From Alphaproteobacteria bacterium LSUCC0684 (GTDB lineage Bacteria > Pseudomonadota > Alphaproteobacteria > Puniceispirillales > UBA1172): a stretch of 64,000 bases of DNA. Positions within the stretch are counted from its first letter, which is position 1. The number at the start of each line of letters is the position of its first letter. The DNA is taken from the NCBI GenBank assembly GCA_041228335.1, contig CP166130.1, positions 830,638 through 894,637 on the forward strand, given 5' to 3'. The notes below the pieces were generated by a model, which was not told the origin of the DNA, ran no database searches, and was given only the letters and a program-made list of their open reading frames with translations. Position numbers and translations under genes: made by a program. Below are positions 1 to 64,000 of this stretch, piece by piece.

Positions 1-810
1 GAATTTGATCGCCGCAAGGAAATGATGGATCTCCTGCAGAGCCATCAGAATGGCCGCTTCAAGTATGAGATGCTGGATCGGAAGGATTTGCTGGATCTCC
101 AGCCTGACCTTGGTGAAGACGTTATTGGCGCATCGTTTTCGCGTCATGACGGGCATGTTAATCCTCTCTATCTTTTGCGTTCCCTGCATCACGGGCTTTT
201 TCATCTTGGTGGGGAGTTCAGGTCGAATGCAGGAATTTCCAGCATCAGGCCGCAAAAGGGCGGCTTTACGGTGCATTGCGCCAGAGGTGATTTTTCATCG
301 GATAAGATTGTTCTTGCTGCAGGTCTTGGCAACCGGCTTCTTGCTCCGATGGTTGGCCTCAGCCAGCCCCTGCGCCCACAAAAGGGCCAGATACTGGTAA
401 CCGAGAAAACCGCACCGATGATCCACCGGCCCATGACACTTCTGCGCCAGACACAGGAAGGCAGTATCATGATCGGCGACAGCAAGGAGGAGGTCGGGTT
501 TGATATCTCGTCCACGCCGGACATCATGGCCAATATCGCCAAGCGTGCCTGCCGGACGATGCCACGCCTGCGGCATATGCGCATTATCCGCAGCTGGGGG
601 GCCTTGCGGGTCATGTCACCCGATGGGTATCCTGTTTACGACCAGTCTCAAACCTGCCCCGGCGCTTTTGCGGTTGCCTGCCATAGCGGGGTGACGCTGG
701 CGGCGGCGCATTGTTTTGATCTGGCATCGGATATAGCGAAAGGCCAGCTGGCCGATACACTTGCTCCATTTTCAGAAAGGCGTTTTGATGTTTCGCAGCA
801 AACGGAATGA
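1..810 (+). CDS. FAD-dependent amine/amino-acid oxidoreductase, DadA/HcnC-like (5' end outside window)
   Basis: The frame is open from the first base, so only about the last 269 codons are present and the N-terminal FAD-binding GxGxxG motif lies outside. What remains resembles the DAO superfamily: a central AAGLGNRLLAP segment where the flavin-bound core resumes, an RPQKGQILVTE strand, and a C-terminal CHSGVTLAAA stretch that in this family contacts FAD. It overlaps the next gene by 23 nt and begins a tightly packed set with a 2Fe-2S subunit and an FAD/Fe-S subunit. That arrangement is known from HcnABC-type cyanogenic glycine dehydrogenase, hydroxyproline dehydrogenase and opine oxidases. 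The likely role is oxidation of an amino acid or secondary amine at the membrane with electrons passed to quinone. The substrate cannot be read from the sequence. Confidence 0.85.
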   Translation, partial: EFDRRKEMMDLLQSHQNGRFKYEMLDRKDLLDLQPDLGEDVIGASFSRHDGHVNPLYLLRSLHHGLFHLGGEFRSNAGISSIRPQKGGFTVHCARGDFSSDKIVLAAGLGNRLLAPMVGLSQPLRPQKGQILVTEKTAPMIHRPMTLLRQTQEGSIMIGDSKEEVGFDISSTPDIMANIAKRACRTMPRLRHMRIIRSWGALRVMSPDGYPVYDQSQTCPGAFAVACHSGVTLAAAHCFDLASDIAKGQLADTLAPFSERRFDVSQQTE

Positions 811-1081
811 TCGGAACTCGGTCACGGTCTTCATTGATGACAAGCCCTGCACGGCGCTGGATGGCGAGATGGTGGCCGCGGTGCTGATGCGTGAAAACAT
901 GACCGCCACGCATGCGTCACCGCAAGGACAGCCGCGAGGGCCGTATTGCATGATGGGAGTGTGTTACGACTGCATGATCACGCTTGCGGATGGGCGAAAT
1001 GAACAGGCCTGCCTTACGCCGGTTGAAGAAGGGTTGAAAATCTATCGCAGCACCAGCCAGACGTATGGGGGGTCAAGATGA
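788..1081 (+). CDS. 2Fe-2S ferredoxin-like small subunit, HcnA-like
   Basis: A 97-residue protein resembling the small iron-sulfur subunit of HcnABC/opine-oxidase-type dehydrogenases. Cys54, Cys59, Cys62 and Cys75 form the plant-ferredoxin-like pattern C-x4-C-x2-C-x12-C for a [2Fe-2S] cluster. The frame can be extended to a TTG at 761, but the ATG at 788 has an AGAAAGG ribosome site about 7 nt upstream and gives the family's usual length. It overlaps the preceding gene by 23 nt and the next by 4 nt (ATGA), so translational coupling is likely. It probably relays electrons between the two flavoprotein subunits. Confidence 0.85.
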   Translation: MFRSKRNDRNSVTVFIDDKPCTALDGEMVAAVLMRENMTATHASPQGQPRGPYCMMGVCYDCMITLADGRNEQACLTPVEEGLKIYRSTSQTYGGSR

Positions 1082-2475
1082 GCAATGCCCGGGACTATGA
1101 TCTCATCATCATCGGCAGCGGACCGGCGGGCATGGCGGCGGCTCTATTGGCGGATAGATCGGGACTGTCGGTGCTCATGCTTGATGACCAACCCGGCGCA
1201 GGTGGCCAGGTCTACCGCCAGATCGGACCAAACAGCCGGAATGCGAAAACATTCGGCTTTCTCGGTGAGGAGTATTTCAGGGGAGGTGATCTTGCCGGGA
1301 AACTTGAAGCCAGTGGTGTTGACTGCATCCATCAGGCCCATGTCTGGCAGATCACGGAAGACAATGAGGTATTTTACAGCAGGAAAGGGGCGGCAGCCAG
1401 TATTCGGGCAGATTTCATCCTCATGGCCAGCGGTGCTCAGGAACGGCCGATGCCCATTCCCGGCTGGACTCTTCCCGGGGTTATGACCGTGGGTGCGGCA
1501 CAGACCTTGCTGAAAATGTCGGCAACAGGTGCGGATGGAGCGGTCTTCATTGGCACGGGCCCTCTTTTCTATCTGACGATCTGGCAATACCTGCGCGCCG
1601 GTTTTGGGGTCAAGGCTGTATTGGATACCGCCACGGCCATACCGCCAGCCGGGGCGTTCCGGTGGATTTTGCCTGCTCTTTTGCAAGCCGGGATACTGGC
1701 CAAGGGCTGGGCATGGCGTGCTGAGGTCAGAAAGCGGACATCGTATCAGAACGGGGTGCGCGGCGTCAGTTTGAGCGGCGATGGAAAGCTTGAAAAGATC
1801 AGTTTTATTGATCGGCTTGGAAAAGAACGGGAAATCAAGGCCGGGCATGCATTCCTGCATCAGGGAGTTATCCCCAATGTCAATCTTGGCATGGCTGCGG
1901 GGCTCGATTATCGTTGGGATGAAGGTCAGCTTTGCTGGCGTCCTGTTCTTGATCAGCATGGGCAGAGCAGCCGGAAGACCGTATTTGTCGCCGGCGACGG
2001 TGGCGGCATTGCCGGCGCATCGGTGGCCGTAACATCAGGTCAGCTGGCAGCTGCCCGGATCATCAGGCTTGGCGGGAAAACGCCTCGCGGCCTGCCAGCA
2101 TTTCTGCGTCTGCGCCACTGGCTGAACAAGGCACCAAGGCCCTTTCTCGATGCCATGTTTCGCCCCCCGACAGACTGGATCGTGCCGGAAGATGAAAAGG
2201 TTATCGTCTGTCGTTGCGAAGGGCTGACGAGGGGGGAGATTGATCAGGCCGCGAAGATGGGGGTGGCCGGGCCCAATCAGTTGAAAAGCTATTGCCGGGC
2301 AGGGATGGGCCGATGCCAGGCACGCATGTGCGGGATCACGGTTCAGCATATTCTTGCCGAACATTCAGGGCGGCCTGTCCGGGATCTTGACTATTTCCGT
2401 CTCCGTCCCCCCATCCGGCCTGTCACGGTCGGGGAGTTGGCAATGCTGGCAGAGAACGATGGGCAGGCAATCTAG
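1078..2475 (+). CDS. FAD/NAD(P)-binding oxidoreductase with C-terminal BFD-like Fe-S domain, HcnB-like
   Basis: A 465-residue protein. An N-terminal dinucleotide site GSGPAGMAA (about residues 13-21) and a second nucleotide-binding region in the middle mark a pyridine nucleotide-disulfide oxidoreductase fold. The C-terminus has a BFD-type cysteine set (Cys378, Cys380, Cys413, Cys418; also Cys406) expected to hold a [2Fe-2S] cluster. This architecture is typical of the HcnB, OoxA and NoxA subunits of heteromeric amine dehydrogenases. It is coupled to the small subunit by ATGA and its 3' end overlaps the next flavoprotein by 17 nt. It is probably the electron-transfer subunit; the true substrate is unknown. 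Confidence 0.85.
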   Translation: MSNARDYDLIIIGSGPAGMAAALLADRSGLSVLMLDDQPGAGGQVYRQIGPNSRNAKTFGFLGEEYFRGGDLAGKLEASGVDCIHQAHVWQITEDNEVFYSRKGAAASIRADFILMASGAQERPMPIPGWTLPGVMTVGAAQTLLKMSATGADGAVFIGTGPLFYLTIWQYLRAGFGVKAVLDTATAIPPAGAFRWILPALLQAGILAKGWAWRAEVRKRTSYQNGVRGVSLSGDGKLEKISFIDRLGKEREIKAGHAFLHQGVIPNVNLGMAAGLDYRWDEGQLCWRPVLDQHGQSSRKTVFVAGDGGGIAGASVAVTSGQLAAARIIRLGGKTPRGLPAFLRLRHWLNKAPRPFLDAMFRPPTDWIVPEDEKVIVCRCEGLTRGEIDQAAKMGVAGPNQLKSYCRAGMGRCQARMCGITVQHILAEHSGRPVRDLDYFRLRPPIRPVTVGELAMLAENDGQAI

Positions 2476-3583
2476 CGAACGTGTCGTCATTGTCGGCGGC
2501 GGGATTCAGGGTTGCGCCGCGGCATATTTCCTTGCCAGAGCAGGCTGGTCGGTCACCGTGCTGGAGAAGGATAATATCGGGCGTCACGCTTCCGGGGCGA
2601 ATGCCGGTGGAGTCCGTCGACTGGGCCGGGACCTTCGGGAAGTTCCGCTCAGTCTTGCAGCAATGGATATCTGGAAGGATTTGCCGGCATATATTGGCGA
2701 GGAAGCTGCTGCGGCGTTTCATCCTTCGTTTTACATGAAGGTTGCGATCGATGATAAAGGCCACGGATTAGGGCTCGACCGTATCCGCATGCTTGAGAAT
2801 GCCGGGTATCAGCATGAGATCTGGTTGAGCAAGCGTGAGTTGAAGAAAAGGCTGCCCCAACTGGAAGGTCCGCTTCTCGGCGGGGTGCTGGTTGAAGGTG
2901 ATGGCTGGGCAGTACCCTGGCGGATCGTGCGCGGCTTTGCCAAAGCGGCTCTTGATCATGGCGCGGAAATTCTTGAAGGATGCCAGGTGGTGCAGTTTTC
3001 CCGTCATTCTTCCGGTGTCTGGAAGATTGAGACCGCAACGGGGAGCCTTGAATCCGATTGGGTGGTGAACTGCGCCGGGGCCTGGGCAGCTCGGCTTGCG
3101 CGTAAGGCAGGTGATCTCGATTTTCCTCTTTCCGCCCATGCCCCGATGCTGGCGATAACTGAAAGGAGAGCTCCGGTACTGCCCGCGGTTCTTGGAGTGC
3201 TCGGCCATACGCTTTCGCTCAAACAGCTTGATACCGGCCAGTTTCTGATTGGCGGAGGAGTGCGCGCCACCGCTGATCTTGAAACCGATAAAGCCGGATT
3301 GAAGATCCCTGAGATGGCGACTTCCATCCGTCTTGCCTGCCAGCTTCTTCCCGGGATATCGGTGGCAGGTATACTTCGGTGCTGGTCCGGGATCGAAGGA
3401 TATATGCCGGATGATCTGCCGGTCATCGGGATGGGGGGTCTGCCCGGGCTCGTGCATGGTTTCGGGTTTTCTGCCCACGGGTTTCAGCTTGGGCCAGGGG
3501 TGGGAGAAGTCCTGGCCGATCTGGTGATAGCGCGGCAGACAAAGGTGTCGCTCAAGCCATTTTGCCCATCCCGTTTTGGCTAA
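2459..3583 (+). CDS. FAD-dependent oxidoreductase (DAO family), second catalytic-type subunit
   Basis: A 374-residue member of the D-amino-acid oxidase/sarcosine oxidase superfamily. VVIVGGGIQGCAAA near residues 9-22 binds the FAD ADP moiety, VNCAGAWAARLARKAG is the second family motif, and a C-terminal GFSAHGFQLGPGVGE segment closes the flavin site. The frame is open further upstream, but the ATG at 2459 places the dinucleotide motif at the usual distance from the N-terminus and overlaps the previous gene by 17 nt. With the truncated gene at position 1 the cluster holds two DAO-type subunits around one HcnA/HcnB-like pair. That suggests either a four-subunit complex or two catalytic subunits sharing one electron-transfer pair. 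Confidence 0.82.
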   Translation: MGRQSSERVVIVGGGIQGCAAAYFLARAGWSVTVLEKDNIGRHASGANAGGVRRLGRDLREVPLSLAAMDIWKDLPAYIGEEAAAAFHPSFYMKVAIDDKGHGLGLDRIRMLENAGYQHEIWLSKRELKKRLPQLEGPLLGGVLVEGDGWAVPWRIVRGFAKAALDHGAEILEGCQVVQFSRHSSGVWKIETATGSLESDWVVNCAGAWAARLARKAGDLDFPLSAHAPMLAITERRAPVLPAVLGVLGHTLSLKQLDTGQFLIGGGVRATADLETDKAGLKIPEMATSIRLACQLLPGISVAGILRCWSGIEGYMPDDLPVIGMGGLPGLVHGFGFSAHGFQLGPGVGEVLADLVIARQTKVSLKPFCPSRFG

Positions 3584-3746
3584 TCCATCCGATGTATCCG
3601 GCTCCGGTCCCGGGTTGCGGGAAGTGTTCGTATCCGGTGTTAATCTTCGCGGCAAACTGATATGATTTTTCCGTTAAGGATTGAACATGCCCGTGTACCG
3701 TATCCTGGGGCCGGAAATATTCAATCCGGCCTGATGGAGGCTTGAC

Positions 3747-4553
3747 GTGAAGATTGCATCCCGCCGCATAGGTCCTGACCCGCATATCGCCGTTGATATA
3801 TGTGGCGAGGGAGAATGGCTCTTCCTTCTTCATGGCATAGGCGGCAACAAAAGAAACTGGGCATTGAACATCGAGGAGTTCGGCCGTCATTTCAAGACGG
3901 TGGCCTGGGATGCGCGGGGATATGGTGAAAGTGATGACTATCAGCAAGATCTGGTTTTTGGTGATTTCGCCGAAGATCTGGCGCGCGTCATGGATCATTT
4001 CGGTGCCGGGAAAGCCCATCTGCTCGGCCTTTCCATGGGCGGACGTATTGCCCTGTCGTTTTATGAAAAACATCCCGGCCGGGTTTCTTCCCTCACCCTC
4101 TGCGATACCTATAAGGGTTTTCGGCATTTCAGCAAGGATCAGCAGGAAGAATTCATTCGCCTGAGGAAAGAGCCGCTACTTGCAGGCAAGGAGCCACGGG
4201 ACATAGCGCCGGTGGTAGCCGAAACACTTATCGGAAACCCTGAAAACACCTCGGCTTTCGCGGCGCTTGTCGATTCAATGTCCCGGCTTCATAAGGAAAG
4301 TTACATTAAATCCATCGAAGCATCGGTCCATAGCGATCACACCGATAATCTCGATAAGATAGATATCCCGACCCTTGTTGTTGTCGGTTCGGAGGACAGG
4401 CTGACGCCGCCGTCGCTGGCCCGTGAGATCACAGCACAAATTCCGTCCGCGCGGCTGGAAATCATCGCAGGCGCAGGTCATTTGTCGAATATCGAGGAGC
4501 CGGAGGCATTTAACCAGGTTGTTCTCGATTTTCTCCTGAATCTGCCAGATTGA
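3747..4553 (+). CDS. alpha/beta hydrolase, enol-lactonase-like
   Basis: A 268-residue alpha/beta hydrolase. The oxyanion motif HGIGG is at residues 29-33 and the nucleophile elbow GLSMGG puts Ser96 as nucleophile. The acid is probably the Asp in GSEDRLTPP and the base the His in GAGHLSNIEEP. It resembles PcaD (3-oxoadipate enol-lactonase) and small esterases of that group, but no protocatechuate genes are nearby, so PcaD is not claimed. The GTG start is chosen because GGAGG lies about 6 nt upstream. It is separated from the oxidoreductase set by 163 nt and runs convergently with the aminotransferase. Confidence 0.75.
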   Translation: MKIASRRIGPDPHIAVDICGEGEWLFLLHGIGGNKRNWALNIEEFGRHFKTVAWDARGYGESDDYQQDLVFGDFAEDLARVMDHFGAGKAHLLGLSMGGRIALSFYEKHPGRVSSLTLCDTYKGFRHFSKDQQEEFIRLRKEPLLAGKEPRDIAPVVAETLIGNPENTSAFAALVDSMSRLHKESYIKSIEASVHSDHTDNLDKIDIPTLVVVGSEDRLTPPSLAREITAQIPSARLEIIAGAGHLSNIEEPEAFNQVVLDFLLNLPD

Positions 4554-4563
4554 TCCGGTTTTC

Positions 4564-5937
4564 CTATCCAAGGACAGCGTTGACTGCCCTGGCGGTTCCT
4601 TCGACAACCTGATCCGCTTCTTGCCTTGTCAGGCAGAAGGGCGGCGCAAAGCCGAGAATATCACCCTGCGGCATGGCCCGGGCAATGATCCTGCTTTCTT
4701 CAAGAAGCCTTGCGGCTATCCGGGGGCCGATTTTTTCCGCGGCATCGAAGAATTTGCGATCATCTTTATCGGCCACAAATTCAACGGCGGCAATCATGCC
4801 TTCGCCCCGGACTTCCCCGACATGCGCATGGCCGGCAAGGGCATCGGCAAGGGCGGCGTTGAAATATGCGCCGGTCTCACGCGCATTGCTGATCAGGTCA
4901 AGCGTATCAATCAGTTTGAGATTGGCAACACCACTTGCCGCGCCGATCGGATGGGCGGAATAGGTCCATCCATGACCAATGGGTCCATTCTCATCGGTGC
5001 CGTCTTCGAGCACCTTCCACATTTTTGTTGAAACGATGCTGCCGGATAAAGGCGCATAGGCGGATGTCAGTCCTTTGGCGATGGTGATCAGGTCAGGGGT
5101 CATGCCGTAATGATCCGAGCCGAACATCGAGCCGAGCCGACCAAAGCCCGTCACCACTTCATCCGCGATCAGCAGGATGTCATGCTTCTTGAGAACAGCC
5201 TCAATCGCCTGCCAGTATCCTGCCGGTGGCGGGACGATGCCGCCGGTGCCCAGTACCGGCTCGCCAATGAACGCGGCAATCGTATCCGCTCCCTCCCGGG
5301 CGATGAGACTTTCCAGGGACTGAACGCAATGCTCAACGAATTCATCTTCGCTTTGCTCGAGGTTTTCGCGCCGATAGTAATAGGGGGCTTCGGTATGCAG
5401 GATAGTTGAAAGCGGCAGATCGAATTTCCGGTGAAAAAGTTCAAGGCCCGTGAGTGAGCCCGTCATCAACCCGGATCCATGATAGCCGCGCCAGCGTGAA
5501 ATGATCTTTTTCTTCTCAGGCCTGCCGAGGATATTGTTATAGTACCAGACGAGTTTGATATTCGTTTCATTGGCATCGGATCCTGATAGACCGAAATAGA
5601 CCTTGCTCATATTCGCGGGGGCGCGATCGAGAACCATTTTTGCAAGGGTGATGGCTGCTTCGGTTCCGTGCCCGACATAGGCATGATAATAGGCAAGTTC
5701 TTTTGCCTGTTCAGCGATGGCCTCGGCAATTTCCGGCCTTCCATATCCGACATTGACGCAGTAAAGCCCGGCAAAGGCATCAAGCAGCCTGGTGCCATCA
5801 CGATCTTCGATCATGCATCCATGGCCGCCGGTGATGACTCGGTTTGGCAATTCACCACGGGAAAATTGCGCAAGATGCGTTGAGGGGTGGAAAAAATTGT
5901 CCCGATCCCATTGCTCCAGTTGATCATTTTTAAGCAT
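4564..5937 (-). CDS. class III pyridoxal-phosphate aminotransferase (omega-amino acid type)
   Basis: A 457-residue fold-type I, class III transaminase. Visible family features are GLSGSDANE (PLP phosphate binding), WRGYHGSG, the IADEVVTGFGRLGSMFG aspartate motif and TIAKGLTSAYAPLSG with the Schiff-base lysine. The family uses amines or omega-amino acids such as beta-alanine, taurine, putrescine or GABA with pyruvate or 2-oxoglutarate. The substrate is not decided by what can be seen. An upstream ATG at 5952 exists, but 5937 has GGGAGG 5 nt upstream and is preferred. It is transcribed against its neighbours, with the 3' end 10 nt from that of the hydrolase. Confidence 0.85.
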   Translation of the reverse strand: MLKNDQLEQWDRDNFFHPSTHLAQFSRGELPNRVITGGHGCMIEDRDGTRLLDAFAGLYCVNVGYGRPEIAEAIAEQAKELAYYHAYVGHGTEAAITLAKMVLDRAPANMSKVYFGLSGSDANETNIKLVWYYNNILGRPEKKKIISRWRGYHGSGLMTGSLTGLELFHRKFDLPLSTILHTEAPYYYRRENLEQSEDEFVEHCVQSLESLIAREGADTIAAFIGEPVLGTGGIVPPPAGYWQAIEAVLKKHDILLIADEVVTGFGRLGSMFGSDHYGMTPDLITIAKGLTSAYAPLSGSIVSTKMWKVLEDGTDENGPIGHGWTYSAHPIGAASGVANLKLIDTLDLISNARETGAYFNAALADALAGHAHVGEVRGEGMIAAVEFVADKDDRKFFDAAEKIGPRIAARLLEESRIIARAMPQGDILGFAPPFCLTRQEADQVVEGTARAVNAVLG

Positions 5938-6041
5938 GTTGACCTCCCTCATCCGTATTGCACTGTTTTGGCCGGAGCCTCTGGATATCTATCCGGTCCA
6001 GGCATGAAAGTCTAGGTTAAGGGGAAGTTGATTACAAAAGT

Positions 6042-6143
6042 CCCGATACTGATGAAAGCCCGATACTGATGGAAGCCCGATACTGTTGGAAGCCCGATAC
6101 TGTTGGAAGCCCGATACTGTTGGAAGCCCGATACTGTTGGAAG
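6042..6143 (+). repeat. six tandem 17-bp units upstream of the racemase-like gene
   Basis: Six contiguous units of cccgatactgttggaag run from 6042 to 6143. The last four are identical; the first two carry GAT instead of GTT, and the first has one further change. The unit length is not a multiple of three and the array sits 75 nt before the chosen start of the racemase-like gene, in the divergent region with the aminotransferase. It is therefore more likely regulatory or a replication-slippage product than coding, although an open frame crosses part of it. Confidence 0.9.
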
Positions 6144-6217
6144 AATGTGTTGTAATGCGCTACGCTCAGAAGATGCCGGGCAGGTTTATCTTATGCCCGG
6201 GCAGGGGAGTTTGCGTC

Positions 6218-6991
6218 ATGCCTGAAACACCATCTCAAGGATCAGAGATCAGCCAGATGCCGGAAATGTTTGATATCGGCACCCATCACCGCGCCAAGAT
6301 CGGGTTTGTCCTTTTGGCAACCGAACAGACGATTGAAGATGATATGTTCAGGTTATGTCCTGATGGGGTTGGGCTTCATTTTACCCGTGCCGCCAATCCG
6401 GACAGCATCACAATCAAGACGTTCAATGAACAATTGCCTGATCTGTCCCGTGCCGCCTCGACGTTGCTTCCCGATGGCAGCCTGGATGTTATCTGCTACG
6501 CCTGCACCTCCGGCAGTATCGTCATGGGGGAGGCGAGGATTTTCGACGCGCTCAGCAAGGGGGCGCCATATGCCCGGCCCACTTCCCTGATTACATCGGT
6601 CATGGCAGCTTTACGAGCGGTTGGCGCAGAGCGTATCGCCGTTGCAACCCCGTATCTTGATGAAATCAATAAGACGGAGGCCGAATATCTCACCGCCAAC
6701 GGGTTCGATGTACTGGCGATTGAGGGGCTCAATCTCGAAAAAGACAGCGACATGGTGCGGGTGAGGCCCGAATTTCTCTATGAGTTTGCCGCATCCGTCG
6801 ACCAACCCGATGCCGACGCGCTGTTTATTTCCTGTGGCGCGTTACGATCGCTTGAAATAGTTGATCGCCTCGAACAAAAATTGGGCAAACACGTGATCTG
6901 CTCAAATCAGGCGATGGCCTGGCATTGCCTGCGTCAAAGCGGCATCAGCGATGTTATCCCCGGATTCGGAAGGCTCTTGCGTGAGCATTGA
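6218..6991 (+). CDS. maleate isomerase / Asp-Glu racemase superfamily protein
   Basis: A 257-residue protein with the two-cysteine layout of the Asp/Glu racemase, maleate cis-trans isomerase and arylmalonate decarboxylase superfamily: Cys96 in YACTSGS and Cys206 in ISCGALRS. The ACTSGS form and the length favour the maleate isomerase branch, which also includes EutA-like proteins of ectoine catabolism. The frame extends back to 6086 through the tandem repeats. The ATG at 6218 has AGGGGAG 8 nt upstream and gives a family-sized protein. It heads a run with the aldehyde dehydrogenase and ThDP genes, so it may isomerise or racemise the substrate of that pathway (inference). Confidence 0.75.
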   Translation: MPETPSQGSEISQMPEMFDIGTHHRAKIGFVLLATEQTIEDDMFRLCPDGVGLHFTRAANPDSITIKTFNEQLPDLSRAASTLLPDGSLDVICYACTSGSIVMGEARIFDALSKGAPYARPTSLITSVMAALRAVGAERIAVATPYLDEINKTEAEYLTANGFDVLAIEGLNLEKDSDMVRVRPEFLYEFAASVDQPDADALFISCGALRSLEIVDRLEQKLGKHVICSNQAMAWHCLRQSGISDVIPGFGRLLREH

Positions 6992-7063
6992 AGGGGGTTT
7001 TTTCCGAAGATCAGAAGGGCCAGGTCTCTTGACTGAAATATAAGAATTAGGGAAATTTTAATC

Positions 7064-8542
7064 ATGAAAACCTATAATCACTTTATCAACGGCGCCTGGG
7101 TTGAGCCCTCATCGGGGGAATATTTCGACACCGAAAACCCCTATACCGGCGAAGTCTGGGCCCGTGTTGCCCGCGGCAATGCAGAAGACGCAGACAAGGC
7201 AGTGAAAGCCGCCAAGGCCGCCTTCGATCAGGGCGAATGGGCAGGGATGCGCCCGACCACGCGCGGCAAGCTTCTGGTGCGGCTTGCGGAGATCATTGAG
7301 CGCGAATCTGTCCGTCTTGGTGAACTTGAGGTGCGCGACAACGGCAAGCTGATAGCCGAAATGGGGGCACAGACAAAATATCTTGCCGAATGGTACCGTT
7401 ATTTCGGCGGGCTGGCCGACAAGGTGGAAGGCGCGGTCCTGCCGTCGGACAAGCCCGGTATTTTCAACTTCACCCGGTATGAGCCGCTTGGCGTGGTGGG
7501 CATGATCACGGCGTGGAACTCACCGCTTCTGCTTCTTGCATGGAAACTTGCACCGGCGCTGGCGGCGGGCAATACGGCGGTGGTCAAACCGTCGGAATTC
7601 ACCTCCGCCTCAAGCCTTGAATTTATGGAACTCATTAAGGAAGCAGGCATCCCCGATGGCGTCGTGAACTGCATCACTGGCATGGGGCTGGAAGTCGGCC
7701 AGCCGATGGTGGATCACCCTGATGTGGCCAAGGTTGCCTTCACCGGCTCTGATGTCGCTGGGCAGAAGATCTATGAGAGCGCGGCGCGAAAGATTATGCC
7801 GGTAACGCTTGAGCTTGGTGGCAAATCCCCCAATATCGTGTTCGAGGACGCGGATTTCGAAGCCGCCGTGATGGGGGCGATCTCCGGCATTTTCGCCGCA
7901 ACCGGCCAGACCTGTATTGCGGGCTCCCGGCTTCTGGTTCAGCGGTCCATCCATGATGATTTCGTCACACGTCTCGTGGAAGTGGCGGGCGCGGCCAGGA
8001 TCGGTGATCCCATGTCGATGGAAACCCATGTCGGGCCCGTTACCACCCAGCCGCAATATGAGAAGATCCTGCATTACATGGATGTGGCGCGGGAAGATGG
8101 CGCGACCTGCGTTCTTGGGGGCAAGCCCTATACCGGTGAAGGCGCGAAAGGCAACCGTTTTGTCGAGCCGACGATTTTCACCAATGTGAAGAACGATATG
8201 CGCATCGCCCAGGAAGAGGTTTTCGGCCCGATCCTTTCGGTCATTCCGTTCGACGATGAAGAAGAAGCACTCCGCATCGGCAATGATATCGTCTTCGGTC
8301 TTGCTGCCGGGGTCTGGACTTCAGATATCGGCCGGGCGATCCGCATGTCGGAGAAACTCAAGGCAGGCACGGTCTGGGTGAATACCTACCGGGCGGTGAG
8401 TTTCATGTCACCCTTCGGCGGCTACAAGCGTTCAGGGCAGGGGCGCGAAAGCGGGCAGGAGGCCATCAAGGAATTCCTGCAGGTCAAATCCGTCTGGATC
8501 GCCCAGCAAACCACCGCCGCCAATCCTTTCATCATGCGTTAG
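7064..8542 (+). CDS. NAD(P)-dependent aldehyde dehydrogenase
   Basis: A 492-residue member of the ALDH superfamily with the catalytic Cys in ATGQTCIAGSR and the general-base Glu in LELGGKSPN. The substrate-channel sequence ITAWNSPLLLLAWKLAPALAAGNT and C-terminal SPFGGYKRSGQGRE place it in the betaine-aldehyde/phenylacetaldehyde-like group. It follows the racemase-like gene by 72 nt and precedes the two ThDP genes by 68 nt on the same strand. A natural reading is that it oxidises the aldehyde released by the ThDP decarboxylase to the acid. The specific aldehyde is unknown. Confidence 0.9.
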   Translation: MKTYNHFINGAWVEPSSGEYFDTENPYTGEVWARVARGNAEDADKAVKAAKAAFDQGEWAGMRPTTRGKLLVRLAEIIERESVRLGELEVRDNGKLIAEMGAQTKYLAEWYRYFGGLADKVEGAVLPSDKPGIFNFTRYEPLGVVGMITAWNSPLLLLAWKLAPALAAGNTAVVKPSEFTSASSLEFMELIKEAGIPDGVVNCITGMGLEVGQPMVDHPDVAKVAFTGSDVAGQKIYESAARKIMPVTLELGGKSPNIVFEDADFEAAVMGAISGIFAATGQTCIAGSRLLVQRSIHDDFVTRLVEVAGAARIGDPMSMETHVGPVTTQPQYEKILHYMDVAREDGATCVLGGKPYTGEGAKGNRFVEPTIFTNVKNDMRIAQEEVFGPILSVIPFDDEEEALRIGNDIVFGLAAGVWTSDIGRAIRMSEKLKAGTVWVNTYRAVSFMSPFGGYKRSGQGRESGQEAIKEFLQVKSVWIAQQTTAANPFIMR

Positions 8543-8610
8543 GTCGGTTTCAAGATTTATCAGTATCAGGATCGCCGCGATCTTGCGGCACAAGGGGGAG
8601 GGAAGTTGCT

Positions 8611-9147
8611 ATGGATGGTGGTCAGGATACGGCAATCCGGGGCTGGCAGGATCTGATCATGCCGACCCTCAAAGGGTTTGATGTGAGGCATGTTGTCTAT
8701 GTCCCCGATGCCGGGCACAGCACAGCGATCCGTGCCGCAGAAGAGGATAAGGATATCATCTCCCTTCCCCTGACCACCGAAGAAGAGGGGATAGGCTATC
8801 TTGCCGGGGCCTGGCTTGGCGGTGACCGAGGGGCGCTTCTTTTGCAGTCGAGCGGTGTGGGCAATTGCATCAATACGCTCTCACTCAGTACATGCGCGAG
8901 ATTTCCCCTGCTCATGCTGGTGACCATGCGGGGAGACTGGGCGGAATTCAACGCCTGGCAGAACCCGATGGGAGAGGCAACGGAAAAAGCTCTTGAAATG
9001 ATGGGGGTGCGGACCTGGCGCGCCGATAAGGAAGATGACGTCATCCCGCTTCTGCATGGGGCGGCAACCATGGCCTTTAATGGTGATGCGGCTTGCGCGC
9101 TTATCCTTGGCCAGCGACTGATAGGAGAGAAGAAATGGACAGGCTGA
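8611..9147 (+). CDS. ThDP-dependent decarboxylase, N-terminal (PYR-type) subunit, ComD-like
   Basis: A 178-residue protein matching the pyrimidine-binding half of ThDP enzymes, resembling the alpha subunit of sulfopyruvate/phosphonopyruvate decarboxylase. The catalytic Glu that activates ThDP is expected in PLTTEEEGIGYLAGAWLGG, and LLQSSGVGNCINTL follows as in ComD proteins. A strong GGGGGAGGG ribosome site precedes the ATG. It overlaps the next gene, which supplies the ThDP pyrophosphate-binding half, by 13 nt; together they should make one heteromeric decarboxylase of a 2-oxo acid. Sulfopyruvate is one possible substrate but is not proven. Confidence 0.8.
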   Translation: MDGGQDTAIRGWQDLIMPTLKGFDVRHVVYVPDAGHSTAIRAAEEDKDIISLPLTTEEEGIGYLAGAWLGGDRGALLLQSSGVGNCINTLSLSTCARFPLLMLVTMRGDWAEFNAWQNPMGEATEKALEMMGVRTWRADKEDDVIPLLHGAATMAFNGDAACALILGQRLIGEKKWTG

Positions 9148-9731
9148 AGGATCAACACGTCCTTGACCGCCGCCATGCGGTGGCAACGCTGCTCCGTGAT
9201 CGAGGTGATCTCCTGGTTGTGACCGGGCTTGGATCACCGGCCTATGACGTCATGGCCGCCGGTGATCACGACAGCAATTACTATCTCTGGGGGGCGATGG
9301 GCAGCGCGGCCATGATCGGTCTGGGCCTGGCCAGGGCACAGCCGCATCGGTCTGTTCTGGTCCTCACCGGTGATGGTGAGCTGATGATGGGGATGGGCGG
9401 CCTTGCCACGATTGCGGTTGCAAAACCCGCCAACCTCACCATTGCCGTACTTGATAACGGTCTTTTCGGTGAAACAGGCCTGCAGCGAAGCCATACCGGC
9501 CATGGGGTTGAGATATCGCGCATTGCCGAAAGCATGGAGTTTGCGTGGACCGGAATTATCCGTGATCAGGATGATCTGGAAGTTCTTCGCGCCCGGCTTC
9601 ATGATCGTGATGGCCCCCGGCTTGCCACGATCAAGATCAAAGGTGAAAACCTTCCCCGTGTTCTGCCGCCGCGTGATGGAGTATATATCAAGAACAGGTT
9701 CAGGGCCGCGCTTGGCCATCAACCAATCTGA
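9135..9731 (+). CDS. ThDP-dependent decarboxylase, C-terminal (PP-type) subunit, ComE-like
   Basis: A 198-residue protein carrying the ThDP motif, which starts with GDGELMMGMGG and ends 26-28 residues later at LDNGLFGETG; this binds Mg2+ and the diphosphate. It resembles the beta subunit of sulfopyruvate decarboxylase. The frame is open upstream to 9093, but the ATG at 9135 has AGGAGAG before it and overlaps the partner's end by 13 nt, as expected for co-translated subunits. It is the last gene of the plus-strand run; about 100 nt of non-coding sequence separates it from the Rrf2 gene. Confidence 0.82.
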   Translation: MDRLKDQHVLDRRHAVATLLRDRGDLLVVTGLGSPAYDVMAAGDHDSNYYLWGAMGSAAMIGLGLARAQPHRSVLVLTGDGELMMGMGGLATIAVAKPANLTIAVLDNGLFGETGLQRSHTGHGVEISRIAESMEFAWTGIIRDQDDLEVLRARLHDRDGPRLATIKIKGENLPRVLPPRDGVYIKNRFRAALGHQPI

Positions 9732-9827
9732 CAGAAAGATATAAATCCGGCAGGCAAAGTGAGCCGCATTTCATGCTGAACAGATGGGCGAAATCATCGC
9801 AACGCCCGCGATATCGAAAAAGCCCAT

Positions 9828-10259
9828 TCAGGGCTTCAGCAGATTGAGAAGACTGCGCTGATTGGCGGTTATGTCGGCGATGGTCACCTGATCCATTTCA
9901 TCCATGAAACGCTTCATTGCCCGCATCAGCACAAGATTAAGCTTGCATTGGCTGATCAGCGGGCAGGTGTTTGTCTCGCTATTGAAACATTCGACAAGTT
10001 CAAGCGTATCTTCTGTCTTGCGGATCACCGCGCCAACCGTAATGTCTTCCGCAGGACGAGCCAGCCTGAACCCGCCATTGCGGCCGCGTACGCTCTGGAT
10101 GAACCCCCATTGGCCAAGCTGATGCACACATTTGACGAGATGCGCCTTTGAAATGTTGAAGGCATCGGCTACTTCCTGGCACTGGCACAGACGGTCCGAA
10201 TGCAGATTGGCAAACATCAATGTCCGCAAGGCATAATTTGAATATTGGGTCAGTCGCAT
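9828..10259 (-). CDS. Rrf2-family transcriptional regulator, NsrR-like
   Basis: A 143-residue Rrf2 protein with an N-terminal winged helix (MRLTQYSNYALRTL, then a recognition region around residues 35-62). It has three cysteines at 91, 99 and 105 with spacing C-x7-C-x5-C. In NsrR proteins three cysteines so spaced bind a [4Fe-4S] cluster that reacts with nitric oxide; other Rrf2 members sense Fe-S status or sulfur compounds. ATG 10259 is chosen over a longer TTG form because GGAG lies 8 nt upstream. It is divergent from a persulfide dioxygenase, and two matching inverted repeats lie between them. It probably represses the sulfide/bd-oxidase genes and itself. Confidence 0.82.
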   Translation of the reverse strand: MRLTQYSNYALRTLMFANLHSDRLCQCQEVADAFNISKAHLVKCVHQLGQWGFIQSVRGRNGGFRLARPAEDITVGAVIRKTEDTLELVECFNSETNTCPLISQCKLNLVLMRAMKRFMDEMDQVTIADITANQRSLLNLLKP

Positions 10260-10272
10260 CACCGCATTCTCC

Positions 10273-10299
10273 AAAACTTATATTTTTGATATAAGTTTT
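10273..10299. promoter_or_regulatory. inverted repeat, probable Rrf2 operator 1
   Basis: A perfect 11-bp inverted repeat, AAAACTTATAT and ATATAAGTTTT, separated by 5 bp. It starts 14 nt upstream of the Rrf2 start codon, in the region that must hold the divergent promoters. Dimeric Rrf2 repressors bind such AT-rich dyads. Assignment to this regulator is inference from position and from a second copy at 10312-10336. Confidence 0.7.
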
Positions 10300-10311
10300 A
10301 TATTGACCTGT

Positions 10312-10336
10312 AAAGATACATTTAGTATATAAGTTT
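10312..10336. promoter_or_regulatory. inverted repeat, probable Rrf2 operator 2
   Basis: A second dyad of the same shape: AAAGATACAT, 5 bp, ATATAAGTTT. The right arm is identical to that of the first site, and the left arm matches 7 of 10 bases. It is centred 38 bp from site 1 and 37 nt before the dioxygenase start. The same 5-bp spacer and the conserved right half support a two-site operator. Confidence 0.6.
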
Positions 10337-10373
10337 AAGGTTATATAAGCAATCTATCTTTTGGAGGAGTGAT

Positions 10374-11252
10374 ATGCCTGCAAATACATCACCTGAAGTC
10401 AGGGCCTATTACGATACGGATACCAATACGGTCAGCTACATTGTGATTGATCGCACGACAAATGCATGTGCGGTGGTGGATTCGGTGCTCAACTTTGATT
10501 ACGCGTCGGGAACGATTTCCTATGAACAGGCCGATGAGATCATCGAATTTATCGGCGCATCAGGGCTCAAGCTGGAATGGCTGATTGAAACCCATGTACA
10601 CGCTGACCATCTTTCGGCGGCCCCCTACATTCAGGAGAAATGTGGCGGCGAGATCATGATTTCCAAAGAGATTTCGGCGGTTCAGAACATCTTTGGAAAA
10701 GTGTTCAACGCAGGAACGGAGTTCGAACGCGATGGCAGCCAGTTTGACAGACTGCTCGAAGATGGCGACACATATCGAATTGGCAATCTCGAAGGGCGGG
10801 CCATCCATACCCCTGGCCACACACCGGCCTGTATGGCGCATGTGATCGGTGATGCGGTTTTTGTCGGCGATACGCTTTTCATGCCTGATGGCGGAACCGC
10901 GCGCGCGGATTTTCCGGGTGGAGATGCACGCACCCTCTTTCGTTCGATCCATAAAATTCTGGCACTTCCGGATGAGACGCGGGTTTTTGTCTGCCATGAC
11001 TACCAGCCCGGCGGACGTGAAGTGATGTGGCAGACAACCATAAAGGAACAGCGTGAAAAGAACATTCATATTGGCAACGGGGTAGGCGAAGATGCGTTCG
11101 TGGCCAAACGTGAAGCGCGGGATGCGACCTTGAACATGCCCAAACTGATCATGCCGTCCATCCAGGTCAATATGCGGGCAGGCCACATGCCGGCGGCAGA
11201 AGACAATGGTGAAACCTACCTGAAAGTGCCGGTATCAGGGTTGCGGTCCTGA
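10374..11252 (+). CDS. MBL-fold persulfide dioxygenase, ETHE1/Blh-like
   Basis: A 292-residue metallo-beta-lactamase-fold protein. The metal motif HVHADH (His74, His76, Asp78, His79), a further His in HTPGHTPACMAH, the Asp in VFVGDTLF and the His in VFVCHDYQPGG match persulfide dioxygenases, which oxidise glutathione persulfide to sulfite. The following gene contains sulfide:quinone reductase, whose product is a persulfide, so the two steps are adjacent. A GGAGGAG ribosome site precedes the ATG by 5 nt. It is the first gene downstream of the twin Rrf2-type operators. Glyoxalase II is less likely given the sequence and context. Confidence 0.87.
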   Translation: MPANTSPEVRAYYDTDTNTVSYIVIDRTTNACAVVDSVLNFDYASGTISYEQADEIIEFIGASGLKLEWLIETHVHADHLSAAPYIQEKCGGEIMISKEISAVQNIFGKVFNAGTEFERDGSQFDRLLEDGDTYRIGNLEGRAIHTPGHTPACMAHVIGDAVFVGDTLFMPDGGTARADFPGGDARTLFRSIHKILALPDETRVFVCHDYQPGGREVMWQTTIKEQREKNIHIGNGVGEDAFVAKREARDATLNMPKLIMPSIQVNMRAGHMPAAEDNGETYLKVPVSGLRS

Positions 11253-11307
11253 TCCCGGTCTTCGATTGGAAGGCAATCAATAGAGATCAGGTTTGAAGAG
11301 GTAAAAG

Positions 11308-12900
11308 ATGGATATTAAACAAATTGCATCAGGTTTTTCGGTCACCGGTCAAATTCAGGTCGATGACGTGAAAGAGATCGCGGCCAAGGGGTTCAAGGCC
11401 ATCATCTGCAACCGTCCGGATGATGAAATGGGGGCGGTGGCCCATGGGTTGATTGCTGCAGAAGCGAAAAATTGCGGCCTTGAGCTGCATTATCTTCCTG
11501 TTGCCGGAACAGGCATTACAGAAGAAAATGTGGTGCAAGCCGCGGCATTGATTGAAAAGCTGCCGCATCCTGTTCTGGCGTATTGCCGATCAGGCAAAAG
11601 ATCAGAAAGCCTCTATCAAGCGGTGCAAGCCATGGTGAAGCCAGGCCGTTCAACCCGGCGTGATACGGATCACGGCCTTCAAGTTGTTATTGTTGGTGGC
11701 GGGGCCGCGGGCATTGCCACGGCTTGCAGTCTCATGGAAAGATCGGCGGGTGTGAACATCACCATCATCGAGCCGTCGGATGTGCATTTCTATCAGCCCG
11801 GATGGACAATGGTTGGCGGCGGCGTTTTCGAGAGCGAAACCACGGTTCGTACCATGGCCAGCCAGATCCCCGGCGGCGTCAGATGGATTAGGAATTCGGT
11901 TGAGCGATTTGACCCTGAAAGCAACATGGTCTTTGTCAAGGGGGGCGAGGGGATCGGCTATGATCAGCTGGTTGTCTGCCCGGGCCTTGCTCTCGACTGG
12001 CAGGCCATTGACGGGCTTGAGGAAACACTGGGGCGCAACGGAGTTACGTCGAATTACAGATTTGATCTCGCCCCCTATACCTGGGACCTGGTCAGCAATC
12101 TCAAATCCGGCAAGGCCATTTTCACCCAGCCGCCCATGCCCATCAAATGCGCTGGCGCGCCGCAGAAGGCAATGTATCTGTCCTCTGATCACTGGCACAG
12201 AAAAGGTGTTCTGAAAGATATCGATATCGAATTCTGTAATGCGGGCGGGGTTCTTTTCGGGGTCAAGGAATATATCCCGGCCCTGATGGAATATGTGGAA
12301 AAATATCAGGCGCAGTTGAGTTTCAATTCAAATCTTGTTGCCATCGATGGTCCGGCCAGGGTGGCAACCTTCGCCTGCACCGATGAAAACGGCAAAACCC
12401 GAAAGGTCAAAAAGACTTTTGATATGATCCATGTCTGCCCGCCCCAGAAGGCGCATGGGTTCATCAGCGCCTCGCCGCTGGCCGATGCCGCCGGCTGGGT
12501 GGAGGTGGATCCATCAACCTTGCAGCATAAGCGTTTTAAGAATATCTGGTCGCTTGGTGATACCGCGGGCACGTCCAATGCAAAGACGGCGGCGGCGGTG
12601 CGCAAGCAGGCCCCCGTTGTTGCTGAAAATCTTCTTGCCGTATCTTCGGGTAAAACCCCGGAGATGGTCTATAAAGGCTATGGATCATGCCCGCTCACGG
12701 TTGAGCGAGGCCGGATTGTTCTGGCGGAATTCGGCTATGGTGGGGTTCTTCAGCCCACCTTCCCGAAATGGCTGATCAATGGCGAAAGGCCGACACGTCT
12801 CGCCTGGTTCCTGAAAGAGAAAATTCTCCCATCGCTCTACTGGCATGGGATGCTCAAGGGCAAGGAATGGATGGCAAAGCCTCGTCGGCAGGCAAGCTAG
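11308..12900 (+). CDS. fusion of DUF442 sulfurtransferase/phosphatase-like domain with type II sulfide:quinone reductase
   Basis: A 530-residue two-domain protein. Residues 1-110 are a DUF442 (TIGR01244, Blh N-terminal) domain with the rhodanese/phosphatase-like loop YCRSGKRSE around Cys93. From residue 125 begins an FAD domain (VVIVGGGAAG 127-136) that follows the SQOR/type II sulfide:quinone reductase pattern. Cys281 in KCAGAPQKAMYL and Cys461 in GYGSCPLT correspond in context and spacing to the two active-site cysteines of mitochondrial SQOR. It should oxidise sulfide at the membrane, pass electrons to quinone and hand sulfane sulfur to the DUF442 domain or a thiol. Such fusions exist in other proteobacteria. 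It lies 55 nt after the persulfide dioxygenase. Confidence 0.87.
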   Translation: MDIKQIASGFSVTGQIQVDDVKEIAAKGFKAIICNRPDDEMGAVAHGLIAAEAKNCGLELHYLPVAGTGITEENVVQAAALIEKLPHPVLAYCRSGKRSESLYQAVQAMVKPGRSTRRDTDHGLQVVIVGGGAAGIATACSLMERSAGVNITIIEPSDVHFYQPGWTMVGGGVFESETTVRTMASQIPGGVRWIRNSVERFDPESNMVFVKGGEGIGYDQLVVCPGLALDWQAIDGLEETLGRNGVTSNYRFDLAPYTWDLVSNLKSGKAIFTQPPMPIKCAGAPQKAMYLSSDHWHRKGVLKDIDIEFCNAGGVLFGVKEYIPALMEYVEKYQAQLSFNSNLVAIDGPARVATFACTDENGKTRKVKKTFDMIHVCPPQKAHGFISASPLADAAGWVEVDPSTLQHKRFKNIWSLGDTAGTSNAKTAAAVRKQAPVVAENLLAVSSGKTPEMVYKGYGSCPLTVERGRIVLAEFGYGGVLQPTFPKWLINGERPTRLAWFLKEKILPSLYWHGMLKGKEWMAKPRRQAS

Positions 12901-12923
12901 TTCATGAATAAGGGTGGCCAGCG

Positions 12924-14690
12924 GTGCTGAAACAGTATTTTCCAATTTTGACATGGGGCCGGGAGTATTCATCGAGCCAGTTGACCGATGATGCAATAGC
13001 CGCCGTGATCGTGACGGTAATGCTCATCCCGCAGTCTCTTGCCTATGCGTTACTGGCCGGGCTTCCCGCCCATTTGGGTCTCTATGCCTCGATCCTGCCT
13101 CTTGTGGCCTACGCGATCTTCGGCACAAGCTCGGCGCTGGCGGTCGGGCCGGTTGCGGTCGTATCCCTGATGACGGCTGCGGCGATCGGCAATCTCGGTC
13201 TTGAAAGCCTCGAAGAAATCATCCTCGCGGCAACGATTTTGGCAGGACTTTCCGGCGGTATGCTCATCCTGATGGGGGTGCTGCGTCTCGGGTTTCTTGC
13301 CAATTTCCTCAGCCACCCGGTTATCGCCGGATTTATCAGCGCATCCGGCATGGTCATTGCTTTCAGCCAGCTCAAACATCTGCTTGGGGTGGAGGCATCC
13401 GGTCATAATCTGATTGAACTCATCGCGTCGCTGATGGCGAAGATAAGCCAGATCAACATGCCAACAGCCCTGATCGGGTTTACAGCGCTGGCCTTTCTTT
13501 TTTGGGTCAGGTCAGGTCTCAAACCTGTCTTGACCGGGCTTGGCATGAGCGCGCGCATGGCCGGGCTCATGACCAAACTCGGGCCGGTGCTCGTTATCGT
13601 GATGACAATTCTGGTGACCCGGGTGCTGCATCTCGATCATGAAGGGGTGGCGATCGTCGGGATAATCCCGCAAGGGCTGCCCGGTCTCGGCATACCTGAT
13701 CTTGGCTCCGGGCTGTGGATGGAACTTGCCGGATCTGCTTTTCTCATTTCCATCATCGGATTTGTTGAATCCGTCTCTGTTGCCCAGACACTGGCCGCCA
13801 AGAAACGCCAGCGCATCTATCCTGATCAGGAACTGATCGGTCTCGGGGCCTCGAATATCGCCTCATCTCTTTCGGGCGGATATCCGGTTACAGGCGGATT
13901 TGCCCGGTCGGTGGTCAATTTTGACGCCGGCGCGGCAACTCCCGCGGCCGGGGCATTTTCGGCGCTTGGCATCGCCTTTGCCACGATGTTCCTGACGCCG
14001 TTTCTGTTCTATCTTCCCAAGGCGGCATTGGCGGCAACGATCATCGTGGCGGTGCTGTCGCTTGTTGATTTTTCTGTTCTCCGCCGCACGTGGATTTACT
14101 CGAAAGCTGATTTCATGGCGGTGTTTCTGACACTTTCCGGCACCCTCCTGCTCGGGGTGGAGATTGGCGTCACCCTTGGTGTGGTGACCTCGATCCTTCT
14201 CTATCTTCTCAAAACCGCCCGCCCGCATATAGCGATTGTCGGGCAGGTAGGCGAAAGCGAACATTTCCGCAATATTCATCGCCATCGTGTCCGGATATGG
14301 GATGAGTTGCTGTCCATCCGTGTTGATCAAAGCCTATATTTTGCCAATGCGCGCTCGCTCGAAGATTTCATCACCGCGAGATTAGCCGATTATCCTGATA
14401 TCAGGCATGTTGTGCTGCAATGTTCGGCGGTGAACGAGATTGATGCAAGCGCGGTGGAATCGCTTGAGGCAATTAATGAAAAACTCGCTTCCATGAATGT
14501 CGAATTTCACCTTTCCGAAGTCAAGGGCCCGGTCATGGACCGGCTGGATCGGATCAATTTCACCAGGCATATCTCAGGGCAGGTTTTCCTATCCCAGATC
14601 GATGCCGTCAAAGCCCTGACCCGCAGCAAGGGAAAACTCAGTGCTGGAAAACCTCAAAAAGGCAAAGCTGTGCAGGTGGCCGAGGCATAA
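12924..14690 (+). CDS. SulP-family anion transporter with STAS domain
   Basis: A 588-residue membrane protein. The N-terminal two thirds has many hydrophobic segments with the SulP signatures IPQSLAYALLAGLPAHLGLYAS and GGYPVTGGFARSVVNFDAGA. A C-terminal STAS domain follows at about residues 440-560 (ALEDF/AVESLE region). SulP proteins carry sulfate, bicarbonate or other anions. Lying directly after sulfide oxidation genes, export of sulfite or sulfate, or sulfur-anion exchange, is a reasonable inference. The start is a GTG 24 nt after the previous stop with only a moderate ribosome site. Confidence 0.88.
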   Translation: MLKQYFPILTWGREYSSSQLTDDAIAAVIVTVMLIPQSLAYALLAGLPAHLGLYASILPLVAYAIFGTSSALAVGPVAVVSLMTAAAIGNLGLESLEEIILAATILAGLSGGMLILMGVLRLGFLANFLSHPVIAGFISASGMVIAFSQLKHLLGVEASGHNLIELIASLMAKISQINMPTALIGFTALAFLFWVRSGLKPVLTGLGMSARMAGLMTKLGPVLVIVMTILVTRVLHLDHEGVAIVGIIPQGLPGLGIPDLGSGLWMELAGSAFLISIIGFVESVSVAQTLAAKKRQRIYPDQELIGLGASNIASSLSGGYPVTGGFARSVVNFDAGAATPAAGAFSALGIAFATMFLTPFLFYLPKAALAATIIVAVLSLVDFSVLRRTWIYSKADFMAVFLTLSGTLLLGVEIGVTLGVVTSILLYLLKTARPHIAIVGQVGESEHFRNIHRHRVRIWDELLSIRVDQSLYFANARSLEDFITARLADYPDIRHVVLQCSAVNEIDASAVESLEAINEKLASMNVEFHLSEVKGPVMDRLDRINFTRHISGQVFLSQIDAVKALTRSKGKLSAGKPQKGKAVQVAEA

Positions 14691-14701
14691 GGAGGAACAC
14701 A

Positions 14702-16111
14702 ATGACAGAACTTCCGCTGGCAATAGATCTTGCCCGAATGCAGTTTGCGTTCACGGTATCCTTTCATATTGTTTTCCCTGCCTTTTCCATTGGTCTTGCA
14801 TCATATCTTGCGGTGCTTGAAGCCCTGTGGCTGAAGACCGGCAGGCAGGTCTATATCGATCTCTTCCAGTATTGGGTGAAGATTTTCGCGCTGGCCTTCG
14901 GGATGGGTGTCGTCTCCGGCATTGTCATGAGCTACCAGTTCGGGACGAACTGGTCCGTATTCTCGGACAAGACCGGGCCTGTCCTTGGCCCGCTCATGGG
15001 GTATGAAGTGCTCTCTGCCTTCTTTCTTGAAGCCGGCTTCCTTGGGGTGATGCTGTTCGGGATGAACAAGGTTGGCAAAGGGCTGCATTTTCTGGCAACC
15101 CTGATGGTTGCTGCCGGGACGCTCTTTTCCGCGTTCTGGATACTTTCGGTCAACAGCTGGATGCAGACCCCGGCAGGATATGGCATCAATGAGATGGGGC
15201 AGTTCATCCCGGTAAACTGGGTTGAGATCATCTTCAATCCATCATTTCCCTACCGGCTGGTGCATATGGTTCTGGCCGCCTATCTGACAACTGCTTTCGT
15301 GGTCGGCGGGGTAGGGGCCTATCATCTCTTGAGGGATCGCAGCAATCAGGCGGCACGGGTGATGTTCTCCATGGCCATGTGGATGGCCGCGATTGTGGCT
15401 CCGGTCCAGATTGTTGCCGGGGATCTGCATGGGCTGAATACACTGGAGCATCAGCCAGCGAAAGTGGCCGCCATGGAAGGTCATTTTGAAACGCAGAGAG
15501 GTGCTCCGCTCATCCTTTTCGGTCTGCCGGATATGGAAGCCGAAGAGACCAGATATGCCATCGAAATTCCCCGGCTGGGCTCAATGATCCTGACCCATGA
15601 CTGGAATGGTGAGGTCAAGGGACTCAAGGAATGGCCCCCAGAGGAAAGGCCGAACGCAACACTGGTGTTCTGGTCGTTCCGGGTCATGGTCGGCATTGGT
15701 TTTGCGATGATGGCGCTTGGCGCGTGGAGCCTGTGGCTGCGATTGCGAAAGTCGCTTTATGATGCAAAAGGCACCTATCTTGCGGCAATGATCATGGGGC
15801 CATCGGGTTTCATCGCTGTCCTGGCGGGATGGATTACAACGGAAGTCGGTCGTCAGCCCTATACTGTCTACGGGCTGCTGAAAACCCTGGATTCCGCCTC
15901 GCCGCTGGATGCACCGGCTGTCGCCGTTTCGCTGGCGGTATTTGCCGGGGTATATTTTGTGGTCTTTGGCGCTGGCGTTTTCTATATCCTTCGCCTCATG
16001 GGCAAGAGTCCCGATAGCGGGGAATCCGGCCTTGATGCAGGCGTTCCGTCCCGTGCCGCCGGCGGTATTGCAGTCTACGCTGATACCAACCAGTCCCAGC
16101 CGGCGGAATAA
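14702..16111 (+). CDS. cydA: cytochrome bd-type quinol oxidase subunit I, CioA-like
   Basis: A 469-residue integral membrane subunit. MQFAFTVSFHIVFPAFSIG places the conserved His22 (heme b595 ligand position). The segment from GYEVLSAFFLEAGFLG carries the conserved glutamates. Near the C-terminus GWITTEVGRQPYTVYGLL is diagnostic of CydA/CioA. The length and the short quinol loop point to the cyanide-insensitive (CioA) branch. bd oxidases accept electrons from quinol and resist sulfide and NO, which fits the upstream sulfide:quinone reductase and NsrR-like regulator. AAGGAGG precedes the ATG. Confidence 0.93.
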   Translation: MTELPLAIDLARMQFAFTVSFHIVFPAFSIGLASYLAVLEALWLKTGRQVYIDLFQYWVKIFALAFGMGVVSGIVMSYQFGTNWSVFSDKTGPVLGPLMGYEVLSAFFLEAGFLGVMLFGMNKVGKGLHFLATLMVAAGTLFSAFWILSVNSWMQTPAGYGINEMGQFIPVNWVEIIFNPSFPYRLVHMVLAAYLTTAFVVGGVGAYHLLRDRSNQAARVMFSMAMWMAAIVAPVQIVAGDLHGLNTLEHQPAKVAAMEGHFETQRGAPLILFGLPDMEAEETRYAIEIPRLGSMILTHDWNGEVKGLKEWPPEERPNATLVFWSFRVMVGIGFAMMALGAWSLWLRLRKSLYDAKGTYLAAMIMGPSGFIAVLAGWITTEVGRQPYTVYGLLKTLDSASPLDAPAVAVSLAVFAGVYFVVFGAGVFYILRLMGKSPDSGESGLDAGVPSRAAGGIAVYADTNQSQPAE

Positions 16112-16123
16112 AGGAGGAAAGCT

Positions 16124-17128
16124 ATGGGTATTGACCTCGCGTTTATCTGGGCAGGGCTGATCGCTGTTGCTATTCTCGCCTATGTCATTCTGGATGGTTT
16201 TGATCTCGGGATAGGCATTCTGTTTCCGTTTCTCAAAGGTGTGCGTCATCGCGATCAGGCGATGAATACGGTGGCGCCGGTATGGGATGGAAATGAAACT
16301 TGGCTTGTGCTTGGCGGCGGCGGGTTGTTTGCTGTCTTCCCGCTGGCCTATGCCATCATTCTGCCCGCCCTTTACGCGCCAATAATCGCGATGCTCATCG
16401 GCCTGATCTTCAGGGGGGTTGCATTTGAATTCCGCTGGCGCACAAACCGCTGGAAGACAACCTGGGATATGTCCTTTTTCCTGGGCTCGCTGACGGCATC
16501 TTTCGCCCAGGGGGTGACGCTGGGTGCCCTCATCCAGGGGATCGAGGTCTCTGGCCGGGCCTATGCCGGGGGGTGGTGGGACTGGCTGACGCCATTCAGT
16601 CTGATGTGCGGGGTGGCGCTGGTCGTCGGCTACGGGCTCCTTGGGGCGACATGGCTGATCATGAAAACGGATGGAACGCTCAACAGCAGGGCATATCACT
16701 TGAGCTGGTTTCTTGCCGCAGGCATGGCTCTTGTGATGGGGATTGTCAGTATCTGGACCCCGTTCCTCGACCCGAAATTCATGCAGCGCTGGTTTTCAGC
16801 CCCGTCTATCTATTACGTGAGTGTTGTCCCCGTCATCACCTTTGCCCTTTTTGTGGCGCTTGTGCTCAGCCTCAATGCCAAGAGAGATGGCAGGCCGTTT
16901 CTGATTTCCCTCGCCCTCTTTCTGATCAGTTATATCGGTCTTGGAATAAGCATGTATCCCTTCATGATCCCGCCTTCCATCACGATATGGCAGGCGGCCG
17001 CGCCAGATGAAAGCCTGCGTTTCCTGCTGACAGGCACTGTTGTCTTGCTGCCGGTAATCGTGATCTACACCGCCTATAGCTACTGGGTATTCAGGGGCAA
17101 GACCAGATCAGGTGAAGGGTATCATTGA
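16124..17128 (+). CDS. cydB: cytochrome bd-type quinol oxidase subunit II, CioB-like
   Basis: A 334-residue hydrophobic subunit with the CydB signature VILDGFDLGIGILFPF near the N-terminus, PVWDGNETWLVLGGGGLFAVFPLAYA, and RGVAFEFRWR. AAAGGAGG is placed 5-7 nt upstream of the ATG, 12 nt after the subunit I stop. The stop codon overlaps the start of the DUF2474 mini-gene (TGATG), so the three should be translated together. Confidence 0.93.
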   Translation: MGIDLAFIWAGLIAVAILAYVILDGFDLGIGILFPFLKGVRHRDQAMNTVAPVWDGNETWLVLGGGGLFAVFPLAYAIILPALYAPIIAMLIGLIFRGVAFEFRWRTNRWKTTWDMSFFLGSLTASFAQGVTLGALIQGIEVSGRAYAGGWWDWLTPFSLMCGVALVVGYGLLGATWLIMKTDGTLNSRAYHLSWFLAAGMALVMGIVSIWTPFLDPKFMQRWFSAPSIYYVSVVPVITFALFVALVLSLNAKRDGRPFLISLALFLISYIGLGISMYPFMIPPSITIWQAAAPDESLRFLLTGTVVLLPVIVIYTAYSYWVFRGKTRSGEGYH

Positions 17129-17235
17129 TGGCGAAGTCATTTACGAAGCGTCTCTTCTGGTTTATGGCTTTATGGGCGGGTGGCGTGCTCACCATCACGG
17201 CGGTCGGGATGGTGATCAGGATTGTCCTGATGTGA
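17128..17235 (+). CDS. DUF2474-like small bd-oxidase-associated membrane peptide
   Basis: A 35-residue peptide starting MAKSFTKRLFWFMALWAGG and ending in MVIRIVLM: a short basic N-terminus and one transmembrane helix. It starts one base inside the stop codon of subunit II. Size, position and the R-L-x-W...W pattern match DUF2474 proteins found after cioAB, thought to be the counterpart of CydX/CydH small subunits that stabilise heme binding. It is easily missed by gene callers because of its length. Confidence 0.78.
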   Translation: MAKSFTKRLFWFMALWAGGVLTITAVGMVIRIVLM

Positions 17236-17248
17236 GGTTTTCATTCTG

Positions 17249-17370
17249 ATGGATGGCACCTTTTAACTATTTCCGGATTTCTGGCTTGGCTTGGGCTTTT
17301 TGGCACGCCATTATGGTGGCCGCTCCTGATTGCAATCTGCTGGAGCATATTCTGTTTCTGGAAGGTTTAA
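17249..17370 (+). pseudogene. possible 40-residue membrane peptide interrupted by a -1 frameshift
   Basis: From ATG 17249 the frame stops after five codons at a run of four T (17261-17264). If one T is added, the frame continues 40 residues as one strongly hydrophobic Trp-rich segment (containing FLAWLGLFGTPLWWPLLIA) and ends at TAA 17368-17370, just before the glycerol kinase ribosome site. Downstream of the run, this is the same frame as the DUF2474 peptide, after its TGA. It could be a decayed second small subunit, a sequencing error or chance. I do not recognise the family. Confidence 0.3.
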
Positions 17371-17376
17371 CGGGCC

Positions 17377-18867
17377 ATGTCAAAAGACTATATCCTCGCC
17401 ATAGACCAGGGCACGACATCGAGCCGTGCCATCATCTTTGACCGCAACCTGAAACCGCTGGTCACCGCCCAGGAAGAGTTCGAACAGTATTTCCCGCAAT
17501 CAGGCTGGGTTGAACATGATCCGGAAGATTTGTGGTCAACAACGATCGCCATGTGTTTGCAGGCGATGGAACGCGAGCATATCGAGCCGGGTGACATAGC
17601 CGCCATCGGCATCACCAACCAGCGAGAAACCACGCTTGTCTGGGATCGCAAGACGGGCAGGGCTGTTTACAGGGCCATTGTCTGGCAGGATCGCCGTACG
17701 GCGGAATACTGTCAGAAACTCAGGCAGGAAGGGCATGAGCCGATGGTGACGGCCAGAACAGGCCTTCTGCTCGACCCCTATTTTTCGGCCACCAAATTGG
17801 CCTGGATTCTTGATAATGTCGACGGCGCAAGGGCGAAAGCAGAGGCAGGGGATCTTCTTTTCGGCACGGTGGATACATACCTGATCTGGCGGCTGACCGG
17901 CGGCGCCTCCCATGTCACCGACGCCACCAATGCCGCCCGCACCATGATGTATAATATCAATAAAGGCGGCTGGGATGATGATTTGCTGGAGCTGTTCAAC
18001 ATCCCCCGCCAGATGCTTCCCGAAGTGCGCGACAGTTCCGGTGATTTTGGCACCACCCGTCCTGATCTTTTTGGCGGGGCATCGCTGCCCATTATGGGTG
18101 TTGCCGGTGACCAGCAGGCAGCGACGGTAGGGCAGGCATGTTTTGAGCCGGGGATGACCAAATCCACTTATGGCACGGGGTGCTTTGCGCTCATGAATAC
18201 CGGCAAGAAGCCTGTTTTTTCGAGCAATAAACTGCTCACCACCATTGCCTATCAGCTTGATGGCAGGCCGGTCTATGCGCTGGAAGGTTCGATCTTTATC
18301 GCCGGGGCGGTGGTGCAATGGCTTCGCGACGGGCTGAAACTCATCGGAAGTGCCGGTGAAACCGAAGCCCTTGCGAAATCGGCCAATCCAACCGAACAGA
18401 TCTATCTTGTCCCGGCCTTCACCGGGCTTGGGGCGCCGTACTGGAATGCGGAATGCCGCGGCGCAATCTTCGGCCTGACGCGTAATACCGGCCCGGCCGA
18501 AATCGCCAAAGCCGCGCTGGAAAGCGTCGCCTATCAGACCCGTGATCTGATTGAGGCCATGCGGCAGGACTGGAAAGGCGCAAGCCAGACGGTTTTGCGG
18601 ATCGATGGCGGGATGGTGGCCAATGACTGGGCAATGCAGACACTGGCCAATCAGTTGCTCGCCCCGGTGGATCGGCCGGTGGTGACGGAAACAACGGCAT
18701 CTGGCGCGGCGTATCTGGCCGGGCTTGCTGCCGGCATTTGCCCGCCGCCAGAAGAATTCGCGACGTCATGGTCGCTTGATAGAAGGTTTGAGCCGCAGAT
18801 TTCCGCCGAAGAAGCAAACAGGCTTTATGACGGCTGGCAGCAATCCATCGCCAGATTGCTCCATTAG
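17377..18867 (+). CDS. glpK: glycerol kinase
   Basis: A 496-residue FGGY-family kinase of the usual GlpK length. [15 protein letters not shown] at the N-terminus is the phosphate-binding loop, [10 protein letters not shown] follows, and [30 protein letters not shown] plus [12 protein letters not shown] are the FGGY signatures. It makes glycerol 3-phosphate from glycerol and ATP. There is no glpD or glpF beside it. It stands between the bd oxidase genes and the convergent Entner-Doudoroff operon, with GGAAGG upstream. Confidence 0.95.
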
Positions 18868-18896
18868 ATCCTGCCTGAATATTCCGAGCCGGCAAA

Positions 18897-19526
18897 TCAC
18901 ACGCGAGGGGTTAAGGCGGAACATGCCCTGGCATTGGCGCTGATCGCGTCAAAGTTACCAGCCGCCAGCAGGTCTTTTGACGCGACCCATGATCCACCGA
19001 CGCAAGCGACATTGGGCAAAGCCAGCCAGTCAGGAGCGGTTTGAACGGTGATACCACCGGTCGGGCAGAAAATCGCATCCGCCAGCGGTGAGGCCAGCGC
19101 CTTCAGATATTCAGGGCCGCCCGCCGCCGTCGCCGGAAAGAACTTCATGGCGGGAAAGCCTTCGGCAAGGAGCCCCATCATTTCAGAGGCGGTGGCGGCA
19201 CCTGGCAAAAACGGCATGCCTTCATCCCGGGCGGATTGCAGCAATTCAGGATATGCCCCGGGGGAGACCACGAAATCCGCCCCGGCGTCTTTTACCGATG
19301 TCATCTGCCCCGGGCGCAGAACGGTCCCCGCACCGACGGTCATATCCGGACGTTCCCTGGCGATACGCGCGATGGCATCAAGGGCTGCGTCACTCCGCAG
19401 GGTGATTTCGATCACGCTGATCCCGCCTTCGGCCAGTGCATCAGCCAGCGGGATGGCATCATCGGCTTTTTCAATGATCACCACGGGGATCACCGGCCCG
19501 ATGGCCATGATGGATTTAACGCTCAT
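18897..19526 (-). CDS. eda: KDPG aldolase (2-dehydro-3-deoxy-6-phosphogluconate aldolase)
   Basis: A 209-residue class I aldolase. The Glu in ISVIEITLRSD, the AGTVLRPGQM segment and the Schiff-base Lys in FPAMKFFPATAAGGPEYLKAL match Eda, which splits KDPG into pyruvate and glyceraldehyde 3-phosphate. GAGGAGA lies before the ATG, and its start overlaps the end of edd by 4 nt (ATGA). It is the last gene of the six-gene minus-strand operon. Confidence 0.95.
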   Translation of the reverse strand: MSVKSIMAIGPVIPVVIIEKADDAIPLADALAEGGISVIEITLRSDAALDAIARIARERPDMTVGAGTVLRPGQMTSVKDAGADFVVSPGAYPELLQSARDEGMPFLPGAATASEMMGLLAEGFPAMKFFPATAAGGPEYLKALASPLADAIFCPTGGITVQTAPDWLALPNVACVGGSWVASKDLLAAGNFDAISANARACSALTPRV

Positions 19527-21340
19527 TTGTATCTCCTCAAGAGATTGATGCCGCCGCCAGCCTCTGCTGATGCTGCCTTCTCGCGCATATCGGCAAAGAG
19601 CTCACGGCCAAAACCGCCTTCGAAGGCGTTGGCGTTGGCATCGGGGCGTCGGCTTAAATCTGCCGCAACCTCCAGCGTGCCGGTATTGGCATCAAGGGTG
19701 ATCACGTCGCCATCCCTGATCCGGCCGATCGCGCCGCCATTTATAGCCTCCGGCGTCACATGAATTGCAGCAGGCACCCGCCCCGATGCACCGGACATAC
19801 GTCCATCGGTGATCAGCATGACCGCATGCCCCTGATCCTGAAGATTGCCCAGGATTGGTGTCAGGCTGTGCAACTCCGGCATGCCATTGGCTTGCGGGCC
19901 CTGGTTGCGCACCACCACGGCCAGGTCACGGTTCAACCGTCCTTCGGCAAAGGCCGCCTTGACTTCTGTCTCATGATCGAACACGGCCGCCGGGGCGGTG
20001 ATGCGGTGATGCGCGGGGTCTACCGCCGAAATTTTGATCACGGCCCGGCCCAGATTGCCCGACAGCATGGCAAGACCGCCATTGGGGTGATGCGGGTTGG
20101 CAACCGGCCGCAGGATATCGTGGTCAAGCGAAGTTTTTGGCGCAGGAGTGAAGATAACACCAGACTCACCCAGTTTGGGTTCAACGGCGTAATCTGCAAG
20201 ACAGTCTCCCCATACGGTCAGGGCAGAGCCGTCAATGAGCCCGGCCGCCAGCAGTTCTGCCATGACATATCCCATCCCGCCGGCGGCGTGGAAATGGTTC
20301 ACATCCGCGTTTCCATTGGGGTAGATACGGGTCAGAAGCGGCACCACGTCGGACAGGGCAGCAAAATCATCCCAGCGCAGATCAATCCCCGCTGCCGCCG
20401 CCATGGCCGGAAGATGCAGCGTGTGGTTGGTCGATCCCCCCGTGGCATGAAGCCCGACAATCGCGTTGACGAAACTGCGTTCATCCAGCATCCGGCCTAT
20501 CGGCCTCGGTGATGCCCCGCGGCGGCTGATGGCGACAGAACGCATGCCGGTTTCGATATTGAGGGCATGGCGCAAATCGCTATGGGGATGCTCAAACGCC
20601 GCCCCGGGCAGATGAAGACCCATCACCTCCATCAGCATCTGGTTCGAATTCGCCGTGCCGTAGAAGGTGCAGGTGCCGGGGCCATGATAGGATGAGGCTT
20701 CGGCCTGCAGCAATTCCTTGCGGCCAATCTCCCCGCGGGCAAAAGCCTTGCGACGGGCGGCCTTTTCCGCATTTGGCAACCCGCTTGACATCGGCCCGGC
20801 CGGTACCATGATGACAGGGATATGACCATGGCTGAGCGCGCCGATCACCAGTCCCGGGACAATCTTGTCGCAGATCCCCAGGCACAACGCGGCATCGAAA
20901 ACACCATGGCTCAACCCCACGGCGGTGGCCAGGGCAATCACATCTCTTGATGCCAGCGACAACTCCATCCCCGGCCGGCCTTGCGTAACCCCATCGCACA
21001 TGGCAGGAACACCTGCCGCCACCTGGGCGGTGCCGCCAGCCTGCCGGATCGCCGCTTTGAGGATTTGAGGAAACTGCTCATAGGGCTGATGCGCCGACAG
21101 CATGTCATTATAGGCCGTGATAATCCCGATATGCGGCTTGCGGCCCGATAGCAGTTCCGCCTGATCCTCGAGCGCCCCGGCGGCGGCATGGGCCAGGTTG
21201 GAACACCCGATCATCCCGCGGTTGCTATCGGGGTCGTTTTCCATCCGCAGGATACGTTCGAGGTAATTTGCTCGTGTGGTCCGGCTTCTTTTTCTGATGG
21301 TTGCTATCGTTTTCTCAACCGCGGGATTGAGGTCAGCCAT
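19523..21340 (-). CDS. edd: phosphogluconate dehydratase
   Basis: A 605-residue IlvD/Edd-family Fe-S dehydratase. Conserved pieces include [47 protein letters not shown] and [12 protein letters not shown] with cluster cysteines, [13 protein letters not shown], and near the C-terminus [25 protein letters not shown]. It converts 6-phosphogluconate to KDPG. The ATG at 21340 has AAAGGA upstream and is preferred to a TTG two codons earlier. It starts 2 nt after the pgl stop. Confidence 0.95.
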
Positions 21341-21342
21341 CG

Positions 21343-21939
21343 TCAAATCCTTTCATGCGTGATGCGTGTTCCGCCATGGGCCAGCAATCTGGTGACAGGC
21401 AGATCAGCACCATTGAGGGCTTCATGCAATACGGTTTTTTTCTCCTCGCCAACAACCATCAGCACCCGATAGGGGATGGCCAGGATCATCGGCAGGTTCA
21501 TGGTGATACGCGGATGAAGCGGGTTGCCCATCGGCGCCGTGGTAATGATTGCCGGGTCTGCACCCACATCAAAAGCAGTCCCATCATCCATCATGGAGGG
21601 AAAGAGAGAGGCGAAATGGCCATCAGCGCCCATCCCCAAAATGCCGATATCGGGCACCTGATCTGCGGGCCAGTCCTGAAGAGGGATGAATTGTGCCGCC
21701 ATGGCCCTGTCTTTCAGGAACATCTCCCGGATCAGTTTCTGGTTGCTGTCGTCATGGGACGAAGGCACAAGCCGGTCATCAATCAGGGTCACGGTAACCC
21801 CTGACCAGTCAAGATCGCGAACCGACAACCCTTGATAGAGTAGAACAGGGCTTGAGCCGCCGGAAAGTGCAAGGCTCACCTTGCCGTTTCTGTCTATCCT
21901 GTCCCCGAGGGCGGAGGCAATGTCATCAATCAGTGTCAT
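21343..21939 (-). CDS. pgl: 6-phosphogluconolactonase
   Basis: A 198-residue NagB/DevB-fold lactonase: SLALSGGSSPVLLYQGLS (sugar-phosphate loop), WSGVTVTLIDDRLVPSSHDDSNQKLI and ILGMGADGHFASLFP with the catalytic His region. It hydrolyses 6-phosphoglucono-lactone. The ATG at 21939 overlaps the zwf stop as ATGA and has AAGAAG upstream; a longer version would run into zwf. It lies in pathway order between zwf and edd. Confidence 0.93.
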   Translation of the reverse strand: MTLIDDIASALGDRIDRNGKVSLALSGGSSPVLLYQGLSVRDLDWSGVTVTLIDDRLVPSSHDDSNQKLIREMFLKDRAMAAQFIPLQDWPADQVPDIGILGMGADGHFASLFPSMMDDGTAFDVGADPAIITTAPMGNPLHPRITMNLPMILAIPYRVLMVVGEEKKTVLHEALNGADLPVTRLLAHGGTRITHERI

Positions 21940-23390
21940 ACATCTTCTTTCGGGTCGAACCACGCGCGGCCGGTACTTGTCAGCAAATCATCCGTCGGCC
22001 CCATGGTGCCCTCACGATACATCAGCGGGATGCGTTTGGTGGCGAGATCGACAAGAGGGTCGATGAATTCCCACGCCGCCAGCACTTCATCAAGACGCAT
22101 GAACAATGTCTGGTTGCCCCGGGCTATATCCATCAACAGACGTTCATAGGCTTCCGGCAGGCGTTCGTTGAAGGTTTCCCCGAAACTGAGGTTGAGTTCG
22201 GATGGGAAGAGCCGCATCCCCCCCGGTCCGGGTTCCTTGGAAGTGAGCAGCAACCGCAGCCCTTCATGAGGCTGCACCCTGATGATCAGCCGATTGGGAA
22301 TTTCATTGATCTCATCGGTGATCCCGTCTCTTGCGAAAATATCATGGGGGCGGTTTTTGAAAGTAATCACGATTTCAGAAGCCCGGGTTTTGAGCTTTTT
22401 CCCCGTCCGGATATAGAACGGCACCCCGGCCCAGCGCCAGTTGTCGATCAAAACCTTCAGCGCAACATATGTCTCGGTTGTTGTCGGCACTCCCACTTCC
22501 TGGGCGTATTCCTGATACTGGCCAAGAACGACATTCTCGGGCCTGACAGGTCTCAGCGCTTCAAGGACTCTCTTTTTTTCATTGCGGACCTGATCGGCAT
22601 TGAACCGGGCCGGTGGCTCCATCGCCACAAGGCAGAGCAACTGCAGGAGGTGGTTCTGGAGCATGTCCCGGATCGCACCATAATTGTCGTAGTAGCTGGC
22701 ACGATTGCCAGCCCCGACCGTTTCCGCCACGGTGATCTGGATATTGTCGATATAGCGGTTGTTCCACAGCGCTTCAAAAATCACGTTGGCAAAGCGCAGA
22801 GCCATGAGATTCTGCACCGTTTCCTTGCCCAGATAATGATCAATACGGTAGATCTGATCTTCCCTGAAGACCGAAAGAAGCTCATCATTGATCTCTTGCG
22901 ATGAAGCGCGGTCATGGCCGAGGGGTTTTTCCACCACCAGCCGGCTCTGGGGCAGAACAAGTCCGGCTTCATGAATGCGCTGGCAGGCAGCGCTGAAAAG
23001 TGACGGCGCAATCGACAGATAGAAAATAACCGGACGGTTCGCGTCGGCCTTTGCCAGTAAACTGTCAGCAAGGCCGGTCATGCTCATCGGTTTGCTCATA
23101 TCGATACAGGCAAATTCAACAAGACCCATGAACCGGTCCAGCAACCTCGCGCCATCATCAAGGCCGGATAGGGCTGGCTGGCAATGCGGCTCCAGTTTAG
23201 TTTTGAACTCTTCGGGGCTGATCTCCTGCCGGCCGACGACAAAAAGCCGGAAGTCATCGGTTACCTGCCCCGCCGCATAACGCAGTAAGAGCGCCGGAAA
23301 TATTTTCCGCAACGAGAGATCACCTGTTCCGCCAATGATCACATAGTCGCTGGCAGGTACCACGGCCGATTGAGGTAAGGTTTCACTCAT
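21936..23390 (-). CDS. zwf: glucose-6-phosphate 1-dehydrogenase
   Basis: A 484-residue protein with the nucleotide motif IIGGTGDLSLRKIFPAL, the RIDHYLGKETVQNLMALRFAN active-site segment and GVPFYIRTGKKLKTRASE. These are diagnostic of Zwf, which oxidises glucose 6-phosphate to the lactone with NADP+. The ATG at 23390 overlaps the stop of the preceding sugar kinase by 4 nt (ATGA). Confidence 0.95.
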   Translation of the reverse strand: MSETLPQSAVVPASDYVIIGGTGDLSLRKIFPALLLRYAAGQVTDDFRLFVVGRQEISPEEFKTKLEPHCQPALSGLDDGARLLDRFMGLVEFACIDMSKPMSMTGLADSLLAKADANRPVIFYLSIAPSLFSAACQRIHEAGLVLPQSRLVVEKPLGHDRASSQEINDELLSVFREDQIYRIDHYLGKETVQNLMALRFANVIFEALWNNRYIDNIQITVAETVGAGNRASYYDNYGAIRDMLQNHLLQLLCLVAMEPPARFNADQVRNEKKRVLEALRPVRPENVVLGQYQEYAQEVGVPTTTETYVALKVLIDNWRWAGVPFYIRTGKKLKTRASEIVITFKNRPHDIFARDGITDEINEIPNRLIIRVQPHEGLRLLLTSKEPGPGGMRLFPSELNLSFGETFNERLPEAYERLLMDIARGNQTLFMRLDEVLAAWEFIDPLVDLATKRIPLMYREGTMGPTDDLLTSTGRAWFDPKEDV

Positions 23391-24337
23391 GACAACAGAT
23401 CTTCCCGGGTTGGAGGATTGCACCCTTGTTTTTCGCAGTTCAACGCCGCTGCTTTTGCCGCACGCGCCACCATCGCCTCAAGCTCTTCCGAGGAGAGAGC
23501 ATGGATGGCATGCGCGTCGCTGATATCATGGTCAACAAGCCAGGCCAGCATGGACGCCATGAATGTATCACCGGCGCCAACCGTATCAACGAGAGATCGG
23601 ACAGGATGGGCGGGTGCCTCGATCTCGGCAGCGCCGCTGCAAGCCCGGGCACCATCGGCACCTTTGGTCAGAACCCGCAACCCGGTGGATGAAATTGAAA
23701 TAAGATGATCAAACGCCGCCGACATTTCCATCTCCGGATAGAGCCACGCCAGATCCTCATCGCTGAGTTTGATGATATCCGCAAATCTGAACATGCGCTC
23801 CAGCCTGTTGATATAGCTCACCCGATCTGCAACCAGCAATGGGCGAACATTCGGGTCAAGTGAAGTGATTACACCATGTTGATGGCAGGTAATAAAGAAC
23901 TCTTCCCATAATGCGGCATCATCACCGCCGGAAAGCGCAAGGGAGCCGATATGAAAGAGCCATGCTCCTTCCTGCAGGATGGCGCCAAACTGATCTTTTG
24001 TGATGCACCGTTCGGCGGTGCCGTTGCGGTAGAACTGATAGCTGGGCTGGCCTTGCTCAAGCGATACCACCGCAAGTGATGCCGGGGCATCCAGCCGAGG
24101 ACCTTTGAGGTTCACGCCAGCCTCGATCAACCGATCTGCCAGCAATTTGCCCAGCCGGTCGTTTGACATTGGCGTGACATAATCCACGTCACACCCCTGA
24201 CGTGCTGATGCCAGGGCCAGATTGAAGGGGGAGCCACCGGGATAGGCGCTGTATCGGGGTATCCCATCGACAACCTCATTTTCGACAAAATCGATCAGGT
24301 TCTCACCACCAACAACAATCTTGTACGAAACTGACAT
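23387..24337 (-). CDS. PfkB-family sugar kinase, probable fructokinase
   Basis: A 316-residue ribokinase-like kinase. The first PfkB motif AYPGGSPFNLALASARQG and the second, DTVGAGDTFMASML with the catalytic Asp, are clear. The operon (kinase-zwf-pgl-edd-eda) and the nearby sorbitol and mannitol dehydrogenases, which make fructose, argue for fructose as the substrate. KDG kinase is an alternative. Two ATGs are adjacent; 24337 has GAGG 6 nt upstream and is preferred to 24340. Confidence 0.82.
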   Translation of the reverse strand: MSVSYKIVVGGENLIDFVENEVVDGIPRYSAYPGGSPFNLALASARQGCDVDYVTPMSNDRLGKLLADRLIEAGVNLKGPRLDAPASLAVVSLEQGQPSYQFYRNGTAERCITKDQFGAILQEGAWLFHIGSLALSGGDDAALWEEFFITCHQHGVITSLDPNVRPLLVADRVSYINRLERMFRFADIIKLSDEDLAWLYPEMEMSAAFDHLISISSTGLRVLTKGADGARACSGAAEIEAPAHPVRSLVDTVGAGDTFMASMLAWLVDHDISDAHAIHALSSEELEAMVARAAKAAALNCEKQGCNPPTREDLLS

Positions 24338-24360
24338 CATCTTCCTCGTGGAGGGTTTTC

Positions 24361-24389
24361 ATGCACATGCCGCCTGTCATCAGGTGCAT
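24361..24389. other. imperfect hairpin between frcK and the fructokinase gene
   Basis: Arms of 9 bp, ATGCACATG and CAGGTGCAT (one mismatch), separated by 11 nt in the 63-nt gap between the first two genes of the minus-strand operon. No T-run follows, so an RNA-stability or processing element is more likely than a terminator. Confidence 0.4.
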
Positions 24390-24403
24390 TATTTCCGAAA
24401 ATA

Positions 24404-25072
24404 TCAGTCTTGGTAACCATTTCCGATTATCCAGGTTGAAGGCAGAGCTCTTGATAAAATCCGCCGTGCATTCACAAGGTCATTTGACTGCGCACGTTTG
24501 ATGGCCAGATCTTCAGGCATGCCCTGATCACGCCAGCGCTTGGTAAGGCGTTCTTCCAGCACATCCTCAGGAACATCAAGCCAGATGCTGGCATCCCATT
24601 TACGCGCCAGGCCAGACCAGCCGGGTTCATCAAACAGCAGATAGTTTCCTTCAAAAAGTAAAATCGACACGCCATCAGGCACCAACCCGCCATCTTCAAT
24701 CACGCTGTCCGTATCCCGGTCAAAAGTTGGAAAGCGTCGGGTTTTGCCAGCCTTCAAATCATCGATCAATGTTGCAAAACCTCCATGGTCAAAGGTTTCA
24801 GGTGCGCCCTTTGACGCGAGCATCCCGCGTTCTTCAAGGATGGCATTATCCAGATGAAACCCATCCATCGGCACGGCGCAGCATCTCTTGCCTAGACGCT
24901 GGGTCATCTTTTCGGCCAGGGTGGATTTCCCGCTGCCGGGCGGCCCGGCTATGGCGATGAGCGTGATCCCGCCCCACGGGGCCAGCGCGGCTATGCCTTC
25001 TGCCGCCTGATCGATGTTGATTGTCGCTGGTTTCACGTCAGGTGCCATTTGAGCAAATAGGTTTTCGTTCAC
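24404..25072 (-). CDS. P-loop nucleoside/pantothenate-kinase-like protein, FrcK-like
   Basis: A 222-residue P-loop kinase with Walker A GPPGSGKSTLAEKM, an MDGFHLDNAIL substrate loop and FEGNYLLFDEPGW, as in the uridine kinase/PanK-like group. FrcK proteins of this kind accompany fructose ABC transporters in rhizobia, but their reaction is not settled. Here it is the first gene of the sugar kinase/Entner-Doudoroff operon, supporting a role in sugar phosphorylation or regulation. The GTG start at 25072 has no clear ribosome site; ATG 25048 is an alternative. Confidence 0.75.
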   Translation of the reverse strand: MNENLFAQMAPDVKPATINIDQAAEGIAALAPWGGITLIAIAGPPGSGKSTLAEKMTQRLGKRCCAVPMDGFHLDNAILEERGMLASKGAPETFDHGGFATLIDDLKAGKTRRFPTFDRDTDSVIEDGGLVPDGVSILLFEGNYLLFDEPGWSGLARKWDASIWLDVPEDVLEERLTKRWRDQGMPEDLAIKRAQSNDLVNARRILSRALPSTWIIGNGYQD

Positions 25073-25120
25073 GCGAAAGAAAAGTTTGCCAAATCGATGT
25101 CATGTTGCCTTGCACAAAAC

Positions 25121-25134
25121 TTTACACGCGTTAA
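25121..25134. promoter_or_regulatory. imperfect LacI-type operator in the frcK/regulator divergent region
   Basis: TTTACACGCGTTAA closely resembles the perfect palindrome at 26289-26302 (TTTACGCGCGTAAA). A further half-related TTCACGCGAA lies at 25068-25077 across the frcK start. Central CG-rich palindromes flanked by TTTA/TAAA are typical LacI-family operators. The position suggests autoregulation and control of the Entner-Doudoroff operon. Confidence 0.5.
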
Positions 25135-25205
25135 TATTATGTGTATTCTTGTGAAAGAAATTGTCAAGTAATTTCTGCTTTCAGGAGGCTGTGCAACACC
25201 AGGTG

Positions 25206-26252
25206 ATGAGCGATAAGGTGATGAGCGATAAGATGATTAGAAATATGGATGAGTTTGCCGCACTGATCGGCATTTCCCGTCCCACGGTTTCAAAATATTT
25301 TAATGATCCCGACAGCGTGAGGTCATCAACGCGGCAAAAGATTGAAGCCGCCCTCAAAGAATATGATTATCGCCCGAATATCTATGCCATTAACCAGAAT
25401 CGCCGGTTGACGAAAAATATCGGTATCGTGGTCCCGTATCTGGCGGATCCCTTTTTTGCTGAAATTGCCCGGGTATTGGAACGCCGATGTATAGACGCCG
25501 GCTACACGCCGACACTTTTTTCCTCGCATGGCGAGCCCGCTAATGAAAACGCGATTCTTGATACCTTGCGCGCCATAAAACCGGCAGGTGTGCTGCTCGC
25601 CCCTTTGGGTCGGCTCTCGGACAGGAAATATGTGGAAGACTTCTGCAATGATGTGCCGACGATATTATTTGACAGCAACATTGAAGGGGTAGGGGCGGCA
25701 TTTATAGGTTCGGATAATTTCAGTTTTGTTTCGCAAACTGTTGAGTATCTTAGCAGAACAGGAAATGTTCCCTGTTTTTTTGAGATGCGTGATCCGGCAA
25801 ATCCGAACGCCAATAAACGCCGTCATGCCTATATTGAAATGATGAAGCGGCTTAATCTTGAACCACATATCGTGAAGATTGATGGTACGGGCTGGGGGTT
25901 TGAAGAAATCGGCCGCCAGGGTGCCCTCAAGGTTCTGCGGGAGAATTCATTACCAACGGATACGGTCCTCTGCAGTAACGACCGGCTGGCCATTGGTTTT
26001 CTTTCTGCCTGTCATGAACTGGGAATCAAGGTTGGCCGCGGCGAAGGTTGCACGCTTCGCGTCGCCTCACATGATGATCACCCGTATTCCCGGTTCACCT
26101 GTCCCTCCCTGACCACCGCGGCCCATGATTACGAAGCGGTCTCCAGCCATGCCGTTGAAACCCTGTTCCGCCTGATCGAAGCCGGCGGCAAACTTGATAA
26201 ACGTGAAGAAACGCTGTTTGCGGCACGACTGATCATGCGCGGTTCGGCCTGA
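25206..26252 (+). CDS. LacI-family transcriptional regulator
   Basis: About 348 residues. A LacI-type helix-turn-helix (DEFAALIGISRPTVSKYFNDP) and hinge (IEAALKEYDYRPN) are followed by a periplasmic-binding-protein-like sensor domain (NIGIVVPYLADPFFAEIARVLE ... CSNDRLAIGFL). The start is uncertain: AGGAGG at 25183-25188 is rather far from ATG 25206, and ATGs at 25221 and 25233 are also possible. The N-terminal coding region contains a 15-bp direct duplication. It sits between the Entner-Doudoroff operon and the polyol transporter and probably controls both through the CGCG palindromes; the inducer may be a polyol or sugar. Confidence 0.88.
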   Translation: MSDKVMSDKMIRNMDEFAALIGISRPTVSKYFNDPDSVRSSTRQKIEAALKEYDYRPNIYAINQNRRLTKNIGIVVPYLADPFFAEIARVLERRCIDAGYTPTLFSSHGEPANENAILDTLRAIKPAGVLLAPLGRLSDRKYVEDFCNDVPTILFDSNIEGVGAAFIGSDNFSFVSQTVEYLSRTGNVPCFFEMRDPANPNANKRRHAYIEMMKRLNLEPHIVKIDGTGWGFEEIGRQGALKVLRENSLPTDTVLCSNDRLAIGFLSACHELGIKVGRGEGCTLRVASHDDHPYSRFTCPSLTTAAHDYEAVSSHAVETLFRLIEAGGKLDKREETLFAARLIMRGSA

Positions 26253-26288
26253 CCTGTTCGTTACATGGACTTGATAAACAATCATAAA

Positions 26289-26302
26289 TTTACGCGCGTA
26301 AA
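26289..26302. promoter_or_regulatory. perfect 14-bp palindrome, probable LacI-family operator
   Basis: TTTACGCGCGTAAA is a perfect palindrome in the 113-nt gap between the regulator and the polyol-binding protein gene. A TTGACG at 26310-26315 just downstream could be a -35 box. A similar sequence lies upstream of the regulator and frcK. Binding by the adjacent LacI-family protein is inferred. Confidence 0.65.
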
Positions 26303-26365
26303 ATAATTATTGACGCGAGAAAAAAATTTTGGTCCTATTTTTTATCTACTTTTAGGAGGACTAAA

Positions 26366-27670
26366 ATGCGACTTAAGAAACTAATTGCAGCAGCCGCTGC
26401 GGCGTCGGTGATGGCGTCAGGCGTGGCCTACGCAGAAACCCTCACCATCGCAACCGTCAACAACGGTGACATGATCCGTATGCAGGGTCTTACCGATGAC
26501 TTTACCTCAAAGACCGGTCACACGGTGGAGTGGGTGACACTGGAAGAAAACGTGCTTCGTCAGCGCGTGACAACCGACATCACCACCAAGGGCGGTGCTT
26601 TCGACATCATGACCATCGGGATGTATGAAACACCGATCTGGGGCAAGAATGGCTGGCTGGTCCCGCTCAATGATCTGAGCGCGGATTACAATGTCGGCGA
26701 TATCCTGCCGGCAATGGCTGGTGGGCTGAGCTATGAAGGTACCCTTTACGCGGCACCGTTCTATGGCGAAAGCTCCATGATCATGTACCGCACGGATCTG
26801 ATGAAAAAAGCAGGTCTGACCATGCCTGAGGCTCCGTCCTGGTCGTTCATTGCCAAAGCTGCCCGTGAAATGACGGATCGCGACAACGGCATCAACGGCA
26901 TCTGTCTTCGTGGCAAGGCAGGCTGGGGTGAGGGCGGTGCATTCATCACCGCCATGTCAAACTCCTTCGGTGCCCGCTGGTTTGATGAAAACTGGAATGC
27001 GCAGTTTGATACAAGAGAGTGGTCCGATACCCTGAACTTCTTTGTCAACATGATGACCGATTCAGGCCCGGCAGGTTATGCCACCAACGGCTTTAACGAA
27101 AACCTCTCGCTTTTCCAGCAGGGCAAATGCGGCATGTGGATTGATGCCACCGTGGCAGCATCTTTTGTGACCAATCCGAAGGATTCCACCGTTGCGGATA
27201 AGGTTGGCTTTGCGCTCGCACCGGATAATGGCATGGGTGTACGCTCCAACTGGCTCTGGGCCTGGGCGCTTGCTATCCCTGCCGGTACCCAGAAGGAAGC
27301 CGCTGCCAAGCAGTTCATCGAATGGGCCACGTCCAACGGCTATATCGAACTGGTGGCATCCAAAGAAGGTTGGGCAAACGTTCCTCCAGGTGCGCGGACC
27401 TCACTTTACGAGAACCCAAACTACAAGGATGTTCCATTTGCCAAGATGACCCTCGATTCAATCCTTTCGGCTGATCCGAATAACTCAACGGTTGATCCGA
27501 GCCCATATGTCGGGATTCAGTTTGCGGCTATCCCGGAATTCGCTGGTATCGCCACCGAAGTCAGCCAGGAATTTTCAGCCGTCTATGCTGGCAAGCAGAG
27601 TGTTGCAGAAGCTCTTGCCAAAGCTCAGGCGCTGACCAACGATGCAATGGAAGCGGCAGGTTACCGCTAG
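26366..27670 (+). CDS. ABC transporter sugar/polyol-binding protein, SmoE/MtlE-like
   Basis: A 434-residue extracellular solute-binding protein of family 1. The signal peptide (MRLKKLIAAAAAASVMASGVAYA) is cleaved near residue 23. The mature protein has PFYGESSMIMYRTDLMKKAGL and WLWAWALAIPAGTQKEAAAKQFIEWA, as in sorbitol/mannitol-binding proteins. AGGAGG precedes the ATG. The neighbouring SDR and mannitol-type dehydrogenases support a polyol ligand such as sorbitol or mannitol. Confidence 0.9.
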   Translation: MRLKKLIAAAAAASVMASGVAYAETLTIATVNNGDMIRMQGLTDDFTSKTGHTVEWVTLEENVLRQRVTTDITTKGGAFDIMTIGMYETPIWGKNGWLVPLNDLSADYNVGDILPAMAGGLSYEGTLYAAPFYGESSMIMYRTDLMKKAGLTMPEAPSWSFIAKAAREMTDRDNGINGICLRGKAGWGEGGAFITAMSNSFGARWFDENWNAQFDTREWSDTLNFFVNMMTDSGPAGYATNGFNENLSLFQQGKCGMWIDATVAASFVTNPKDSTVADKVGFALAPDNGMGVRSNWLWAWALAIPAGTQKEAAAKQFIEWATSNGYIELVASKEGWANVPPGARTSLYENPNYKDVPFAKMTLDSILSADPNNSTVDPSPYVGIQFAAIPEFAGIATEVSQEFSAVYAGKQSVAEALAKAQALTNDAMEAAGYR

Positions 27671-27683
27671 GCCTTTCCTGCAC

Positions 27684-27715
27684 GAGGGGGCGGGTATATC
27701 CTGCCCCCTCTTTTT
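27684..27715 (+). terminator. intra-operon hairpin with T-run after the binding-protein gene
   Basis: GAGGGGGCGGG, a 5-nt loop and CCTGCCCCCTC form an 11-bp stem (one G-U pair) followed by TTTTT. It lies between the binding protein and its first permease. It probably terminates most transcripts so that the binding protein is made in excess. Confidence 0.85.
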
Positions 27716-27772
27716 GCTTTAATGATTTTCTTATCCAAGGGATAATCACCCATCAATCAAGGAGGCATTGCC

Positions 27773-28639
27773 GTGGCGACCCAGCATTCCCGTTCCATTG
27801 CCCGGTTGATGATAGCGCCTGCAACAACCTTGCTTCTTGCCTGGATGCTTGTTCCCCTTGGCATGACCCTTTATTTCTCATTCAAAAAATATCTTCCCCT
27901 GCGTGGTGGTGATCTGGGCTGGGTTGGTTTTGAAAACTATACCCGCTTCATTACCTCGAGTTCGTTCTGGCCCGCGGTTGCAACAACACTGATCATCGTT
28001 GGCGGGGTTCTTGTCATAACGGTGATGCTGGGGGTGTTGCTGGCATTGCTGCTCGATCAGCCGATCTGGGGGCAGGGGATTGTCCGGCTTCTTGTGATTG
28101 CCCCGTTCTTTGTGATGCCCACGGTTTCGGGGCTCGTCTGGAAAAACATGTTCATGGATCCGGTGAACGGATTTTTTGCCCATTTATGGCGGGCCTTCGG
28201 CGCCGAACCGGTGCAATGGCTCAGCCAGGCTTCGATGTCGTCGCTTGTGATGATCATCTCCTGGCAATGGCTGCCCTTTGCAACCTTGATCCTGCTCACG
28301 GCCATTCAGTCTCTTGACCGGGAACAGATTGAAGCGGCCGAAATGGATGGGGCGCGTCCAGTGGGACGTTTTTTCTTCATCATCCTGCCTCATCTGGCCA
28401 GAGCGATCACGGTTGTTGTGCTGATCCAGACGATTTTCCTGCTCTCGATCTTTGCTGAAATTTTTGTCACCACGGCCGGGGCTTTCGGCACCAAGACATT
28501 GACCTACCTGATTTTTCAGCGGGTGCTTGAAAGTCAGAATGTCGGTCTGGGCTCGGCAGGCGGTGTCTACGCGATTATTCTGGCAAATATTGTCGCCATC
28601 TTTCTGATGCGCGTTGTCGGCAAGAATCTGGACAGGTGA
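27773..28639 (+). CDS. polyol ABC transporter permease, SmoF-like
   Basis: A 288-residue MalF-type inner-membrane permease with about six hydrophobic segments. The cytoplasmic EAA loop reads EQIEAAEMDGARPVGRFFFIILPHL. GTG start with GGAGG 7 nt upstream. It is followed after 12 nt by the partner permease. Confidence 0.92.
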   Translation: MATQHSRSIARLMIAPATTLLLAWMLVPLGMTLYFSFKKYLPLRGGDLGWVGFENYTRFITSSSFWPAVATTLIIVGGVLVITVMLGVLLALLLDQPIWGQGIVRLLVIAPFFVMPTVSGLVWKNMFMDPVNGFFAHLWRAFGAEPVQWLSQASMSSLVMIISWQWLPFATLILLTAIQSLDREQIEAAEMDGARPVGRFFFIILPHLARAITVVVLIQTIFLLSIFAEIFVTTAGAFGTKTLTYLIFQRVLESQNVGLGSAGGVYAIILANIVAIFLMRVVGKNLDR

Positions 28640-28651
28640 GGAGATAAGCAT

Positions 28652-29482
28652 ATGGCTCGCGCTGTCACCCACCGCCGCAAGATAATCAACACCATTATTG
28701 CCTGGACGGTCGGACTTGCGATTTTCTTTCCCATTTTCTGGATCGCCGTGCTGTCCTTCAAGACCGAAGGTGACGCCATCAAGACACCTCTTGAAGTCCT
28801 GACCTCTCTATGGACATTTGAAAGTTACGCCGTTGTCCAGGACAGGTCGGATTATTTCAAGCATTTCACCAACTCGATCATCATTGCCCTCGGGTCGACC
28901 TTGCTTGGGATTCTTGTCGCTGTTCCGGCGGCCTGGTCGATGGCTTTCGTGCCGTCCAGAAGGACGCGCGGGATTCTGATGTGGATGCTGTCAACGAAAA
29001 TGCTGCCGGCGGTTGGCGTTCTCTATCCGATCTACCTGCTCTTCATCGAACTTGGTCTTCTGGACAGCCGCATCGGACTTGTCGTGGTTCTGATGCTCAT
29101 CAATCTGCCGATCATTGTCTGGATGCTCTATACCTATTTCAGGGAAATTCCAGGGGAAATTCTTGAGGCTGCCCGAATGGACGGCGCAGGCCTGCGATCG
29201 GAAATTCTCTATGTTCTGACACCGATGGCGATACCGGGCATCGCTTCAACCCTGTTGCTGAACATTATCCTCTCCTGGAATGAAGCCTTCTGGACACTCA
29301 ATCTGACGGCGGCTAAAGCGGCGCCGCTTACGGCCTTCATCGCCAGCTATTCAAGTCCTGAAGGTCTTTTTTATGCAAAACTCAGCGCCGCCTCGGTGAT
29401 GGCGATCACGCCAATCCTGATCATGGGCTGGTTCAGCCAGAAACAGCTTGTCCGGGGCATGACCTTTGGTGCGGTAAAATAG
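28652..29482 (+). CDS. polyol ABC transporter permease, SmoG-like
   Basis: A 276-residue MalG-type permease. [31 protein letters not shown] is the EAA loop, and [24 protein letters not shown] is typical of mannitol/sorbitol permeases. GAGGAG precedes the ATG. It pairs with the upstream permease; the ATPase gene begins 4 nt after its stop. Confidence 0.92.
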
Positions 29483-29486
29483 GAAA

Positions 29487-30497
29487 ATGGACATGAAACA
29501 GATACAGTTGAAACAGGTATCGAAATGCTTTGACGATGTGGAAGTGATTTCCCCTCTTGATCTGGATATCGAAGAAGGCGAGTTTGTCGTATTCGTTGGC
29601 CCGTCCGGATGCGGGAAATCGACTCTGCTGCGGCTGATTGCCGGTCTCGAAGATGTGACCTCAGGGCAGATACTGATCAATGGTGAAGATGCGACGGCGA
29701 TACCTCCGGCCAATCGCGGTCTGGCGATGGTGTTTCAGTCTTATGCGCTTTATCCTCATATGTCGGTGCGCAACAATATCGCCTTCCCCTTGCGGATGGC
29801 TGGTCTTGACAAGGCCGAACAAAACACGCGTGTTGAAACCGCCGCCAGGGTGCTGAACCTTACCGATTATCTTGACCGGCGCCCCGGCCAGCTTTCGGGT
29901 GGCCAGCGCCAGCGTGTCGCCATCGGCCGTGCTATTGTGCGGGAACCCACCGCTTTCCTCTTTGATGAGCCTTTATCAAACCTTGATGCGGCGCTTCGTG
30001 TCGGCATGCGGCTGGAAATCAGTGAGTTGCATAAACGGCTTGCCACCACGATGATCTATGTGACCCATGATCAGGTGGAAGCCATGACCATGGCAGACAA
30101 GATTGTGGTGTTGCAGGCAGGTGTTATTGAGCAGGTGGGCAGCCCGCTGGAACTCTATCATAACCCGTGCAATACATTCGTCGCCGGATTTATCGGCTCG
30201 CCCAGGATGAATCTTCTCGAGGGCAGTGAGGCGCAGAAATACAGCGCACATACCATAGGGATCAGGCCGGAACATCTCGGCATATCGATCGATGCCGGGG
30301 ATTGGGAAGGCACGGTTGGCGTCTCCGAGCATCTGGGATCAGATACGTTTTTCCACGTCAACTGCCCTCTGTTTTCCGAAATATTGACGGTGCGCGCAAC
30401 CGGTGAGGTTGAACTGGCCTATGGCGCGAAAGTATTCCTGACCCCGGATGCCGCGCATCTGCACAGATTTGATGATAAGGGCCTGAAGGTAAAATGA
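29487..30497 (+). CDS. polyol ABC transporter ATP-binding protein, SmoK/UgpC-like
   Basis: A 336-residue MalK-type ATPase. Walker A is [17 protein letters not shown], the signature is [20 protein letters not shown] and Walker B is [15 protein letters not shown]-terminal TOBE/OB region (from about residue 240) includes [11 protein letters not shown]. The next dehydrogenase gene starts inside its last codons (4-nt overlap). Confidence 0.93.
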
Positions 30498-31267
30498 AGC
30501 GTCTTGCGGGAAAAACAGCCCTGATTACAGGTGCAGCAAGGGGGATCGGGCGCCATTTTGCCGAGGCCTATGTCAAGGAAGGCGCGCGCGTGGCTATCGC
30601 GGATATTGAAGAAGAACGCGCACAACATGCTGCCGATGAAATCGGGGAGCAGGCCATTGCCGTCAGGATGGATGTCACCAGCCAGGCGAGCATTGATCAG
30701 GCTGTTGAGGAAACGGTCAGAGCATTTGGCGGCATCGATATTCTCATCAATAACGCGGCCGTATTCACCGCCGCGCCGATTGCTGAAATCAGCCGTGAAG
30801 ATTATCAGCGCGTGTTTGATATCAATGTTTCCGGAACGCTCTTTACCATGCAGGCTGTTGCCCGCCACATGATCGAACGTGGTCGGGGCGGCCGGATCAT
30901 CAATATGGCGAGCCAGGCAGGCCGCCGGGGTGAGCCGCTGGTTGCGGTGTATTGCGCGACAAAAGCGGCGGTTATTTCGCTCACCCAGTCGGCAGGATTG
31001 AATCTGATCAAGCATGGCATCAACGTGAATGCGATTTCCCCAGGTGTTGTCGATGGCGAGCACTGGGACGGCGTCGATGCCTTTTTCGCGAAATATGAAA
31101 ACAAGCAGCCGGGGCAGAAAAAGAAAGAAGTTGGGGCAGGTGTGCCGTATGGCAGGATGGGACGACCGGAAGATCTTGCCGGGATGGCCATTTTCCTTGC
31201 CAGTGATGAAGCCGAATACATCATCGCCCAGACCTATAATGTTGACGGCGGACAATGGATGAGTTGA
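30494..31267 (+). CDS. short-chain dehydrogenase, sorbitol dehydrogenase (SmoS)-like
   Basis: A 257-residue SDR with nucleotide motif [19 protein letters not shown], the catalytic Ser in [11 protein letters not shown] and Tyr-x3-Lys in VYCATKAAV. It resembles SmoS and D-sorbitol/galactitol dehydrogenases, which oxidise sorbitol to fructose with NAD+. The gene overlaps the ATPase gene by 4 nt. Its stop overlaps the start of the mannitol dehydrogenase (TGATG). Confidence 0.88.
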
Positions 31268-32763
31268 TGAGCCTTACTTCGATGAAATCAAATCCTGTAG
31301 ACCTTGGTAATGAAACCTTGGGCATTATGCCTGCCCATGTATCCGTACCTCAATATGACCGCAACAGGATGACACCCGGGATTGTGCATATTGGCGTCGG
31401 CAATTTTCATCGCGCGCATTTTGCCTGGTACATCCACCGTCTGATGCAAGAGGGTCTTGCCATGGACTGGGCCATTATCGGGGCAGGTGTGCGTGAGCAG
31501 GATCAGGCAATGCGCGAAAAACTCCTGAAACAGGATTGCCTCACTACACTGATTGAACTTGACCCTCAGGGCGGGCGGGCAACAGAGATCATCGGCTCGA
31601 TGCTCGATTTCCTTCCCGTTGAGCAGGATAACAGGTCTCTCATCGCGATGATGGCTGATGCGAGGATCAGGATTGTTTCGCTTACCATCACCGAAGGCGG
31701 GTATTATATCGACGCTGCCAGCAACGGGCTGGACATCTCGCATCCCGATATCGTGCATGATGCTGAAAACCCGGAACGCCCGCGTACCGCGTTTGGCGCC
31801 ATGGTGGCTGCCCTTCGCATCCGGCGAGATCAGGGAACAGGGCCGTTCGCCGGCCTTTGCTGCGACAACCTGCAGGGAAATGGGGAGATTCTCAAGCAGA
31901 CGATCATTGGTCTGGCGCGCCTTGGCGATCCTGAACTGGCCGAGTGGATTGACAGGAATTGCACCTTCCCGAACTCGATGGTGGATTGTATCGTGCCTGC
32001 CACGGGCCCTGATGAAATTGATCTTGTCCAGACCCTCGGGATTGGCGATCAGGCGCCGGTCACCCATGAAAATTTCCGCCAATGGGTTATCGAAGACAGT
32101 TTTTGCACCGGCCGGCCGGATTGGAACAGGGTAGGGGCGGAATTCTCCGAACATGTCCATCATCATGAAACCCAGAAGATTCGTATTCTCAATGGCGGCC
32201 ATCAGATTCTGGCGAATGCTGCCGAAATCATGGGGATAAAAACCATAGCCGAGGCGATGGAAAACCCGTTGATCAAGGCAATGTTCCGTAAAGTTCAGCG
32301 AGAAGAAATCACGCCCCATATAACGCCTGTGCCAAATATATCGGTGCTCGACTACCTTGATCTGATCGAAACCCGCTTTGCCAACAAGGCGATTGTAGAT
32401 ACGGTCCGGCGGGTTGCCTTTGATGGTGCCGCGCGCCATGCAGGTTTTCTTCTGCCCTCGATCCGGGATGGCCTTAATGCCGGAGGTTCGATTGATGGCC
32501 TGGCCCTTGTCGAAGCGATCTGGGCGCGCATGTGTTTGGGAAGCCGGGAAGATGGCAGCCTGATTGCACCGAATGACCCGATCTGGAGCATCTTGACCGA
32601 AAGAGCAGCCGCTGCACGTCACACCCCGCTCGTATGGCTTGAAATGCAAAAAGTCTATGGTGATCTTGCCCGTGATGATCGTTTCGCCACGGCTTTTGAA
32701 AAATGGCTTTCCGCCATCTATAACGATGGGATTGAGGCAACGATAGCCTCCTATCTGGGCTGA
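31267..32763 (+). CDS. mannitol 2-dehydrogenase family protein, MtlK-like
   Basis: A 498-residue long-chain polyol dehydrogenase. GVGNFHRAHFAWYIHRL is the N-terminal nucleotide-binding region. KIRILNGGHQILANAAEIMG carries the catalytic Lys of the family, and TPNPVDCIVPAT-like wording appears as FPNSMVDCIVPATGPDE. It probably oxidises mannitol or D-arabitol to fructose or xylulose; fructuronate reductase is the alternative in this family. The ATG 31267 start overlaps the SDR stop; an upstream ATG at 31255 is in frame. Confidence 0.88.
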   Translation: MSLTSMKSNPVDLGNETLGIMPAHVSVPQYDRNRMTPGIVHIGVGNFHRAHFAWYIHRLMQEGLAMDWAIIGAGVREQDQAMREKLLKQDCLTTLIELDPQGGRATEIIGSMLDFLPVEQDNRSLIAMMADARIRIVSLTITEGGYYIDAASNGLDISHPDIVHDAENPERPRTAFGAMVAALRIRRDQGTGPFAGLCCDNLQGNGEILKQTIIGLARLGDPELAEWIDRNCTFPNSMVDCIVPATGPDEIDLVQTLGIGDQAPVTHENFRQWVIEDSFCTGRPDWNRVGAEFSEHVHHHETQKIRILNGGHQILANAAEIMGIKTIAEAMENPLIKAMFRKVQREEITPHITPVPNISVLDYLDLIETRFANKAIVDTVRRVAFDGAARHAGFLLPSIRDGLNAGGSIDGLALVEAIWARMCLGSREDGSLIAPNDPIWSILTERAAAARHTPLVWLEMQKVYGDLARDDRFATAFEKWLSAIYNDGIEATIASYLG

Positions 32764-32822
32764 CGTTTTGTCTTGAAATGGCAGGCTGATAAACTTGGGG
32801 AAAAAATCACGGGGCTGCCGCA

Positions 32823-34280
32823 ATGACCTATTATCTCGGCGTTGATATCGGCACATCGGCGATCAAGGTAATCCTGCTTGATGCCGATCAGCAGATAAAG
32901 GCGTCTCACGCTGTCCCCCTTGCCGTATCCCGGCCGAGGCCGGGCTGGTCCGAGCAAGACCCCGAAGCATGGTGGCAGGGTGTAGACCGGGCGATTTCAC
33001 AGATCGCAGGCGATCATCCTGTTGAAATGGCTGAGCTCAATGCCATCGGCATGTCTGGCCAGATGCATGGGCTGGTGGCGCTTGATACGGATGATCAGCC
33101 CTTGCGTGATGCGATCTTGTGGAACGATACCCGGTCAAGTGAGGAAGCTTTGATGCTTGACCGGTCACATGAAGAGTTCCGCACCACAGGCGGCAATATG
33201 GTGATGGCGGGCTTCACTGCCCCCAAGGCGGTCTGGATGGCAAGGCATGAGCCGGATCTTTTTGCCAGGATCAGGACGATCCTTCTGCCCAAAGATTATG
33301 TCCGTTTCCGCCTTACCGGGAAAAAGATATCCGATATGTCCGATGCATCAGGCACGCTCTGGCTTGATGTTTCTCATCGCAGCTGGTCTGAGCCGTTGCT
33401 GTCTTTTTGCGGGTTGCGGCCTGATCAGATGCCCCGTCTGGTTGAAGGCAGTGAAGCCAGCGCATATCTTCTTCCGGATCTGGCCCGGAGGTGGGGGATC
33501 AAAGGCGATGTCATTGTTGCAGGTGGCGCCGGCGACAATGCTGCTGCGGCCATCGGTCTGGGCTTGAAAGAGCCGGGGGATTGCTTTGTGTCCTTGGGAA
33601 CATCCGGGGTTGTCTTCAAGGTCACCGACGGGTTCCATGAACGCGCCGGGAAAGCGGTGCATGCCTTCTGCCACGCTCTTCCCGAGAGCTGGCATCAGAT
33701 GGGGGTCATCTTGTCGGCAGGTGACAGCCTGGCCTGGCTTGCTGAAGTCACCGCCCAGCCCCTGCCGCAGCTGCTGGCGCAGATGAAGGATGAAGACCAC
33801 CACAAGATCTGGCCGATATTTCATCCCTATCTCAGTGGCGAACGCACCCCCCATAACATGCCGGATGCGAGAGGCGGGTTCTTTGGCCTCTCAAGGGCTG
33901 ATGATGCCGGTGATCTGACGCGATCTGTCCTGCAAGGGGTAAGTTTTGCGATTGCCGATGCAATGGACGTTCTGGATAGCACCGATGGCAAGCCGGAGAT
34001 GATCATTGCCACCGGAGGCGGTGCCAAAAACAGCTACTGGCTGGGCCTCATTGCCAGCGTAACAGATTGCCGTATTGCGGTGCCTGAAGATGCGGATACC
34101 GGCGCCGCGCTGGGGGCGGCCCGGCTCGGCATGCTTGCCGCCGGCAATCCTCTTGAACATGTCTGCCGAAAGCCGGTGATTTCTCACACCGTTCTGCCGG
34201 ATGATGAATTAAAAGAACAGATGCAGACCGCAAGAGCGTTGAGCCAGAAGCTTTTTGCGCGCACCGAAGGGATAAAATGA
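32823..34280 (+). CDS. xylB: xylulokinase
   Basis: A 485-residue FGGY kinase. YYLGVDIGTSAIKVILLDADQ opens the ATPase fold, MSGQMHGLVALD is the xylulokinase substrate motif, and VVAGGAGDNAAAAIGLG-like and ATGGGAKNSYWLGLIASV sequences follow. It phosphorylates D-xylulose, consistent with arabitol or xylitol oxidation by the upstream dehydrogenases. It starts 59 nt after the mannitol dehydrogenase. A 22-codon frame (34277-34345) overlaps its stop but looks like noise. Confidence 0.9.
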   Translation: MTYYLGVDIGTSAIKVILLDADQQIKASHAVPLAVSRPRPGWSEQDPEAWWQGVDRAISQIAGDHPVEMAELNAIGMSGQMHGLVALDTDDQPLRDAILWNDTRSSEEALMLDRSHEEFRTTGGNMVMAGFTAPKAVWMARHEPDLFARIRTILLPKDYVRFRLTGKKISDMSDASGTLWLDVSHRSWSEPLLSFCGLRPDQMPRLVEGSEASAYLLPDLARRWGIKGDVIVAGGAGDNAAAAIGLGLKEPGDCFVSLGTSGVVFKVTDGFHERAGKAVHAFCHALPESWHQMGVILSAGDSLAWLAEVTAQPLPQLLAQMKDEDHHKIWPIFHPYLSGERTPHNMPDARGGFFGLSRADDAGDLTRSVLQGVSFAIADAMDVLDSTDGKPEMIIATGGGAKNSYWLGLIASVTDCRIAVPEDADTGAALGAARLGMLAAGNPLEHVCRKPVISHTVLPDDELKEQMQTARALSQKLFARTEGIK

Positions 34281-34355
34281 ATAGGTCAGCGGCCAAGAAG
34301 CGCAAGGATCAGGCATCGGAAAAGGGGTATCGCATCCTCGGCTAATCCTGCCACA

Positions 34356-35039
34356 TCAGATCTGTGCGGCCTGCATGGGATGGATCAATTTATCCCGGAC
34401 TTCTTCAAGATGCGTGCGCATCACCTGTGATGCGGCCTCAGGGTCACGTTCGGCAATTGAGCCAATGATGGCTTCATGCTGGGCAAAACTATGATGGTCT
34501 GCTGGAGGGATATCTGAATCCTGGCGCAACCGTCCCCAGACAACCGCGCGCCGGATGGCATTCAACTGATCGAAAAGTGCCAGGAGAACAATATTGCCGG
34601 AAGCTACGGCGATCATCCGGTGCAACCGGTTGTCCGCATTTTCATATTGCCGCCAGTTTTGTGCTTCACGCTGGGCAATCAGGCAACGGTTTAATTCCTC
34701 AATATGCATGCCGGTGGCATTTATCGCCGCCTGCTGGCAGATAATGGGTTCGATGAGGATGCGCGCCCGCATGACTTCAAGTGGATTAGACTGATCCGCT
34801 ATCATGCCAACCGCCGAAAGTTCGTTTTCAGGTTTCGCGCCGATAAACGTGCCCTTGCCGACCTGGCGCCACAATTCCCCATTGCGCTCAAGTGTGGCCA
34901 GTGCCTTGCGCAGGTCACCTCGCGATACCCCCAGTATTTCAGCAAACTCGCGCTCCGGGGGGAGGCGGCCATCGCTCGGCAATTTGCGTTGGGCAAGCCA
35001 GGCTCTTAATTGGATCAACGCTCCATCGGCTGATGTCAC
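34356..35039 (-). CDS. GntR-family regulator, FadR/FCD subfamily
   Basis: A 227-residue protein with a winged-helix (SDGRLPPEREFAEILGVSRGDLRKALATLERNGEL) and a C-terminal FCD helical domain whose metal-site histidines are visible (DNRLHRMIAVASGN, HHSFAQHEAIIGSI). GTG start with AGGAG 7 nt upstream. It is divergent from an ABC importer operon; a FadR-like palindrome lies between them. It likely represses that operon until a carboxylate ligand binds. Confidence 0.9.
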   Translation of the reverse strand: MTSADGALIQLRAWLAQRKLPSDGRLPPEREFAEILGVSRGDLRKALATLERNGELWRQVGKGTFIGAKPENELSAVGMIADQSNPLEVMRARILIEPIICQQAAINATGMHIEELNRCLIAQREAQNWRQYENADNRLHRMIAVASGNIVLLALFDQLNAIRRAVVWGRLRQDSDIPPADHHSFAQHEAIIGSIAERDPEAASQVMRTHLEEVRDKLIHPMQAAQI

Positions 35040-35094
35040 TTGCTTTCTCCTATATATCTAACCCTTGATGGCACAGCATAACAATATACGTCAA

Positions 35095-35105
35095 TGGTCT
35101 GACCA
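35095..35105. promoter_or_regulatory. FadR-type GntR operator
   Basis: TGGTCTGACCA is an 11-bp palindrome fitting the TGGTnnnACCA core bound by FadR/FCD-subfamily GntR proteins. A further half site TTGACCAAT follows at about 35110-35118. It lies between the divergent GntR gene and the ABC importer operon. Confidence 0.65.
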
Positions 35106-35245
35106 ATGCTTGACCAATCCAATATTTCATGCAATCAATTTTATTATTGGTTAAATGGTGTGGTGCATCAGATGGCTGCGCCGGGATCAAAAACAGGTAC
35201 ACGGCCTCAATTTTCGTGACCTTGGAACTTCAGGGAGGAAACGCA

Positions 35246-36220
35246 ATGCGTACACTTTTACATCGTCTTAAAATCGTGATGGCTTCATTGGTCACCGCGA
35301 TAGCTGGCTTTGTCAGCACGGCCCAGGCGGATACGATCAAGATCGCTCTTGCCGAGCCACCATCGGATGAACTGGCCCATATCTTCGTTGCGCTGGATCG
35401 CGCCAAGGCGATGGGGCTTGATTACGAATGGACGGCATTTTCGGATGAAGAACTGGCTATTCAGGCAATTCTCAGCGGCCAGATGGATATCGGCTTCGGC
35501 ACCCCATATTCGGTCATGCAGCGCTCCAAGGCGCCTGTCCGGATCATCTTCCAGATGTCAAAATTGAAATTCTTCCCGGTTTCCTCGCAGAAATATTCCA
35601 AACTGGAAGATCTCGATGGTGAGCCGATCATGCTGCATTCCCGTGGTGGCGGCACCGATTCCATCGCTAACGTCATTGAAGACAGGTTGAACATCAAATT
35701 CGGTGAACGTTCTTATGTCCCAGGCTCATCGAACAGGATTGCCGCACTCATCGCGGGCCAGACCGATGCGACCATCGTTGATTTGTCGAACAAAAACAAA
35801 CTCGTCAAACTTCAGGGTGATAAATTCAATGTATTGCCCATGTTTGAGGTTGATGCCAGCGACGAAGCTCTCTTTGCCAACCTGAACTGGATGAAAGATA
35901 ACAGCGAGGCAGTCGATATTTTCGTCAAGGCCCTGGTCAGCGTGTATCAGGACATGCACAAGGATCCGAGCATCATCAAGCGCGAGACGGATCCGGATGG
36001 ACCGATTGGCCAGCTTCCCAAGGAAGTCCTTGACGGGCTTGACTCCTTCTTCGCTGATGCGGTTGCGGGCGGTCTTTATGATCCGAATGGTGGCGGGATG
36101 AAAGCTGCCATGGCCGATCTGGAATGGTACTCGAAAGCCGGCCAGCTCGAAGGTGATGCATCTTCACTGGATCCGAATGATTTCTGGTATTTTGCACCGC
36201 TTGACAAAGCAACGAAATAA
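35246..36220 (+). CDS. ABC transporter substrate-binding protein, NMT1/SsuA-like
   Basis: A 324-residue periplasmic protein. An N-terminal signal peptide (hydrophobic run MASLVTAIAGFVSTAQA, cleavage near residue 28) precedes DTIKIALAEPPSDELAHIFVALDRAKAMGLDYEW, the NMT1/THI5 fold start. This family binds sulfonates, nitrate, pyrimidine or thiamine precursors, and phthalate-like acids. The ligand is not recognisable. Start 35246 has GGGAGG 7 nt upstream; the frame is open earlier but without a signal sequence. Confidence 0.87.
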   Translation: MRTLLHRLKIVMASLVTAIAGFVSTAQADTIKIALAEPPSDELAHIFVALDRAKAMGLDYEWTAFSDEELAIQAILSGQMDIGFGTPYSVMQRSKAPVRIIFQMSKLKFFPVSSQKYSKLEDLDGEPIMLHSRGGGTDSIANVIEDRLNIKFGERSYVPGSSNRIAALIAGQTDATIVDLSNKNKLVKLQGDKFNVLPMFEVDASDEALFANLNWMKDNSEAVDIFVKALVSVYQDMHKDPSIIKRETDPDGPIGQLPKEVLDGLDSFFADAVAGGLYDPNGGGMKAAMADLEWYSKAGQLEGDASSLDPNDFWYFAPLDKATK

Positions 36221-36231
36221 CCTGAATGGTT

Positions 36232-36258
36232 TGGCCGGCAGGTTTTTTCTGCCGGCCA
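36232..36258 (+). other. hairpin after the binding-protein gene
   Basis: A 10-bp perfect stem (TGGCCGGCAG / CTGCCGGCCA) closes a loop of G and six T. It lies 12 nt after the binding-protein stop and before the first permease. There is no T-run after the stem on either strand, so it is more likely an mRNA-stabilising or processing element than a terminator. Confidence 0.65.
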
Positions 36259-36288
36259 GACATTGAAAATCCTCATAGAGTAAAAGCG

Positions 36289-37056
36289 ATGCTTGCTCAA
36301 AATCGTGCCGTCATTCTCAAGATTGTCTCCGCACTGATCGTGTTTGGTGCCTGGGAAATTGCTGGCCGGATCCCGGTCAGTTTTGCCTTTCCGACATTTC
36401 TTGAATCCCTTGCGGCCTTCTGGGCCCTGCTCATTGACGGCACCATGTTCAAAGCCTATGCCGAAACGCTGAAACCGCTTGTTATCGGTGTCTTTATTTC
36501 AGCCGTCATCGGCATTGGTCTTGGCCTTTGGATTGGTCTGAGCCGTGCGTTTGACTGGCTGGTATCGCCGATCTTCGTCGTCATGCAGACGGCGCCTCTT
36601 GCGGCCCTCATCCCGCTGCTGGTGATGGCGTACGGGATCGGGCTGACATCCAAGGTATTCGTTGTCTGTATCATGGCGATGCCGGTTATTGTGCTTAATA
36701 CCGGCGGTGCCGTGCGCAACACGTCCGCATCGCTGATTGAAATGGGCCAGTCGTTTCTCGGGTCACGCCGTGACATTATCCTCAAGATCATTTTGCCCTC
36801 AGCCTTTCCGATCATTTTCGCCGGCCTCAGGCTGGGTGTTTCAGCGGGGTTCATCGGGGCAATTCTTTCAGAGCTGAAAATCACCCCCACCGGTGTCGGC
36901 GACATTATCACCTATAGTCGCTCTATTGCCGATTACCCGAGCATGTATGCGGCCATTGCCTCGATCATCATTCTGGCGGTGCTGTTTCTGAATATTCTGG
37001 AGCGCATCGAAAATCACCTTCTGCAAGGCAACCGGCGGTTGCTGGCCACAGATTAA
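36289..37056 (+). CDS. ABC transporter permease 1 (SsuC/TauC-type)
   Basis: A 255-residue inner-membrane permease of the nitrate/sulfonate/taurine type with about six hydrophobic segments. The EAA-like loop ASLIEMGQSFLGSRRDIILKIILPSAFPIIFAGLRLG is clear. The ATG at 36289 is chosen over an earlier frame start inside the hairpin; its ribosome site is weak. A second, different permease follows the ATPase gene, so the channel is probably a heterodimer. Confidence 0.87.
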   Translation: MLAQNRAVILKIVSALIVFGAWEIAGRIPVSFAFPTFLESLAAFWALLIDGTMFKAYAETLKPLVIGVFISAVIGIGLGLWIGLSRAFDWLVSPIFVVMQTAPLAALIPLLVMAYGIGLTSKVFVVCIMAMPVIVLNTGGAVRNTSASLIEMGQSFLGSRRDIILKIILPSAFPIIFAGLRLGVSAGFIGAILSELKITPTGVGDIITYSRSIADYPSMYAAIASIIILAVLFLNILERIENHLLQGNRRLLATD

Positions 37057-37078
37057 GGCGCTGACCTGACCGAAAGAT

Positions 37079-37855
37079 ATGGACCTTATGACAAAAACTC
37101 CTGAAAACGCCGTTACTGTTCGCAATGTCTATAAAAACTATGGTGACGTTGAAGCCTTAAGAGATCTCAGCCTTGATTTTCCTCGTGGGCAACTGACGTC
37201 TCTTTTGGGGCCGTCGGGTTGCGGCAAGACAACACTTCTGAAAATCATCGCAGGCTTGCTTCCAGCCACAAGCGGCGAGGTTCTGGTTAATGGTGAAGTG
37301 GTAAAAGGCCCCGGGCCGGATCGCGCCTTCGTCTTCCAGGATTTCGCCCTGATGCCATGGGCAACGGTGATCCGCAATGTCGCCTTTGGCCTGGAATTGC
37401 GCGGTGTTGCGCGATCCGAGCGTGAGGCGATTGCCGAGAAATACATTGCCGAAGTGGGTCTTTCGGGTTTTGAGAACAGTTTTCCCCATGAATTGTCCGG
37501 TGGCATGCGGCAGCGTGTTGGCCTTGCAAGAGCGCTTTGTGTTGACGCGCAGGTGCTGCTGATGGATGAGCCGTTTTCAGCGGTCGATGAACAGACACGG
37601 CGGAAATTTCAGGAAGATCTCCTTGGTCTTGTCCAGAACGAGAACAAGACCTTTATCTTCGTCACCCACTCGATAGAAGAAGCGGTCTATGTCTCGGACC
37701 AGATCGCCATACTGCTGCCGCGCCCGAGCCGGGTGATGGAAATCATCCGCCCACAGGGATTCCGCAATAAAAACGTCGATCACATCCGGCGTGATTCCGA
37801 ATATCTCGATATTGTCGATCGCATCTGGGCATCCTTGCGATCCTATGTGGAGTAG
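37079..37855 (+). CDS. ABC transporter ATP-binding protein (SsuB/TauB-type)
   Basis: A 258-residue ATPase with Walker A GPSGCGKTTLLKIIAGL, Q-loop FVFQDFALMPWATV, signature ELSGGMRQRVGLARALCVD and Walker B VLLMDEPFSAVDE. It belongs with the NMT1-type binding protein and the two flanking permeases. ATG 37088 is an alternative start. Confidence 0.92.
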   Translation: MDLMTKTPENAVTVRNVYKNYGDVEALRDLSLDFPRGQLTSLLGPSGCGKTTLLKIIAGLLPATSGEVLVNGEVVKGPGPDRAFVFQDFALMPWATVIRNVAFGLELRGVARSEREAIAEKYIAEVGLSGFENSFPHELSGGMRQRVGLARALCVDAQVLLMDEPFSAVDEQTRRKFQEDLLGLVQNENKTFIFVTHSIEEAVYVSDQIAILLPRPSRVMEIIRPQGFRNKNVDHIRRDSEYLDIVDRIWASLRSYVE

Positions 37856-37865
37856 GTGATATCAG

Positions 37866-38618
37866 ATGAAAGTTTTTGGCGTCACCCTTCCCAATATGTC
37901 ATCGCTGATCCTCTGGGGTCTTTTGTGGGAATTCGTCGGTCAGATTGAGCTGACCTTCTTCTTGCCGCCGCTCTCGGCCATTTTCGCCACACTTATTGAA
38001 ATCGGCGGAACCAAGGCTTTCATCAAAGCCCTGCAGGAAACAGCACATGCCTTTGCCGTCGGAACATTCTCGGCCATTGCCATCGGTGTTCCTGTCGGGA
38101 TTCTTATGGGTAAAAGCCGATTGATCGATGAACTTCTTCTTCCATGGGTTAACCTTTTTCTCAGCGCGCCGCTGACGGCGCTTGTGCCGGTGCTCATGGT
38201 GCTTTTCGGCTTTGGCATAAAGGCGATCATTATCACCACGGCCCTGTTTGCCATCTGGATCATTGTCTTGAATTCGCGCGCCGGCGTCATGCAGATCAAC
38301 CGCTCGCTGGTCGAAATGGCCCATTCCTTTGGCGCATCCCCCATGGCTGCCTTTACCAAGATCTATTTCTGGGCAGCTTTGCCTGAAATTCTGGGCGGTG
38401 TCCGGATTGGATTTATCCGCGCGGTGAAAGGGGTCATCATCGGCCAGTTGCTGATTTCAATAGTAGGATTTGGTTCGTTGTTTGAACTTTATGCTTCTAA
38501 CTTCCTGATGAAACATTTCTGGGCGGTGCTCATCGTCTTGTTTGCTCTTGCCTTTGTTATTGCTGAATTTTTGGCTTATTTGGAACGCCGTGTAGATTAC
38601 TATGCCTCGCGCCGTTAA
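37866..38618 (+). CDS. ABC transporter permease 2 (SsuC/TauC-type)
   Basis: A 250-residue permease of the same family as that at 36289 but clearly not a duplicate. The EAA-like loop reads RSLVEMAHSFGASPMAAFTKIYFWAALPEILGGVRIG. It begins 10 nt after the ATPase stop. Importers in this family usually use a homodimeric permease, so two distinct ones point to a subgroup with paired permeases. Confidence 0.87.
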   Translation: MKVFGVTLPNMSSLILWGLLWEFVGQIELTFFLPPLSAIFATLIEIGGTKAFIKALQETAHAFAVGTFSAIAIGVPVGILMGKSRLIDELLLPWVNLFLSAPLTALVPVLMVLFGFGIKAIIITTALFAIWIIVLNSRAGVMQINRSLVEMAHSFGASPMAAFTKIYFWAALPEILGGVRIGFIRAVKGVIIGQLLISIVGFGSLFELYASNFLMKHFWAVLIVLFALAFVIAEFLAYLERRVDYYASRR

Positions 38619-38640
38619 CACCTAGAAGGAGAAAGTCTTG

Positions 38641-39327
38641 ATGACCAAATATGTTATTGAACAACCTGCCGTTACGTCTTTGTTGGTGCGAGGCACGGAT
38701 GGAGTATTTCCGATCAGGCGCATCTATTGCATAGGCCGGAACTATGCCGCACATACGATTGAAATGGGGGGAGACCCTGATCGTGAAGATCCGTTTTTCT
38801 TCCAGAAAAACGCCCAGAACGCCGACAGTTCAGGCGAATTTCCCTATCCCCCCGAAACCAGTGATGTGCATCACGAAGTTGAAATGATTGTTGCGCTCAA
38901 AGGCGGGGGAGACAATATCGCCGTTGAAGACGCGCTTGATTATGTTTATGGCTACGGGGTCGGTATTGACATGACACGCCGTGATCTTCAGTCCGTTGCC
39001 AAGGAATTGCGCCGTCCATGGGAGCCGGGAAAAGCCTTTGAGCGTTCCGCCCCGGTGAGCGAGATCGTCCCTGCAGCAGAGATAGGTCACCCTGATCGCG
39101 GCCGCATCAGCCTCAGTGTCAATGGTGAATTGCGTCAGGAAGGTGACCTTGGCCAGATGATCTGGAAAGTGCCAGAGCAGATCGCCTATCTGTCACGGTT
39201 TTATGACATTGCCGCGGGTGATCTCATCATGTCGGGCACGCCTTCCGGTGTTGGTCCGGTGCAGCGTGGAGATACCGTTCATTGCGAACTTGAAGGCATC
39301 TGTGAGCTGACAGTCAAGGTCATCTAA
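38641..39327 (+). CDS. fumarylacetoacetate hydrolase family protein
   Basis: A 228-residue FAA-family enzyme. IYCIGRNYAAHTIEMG, FFFQKNAQNADSSGEFPYPPETSDVHHEVEMIVAL (metal ligands in HHEVEM) and IMSGTPSGVGPVQRGD fit fumarylpyruvate hydrolase or acylpyruvase types. It cleaves a C-C bond next to a 2-oxo acid. AGAAGGAGA lies 6 nt before the ATG. It directly follows the ABC importer, so it may act on what the importer brings in; no other ring-cleavage gene is in the operon. Confidence 0.85.
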   Translation: MTKYVIEQPAVTSLLVRGTDGVFPIRRIYCIGRNYAAHTIEMGGDPDREDPFFFQKNAQNADSSGEFPYPPETSDVHHEVEMIVALKGGGDNIAVEDALDYVYGYGVGIDMTRRDLQSVAKELRRPWEPGKAFERSAPVSEIVPAAEIGHPDRGRISLSVNGELRQEGDLGQMIWKVPEQIAYLSRFYDIAAGDLIMSGTPSGVGPVQRGDTVHCELEGICELTVKVI

Positions 39328-39567
39328 CCCATGGTATTTGCATCCCCCATGTCTTCAATAGGGCGTGGGGGACGGATTTAAGGGTTGCGTCCTGCCGTAA
39401 CGTCGCCGCCATCTTCCTTGGCCTCTTGACCATGGCCGACGCGCATGCACGGTATTTGTGGCGTCTTGAAGCCAGGATACTGTTGTAAATTCGACATTCA
39501 GGATTGTCGTGCCTGTGTTAGACAGCAAGCCGAAGTCGTGCCAGCCTCATATCAATGAGGTGACACG

Positions 39568-40788
39568 ATGTTTGAGCGTAACATACCTGAACTTGTACGC
39601 CACGCTCCGGCACCCAGCGTACACGGGTTTGCAACCCTGACAGGTGTGGAGGCTGTTGCCAGGGGCAGTCTTGTCTCGGTATTTCCGCTTGAAATGTATA
39701 AGGCCCTCAAAGAAGCGCAGGTCGTCAGCGAGGCCTATTTTCTGATTGGTCTTGCCTCGCTTATGGTTGGTCTTCTGGTGCCGACGATCAGCCGCAAGTT
39801 ATCGCGCCGGTGGACCTACAGTCTCGGGGGCGTGATGATGTTCTGCGGGCCTGGTCTTGCCGCATCCGGCCATCCTTACGGGGTTATTGCCGGGCTGATG
39901 CTGACCACCTTTGCCACGGTGGTTCTTTTTGTCTGCCTTAATGCCTATGTGCTGGATTATGTCAGGCGACATGATTTTGGCAGATGTGAAACCTTGCGTA
40001 TGCTGTATTCGGCCGTTGGCTGGACATTGGGGCCGGTGGCGGGCGTCATGCTCTGGGAATGGTGGCGACCTATGCCGTTTCTTGTCTCCATGGCCGCCGC
40101 GGTAATGTTGCTGATAATTTTCTGGATCATGCGACTTGGCAACGGGAAGTTGATCGTCAGGGCCAGCGCCCCCGCCATCAACCCGCTTGCCTATCTGGGC
40201 CGTTTTTTCCGCCAGAAACGTCTTGTCGCCGGGTGGATTTTCGCCGTCACCCGATCTTGTGGCTGGTGGGTATATGTTGTCTATCTGCCGATTTATGCGC
40301 TTGAAAACGGGCTGGGTTCATCTGTTGGCGGGGTATTGCTGTCGCTGACCAATAGCGCGCTTTTCATAACACCGTTGATGCTGTTCCTGCTTCGCCGCGT
40401 CGGGGTGAAGACGGCGATACGGTCCGGATTTCTGGTGGCCGGTATTTTGTTCAGCCTGGCGGGCGCCATGGGGGATTGGCCGCTGGTGACGATCAGCCTG
40501 CTTTTCGCGGGCTCGTTTGCCATGATTTTCCTTGATATCTGTGGCGGGTTGCCGTTTCTGATGGCGGTCAAGCCATCTGACCGCAATGAGATGTCGGCTG
40601 TATATTCCAGTTTTCGAGATGTCTCCGCGATTGTCACCCCCGGGGCATCGGCGGTGGTATTGTTGCTAGCGCCCCTGTCGACGGTGTTTGTTTTTGGCGG
40701 CAGCCTGCTGCTGATGTCCTGGATGATCGCCGGAAAGCTCAACCCCCGCCTCGGCACCGAAAGGTCCCGCCCGGCGCTGACCGCTTGA
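39568..40788 (+). CDS. MFS transporter
   Basis: A 406-residue integral membrane protein with about 12 hydrophobic segments and MFS-like loops (TISRKLSRRWTYSLGG after helix 2; LLRRVGVKTAIRSG in the second half). The N-terminus is long and polar for about 20 residues. The cargo is not recognisable. It stands alone: 240 nt of non-coding sequence precede it and 174 nt separate it from the AT-rich Shedu gene. Confidence 0.8.
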   Translation: MFERNIPELVRHAPAPSVHGFATLTGVEAVARGSLVSVFPLEMYKALKEAQVVSEAYFLIGLASLMVGLLVPTISRKLSRRWTYSLGGVMMFCGPGLAASGHPYGVIAGLMLTTFATVVLFVCLNAYVLDYVRRHDFGRCETLRMLYSAVGWTLGPVAGVMLWEWWRPMPFLVSMAAAVMLLIIFWIMRLGNGKLIVRASAPAINPLAYLGRFFRQKRLVAGWIFAVTRSCGWWVYVVYLPIYALENGLGSSVGGVLLSLTNSALFITPLMLFLLRRVGVKTAIRSGFLVAGILFSLAGAMGDWPLVTISLLFAGSFAMIFLDICGGLPFLMAVKPSDRNEMSAVYSSFRDVSAIVTPGASAVVLLLAPLSTVFVFGGSLLLMSWMIAGKLNPRLGTERSRPALTA

Positions 40789-40962
40789 GCGGGTGGACCG
40801 TACTCTTCAACCTCAGTTGAATTGATACCAAATTATCATGGCTCAGCCTTGCAATCTATTGTGGTAATACTTATATATCATTTGCAGCAATGATTTAACT
40901 CACTTTTTCGGCCAATATGTTCTCGCCAGTTGTTGCTGCTTCTACAAGAAAGGAATGCAAGC

Positions 40963-42252
40963 ATGTCAAACAACACATTACAAAAAAGAAAACCAAACCA
41001 ATATCATCAAACTGAAAAAGTCATTTTGAGATGTTCAGGCGTGCAGAGTGGGAAAAGGCATTGTTATTTTGAGTCCAAGCAAGACGGGCGCCTCTTTCAC
41101 ACTCATGAGATACAAAAAAATAGAATTATTTTTTTAATCTGTAAGCCATTGGGGGAATTAAAGAAAATTGTGTTTGAAGGTGATTTTGACCCCCAAAATT
41201 TAAAAACAGTAAAAGGTGTTGGGGATGCGACGGACAATCTCTTTGACCCTTTTGGTGGAGGGTTCGATAATAAAGCTTTAAGATACTTTATTAAAAATCA
41301 AATACCCTACATGAAAACTATTATGATCTCTGAGAAACCTACAAAGTTCAAGGGGAGTGGTGAAATAAATGTCAATAAGGAAGACTTAAATAAGTTAATT
41401 CAGGACTTGAACATTCAAAAGAAAGCTAACAGCTCAGAAATAAAGGCAATTATGCATAACTTCTGGTCTTCTAAAGTGCCTAAACTTGGCCTTTCAAGCG
41501 AAGCGCTAAACTCTAACAAGTCTCTAATCCTGCGAAATTTAAATGATAAGCTGTTAAAACAACTAACGGGTGATGAAATTGACAAATTTGGAGAGTTCTA
41601 TTTTGAAGCATTAGAAAAGCATAAGAGTGCCAGAATAAGAAAAAAGCGAATTCGTCTGCTTGCTGAGCAAGCAAAAATTCTGTCTCTTAATGAATTGATT
41701 TCAAGATATGAAAAGTTACTAAGGGAAGACCCTTTAGAAAATGAGTGGCAGAAATTTTTTGATGATTTTGTGACATTATTCGACAGCCGTTATCAAAATA
41801 ACATTGATCTTAAAAACATCTCACTTGGCTCAACAAAATACCCAGACCTAATCCTTTTAGATGTATATGGCTTCATAGATTTGTATGAATTGAAGAGATG
41901 CAAAACTAGCCTTCTTAGGTATGACAAAAGCCATAAAAATTACTATTGGTCAGATGAGATGGCTGCAACAATAGCGCAGGCCAGCTTTTACCTGCATGAG
42001 CTAAAAAATAATGCCCCTAATTTCTCGCAGAAAATAGAGGAAGAAAAGGGGATGCAGGTAAAGGTAATTAACCCCAAGGCATTTATCGTTGCAGGTACTT
42101 CAAATCAACTTGATTGCATAAAGAAACAAAAACAATTCAAAGTTTTAAGAGAGAGCTTAAAGGATGTTAACTTTATTCTCTATGATGAATTACTAGTTCA
42201 TCTGCAAAATCTCCTATCAAAACTTAAAGAGACAACGAAAGTAAATTCATAA
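40963..42252 (+). CDS. sduA: Shedu-type (DUF4263) nuclease, candidate anti-phage defence protein
   Basis: A 429-residue protein whose last third fits the Shedu/DUF4263 PD-(D/E)xK fold. ENEWQKFFDDFVTLF starts the domain. PDLILLDVYGFIDLYELK supplies Asp295, Glu309 and Lys311, followed by WSDEMAATIAQASFYLHEL with the conserved Gln339. The N-terminal about 150 residues form a separate beta-rich region, variable in this family and thought to sense or gate. A coiled-coil-like lysine-rich linker follows. ATG 40963 has AAAGGA upstream. Base composition is strikingly AT-rich compared with both neighbours, a sign of horizontal acquisition. Shedu is a known single-gene defence family; activity here is untested. 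Confidence 0.8.
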   Translation: MSNNTLQKRKPNQYHQTEKVILRCSGVQSGKRHCYFESKQDGRLFHTHEIQKNRIIFLICKPLGELKKIVFEGDFDPQNLKTVKGVGDATDNLFDPFGGGFDNKALRYFIKNQIPYMKTIMISEKPTKFKGSGEINVNKEDLNKLIQDLNIQKKANSSEIKAIMHNFWSSKVPKLGLSSEALNSNKSLILRNLNDKLLKQLTGDEIDKFGEFYFEALEKHKSARIRKKRIRLLAEQAKILSLNELISRYEKLLREDPLENEWQKFFDDFVTLFDSRYQNNIDLKNISLGSTKYPDLILLDVYGFIDLYELKRCKTSLLRYDKSHKNYYWSDEMAATIAQASFYLHELKNNAPNFSQKIEEEKGMQVKVINPKAFIVAGTSNQLDCIKKQKQFKVLRESLKDVNFILYDELLVHLQNLLSKLKETTKVNS

Positions 42253-42740
42253 GAATTACTGGTAATGCGGTGGCGATTTTTAAGAAAAAATATCTCTATG
42301 AACCTTAAAATGGCTGTTTTTGTTATGCCATCCTCTTCAGGATATACAATACGGCCAGTCTATCAGGGACAGATTAACAACCGATTAACGGCGCGAAATA
42401 TAAAGGCATCCCCCCACAGGTTTCAGGATATTGGCTTGCTGACGGATAACGGTGTTGACGGCTGGCAAGGTAATGAGGCCGCGGCATGTTCCCGAAACAA
42501 GGGGCTGGGCCTTTCTATTCATTAAAAATCATTGACGCAAAAGGCGTTACATGGAAAGGTTTTAAAAAGACTGAGGCGGAAAAATGGTTGGAAACCATAG
42601 GGAAAGTAAGGAAAAGGATGGTTTAACTGTTACCTGCTCCGGTCCAGATGGTGTCTTTCGGCTCGGTGATGCGGCGCAGGATGCCGGCAGCATCAGAGGC
42701 ACGCTCTTCCGCCTCAATGAGACGCCCGAACGGATGAGCA
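42253..42740. other. debris region between the Shedu gene and the TRAP genes
   Basis: Nearly 490 nt without a convincing full gene. An 86-codon frame at 42265-42525 and a 46-codon frame at 42486-42626 (Lys-rich, ending KVRKRMV) have no recognised family. Composition changes from AT-rich to the host type at about 42630. It probably marks the right edge of the inserted segment. Confidence 0.5.
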
Positions 42741-42757
42741 ATGTTTGAATATTGCAT
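42623..42757 (-). pseudogene. possible 3' remnant of a host-type gene on the minus strand
   Basis: A 44-codon minus-strand frame reads HPFGRLIEAEERASDAAG, then ILRRITEPKDTIWTG, and ends in TAA. It has the host's codon use and a protein-like composition, but it is short and overlaps the start of the DctQ gene. I do not recognise the parent protein. It may be the tail of a gene cut when the neighbouring segment was inserted, or chance. Confidence 0.3.
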
Positions 42758-43337
42758 GCATTATGTTCGCGTCGTGGACCGGATGAACCGCTTTATTGGC
42801 CGTATGGCGATGTATCTGATCTTCGTTCTTGTCGGTGTTCTGTTGTGGTCGTCCCTCTCCAAGACCTTTTTCACTCCGTCATTATGGACCTTGGAAACGG
42901 CGCAGTTCGTGATGGTGGCCTATTATATTCTCGGCGGGCCGTATTCTATTCAGCTTGGCTCGAATGTGCGGATGGATCTTTTCTATGGGGAATGGTCATT
43001 GAAGACAAAGGCCAGGGTTGATACTGTCACGGTGCTGTTTCTTCTCTTTTATCTTGGTGTTCTTCTTTATGGGGCCATCGGGTCGATGGCCTATTCGCTT
43101 GGCTATTTCGGCACCGAGCCCTTTGCCTTTTTTGCCGACCTTTTTGTGACCTTTGTCACCGAGGGGGCTGACGCGGCCAGCGGCAAGTTTGGCTATCTGG
43201 AGCGCAGTTCAACGGCCTGGCGGCCGCATCTTTGGCCGATCAAGCTGCTGCTGTGTCTTGGCGTTTTCCTGATGTTTTTGCAGGCGCTGGCCGAATTGTT
43301 TCGTGACATAGGCCGGCTTCGCGGGGTGCTTGACTGA
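42741..43337 (+). CDS. TRAP transporter small permease, DctQ-type
   Basis: A 198-residue membrane protein with about four hydrophobic segments, including YLIFVLVGVLLWSSLSKTFFTPSLWTLETAQF and AYYILGGPYSIQLGSNVRMDLFYG, the DctQ hallmark. It is coupled to the large permease by a shared base (TGATG). The ribosome site before ATG 42741 is poor, and later ATGs (42756, 42783) are possible. Confidence 0.88.
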   Translation: MFEYCMHYVRVVDRMNRFIGRMAMYLIFVLVGVLLWSSLSKTFFTPSLWTLETAQFVMVAYYILGGPYSIQLGSNVRMDLFYGEWSLKTKARVDTVTVLFLLFYLGVLLYGAIGSMAYSLGYFGTEPFAFFADLFVTFVTEGADAASGKFGYLERSSTAWRPHLWPIKLLLCLGVFLMFLQALAELFRDIGRLRGVLD

Positions 43338-44659
43338 TGTCACATGAAATGATCGCCATCACCATGTTTGCCGCCATGATGCTGATGCTGATGACCGGTC
43401 AGCGCGTCTTTGGCGCCATCGGTTTTGTCGGTGCTTTGGCGGGTCTCCTGTTATGGGGGACGGGCGGTGTGGACGTTCCCTTTTCAGCCGCGATGAAACT
43501 GATGAAATGGTATCCGTTGCTGACGCTGCCGATGTTCATTTTCATGGGATATGTGCTGTCCGAAAGCAGGATTGCCGATGATCTCTATAAAATGTTTCAT
43601 GTCTGGATGGGGCCGGTGCGCGGCGGTCTTGCCATTGGCACGATCGGATTGATGGTGCTGATATCGGCGATGAACGGGTTATCGGTTGCCGGTATGGCGA
43701 TTGGGGCAACGATTGCCCTGCCTGAGCTGCTGCGCCGCAATTACGACAAACTGATGGTAACCGGGGTTATTCAGGCCGGGTCAAGTCTTGGTATTCTGGT
43801 GCCGCCCTCGGTTGTTCTGGTTCTCTATGCGATGATCGCGCGCCAGCCGGTGGGGCAGTTGTGGCTTGCCGGCGTGGTGCCAGGGCTCATGATGGCCGGC
43901 ATGTTCATCGTCTATATCTATATTCGCTGCCGCCTTCAACCTGAACTGGGGCCGGCCCTGCCGGAAGACGAACGCCAGGTGCCCATGGCTGAAAAGCTGC
44001 GGCTGCTTCGTGCAGGCATTCTGCCCATCGGCATTTTTGCCGCGATGATGGTGCCGTTCGTAAGTGGCTGGACATCGCTGGTCGAAAGTTCCGCCATCGG
44101 AGCAATGACGGCCTTTCTTGCGGCCATCCTGAAAGGCCGCATGTCGCGTGCCGTGTTTGAAACATCGGTGCGGCAGACTCTGGCGATTTCCTGCATGTTC
44201 ATGTGGATCATTCTTGCGGCGCTGGGTTTCGGGGCAATCTTCGATGGTCTCGGGGCCGTGCGTGCGATTGAAAATCTGTTCACCGAGCAGCTTGGCCTGT
44301 CGCCCTGGATGATCCTGATCCTGATGCAGCTCAGCTTTATCCTGATGGGCACATTTCTGGACGATACCGCAATGCTGGTGATTGTCGCCCCGCTCTATGT
44401 GCCCCTCGTCGGGTTGCTAGGCTTTGACCTTATCTGGTATGGTGTTCTTTATACGATCACAACGCAGATTGCATATATGACACCACCATTTGGGTATAAT
44501 CTTTTTCTGATGCGTGCAATGGCACCACCTGAAATCAGTCTGCGTGATATTTACCGGTCGATCATTCCGTTTGTGCTGGTCATGATATTGGCATTGGTCC
44601 TCGTAATGGTGTTTCCGGAGATTGCCTTGTGGTTGCCGGAACTGGTTTACAAGGGATAA
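43337..44659 (+). CDS. TRAP transporter large permease, DctM-type
   Basis: A 440-residue protein with about 12 hydrophobic segments. TLPMFIFMGYVLSESRIADDLYKMFHVWMGPVRGGLAIGTI and GSSLGILVPPSVVLVLYAMIARQPVGQLWLAG are DctM signatures, and DDTAMLVIVAPLYVPLV sits in the second half. It uses a sodium or proton gradient to import what the DctP receptor delivers. Confidence 0.93.
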   Translation: MSHEMIAITMFAAMMLMLMTGQRVFGAIGFVGALAGLLLWGTGGVDVPFSAAMKLMKWYPLLTLPMFIFMGYVLSESRIADDLYKMFHVWMGPVRGGLAIGTIGLMVLISAMNGLSVAGMAIGATIALPELLRRNYDKLMVTGVIQAGSSLGILVPPSVVLVLYAMIARQPVGQLWLAGVVPGLMMAGMFIVYIYIRCRLQPELGPALPEDERQVPMAEKLRLLRAGILPIGIFAAMMVPFVSGWTSLVESSAIGAMTAFLAAILKGRMSRAVFETSVRQTLAISCMFMWIILAALGFGAIFDGLGAVRAIENLFTEQLGLSPWMILILMQLSFILMGTFLDDTAMLVIVAPLYVPLVGLLGFDLIWYGVLYTITTQIAYMTPPFGYNLFLMRAMAPPEISLRDIYRSIIPFVLVMILALVLVMVFPEIALWLPELVYKG

Positions 44660-44726
44660 AACAACAAGAGCCTTATCAAGAGGCCGCGATGACAACATAA
44701 CAACAAAACAAGGGAAGGAACCTCAC

Positions 44727-45761
44727 ATGACAAATAGACGTTCGTTTATCAAAGGAGCTGCTGTCGGTGCCGTGGCGGTGCCGCTTGCCGCTCCGGCAAT
44801 AGCACAGTCCACTATCAAATGGCGCATGCAGACCTATGCCGGTGCGGCACTGGCCGAGCATGTCGTCAAGCCCGCGATCGACATGTTCAACAAGATTGCC
44901 GGCGATCGCATGCAGATTGAACTGTATTTCGCCGATCAGCTTGTGCCGACGGGTGAGCTCTTCCGTGCCATGCAGCGCGGAACCATCGATGCGGTCCAGT
45001 CGGATGATGATTCGATGGCATCCCCGACGGAAGTGACGGTTTTTGGCGGCTACTTTCCATTCGCCAGCCGGTATTCCCTCGACGTGCCGGTGCTGTTCAA
45101 CCAGTATGGCCTGAATGAGATCTGGGACGCCGAATATTCGAAAGTCGGCGTCAAGCATATCAGCGCCGGGTCCTGGGATCCGTGCCATTTCGCAACCAAG
45201 GACCCGATCAACAGCCTTGCCGATCTGAAGGGCAAGAGAGTCTTTACCTTCCCCACGGCGGGCCGCTTCCTCAGCCAGTTTGGCGTCGTGCCGGTGACAC
45301 TGCCATGGGAAGATATCGAGGTTGCCGTTCAGACAGGCGAGCTTGACGGCATTGCCTGGTCCGGCATCACCGAGGATTACACCGTTGGCTGGGCGGATGT
45401 GACCAATTACTTCCTGACCAACAATATCTCCGGGGCGTGGATCGGCCATTTCTTCGCCAATATGGGGCGTTGGGAAGAGCTTCCCGAAGATCTTCAGATG
45501 TTGCTGAAAGTCTGCATGGAACAGTCGCATTATTATCGTCAATGGTGGTATTGGGGTGGTGAAGCTGCCCTTCGTGTGAATGGGCCGAAAATGAAGCTGA
45601 CATCTATTCCGGATGCTGAATGGGCACAGGTTGAGGCAGCGGCGCGCAAGTTCTGGGATGAAATTGCCTCCGAGTCCGAAACCAAGGCCAAGGTTGTAGA
45701 GATCTTCAAGAACTACAACGCCGATATGGAAAAGGCAGGTCGGCCTTATCGCTACAGTTAA
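44727..45761 (+). CDS. TRAP transporter solute receptor, DctP family, Tat signal
   Basis: A 344-residue periplasmic receptor. The N-terminus MTNRRSFIKGAAVG carries the twin-arginine motif RRSFIK and a hydrophobic region ending AAPAIAQ, so export should be through Tat. The mature part (IKWRMQTYAGAALAEHVVKPAIDMFNKI) is DctP-like. Tat-exported DctP receptors often bind 2-oxo acids or related carboxylates; the ligand here is unknown. ATG 44727 has AAGGAA upstream; earlier in-frame codons belong to the DctM end. Confidence 0.9.
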   Translation: MTNRRSFIKGAAVGAVAVPLAAPAIAQSTIKWRMQTYAGAALAEHVVKPAIDMFNKIAGDRMQIELYFADQLVPTGELFRAMQRGTIDAVQSDDDSMASPTEVTVFGGYFPFASRYSLDVPVLFNQYGLNEIWDAEYSKVGVKHISAGSWDPCHFATKDPINSLADLKGKRVFTFPTAGRFLSQFGVVPVTLPWEDIEVAVQTGELDGIAWSGITEDYTVGWADVTNYFLTNNISGAWIGHFFANMGRWEELPEDLQMLLKVCMEQSHYYRQWWYWGGEAALRVNGPKMKLTSIPDAEWAQVEAAARKFWDEIASESETKAKVVEIFKNYNADMEKAGRPYRYS

Positions 45762-45807
45762 ATCGGCAAGCCGGCACGGTCTCTATGACCGGCACATAAT
45801 GTTATGG

Positions 45808-45840
45808 AAAGCCCTGTCTTCATGACAGGGCTTTCTTTAT
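45808..45840 (+). terminator. rho-independent-like terminator after the TRAP operon
   Basis: A perfect 11-bp stem (AAAGCCCTGTC / GACAGGGCTTT) with a 5-nt loop, followed by CTTTAT. It lies 46 nt after the receptor stop codon and ends the three-gene TRAP operon. Confidence 0.8.
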
Positions 45841-46133
45841 ATCTGCGGCAGCGATGACAATCTAAAAACAACAGCAAGACACGCTGGGGCTTGTTGCCAA
45901 TACACCGGCGGGTGAATGCCTGATTTTCCTTCTTCTGATTTCCATAAAGACGTCATTCCTGTCATTGTTGTCATGGGGGCGAAAAGAATGGTTTATGCTA
46001 TAATTTTAAAATATTTTGCTAATTTATTTCTTATTTTGAAAAATTATTTTCCCATGCTCCAGTTAACAGTATTTACTGAAAAATAATTCCTTTATTGGTT
46101 TAGATGACTGCTGTTTTACACAAGGATAAAACC
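45841..46133. other. AT-rich intergenic region before the peroxiredoxin gene
   Basis: About 290 nt with no supportable gene. The second half is very AT-rich (runs of A/T near 46000-46090), which may hold the peroxiredoxin promoter. No clear operator or RNA structure was seen. Confidence 0.6.
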
Positions 46134-46784
46134 ATGAGCATCCGGATAAATGACACCATACCAAATATTCACGTGAACACAGATGCGGGGAGTTTCGACT
46201 TGCACGAATGGGTTGGCGACCAATGGGCAATACTGTTTTCTCACCCCAAAGATTTTACACCCGTCTGCACAACTGAATTCAGTGCTGTTGCAAAACTTGA
46301 AGATGAATGGAAAGCGCGAAATACAAAAGTAATTGGCGTTTCGGTAGACAGTGTTGAAGACCACAAAAAATGGAAGAGGGATATAGAAACATACGGCAAG
46401 CATAAACCTACCTTCCCAATAATTTCCGACATTGATTTGGTCGTATCTAAGGCGTTTGACATGCTTCCAGGCGAAGCATATTTGCCAGATGGGCGCACGC
46501 CAAATGACACCGCAACCGTTCGGTCAGTGTTCATCATCGGACCAGACAAGAAACTCAAACTTTCCATGACATACCCGATGACTGTAGGAAGAAATTTTGC
46601 TGAGGTTATCAGGGCACTTGATGCTCTTCAGCTTTCATCCCAAAAAGGGGTCGCAACACCTGCAGATTGGCAGGCTGGTCAGGACGTAATTATCCCTGCT
46701 ACTCTAAATGACGAAGAAGCTGAAAAGAAATTCGGTCTCTTCAAAAAAGACTTGCCGTATCTGCGAAAAGTCAAGGTAAACTAA
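46134..46784 (+). CDS. 1-Cys peroxiredoxin (Prx6 family)
   Basis: A 216-residue peroxiredoxin. SHPKDFTPVCTTE places the peroxidatic Cys45, and the long C-terminal part (SMTYPMTVGRNFAEVIRALDALQLS) is typical of the Prx6/1-Cys subfamily. It reduces hydrogen peroxide and organic peroxides. The ATG at 46134 has AAGGA 6-10 nt upstream; ten earlier codons are in frame. Base composition is lower in GC than the metabolic operons. Confidence 0.93.
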   Translation: MSIRINDTIPNIHVNTDAGSFDLHEWVGDQWAILFSHPKDFTPVCTTEFSAVAKLEDEWKARNTKVIGVSVDSVEDHKKWKRDIETYGKHKPTFPIISDIDLVVSKAFDMLPGEAYLPDGRTPNDTATVRSVFIIGPDKKLKLSMTYPMTVGRNFAEVIRALDALQLSSQKGVATPADWQAGQDVIIPATLNDEEAEKKFGLFKKDLPYLRKVKVN

Positions 46785-47147
46785 TTCGGTTTCCCAGGTT
46801 AAAATTGGAGTAATGCCGCGATGAGTTTTAAATTCTTCGTGGTATTCCATTATTTTCTGCATATCGGAAATCACAGTCAATGCGTGGGATCAACGAAAAA
46901 GAGAAGTCATGCGGGAAACGTCACCTTAACTGCACGGGAAGTCATTTAATCATCTGTTGCCATATCAAGCAATTTCATATGCAATTCCAGCACACGTTTA
47001 AGATTGATGATCAAAATCCATGTATCGGCGGTTTCCAGTTTCGCAGGATATTGATTTTCTGGCTCTTCCGTTGCCATAGGCCCTCAGTCACCAATGTGCT
47101 ATGGTTGAAGCATTGTTATATTCTTTGATTGGATGCGGGGTGACCGG
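46785..47147. other. intergenic region between peroxiredoxin and dioxygenase genes
   Basis: About 360 nt. The plus-strand frame at 46880-47128 has a cysteine- and histidine-rich translation unlike a real protein and no good ribosome site. No terminator, tRNA or clear operator was identified. Confidence 0.55.
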
Positions 47148-47942
47148 ATGTCAAGATTGCCAACGTTCTTCATTCCCCATGGTGGTGGCCCATGCTTTTT
47201 TATGGATTGGCATCCCAAAGGTGTCTGGGATGGTATGGCGGAATACCTCAGGTGCTTTGCCGATGATGTGCGAGATGACATCAAGGCAATACTGGTGATT
47301 TCCGCGCATTGGGAAGAAGACATCATCAACGTGACAGGCAGTCCAAATCCTGAACTTATCTATGATTATCATGGATTTCCTCCACATACATATGACTTGA
47401 AGTGGCCAGCGCAAGGAAGCAGGGATTTGGCCATTCAGGTTTCTGCAACGCTCAATGCCGGGGGAATTGCGTGTGTGGTGGATGAGGAGAGAGGATTTGA
47501 CCACGGGGTGTTTATTCCGCTTCTCCTGGCTTTTCCAAATGCCGATATTCCAACCATCCAGATTTCTCTATGCTCCAATCTATCTCCTGAGATGCACCTC
47601 AACATCGGAAGACTGCTTGAACCGCTCCGTGATGAAGGCGTTTTGATAATTGGCTCTGGAATGAGTTATCACGACGTCGGGGCGTTGATGGGAAGGAAAG
47701 ACGTTTCAGGCTCAGATGAGTTTGACAAATGGCTTGCTGAAACTGTCCTGATGCCATCTGGGGAAAGAGAAGAAAGATTGCTCAACTGGTCATCTGCCCC
47801 ATTTGCAAGGCTTTGTCATCCCAGAGAAGAGCATCTGATACCCCTTCATGTGGTTGCCGGTGCCGCAGCTGGCGGTAAAAGCATGATTGATTACAATGAA
47901 ACTGTTCTGGGGGCTAAAATATCTGCATATAAGTTTGACTGA
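47148..47942 (+). CDS. class III extradiol dioxygenase, LigB/DOPA-dioxygenase-like
   Basis: A 264-residue protein with the metal histidines of the LigB/YgiD family: FIPHGGGP near the N-terminus, ISAHWEED, DYHGFPPHTYDLKWPA and GFDHGVFIPLLLAFP, with GSGMSYHDVG later. Members open catechol-type rings with non-heme Fe(II) or Zn(II), or act on DOPA. There are no aromatic catabolism genes nearby, so the substrate is open. ATG 47148 is preferred; an upstream in-frame ATG at 47133 adds five codons. Confidence 0.85.
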   Translation: MSRLPTFFIPHGGGPCFFMDWHPKGVWDGMAEYLRCFADDVRDDIKAILVISAHWEEDIINVTGSPNPELIYDYHGFPPHTYDLKWPAQGSRDLAIQVSATLNAGGIACVVDEERGFDHGVFIPLLLAFPNADIPTIQISLCSNLSPEMHLNIGRLLEPLRDEGVLIIGSGMSYHDVGALMGRKDVSGSDEFDKWLAETVLMPSGEREERLLNWSSAPFARLCHPREEHLIPLHVVAGAAAGGKSMIDYNETVLGAKISAYKFD

Positions 47943-48074
47943 CGGGCATTATATCTGCATTACCCATCAGGAGAGGCGGTAAGTTTGCTCCTTACCTTTC
48001 AGAAGATATGTTTAACCTGGAGGTTGCAGGAATTTGAATTTCCAGCCACATGCCTGGCATGAACTCACCAATCA

Positions 48075-48105
48075 AAACACAAACACAAACACAAACACAA
48101 ACACA
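48075..48105 (+). repeat. short AAACAC tandem repeat
   Basis: About five hexamer units of AAACAC (first unit preceded by an extra A) lie 25 nt before the chosen start of the LysE-type exporter gene. An open frame crosses it as alternating Thr and Gln. A 6-bp unit keeps the frame if copy number changes, so it would alter spacing or the length of a possible leader. Confidence 0.8.
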
Positions 48106-48130
48106 TACCAATGGTCGCGGGCACTGTATT

Positions 48131-48763
48131 ATGATCGATATCGATGTTTATCAACTGTTTTTGCTGACGTCTTTGATATTGGTTGTGACGCCGGGACCAG
48201 ACACGGTTCTTGTACTTTCACGCACTGTTGCCACGGGTGGATCCGCCGGGTTTATGACGTTGTTGGGTACGCAGACAGGTAACATCATCCACGCCTTGCT
48301 GGCAGGCTTGGGTGTATCCACGCTGGTCTTGATGCTGCCTTGGGCTTTTACAGTCCTGAAGTATGTTGGCGCGGTGTATTTGATATATCTGGCCGTGGTG
48401 CTCTGGCGGTCTCCGGCAAGGCTGGAATTGGACACATCATTGTCTTCAAGAACAGGGACTGGCTTTCGGTATTATTTTCAGGGGCTGGTGAATAACCTTG
48501 TTAACCCCAAGATGATTCCATTCTTCATAGCCTTTTTCCCCCAGTTCATTGAGATTGCCGCCGGAAATGTTGCCCTTCAAAGCCTGATACTTGGTATCAC
48601 ATTGGCATTGATGGCGGTCGCCGGGATTGGTGTGATCGTGGCTTTGGTAGCCAGGTTCAGAATGGTCGCAACTAACAATACACTATTCCTGGTTCTTGCT
48701 AACAAGTTTGCATCCGTCACCTTTCTGGCATTGGCTGCAAGACTGGTTGTCCAGGATGATTAG
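48131..48763 (+). CDS. LysE/RhtB-family amino-acid exporter
   Basis: A 210-residue membrane protein with the family signature LVVTPGPDTVLVLSRTVATGGSAGF near residues 16-40, a VGAVYLIYLAVVLWR segment, and about six hydrophobic helices. Family members export basic amino acids, homoserine, threonine or related compounds. The frame is open upstream through the AAACAC repeat to 48050, but ATG 48131 gives the usual N-terminus. Confidence 0.88.
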   Translation: MIDIDVYQLFLLTSLILVVTPGPDTVLVLSRTVATGGSAGFMTLLGTQTGNIIHALLAGLGVSTLVLMLPWAFTVLKYVGAVYLIYLAVVLWRSPARLELDTSLSSRTGTGFRYYFQGLVNNLVNPKMIPFFIAFFPQFIEIAAGNVALQSLILGITLALMAVAGIGVIVALVARFRMVATNNTLFLVLANKFASVTFLALAARLVVQDD

Positions 48764-49022
48764 GTTTCTGAATAGTGCCAATCCAAGCATGTAGCGAATA
48801 CCCATCTCCATCGCCTCTGGTCTCAAGGGCAGCCAGGTTGCATCAAGACTTTGTCATGTAAAAATGCTTCAATGCCAGTCATGTTAGCCTGTGATTTGAC
48901 GGGGAAATGGTGCTGGCTAAATCATTGGGCAACACCCGGATTGCCATCGCCGATATTGATCATAAGTCGGCAAATTGTTTGTATTCAGGGAGCTTGTGTT
49001 GCTGGTGCGTGATGGGCTCAAA

Positions 49023-49457
49023 CTATTCCCGCACGGTTTCCATGGAAACGAAGGTTGACGTTGATGCCACATGAGGCAGGGACGAGATTTTTTCCGCAAG
49101 CTCGGTTCGGTAGGTGCGGATATCTTTCGTGCGGACCTTTAAGAGATAGTCAAAATTTCCTGCAATCATATGGCATTGCTCAACGGAGTTGAGCTGACGG
49201 ACAGCAGTGTTGAATGCCGCCAGCGCCTCGGCGCGTGTATCCGACAAGGTTACCTGAACAAAGGCAATATGGTCCTGCCCAAGTTTTGTGTAGTCAAGCT
49301 GCGCAGCATATCCGCGAATGTAGCCTTCTTTTTCAAGTTTTTTGATCCTTGCCTGCAGCGGAGAGGGCGACAGGCCCACATGTTCAGAAAGTCGCTTCAG
49401 TGTTGTTTTGCTATCACGAGAAAGCTGATCAAGTATCTTGAGATCGATGGAGTCCAA
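49023..49457 (-). CDS. Lrp/AsnC-family regulator, PutR-like
   Basis: A 144-residue protein: winged helix (DLKILDQLSRDSKTTLKRLSEHVGLSPSPLQARIKKLEKEGYI) and a RAM/AsnC ligand domain (FVQVTLSDTRAEALAAFNTAV, MIAGNFDYLLKVRTKDI). The start seems to be TTG 49457, which gives the standard MDSIDLKILD N-terminus but no clear ribosome site. It is divergent from putA across an AT-rich gap. PutR regulators in alphaproteobacteria have the same arrangement and activate putA with proline. Confidence 0.88.
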   Translation of the reverse strand: MDSIDLKILDQLSRDSKTTLKRLSEHVGLSPSPLQARIKKLEKEGYIRGYAAQLDYTKLGQDHIAFVQVTLSDTRAEALAAFNTAVRQLNSVEQCHMIAGNFDYLLKVRTKDIRTYRTELAEKISSLPHVASTSTFVSMETVRE

Positions 49458-49616
49458 AAGGAAATAATCCCGATATATTGATAATGACAGTCAATATAAA
49501 TCAAAAATTTTAAAATTAAAGTATAAAAAATATGAAATTTGATAAAATACGGGAAAAATTTAATTCAGGCTTTTGGTAGAATGGTGTTGTAAATCCAATT
49601 TGCGGGAGCGCTTGGG

Positions 49617-52600
49617 ATGAATGCTATTAAAAGCGTGTCGAAAACGGTTTCATGGGGTCAGGGTCTTTTCCCACAACTGGGGCCTGTTGCGGATGAGCAG
49701 GAGCTTGTTGCCGGTTTTTATCGCACTCCTGCCCTTGCCGCGGAAGACCGTGCAAATGTCTTGCTGAAGGCCAGAAAGATTGCGGCTTCGGCGCGCCGAA
49801 CCAGCGCCATGATGTCGGCGGAAAAGATTATGGCGGTCTATAAACTGTCAACCGCGGAAGGGCGCATGATCATGGAGCTTGCCGAAGCCTTGTTGCGTGT
49901 GCCGGATGAGACAACACGCGATTTTCTGATCTTCGACAAGCTTGCACCCGGTCACTGGCTTGATGGTGACGCCAGCGGGTTTTTGCGTGGTATGGAATCC
50001 GCGCTTGCCCTTGCGGGGAGTATCGTCCGGCATAAACATGATAATGGCCTGAAGACGATCGTCTCCAGGCTTGGTGTGCCTACCGTACGCCGTGCCATCG
50101 AAACAGCGATGCGCCAGATGGGCGGGCAGTTTGTCTTTGCTGAAACGATCGAACGCGCCACGAAGAATGCCGTCAACGCGAAGACACTCTTCTCCTTTGA
50201 CATGCTGGGGGAGGCGGCGCGTTCAGCCGAGGATTGCGAGCGGTATTTCAATGCCTATGCCAGGGCAATCGAAGTTGTTGGTGCGCAGGCCGCAAATAAT
50301 GACGTCAACCAGAATTCCGGTGTGTCCGTCAAACTCTCTGCTCTGTCCTGCCGGTTTCAGCCGCGCTATTGGCCGGTAAGCCACAAGGAGTTGACGCGGC
50401 GCATGGTGATGCTGGCGATGGAGGCGCGGCGCCACAACATTCCGCTGACGATTGATGCCGAGGAATTTGGCCGATTAGAGCCAAGCCTTCATGTTTTTGA
50501 ATGTCTGCTGGCGCATCCCGACTTAAAGGGCTGGCCGGGACTCGGGATGGTGGTTCAGGCCTATGCGCGTCATGCCGGTGTGGTGATTGACTGGCTTGAA
50601 GCAAAGGCTCGCGAATATCAGACCCGAATTTCGGTGCGGCTGGTGAAAGGCGCATATTGGGACACGGAAATAAAGATTGCGCAGGAAAAGGGGCTGGCGG
50701 ATTTCCCTGTTTATACCGCAAAAAATCATACCGATCTTGCGTATATTACCCATGCAAGGCGCCTGATGGCGGCTTCAATCTATATCCACCCACAGTTTGC
50801 AAGCCATAACGCCTATACCCTTGCGGCGGTGGCCCATCTTGCGGAAATTCTTGAGCCAAAGTCATATGAGCTTCAGAAACTTCATGGCATGGGGGATGAT
50901 GTTCACCGGCAGGTCAGAAAAATCACGTCAGCACCCTTGCGTGTTTATGCGCCGGTTGGCCTGCATCATGATTTGCTGGCCTATCTTGTCCGGCGGATTC
51001 TGGAAAACGGGGCAAGCTCGTCCTTCATGAACCAGTTTGCCGATGAAACGGTTGCCATTGAAACGCTGGTCCGTGATCCCTACGAAAGAGCGATCCCCAA
51101 GACAGATCTGCCCACAGGGGAGCAGATTTTCGCGCCTGAACGCAAAAACAGCCCTGGCTTTGACGATGCAGATAAAGGCACGTTGCGCGCCTTCGCCGCC
51201 GCTGTTGCGAAAACCCGATTGCCCGCGCCTCCGCGTGACGCTCGCCCGCAAGATGTTGCATGCGCTTTTGAGGGAGCACGGCGCTCATCATGGCAATCCC
51301 ATAGCGCAATCCAGCGCGGCGATATTCTTGACCGTATCGCCGATCACTATGAAGAAGCTGCGGGTGAAATCTACCATCTGCTTGTTCATGAAGCCGGGAA
51401 AACCATCGATGATGCGGCGGGTGAATTGCGTGAGGCCGTGGATTTCTGCCGCTACTATGCGGCTCAGGCGCGCAAGCTTGATCCCGCCTCGATAGCACGC
51501 GGCATCGTTGTTGCCATCTCGCCCTGGAATTTCCCGCTTGCAATCTTCACCGGCCAGATTGTGGCGGCACTTGGGGCTGGCAACATGGTCCTGGCAAAGC
51601 CTGCCGAACAGACGCCGCGAATTGCCGCCCTTGCGGTGTCCCTGATGCATATGGCCGGCGTTCCCGAAGACGGGGTTCAACTCCTGTGCGGCAACGGAAC
51701 TGAAGTCGGCGCGGCGCTGACCATGGCAGGGCAGGCGGATATGGTCGTGTTCACCGGCTCAACCGAAACTGCAAAACTGATCGAAAGGGCTATTGCCCAT
51801 TCAGCCAAGCCCGATGCGCCCCTCATTGCTGAGAACGGCGGCCTTAATGCCATGATCGTTGACAGTTCGGCACTTCTCGAACGGGCCGTGGATGATATTA
51901 TCAACTCCGCCTTTCGTTCAGCGGGCCAGCGATGCTCGGCCCTGCGGATACTTTATGTGCAGGAGAATATTGCCGCTGACCTGACCCGCATGTTGGGTGA
52001 GGCGGCGGCCATGCTCAAGGTGGGTGATCCGTCTCAGACCGATACAGATATCGGCCCCGTCATTGATGGGGAAGCAAAAGCCGTCATAGACGATTATGTG
52101 GCAAAGGCCCGCAAGGAGGGCCGGCTCATCTGGCAGGGCATTGCGCCTGTAACGGGATGTTTCTGCCCGCCGTCTATGTTGGGTATCGCTGGCATCGCTG
52201 ATCTTGAGGGCGAGGTTTTCGGCCCGGTCCTGCATATAGCCACCTATAAGGCAGGTGGCGAAGCTGCGGTGGTCGATGCGATCAACAAGTCAGGCTATGG
52301 CCTCACCTTCGGTATGCATAGCCGGATTGACGCCAATATCGAGGCGGTGAGCGCTACTGTCAACGTTGGCAATGTCTATATCAACCGCAATCAGATTGGC
52401 GCGGTTGTCGGCTCCCAGCCTTTTGGTGGTCATGGCCTTTCAGGTACCGGACCAAAGGCGGGCGGGCCGTTATACCTCAACGCATTTTTGAAAAAAAAGG
52501 GAAGAGAGCATTGCAGAACACCTGCAGCATTTGACTGCCCGGGCCCGTCTGGTGAGCGCAATAGCTATATGCTGACACCGAGAAATGGCAAAGTGCTGGT

Positions 52601-52895
52601 ACTTCATGAAGATGCCAGGATACGCGAAAAACTTGCCAGAACAGCAGCAGGCTTTGGGAACAGGGTCAAGATGGCTGAAATCCTCCCTGAGACGCTCGCT
52701 GGTATTGATGTGGTGATGACGCAACTGGAAAACAGCCACGATGCTGGTGTCTTGCGCAAGGCATTATGTGAGACCAGTCAGAGGGTGATCCCCCTGATTA
52801 TGGATGCGGGTGACTATGTCTGGCTTCGGTCTGAAAAACATATCTGCCGCGATGTGACGGCATCCGGAGGCAACATAGATCTTCTGATGAAATAG
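49617..52895 (+). CDS. putA: bifunctional proline dehydrogenase / P5C dehydrogenase
   Basis: A 1092-residue PutA. The proline dehydrogenase barrel (about residues 170-470) holds VSVKLSALSCRFQPRY, TIDAEEFGRLEPSL and SVRLVKGAYWDTEIK, which bind FAD and proline. The aldehyde dehydrogenase part (about 510-955) has IVVAISPWNFPLAIFTGQI, a catalytic Cys in SAGQRCSALR, and FGGHGLSGTGPKAGGPLYL. The last about 130 residues end in SGGNIDLLMK, resembling the conserved TAAGGNA tail of PutA with a C-terminal domain, but shorter than in long type B proteins. No N-terminal ribbon-helix-helix domain is visible, so it is enzyme only. It converts proline to glutamate. Confidence 0.94.
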   Translation: MNAIKSVSKTVSWGQGLFPQLGPVADEQELVAGFYRTPALAAEDRANVLLKARKIAASARRTSAMMSAEKIMAVYKLSTAEGRMIMELAEALLRVPDETTRDFLIFDKLAPGHWLDGDASGFLRGMESALALAGSIVRHKHDNGLKTIVSRLGVPTVRRAIETAMRQMGGQFVFAETIERATKNAVNAKTLFSFDMLGEAARSAEDCERYFNAYARAIEVVGAQAANNDVNQNSGVSVKLSALSCRFQPRYWPVSHKELTRRMVMLAMEARRHNIPLTIDAEEFGRLEPSLHVFECLLAHPDLKGWPGLGMVVQAYARHAGVVIDWLEAKAREYQTRISVRLVKGAYWDTEIKIAQEKGLADFPVYTAKNHTDLAYITHARRLMAASIYIHPQFASHNAYTLAAVAHLAEILEPKSYELQKLHGMGDDVHRQVRKITSAPLRVYAPVGLHHDLLAYLVRRILENGASSSFMNQFADETVAIETLVRDPYERAIPKTDLPTGEQIFAPERKNSPGFDDADKGTLRAFAAAVAKTRLPAPPRDARPQDVACAFEGARRSSWQSHSAIQRGDILDRIADHYEEAAGEIYHLLVHEAGKTIDDAAGELREAVDFCRYYAAQARKLDPASIARGIVVAISPWNFPLAIFTGQIVAALGAGNMVLAKPAEQTPRIAALAVSLMHMAGVPEDGVQLLCGNGTEVGAALTMAGQADMVVFTGSTETAKLIERAIAHSAKPDAPLIAENGGLNAMIVDSSALLERAVDDIINSAFRSAGQRCSALRILYVQENIAADLTRMLGEAAAMLKVGDPSQTDTDIGPVIDGEAKAVIDDYVAKARKEGRLIWQGIAPVTGCFCPPSMLGIAGIADLEGEVFGPVLHIATYKAGGEAAVVDAINKSGYGLTFGMHSRIDANIEAVSATVNVGNVYINRNQIGAVVGSQPFGGHGLSGTGPKAGGPLYLNAFLKKKGREHCRTPAAFDCPGPSGERNSYMLTPRNGKVLVLHEDARIREKLARTAAGFGNRVKMAEILPETLAGIDVVMTQLENSHDAGVLRKALCETSQRVIPLIMDAGDYVWLRSEKHICRDVTASGGNIDLLMK

Positions 52896-52915
52896 TCTGC
52901 CTTTATGGCGGTTTA

Positions 52916-54118
52916 TCATTTCAAAAGTTTTATAAAATTAACCAGGCTATCCACCGCTGCCTGCATATCTGCTTCTTCAGCAAATTCTTCCGGTGTGTGG
53001 CTTATCCCCTGACGACATCGCACGAACAGCATTGCCATCGGGCATAGATCCGCCATGGCGGAAGCGTCATGGGTGGCGCCGGAAGGTATCTCTATGGGGT
53101 GATGCTGCAGCGAAGAAACTGCTTCTTTCAACAGGGATTTAAGTTTCCCGTCGCAAGGTACCGCCGGTTGAGTATACGTCTTGCGGCAGGCGAAACCGAT
53201 GGAGCGGCGTGCGGCAATCTCCTTCATCCTGCCGACAATGGTTTCACCGCCCTGCTCACGCGTTTCATCAACGGCAGATCTTACCTCCAGGATCATTGAA
53301 ACCTCACCCGGGATGACATTGACGGCATTCGGCGACACATCCAGCTTGCCGATGGTGGCTATCAGTTCAGGTGTTTCTCCGGCAATTTTTTCCGCCGCCA
53401 GCACAAGTTCCGCGGCACAGGCAAGCGTATCCTGCCGCCCGCGCATCGGTGTTGTTCCGGCATGACCTGCGCTCCCCCTCAAGGTAATCTGGTGGCGTTC
53501 TATGCCGGCAATGGCCGTGACGATTCCAAGCGGCAGATTTTCATCATCCAGCACCGGCCCCTGTTCGATATGCGTTTCGATATAACCGATGATCGGCGTG
53601 TTTCTGCGATCAAGGGATTTTATCTCATCCGGCCTGAGGCCGAAATCAACCATCGCATCACGGATGGAAATTCCGTCCTGATCTTCAAGATCCAGCACCG
53701 CCGGGTCGAAATTTCCCGCAAGAGCTCGTGGCCCTATCAATGCCGTCGGGAAACGAACCCCTTCTTCATCGGCAAAGGCCATCACCTGAACAGAAAAGGG
53801 AAGTTGCAGATCGTCAATTGCCCGCAGCGCCAGAATGGGCAGCAAAACCCCCATGATGCCATCATATTTGCCGCCATGCCGCACCGTGTCCTGATGCGAG
53901 CCGAAGAGCAGGGTTGGGCCGCCTTCCGCGCCTTCACGCCTGCCGATGATCGTGCCAGCCGCATCCATATGGACAGCAAGGCCTGTATCCTGCATCCATT
54001 TCCTGATTTTGGCGGCCGCGCTGTGATGCTCTTGTGTAAAGGGTAGCCGCGTTACACCCGGTCCTTCACCAGAACAGGAGGCAATATCATCCAGCATAGC
54101 TGTTATCGGCCCGCCCAT
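52916..54118 (-). CDS. M20-family amidohydrolase (allantoate / N-carbamoyl-L-amino-acid hydrolase type)
   Basis: A 400-residue zinc hydrolase. LFGSHQDTVRHGGKYDGIMGVLLPILAL contains the metal His and bridging Asp, FADEEGVRFPTALIGPRAL the catalytic Glu pair, and PSGATHDASAMADLCP a late metal ligand region. This is the AllC/HyuC subgroup, which hydrolyses ureido or carbamoyl groups. It starts 3 nt after the DUF1028 gene stop on the same strand. The oligopeptide transporter divergent from the pair may supply its substrate. Confidence 0.88.
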   Translation of the reverse strand: MGGPITAMLDDIASCSGEGPGVTRLPFTQEHHSAAAKIRKWMQDTGLAVHMDAAGTIIGRREGAEGGPTLLFGSHQDTVRHGGKYDGIMGVLLPILALRAIDDLQLPFSVQVMAFADEEGVRFPTALIGPRALAGNFDPAVLDLEDQDGISIRDAMVDFGLRPDEIKSLDRRNTPIIGYIETHIEQGPVLDDENLPLGIVTAIAGIERHQITLRGSAGHAGTTPMRGRQDTLACAAELVLAAEKIAGETPELIATIGKLDVSPNAVNVIPGEVSMILEVRSAVDETREQGGETIVGRMKEIAARRSIGFACRKTYTQPAVPCDGKLKSLLKEAVSSLQHHPIEIPSGATHDASAMADLCPMAMLFVRCRQGISHTPEEFAEEADMQAAVDSLVNFIKLLK

Positions 54119-54121
54119 CCT

Positions 54122-54799
54122 TTATTCAGCGCTCTGGGTGAGGCCATCGGCATTGGGATACGGATGGGTGGGAAGCGTCTTCAGCCAGGCGCGATAGGCT
54201 GGCTCCCGTGTTTTCTGTAGCAGTGCTTCCAGCCGGTCAATCGGTGCTTCATCGAAATCCACCCGAAGCGTCAGGGGAGGGGCATCTGGTGGCAAGACAA
54301 GCAGTGCCGCCGACATCAATCCGCGGCTGTCGCCGCCGGCTTCGGCGCCAGCCCTGAGAGTGGCAATGAGCTTGTCTTCAATGGAGGCGCCAGATCCGAT
54401 AAATGTATCACGCATCCGGGCCAGCACGGTGTCATTGCTGAGAATGTTTCCCGTCAGGATCAGCCCATCTTCAACAATTTCATCGATGATCGATCCGTTC
54501 TGCTTGCCGCTGAAAGCGCTTGCCGTGCCATCGCCGTCAATAGCCGCCATCTGCCGCCACTCCCGCCGCGGGTCGGTTCGCGTGACCTGGTCAACTGCAG
54601 CAGGTGCCGATAATCCCTTCTGCATCTGGACGAGCGCCTCTTCCCCCCAGAGAACGCTTGGTTCCGCGCCTTGAGATGCGGTCAGGCCAACATGGGTTTG
54701 GCCACGCAACACCCAGCCGCCAACACAGAGATTACCGGTGGCCGTGGCCCCGGCAAAGGTGCCGGTATTTTTATCTAGACTGAGAAGTGAAAAAGTCAT
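54122..54799 (-). CDS. DUF1028 family protein (putative Ntn-hydrolase)
   Basis: A 225-residue protein beginning MTFSLLSLDKNTGTFAGATATG, the usual DUF1028 opening, with TASQGAEP and TGNILSNDTVLARM further on. DUF1028 proteins have an Ntn-hydrolase-like fold; their function is not settled. They are repeatedly found beside amidohydrolases and peptide transporters. It is the first gene of a two-gene minus-strand operon with the M20 hydrolase. Confidence 0.82.
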   Translation of the reverse strand: MTFSLLSLDKNTGTFAGATATGNLCVGGWVLRGQTHVGLTASQGAEPSVLWGEEALVQMQKGLSAPAAVDQVTRTDPRREWRQMAAIDGDGTASAFSGKQNGSIIDEIVEDGLILTGNILSNDTVLARMRDTFIGSGASIEDKLIATLRAGAEAGGDSRGLMSAALLVLPPDAPPLTLRVDFDEAPIDRLEALLQKTREPAYRAWLKTLPTHPYPNADGLTQSAE

Positions 54800-54857
54800 G
54801 AGTGCTCTTCGTCAAATTTACTTGATTGGATAAAACCATTTTTTGCTTGATTTGTCT

Positions 54858-54885
54858 ATTTATCATGATCAATATTTATCATGAT
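54858..54885. promoter_or_regulatory. two direct ATTTATCATGAT sites in a divergent promoter region
   Basis: ATTTATCATGAT occurs at 54858-54869 and again at 54874-54885. Each copy contains the palindrome ATCATGAT. The 16-bp repeat spacing lies between the DUF1028 gene and the oligopeptide-binding protein gene. It could be bound by the GntR regulator encoded at the end of the transporter operon (inference). Confidence 0.55.
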
Positions 54886-54927
54886 AATTTGAATGTTGCA
54901 ATGTCAACCTAATGGAAGGTAACTACC

Positions 54928-56505
54928 ATGACAATCATTAAGACGGCTTACCGCACCGTATTTGCGGCTGTTATGCTGGTAGTATCAAGTGGATTGTTTC
55001 TGGGCTCTGTTCAAGCCAGCACACCGGACAATGTGCTGGTGGTGGGGCAGATCGCCGAACCCAAATCGCTTGATCCGGCTACCGTGACGGCGGTCAATGA
55101 CTTCCGTATCCTGATGAACATCTATGATGGCCTCGTGCGTTACAAAGATGGCGCTCTTGAGGTTGAGCCTGCTCTTGCCGAGAGTTGGGATATCAGCGCC
55201 GATGGCAAGACCTACACTTTCAAGCTCCGCGCCGGGGTGAAATTCCATGATGGCACCGCCGTCGATGCCGATGCCGTCAAGTTCAACTTTGACCGGATGC
55301 TCGACGAAAAACATCCCTACCACAATACCGGGCCGTTTCCGCTGAGCTTCTTTTTCTCGGCCATTGAAAAGGTTGAAGCGGTGAACAGCAGCACCGTTCG
55401 CTTCACGCTGAATGCGCCCTATGCGCCATTTCTTTCAAATCTTGCCTATCCGACAGGGCTGATCGCCTCGCCTGCTGCAATTAAGAAGCATGGCAAGGAT
55501 TTCGGTCGCAATCCGGTCGGTACCGGGGCTTTCAAGTTTGACACATGGAAGTCCAATGAAGCTGTTATCGTTTCCAGGCATGACGGGCACTGGGATGGCA
55601 AAGCCGGCACCGAAGCCGTGATTTTCCGTCCTATCACCGATGGCAATACGCGTGTTGCTGAAATGCTTTCCGGCGGCATCGACATGATGGTCGAGGTTCC
55701 TCCCACGTCGCTGGCGCAGTTCTCCGGCAATGACTTTGCTGTAGCCGAGCAGGCAGGCCCGCATGTCTGGTTCCTCATCCTGAACGCCAAGGAAGGTCCT
55801 TTTGCCAACAGATTGGTGCGTCAGGCCGCGAACTACGCCATCAACAAGAAGGCGATTGTTGAAAACGTACTCGAAGGCACGGCAGCCATTGCGGCAGGAC
55901 CTACTCCGCCAGCTTTTGCCTGGGCCTATAATGATGCGCTTGAACCCTATCCTTACGATCCGGCAAAGGCCAGGGCTCTCTTGAAGGAAGCCGGGGTTTC
56001 CGACGCCAAGCTCACCTTCTATGTCACCCAGGGTGGATCGGGCATGCTTGACCCGGTGGCCATGGGCACGGCCATTCAGGCAGATCTCGCCGCGGTTGGT
56101 TTTGACGTTGAAATCAAGACATTTGAATGGAACGCGTTTCTCGGTGAAGTGAATCCCGGGCTTGAAGGCAAGGCAGACATGGCGGAAATGGCCTGGATGA
56201 CGAACGATCCGGACACCCTGCCTTATCTGGCCCTGCGGACGGCAGCCTGGCCGGACAAGGGCGGCTTCAATTCTGGCTACTATTCCAACCCAAAGGTGGA
56301 TGAGTTGCTGGAAGCCGCGCGTTCCTCAACCGATCAGGCTGAACGGGCACGTCTCTACAAGGAAATGCAGACCATCGTTCAGGAAGATGCCCCCTGGGTG
56401 TTTGTGGCAAACTGGAAACAGAATGCCGTGACCAGCAGCAAGGTGCAGAACTTCTCCCTGCAACCGTCCTTCCTCCTCCTCCTGAAGGACGTTGAGAAAA
56501 AATAA
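54928..56505 (+). CDS. ABC transporter peptide/opine-binding protein, DppA/OppA family
   Basis: A 525-residue family 5 binding protein. The signal peptide (basic start, then VFAAVMLVVSSGLFLGSVQA) ends near residue 31. EPKSLDPATVTAVNDFRILMNIYDGLVRYKDG and the LAESWDISADGKTYTFKLRAGVKFHDGT sequence are classic. It delivers dipeptides, opines, glutathione-like or similar compounds to the permease. It heads the four-gene transporter operon. Confidence 0.92.
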   Translation: MTIIKTAYRTVFAAVMLVVSSGLFLGSVQASTPDNVLVVGQIAEPKSLDPATVTAVNDFRILMNIYDGLVRYKDGALEVEPALAESWDISADGKTYTFKLRAGVKFHDGTAVDADAVKFNFDRMLDEKHPYHNTGPFPLSFFFSAIEKVEAVNSSTVRFTLNAPYAPFLSNLAYPTGLIASPAAIKKHGKDFGRNPVGTGAFKFDTWKSNEAVIVSRHDGHWDGKAGTEAVIFRPITDGNTRVAEMLSGGIDMMVEVPPTSLAQFSGNDFAVAEQAGPHVWFLILNAKEGPFANRLVRQAANYAINKKAIVENVLEGTAAIAAGPTPPAFAWAYNDALEPYPYDPAKARALLKEAGVSDAKLTFYVTQGGSGMLDPVAMGTAIQADLAAVGFDVEIKTFEWNAFLGEVNPGLEGKADMAEMAWMTNDPDTLPYLALRTAAWPDKGGFNSGYYSNPKVDELLEAARSSTDQAERARLYKEMQTIVQEDAPWVFVANWKQNAVTSSKVQNFSLQPSFLLLLKDVEKK

Positions 56506-56519
56506 TAATAATAAACTTG

Positions 56520-56548
56520 GTGCTGGCCATTATACTGATGGCCAGCAC
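56520..56548 (+). other. strong hairpin after the oligopeptide-binding protein gene
   Basis: A perfect 11-bp stem (GTGCTGGCCAT / ATGGCCAGCAC) with a 7-nt loop, 15 nt after the stop and before the first permease. No T-run follows. It resembles intercistronic structures that protect the upstream binding-protein mRNA. Confidence 0.7.
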
Positions 56549-56574
56549 AACTTCTGCGATTTGGTCTCTTTGCC

Positions 56575-57522
56575 ATGACTCGCTATCTATTTTTCAGAAT
56601 TCTGGCGGCGGTGCCTGTCCTGCTTGGCATAACGCTGATCGTCTTTGTCATTCTCTCCCTGATCCCCGGTGATCCGGCAATGGCGATACTCGGCTCCTAC
56701 GCGACCCCGGAAAATGTGGCACGGCTTAATCAGCAGCTTGGCCTGGACCGGCCGCTATTTCAGCGATACTTCATCTGGCTTGGCAATCTTCTTCAGGGGG
56801 ATTTCGGCCGCTCCTTCGCCCTCAACCGCCCGGTGATCGATGAAATTCTTGACCGGTTCCATGCGACGCTGATTCTTTCCGGGACAGCTTTTATCATCTG
56901 CTCGCTCGCCGGGATTGCCGCGGGCGTCATTTCGGCAACCCGTCAATATGGCTTGGCCGATAAAATCATCACCTTTTCAGTGCTGATAGGTATTTCTGTT
57001 CCATCCTTCTTTCTCGGAATGATGATGATCCTCTATTTTGCCGTCCGGCTTCGATGGTTTCCCGCCTCCGGGATGTATGCCCTTTATGGCGGTGGCGATC
57101 TTGCTGATCTTCTCAGCCATCTTGTCATGCCGGCGCTGGCGTTGGCCGCCGTCGCCACCGGGGTCATAGCCCGCTTGTCGCGGGCCGCGATGCTGGAGGT
57201 GCTGCGGCTCGATTTCATCCGCACCGCCCGGGCCAAGGGCGCGCCTGAAAGACGCGTTATCCTCCGCCACGCGTTGCGCCATGCGATTGTCTCGATCCTC
57301 CCAATTCTTGGCCTGCAGGCCGGTTTTGTGCTCTCGGGCGCGGTGTATATCGAGATCGTCTTTCAATGGCCGGGGGTGGGACGCATGCTGGTGGATGCAA
57401 TCCTTGCCCGTGACATCATTCTGGTTCAGGGCGGTGTTCTTTTTGTCGCAAGTTGTTACGTCATCTTCAATATACTCGTTGATGCGGCCCAGTTGTGGCT
57501 TGATCCGAGGATCAAAAGCTGA
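56575..57522 (+). CDS. ABC transporter permease, DppB-like
   Basis: A 315-residue permease. The N-terminus MTRYLFFRILAAVPVLLGITLIVFVILSLIPGDPA is the DppB pattern, and the EAA loop reads EVLRLDFIRTARAKGAPERRVILRHALRHA. It has about six hydrophobic segments. The last base of its stop overlaps the start of the fusion gene. Confidence 0.93.
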   Translation: MTRYLFFRILAAVPVLLGITLIVFVILSLIPGDPAMAILGSYATPENVARLNQQLGLDRPLFQRYFIWLGNLLQGDFGRSFALNRPVIDEILDRFHATLILSGTAFIICSLAGIAAGVISATRQYGLADKIITFSVLIGISVPSFFLGMMMILYFAVRLRWFPASGMYALYGGGDLADLLSHLVMPALALAAVATGVIARLSRAAMLEVLRLDFIRTARAKGAPERRVILRHALRHAIVSILPILGLQAGFVLSGAVYIEIVFQWPGVGRMLVDAILARDIILVQGGVLFVASCYVIFNILVDAAQLWLDPRIKS

Positions 57523-59396
57523 TGATGGCGCTGGCGAAGAGAATCATCCGCAACCGCCTTGCTGCTTTTGGCGCAGCCGTGCTCATGCTGATTTTTATCC
57601 TCTCGCTGTTGACGCCGGTGCTCGGCCTGCCCGACCCCAACGTGATTGATACATCGAACCGGTTCATGCTGCCCTTTGAAGGCGGCCATCTTCTCGGCGC
57701 GGATCATCTGGGCAGAGACATTCTCTCGCGCCTCCTCTGGGGCACCCGTCTCAGCCTCATGGTGGGTATGGCAGCCGCGCTCATCGCCGCTACCGCCGGA
57801 TCGCTGATCGGTATTTTTGCCGGCTTCTACGGGGGGCGTCTGGATATGATGCTGATGCGCTCCATCGATGTGCTGATGGCCTTTCCCTATATTCTGCTCG
57901 CGCTGGCAATTGTTGCCGTGCTGGGCCCGGGGTTGATGAATGCGCTGATCGCCGTTGCTGTCGTCAATATCCCGTTCTTTGCCCGTAATGTCCGTGGGGC
58001 GACGCTGGCCATCGCGCAGTCTGATTTCATTGCCGCCGCAAGGCTTTCGGGGCGAAATACATTCTCACTCCTGCTGTTTGAATTGCTGCCCAATCTTGTC
58101 TCCGTGATTATCGTTGCCTTTTCCACCACGGTGGGCTGGATGATTCTGGAAACGGCTGGCCTGTCTTTTCTGGGGCTTGGCTCGCAGCCGCCACAATCCG
58201 ATCTTGGCTCCATGCTTGGCGAAGGACGTGCCGCTCTCATCACCCATCCACATACATCGCTTATTCCGGGGATGATGATCTTTGCCATCGTCATGGGGAT
58301 CAATCTCCTTGGCGACGGGATCCGTGATGCGCTGGATCCGCGGCTGGCGCAAGGAGCGCTCCGGCGATCACAACCCATAACAAAAATAGAGCGCGACATG
58401 CCGCTGCCAGCATCTGAAGAGGGTGGGCTGCTTTCGGTCACCGGGCTGAAAACAGATTTCCGCATGGGTCGCAAAACCATCAAGGCTATCCGTGAGGTGA
58501 GTTTATACATCAGCAAGGGCGAATGCCTTGCGCTTGTCGGCGAAAGTGGTTCTGGTAAATCGGTCACGGCACTTTCACTGACCGGTCTTGTCGCTTCGCC
58601 ACCTGCGGTGATCGCTGGTGGAACGATCCATTTCGATGGTACGGACCTTCTTTCTTTGGAATTTGAGCAGATGCGCAACTATCGTGGGAGCCGCATTGCT
58701 TATGTCTTTCAGGACCCGAATTCAAGCCTGCATCCCCTGCACAATATCGGCGACCAGCTTATTGAGGCTATTAAGGTGCATGATGCTGGGATCCGTCGGC
58801 GTGATCTCGAGATAAGGGCAATCCAGCTTCTCAACGATGTCAGGATTGCCAATCCAGAACGCGTGATGGAGTCCTATCCGCATGAGCTTTCTGGCGGAAT
58901 GCGGCAGCGTATCGGCATTGCCATGGCACTGGCAAATGACCCTGAACTGATCATCGCCGATGAGCCCACCACCGCACTTGATGTAACGGTGCAGGCGCAA
59001 ATTCTGCATATCCTCAACCGCTTGCGGCGTGAGCGCGGGTTGGCGCTGCTCTTTATCTCGCATGACATGAATGTCATAGCGCAAATCAGTGACAGGATTG
59101 CGGTCATGTATGCCGGCCAGATTGTCGAAGCAGGGCCGACAAAAAAGGTGCTTGGCAACCCCCGGCATCCCTACACAAAAGCGCTCCTGGCCTGCTCACC
59201 GCAGATAGGATCAGGTCAAGGCCTGCCACAGGCCATCAAGGGCAGCCCGCCGCTGCTGGATGACCTTCCGGAAGGATGCGCTTTTGCGCCCAGATGCGAG
59301 TTTGCAGAACACGCCTGCCGTAAAGGGCCGATCGATATCAATCTGGTTCAGGGGCGTTCGTTGCGATGCATCAGATCGGAGATTGCCAATGGTTGA
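57522..59396 (+). CDS. fused ABC permease (DppC) and ATP-binding protein (DppD)
   Basis: A 624-residue fusion. Residues 1-285 are a DppC-type permease (GADHLGRDILSRLLWGTRLSL; EAA loop ARLSGRNTFSLLLFELLPNLVSV). After a short linker (about 286-305), an ATPase follows with Walker A GESGSGKSVTALSLTG, signature ELSGGMRQRIGIAMAL, Walker B LIIADEPTTALDV and a C-terminal oligopeptide-binding ATPase extension with Cys residues (CAFAPRCEFAEHAC). No internal stop or frameshift is seen. Such fusions occur in some proteobacterial peptide transporters. It overlaps the second ATPase gene by 8 nt. Confidence 0.92.
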   Translation: MMALAKRIIRNRLAAFGAAVLMLIFILSLLTPVLGLPDPNVIDTSNRFMLPFEGGHLLGADHLGRDILSRLLWGTRLSLMVGMAAALIAATAGSLIGIFAGFYGGRLDMMLMRSIDVLMAFPYILLALAIVAVLGPGLMNALIAVAVVNIPFFARNVRGATLAIAQSDFIAAARLSGRNTFSLLLFELLPNLVSVIIVAFSTTVGWMILETAGLSFLGLGSQPPQSDLGSMLGEGRAALITHPHTSLIPGMMIFAIVMGINLLGDGIRDALDPRLAQGALRRSQPITKIERDMPLPASEEGGLLSVTGLKTDFRMGRKTIKAIREVSLYISKGECLALVGESGSGKSVTALSLTGLVASPPAVIAGGTIHFDGTDLLSLEFEQMRNYRGSRIAYVFQDPNSSLHPLHNIGDQLIEAIKVHDAGIRRRDLEIRAIQLLNDVRIANPERVMESYPHELSGGMRQRIGIAMALANDPELIIADEPTTALDVTVQAQILHILNRLRRERGLALLFISHDMNVIAQISDRIAVMYAGQIVEAGPTKKVLGNPRHPYTKALLACSPQIGSGQGLPQAIKGSPPLLDDLPEGCAFAPRCEFAEHACRKGPIDINLVQGRSLRCIRSEIANG

Positions 59397-60345
59397 TCCG
59401 ATTATGGAACTCAATGGGGTCAGCAAAAATTTTTCCCTGAAGCGGAAAAGCATCTTTTCGCCACAGCGGCTATTACGTGCCGTCAAGAATGTATCACTTA
59501 CCATCGAGCCCGGGGAAAGTTTTGGCATTATCGGCGAGTCCGGTTGTGGGAAGTCAACGCTAGCGCGGGTAATGGTCGGGCTCCATGCCGCAGATAGCGG
59601 CGAGGTGCGGCTTGAAGGCAGGCCCTTGCTGGAGATGCCGCCAGCTATGCGCCATCGCACGATCCAATATGTTTTCCAAGATCCTGTGGGCAGCCTCAAT
59701 CCACGCAATTCCATTCGCCAGATCCTGTCAACGCCGCTCAAGGCGCTCGCCGGGCTCAACCACCAAGAGGCTGAGGTTAAACTGGAAGAAATCATGGCAG
59801 CGGTGAACATGCCATTATCCGTGCTTGACCGCTATCCCCACGAGTTTTCGGGCGGACAGGCCCAGCGTATCGGCATCGCGCGGGCATTGCTGGCCGGATC
59901 ACGCATCCTCGTGCTTGATGAACCTGTCTCGGCGCTTGATGTTTCGGTACAGGCGCAAATTCTCGAATTGCTGGTTGATCTGAAAGCCCGGTTTGGCCTG
60001 ACCTATATTTTCATTTCACATGATCTTGCCGTGATAGAAGCCTTTTGTGATAGAGTGGCTGTCATGTATCATGGAGAAATCGTTGAAATCGGGCGCGCGG
60101 ATAAACTTTTTGGTCAGGCGTTGCATCCCTACACAGATCTGCTGGCCAGAACAGCGCCGCGTCAGGATGCTGATCTCTATACCGAGCATCAGATCGAGTT
60201 GCCCGACCCGTTAAGCCCTCCAACAGGCTGTGCTTTTGCCGCCAGATGCCCCAGGGCAGAAAAAATCTGCCACCAGAAGAAACCTGAATTATCATCACAG
60301 AAGGCCAGTTCACATGTCGCATGCCACTTCCCGCTCAATCGGTGA
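59389..60345 (+). CDS. ABC transporter ATP-binding protein, DppF-like
   Basis: A 318-residue ATPase with Walker [18 protein letters not shown], signature EFSGGQAQRIGIARALLAG, Walker B ILVLDEPVSALDVS and the C-terminal PTGCAFAARCPRA extension. ATG 59389 overlaps the fusion gene's stop; the open frame further upstream is a shadow of that gene. It is the partner of the ATPase half of the fusion. Confidence 0.93.
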   Translation: MVDPIMELNGVSKNFSLKRKSIFSPQRLLRAVKNVSLTIEPGESFGIIGESGCGKSTLARVMVGLHAADSGEVRLEGRPLLEMPPAMRHRTIQYVFQDPVGSLNPRNSIRQILSTPLKALAGLNHQEAEVKLEEIMAAVNMPLSVLDRYPHEFSGGQAQRIGIARALLAGSRILVLDEPVSALDVSVQAQILELLVDLKARFGLTYIFISHDLAVIEAFCDRVAVMYHGEIVEIGRADKLFGQALHPYTDLLARTAPRQDADLYTEHQIELPDPLSPPTGCAFAARCPRAEKICHQKKPELSSQKASSHVACHFPLNR

Positions 60346-61090
60346 AAATGCAGCCGAAAGCCGGGCCAGCCGACCTCTGCAGGTAGCTGAAGCCATCAAG
60401 GAATTTGTTGTCTCCAACGCGCTTCAGCCCGGCGACAAACTGCCGAACGAAGCCGAGCTCATAACGCTTTTCGGCATGGCAAAAGGCACCATCCGCGAGG
60501 CGATGCGCATTCTGGAAGCCCAGGGGCTTGTCAAAACCAGAACAGGGCCGGGTGGAGGATGTTTTGTCCATGAAGTCTCGGAAACCAGAACACGGGCGCT
60601 TCTTGCCAACTATTTCTATTTCCGGCACCTGACCATCAGCGACATTTACCAGTTGCGCAAACAGCTGGAACCGGAACTTGCGGCAGGTCTCGCCGGCAAA
60701 CTGGATGCAGCGGCTATTGCGGAACTCAAGGCCATTACCGAAGAATATGAAACACCGCCACAGAGCAGGGAAGATGACCGGCGTCACCACGAAGCCTCCC
60801 TTCGCTTTCATGCCAGACTTGCCGCCCATGCCAAAAACCATCTCCTGGGATTTATTATTGGCTTCATGGCTGAGGTCTTGTCCGAAGTGACAACGACCCG
60901 GCGCCTTTTTGAGCCCCCGAACCACCAGCTCTGGGCAAGGGGGCGTGAGTTTCAGCTTAAACTTCTGCAGGCGCTGGAGACGGGTGACGCCCAAGAGGCA
61001 AGGGAGATCATGGCCCAACATATGGCTTTTGCCGAAAAGCTGATGCAGCAGCAGGAATTGCGGGTCGAGCGAAAGTTCGGTGATTTGTGA
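60314..61090 (+). CDS. GntR-family regulator, FadR/FCD subfamily
   Basis: A 258-residue protein: winged helix (LQPGDKLPNEAELITLFGMAKGTIREAMRILEAQGLVKTRTGPGGG) and an FCD domain (HHEASLRFHARLAAHAKNHLLGFI holding metal-type histidines). The ATG at 60314 overlaps the DppF-like gene by 32 nt, so it is probably translated with the transporter. It may repress the operon in response to a carboxylate or amino-acid ligand. Confidence 0.9.
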   Translation: MSHATSRSIGENAAESRASRPLQVAEAIKEFVVSNALQPGDKLPNEAELITLFGMAKGTIREAMRILEAQGLVKTRTGPGGGCFVHEVSETRTRALLANYFYFRHLTISDIYQLRKQLEPELAAGLAGKLDAAAIAELKAITEEYETPPQSREDDRRHHEASLRFHARLAAHAKNHLLGFIIGFMAEVLSEVTTTRRLFEPPNHQLWARGREFQLKLLQALETGDAQEAREIMAQHMAFAEKLMQQQELRVERKFGDL

Positions 61091-61604
61091 GTTGCAGAAC
61101 CATCAGAAAACAACCTCATATCCACTAATCAATTATAGGGCCTCCCGGGCATATCCTGCCCCTCGCAGCCATGAAAACCCTATCATTAACGCTATTCGAT
61201 GGGATGGCGGTTTTTTGTTGTTTGGCCACAGCAAACTCTAATATTGCCGCCAACCCTCCTACAAGTTGAACTGGCGCAAGCAAGCGCTAAAGCTATTTCT
61301 ATTGCCTCAGAATCATAAATTGAGGTGGATAGATTGTTTTTTTCTTGAAGGCATAAATTAAACATAAACAAATATCCAGAGAAGTTATAAACTCTATTTG
61401 TAGATTTACGTTTGTAGAATTTGGGTTGAAAAAATTAGGGGATTGGCATTTTGGTTAGAGTGGCGGAATCATAATACGTGTGTTTGCGAGGCAAGTCCCT
61501 CTTTAACCGCTAGCTTTTTTGCTGAAATCTAAAAGATTGGTAAGAATTTTTCTCATCTCATGTTTTGCTAAATTTCAGCGTATCAAAAATCAAGGGAGTT
61601 TTGA
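61091..61604. other. 514-nt intergenic region
   Basis: No convincing gene. A 57-codon minus-strand frame (61192-61365) has an Ala/Cys-rich translation with no recognised family and a weak ribosome site. A stretch at 61453-61510 is faintly tRNA-like, with GGTTAGAG able to pair with CTCTTTAACC, but it lacks a proper cloverleaf. Composition is AT-richer than the flanking genes. Confidence 0.5.
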
Positions 61605-63041
61605 ATGGCCTACCCAGAATTGAAGATGCTTATAGCCGGAGATTGGACAGATGGCAGTTCGGGCAAGACTGAAGCGGTCATTTGTCCAGCTGATGGAAGC
61701 ACGCTTGGTCACCTGCCTCATGCGAGCTCGGTAGACCTTGACGCTGCGTTGGATAGTAGTCTCGAAGGGTTTAATGTGTGGCGCAAGATGACGCCGCACA
61801 GTCGTCAAAATGTGCTGGAAAAAGCGGCAAGGTTGCTTGAAGAGCGGTTTGAAGATATCAGTTCCAATCTTACCCGGGAGATGGGAAAACCTATCGCTGA
61901 GGCGCGTGTGGAGATGCGCGTTGCGATTGATCTTCTCAGATGGTACGCGGAAGAAGGAAAACGTCTTTATGGCCGTATCATCCCGTCCCGCTTTCCAAAC
62001 ATGCAGCATGAAGCCCGTAAGGCACCAGTTGGGCCGGTTGTGGCCTTCATTGCGTGGAATTTTCCAGCCACTAACATGATGCGCAAAGTTGCAGGGGCGC
62101 TTGCTGCTGGCTGTTCAATCACCATCAAGCCTAGTGAAGAAACGCCGGCAACGGCAATCGCAATCGGCAAGGCGTTAACCGATGCGGGGTTGCCAGCGGG
62201 AGTTTTGAACATCGTATTTGGCGTACCGCCAGAGGTCTCAGAGCACCTTCTTGCGTCACGAATTCCCCGTAAACTCAGCTTTACCGGCAGTGTTCCGGTG
62301 GGCATCCATTTGCAACAGCTTGCCGCAAAGAACATGATCCGTTGCACGATGGAGCTTGGCGGACATTCGCCGGTGATGGTGTTTGAGGATTGCGATATAG
62401 AAACTGCGGCACAACTTTGTGCGGCAGGAAAATTCCGTAATGCCGGACAGGTCTGCATTTCACCGACAAGGTTTTTTGTTCAGGACAGCATTCACGACAA
62501 GTTTCTTGCCGAATTCAAGAAGCATGTTGAGGCGGTGAAGGTGGGTGATGGCCTTGATGAGACAATGAATATGGGGCCGCTTGTTGCCGAGCGGCGGATC
62601 GACATCATGGACGGGTTCGTCGCTGACGCCATTGACAAAGGGGCCGAGTTGCTGACTGGCGGGTCACGCATTCAGAGTCCGGGCTCCTTCTTCATGCCAA
62701 CCCTTTTGCAGAATGTGCCTGACACGGCGAGGATTATGACTGAAGAGCCGTTTGGTCCGATTGCTCCCACTGCAAGTTTTTCATCCCTTGATGAGGTCAT
62801 TGACAGAGCGAACAGCCTGCCCTTTGGCCTTGCGGCCTATGCCTTTACCGGCAGCCCAAAAACAGCTGGCGTGCTGAAAACTGAAATTGAAACCGGAATG
62901 CTGGCGATCAATTCACTGCATGTCCATTCGGTAGAAACGCCATTTGGCGGGCTGAAATTCAGCGGGTATGGCTACGAAGGGGGTATTGAGGGGCTTGAAG
63001 TGTTCCTTGCTACCAAATATTCAAGCGAGATTTATAGCTAG
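61605..63041 (+). CDS. aldehyde dehydrogenase, succinate-semialdehyde dehydrogenase-like
   Basis: A 478-residue ALDH. The general-base Glu is in MELGGHSPV and the catalytic Cys in NAGQVCISPTRF; IAWNFPATNMMRKVAGALAAGCS is the nucleotide region. It is nearest to the succinate-semialdehyde/glycolaldehyde type. AAGGGAG precedes the ATG. It is convergent with the choline-sulfatase-like gene, 26 nt apart at the 3' ends; a shared pathway is possible but not shown. Confidence 0.9.
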   Translation: MAYPELKMLIAGDWTDGSSGKTEAVICPADGSTLGHLPHASSVDLDAALDSSLEGFNVWRKMTPHSRQNVLEKAARLLEERFEDISSNLTREMGKPIAEARVEMRVAIDLLRWYAEEGKRLYGRIIPSRFPNMQHEARKAPVGPVVAFIAWNFPATNMMRKVAGALAAGCSITIKPSEETPATAIAIGKALTDAGLPAGVLNIVFGVPPEVSEHLLASRIPRKLSFTGSVPVGIHLQQLAAKNMIRCTMELGGHSPVMVFEDCDIETAAQLCAAGKFRNAGQVCISPTRFFVQDSIHDKFLAEFKKHVEAVKVGDGLDETMNMGPLVAERRIDIMDGFVADAIDKGAELLTGGSRIQSPGSFFMPTLLQNVPDTARIMTEEPFGPIAPTASFSSLDEVIDRANSLPFGLAAYAFTGSPKTAGVLKTEIETGMLAINSLHVHSVETPFGGLKFSGYGYEGGIEGLEVFLATKYSSEIYS

Positions 63042-63067
63042 ATCCGTTTGATCCTCTCGCCGTCAGT

Positions 63068-64000
63068 TTATCCCTGATTGCGGGGGGTTTGTGGCGGCGT
63101 GGTTGGAACAAAGGGAAATCGTTTACGCGCCTTTGTTGCGGTGGTGTTCGGATCAATCGCTCCACGAACATAGGCTCTGGTTGCGTCAAATGGCGGGGTG
63201 TAATCCCATGAAGGGAATACACCCTGTTTCATTGCCTCCTGCACGAATAACCGCATCTTTTGTGATGCCATCACACGCTCAGCAAGAGCCGTTTCGTCCC
63301 AGCGCGATGACACTTTAGCGCGCATCTCTCTGATGATGTGTGAAAATACCGTATCCTGCGCCAGATTGTGCTGCTCGTGCGGATCATCGGCCAAATCAAA
63401 AAGCATTTCCGGGTCGTCGCCACAGCGAACATATTTCATTTGCCGATGGCGACACATCAATGCCGGTGCATGCACACCCTCACCACAATATTCGAAAAAT
63501 ATCAGATCATCATCGCTGTCGGCGGCGGGCAGATCAAACAGGCTTTTGCCATCCACTGGTGCTACGAATTCATATTTGTTCTTGTTTGTTGCAATGTCGG
63601 TGAAAGTCGGCAGTAAATCGGCAAGCGTTGTCAGGGCGGTCTCACAATGTCCCTTCTTGATCTCTGGACCCATGGAAATCATCGGGACGCGGACAGACCC
63701 TTCATAGGGATTGAATTTATACCACATGCCGCGCTCACCAATCATGTCGCCATGATCGGAGATCACGAAGATATAGGTGTTGTCCATGAGATTGGTTCTT
63801 TCAAGTGTCTCAACGAGGCCACCAACCAGTGAGTCAAAATAGCTTGTCATGGCAAAATAGGCATGCCGTGCTGTTCGCAATTGGTCTTCAGTGATGTCGA
63901 ATTCATCCTGACGTATGGTCATGAAATAGCGTTGTGACCAGGGATCGCGTTCGGGGTAGGGGATATAGTCTACAGTTGGCATGGGGATCGCGTCGTGGTC
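63068..64000 (-). CDS. sulfatase, choline-sulfatase (BetC)-like, 5' end outside window
   Basis: The frame is open to the last base, so the N-terminal half with the formylglycine cysteine is missing. The visible 310 residues contain the late sulfatase metal motif ISDHGDMIGERGMWYKFNPYEGSVRVP and end with MKQGVFPSWDYTPPFDATRAYVRG, which matches the C-terminal domain of choline sulfatases. It would release choline and sulfate from choline-O-sulfate. Another sulfate-ester substrate remains possible. Confidence 0.82.
   Translation of the reverse strand, partial: DHDAIPMPTVDYIPYPERDPWSQRYFMTIRQDEFDITEDQLRTARHAYFAMTSYFDSLVGGLVETLERTNLMDNTYIFVISDHGDMIGERGMWYKFNPYEGSVRVPMISMGPEIKKGHCETALTTLADLLPTFTDIATNKNKYEFVAPVDGKSLFDLPAADSDDDLIFFEYCGEGVHAPALMCRHRQMKYVRCGDDPEMLFDLADDPHEQHNLAQDTVFSHIIREMRAKVSSRWDETALAERVMASQKMRLFVQEAMKQGVFPSWDYTPPFDATRAYVRGAIDPNTTATKARKRFPFVPTTPPQTPRNQG

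Follow-up and report, generated by a model that had tools for sequence, protein, structure and literature searches.

The AT-rich gene at positions 40963 to 42252 of the window (the whole 64,000-nucleotide stretch of DNA that was analysed) raises the question of whether an isolated gene among metabolic neighbours encodes a working defence nuclease, and what could control it. The gene is very probably a single-protein Shedu anti-phage system gained horizontally, for which we infer DNA cleavage, oligomerisation, N-terminal sensing and the anti-phage function itself. Its 429-amino-acid reading frame runs uninterrupted from the ATG at 40963 to the stop codon ending at 42252. A TTG at 40930 is a possible alternative start, although an AAGGA sequence is found close 5′ to the ATG at 40963. 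The gene is present in one copy in the 2,704,644-base single-contig genome of this 2.7 Mb alphaproteobacterium. The features discussed below are as follows.

40963..42252, forward strand: Shedu (SduA, DUF4263) nuclease gene, intact frame, PF14082 at 5.9e-24 and PADLOC SduA at 1e-23
40963..41376, forward strand: N-terminal segment, candidate sensor domain, residues 1-138, no described family, pLDDT below 50, weakly alignable to the Gordonibacillus protein L029 only
41377..41673, forward strand: helical middle region, residues 139-237, leading to the nuclease core, low-to-moderate-confidence helices, residues 128-220 also found in L029 (blastp 5e-6)
41674..42231, forward strand: nuclease core of the PD-(D/E)xK type, residues 238-423, with the invariant residues Q263, D295, E309, K311 and Q339, predicted fold like those of 8ti9 (Z 17.6) and 8ps4 (Z 17.3)
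42253..42740, no strand: intermediate-GC spacer separating the Shedu gene from the TRAP transporter operon, with an unmatched small ORF at 42265-42525, present once in the genome

The family identity of the protein was examined with sequence profiles. Pfam SduA_C (PF14082, DUF4263) matches residues 259-411 with 85.5 bits, the curated cut-off of this family being 27 bits. Fifteen SduA models of PADLOC match the protein as well. A phmmer search of the PDB retrieved the B. cereus Shedu at 5.6e-4. A two-sequence profile made of the window protein and its Gordonibacillus relative retrieved E. coli SduA (8ps4) with an E value of 4.3e-14 and B. cereus SduA (8ti9, 8ti8) with one of about 1e-9; the E-x-K motifs fall in register. 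In the 8ti9/8tia sequence, the Glu position of this motif is occupied by Ala. Thus the Shedu-type identity proposed in the sequence-only reading is supported by the profiles, the DUF4263 match being highly significant, and by the fold comparison described below. The protein belongs to the known Shedu family as an ordinary new member with a divergent N-terminus.

In order to compare the catalytic region, 16 Shedu sequences were aligned, the relatives being drawn from genome contigs. Residues L253, E259, W262, Q263, D295, E309, K311 and Q339 are among those invariant in this alignment; the catalytic set named from the sequence (Asp295, Glu309, Lys311, Gln339) is found at exactly the positions given. 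Two residues after the lysine of the ExK motif, C313 occupies the site of a nearly invariant core proline. A single-sequence structure prediction was discarded (pLDDT 39). AlphaFold2 supplied with the 16-sequence alignment gave pLDDT values mostly near 90 from about residue 240 on. With this model, Foldseek matches below 0.001 were to Shedu chains only. The predicted C-terminal half (about residues 238-423) superimposes on 8ti9 with a Z of 17.6 and an rmsd of 2.7 over 179 residues. The comparison with 8ps4 gives a Z of 17.3 and an rmsd of 3.5 over 199 residues, and that with 8ps5 a Z of 17.2, as compared to 9 or less for unrelated PD-(D/E)xK nucleases (VIA). Structure prediction had been proposed as a check of the N-terminus; it returned a confident core, whereas residues 1-137 were not folded confidently (pLDDT below 50).

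The window protein was compared with the closest known Shedu systems. E. coli SduA (8ps4, 8ps5) matches this core over about 200 residues with the same D, ExK and Q arrangement, whereas identity in the core is 21% and the N-terminal approximately 180 residues are not alignable by sequence. B. cereus SduA (8ti8, 8ti9, 8tia) likewise has the same catalytic motif, but with 19% identity and an N-terminus for which kinship is not demonstrable. Similarity extends further in protein L029 of Gordonibacillus kamchatkensis, at about 35% identity, residues 128-220 (blastp 5e-6) and, in the pairwise alignment, a GGGF segment being common to both proteins. However, this relative comes from a Firmicute host with other neighbouring genes, its N-terminal approximately 100 residues are barely alignable, and its contig ends just 3′ of the Shedu gene. 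VcSduA of Vibrio cholerae is a type I-D Shedu with a GHKL ATPase at its N-terminus, and phage defence by VcSduA requires its nuclease lysine (PMC12137116). The window protein shares with VcSduA a DUF4263 nuclease placed after an N-terminal region, regulatory in VcSduA, but lacks a match to an ATPase. Indeed, no HATPase match was detected with Pfam over the whole protein, nor for the N-terminus at E values up to 10.

The N-terminal part was next considered. Residues 1-225 have no match in Pfam, NCBIfam or PHROGs, which agrees with the initial view that the N-terminus resembles nothing known. Helices are predicted with low to moderate confidence at residues 139-151, 157-171, 179-198, 203-217 and 223-255. 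A full-length profile alignment hinted that the N-terminus is akin to those of long Shedu proteins from proteobacteria (for instance from Pantoea, Cupriavidus and Agrobacterium plasmids). When the N-termini alone were compared profile to profile, the score was 13.8 (E 0.31). The scores of 30 column-shuffled controls spanned this value, and the candidate kinship was set aside as unproven. By analogy with other Shedu proteins, the N-terminal part may be a sensor domain. This domain is divergent and may be remotely related to known Shedu N-termini. A bolder proposal, which we hold to be rather unlikely, is that residues 1-137 form a sensor hitherto undescribed in Shedu, common so far only to one Gordonibacillus protein, and that this sensor recognises an infection signal different from any described for the known Shedu types. 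In the Shedu family, a single nuclease is known to be combined with a variety of N-terminal controllers, and this unassigned N-terminus offers a further, modest example with which to ask what they detect.

Because the protein is a member of the Shedu family, a mechanism may be proposed for it. Its N-terminal part would hold the nuclease idle until some property of the infection or of the invading DNA is recognised. Following assembly into an oligomer, the C-terminal PD-(D/E)xK domain (D295, E309, K311, with Q263 and Q339) would cut DNA using a bound metal ion. Control of the nuclease core by a variable N-terminal region, as in Shedu, is most likely. Most probably, then, the protein is a working Shedu nuclease in which a PD-(D/E)xK core placed under an N-terminal sensor would cut invading DNA, activity and sensing both being deduced.

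The origin of the gene was addressed through its composition and surroundings. Its GC content is 34.5% (34.9% at third codon positions) as compared to 53.7% for the window, and it is the GC minimum among 1290-base stretches of the window (mean 53.8%, sd 4.2%). Measured against all other genes of the window pooled, its codon use lies at a distance of 0.52, the second highest value among 39 genes, exceeded only by that of a peroxiredoxin gene. These values bear out the remark that both base composition and codon use stand apart from the surroundings. The low-GC tract spans about 40800 to 42350. Genes for an FAA hydrolase, an MFS transporter, a DctQMP TRAP transporter, a peroxiredoxin and a LigB-type dioxygenase are found in the neighbourhood. 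Defence models match none of the eight flanking ORFs that were tested; the gene thus stands alone among metabolic genes, as had been noticed from the sequence. Taken together, the base composition, the sporadic distribution (one genome of 136, see below) and the absence of defence neighbours among these ORFs point to horizontal gain as the most likely origin of the gene. The donor would have been AT-rich, and the gene would have inserted between the MFS transporter gene and the TRAP transporter operon.

The small accessory insertion put forward in the sequence-only reading is likely, but its borders are not defined by a repeat or a tRNA. No tRNA was found at the locus, flanking repeats were short and chance-like, none being convincing, and the genome contains no second copy of the Shedu segment. 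The flanking gene order is kept in no relative examined, which prevented reconstruction of the empty site. In the related genome G016 (L065), the TRAP genes share no common flank with the window and are ordered dctP-dctQ-dctM, as compared to dctQ-dctM-dctP at 42741-45761 of the window. The MFS transporter gene lies just upstream of the Shedu gene (39568-40788). A search of 40 related genomes at 1e-60 found no match to it, and this flank may itself be accessory.

The distribution of the family was then surveyed. SduA_C is found in one of the 136 genomes of the order searched, showing that the Shedu family reaches this order, and exceeds the cut-off in 17 of the 398 genomes of the phylum. A first scan of genome contigs with single-protein patterns returned no relatives; scanning with a three-sequence alignment gave 18 loci. 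Among these relatives, only the Gordonibacillus kamchatkensis protein (L029, Firmicute) has a match that extends well past the core (residues 98-417, 33%). A search of 246 genomes of the Gordonibacillus order added five genomes with relatives at core level only. On plasmids, Shedu-family genes occur in varied contexts. One lies within a BREX type 1 locus of a Methylomonas koyamae plasmid, with pglX and pglZ on either side (L059, 1374-2600). Two others, from Sphingomonas (L027, 2149-5783 onward) and Cupriavidus (L058, 1170-4564), are near integrases and directly precede a gene for an ATP-dependent endonuclease or an AAA ATPase, followed in Sphingomonas by a UvrD-type helicase gene.

This distribution bears on whether the protein, though Shedu by descent, could defend chiefly against plasmids or mobile elements, or serve a mobile element, rather than act against phages. 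Nuclease relatives are indeed common on plasmids: the Gordonibacillus relative used as query retrieved 30 plasmid records, and the window protein itself core-level matches only, on three plasmids. Phage records and viral contigs contained no relative of the Shedu protein. However, the location of several plasmid relatives beside integrases or within defence loci (BREX) is also usual for defence genes, and the gene in the window is on the chromosome and adjoins no mobile gene. We consider such a role improbable.

A decaying or unexpressed passenger, that is, an acquired nuclease no longer active, is still harder to reconcile with a full-length frame free of stops, the retention of every catalytic residue and a good ribosome-binding sequence ahead of the ATG. 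The cysteine at position 313 in place of the nearly invariant proline is in its favour, as is the lack of promoter-like sites above chance near the gene. Overall, we judge this explanation very improbable and retain that of a Shedu nuclease acting against phages.

Two minor features of the region were also observed. Directly 3′ of the Shedu gene, the 86-amino-acid ORF at 42265-42525 has no Pfam or PADLOC family match and is probably not a real gene. The peroxiredoxin gene (46104-46784, 44% GC) departs furthest of all genes of the window in its codon use (Karlin-type distance 0.551), possibly reflecting high expression or transfer.
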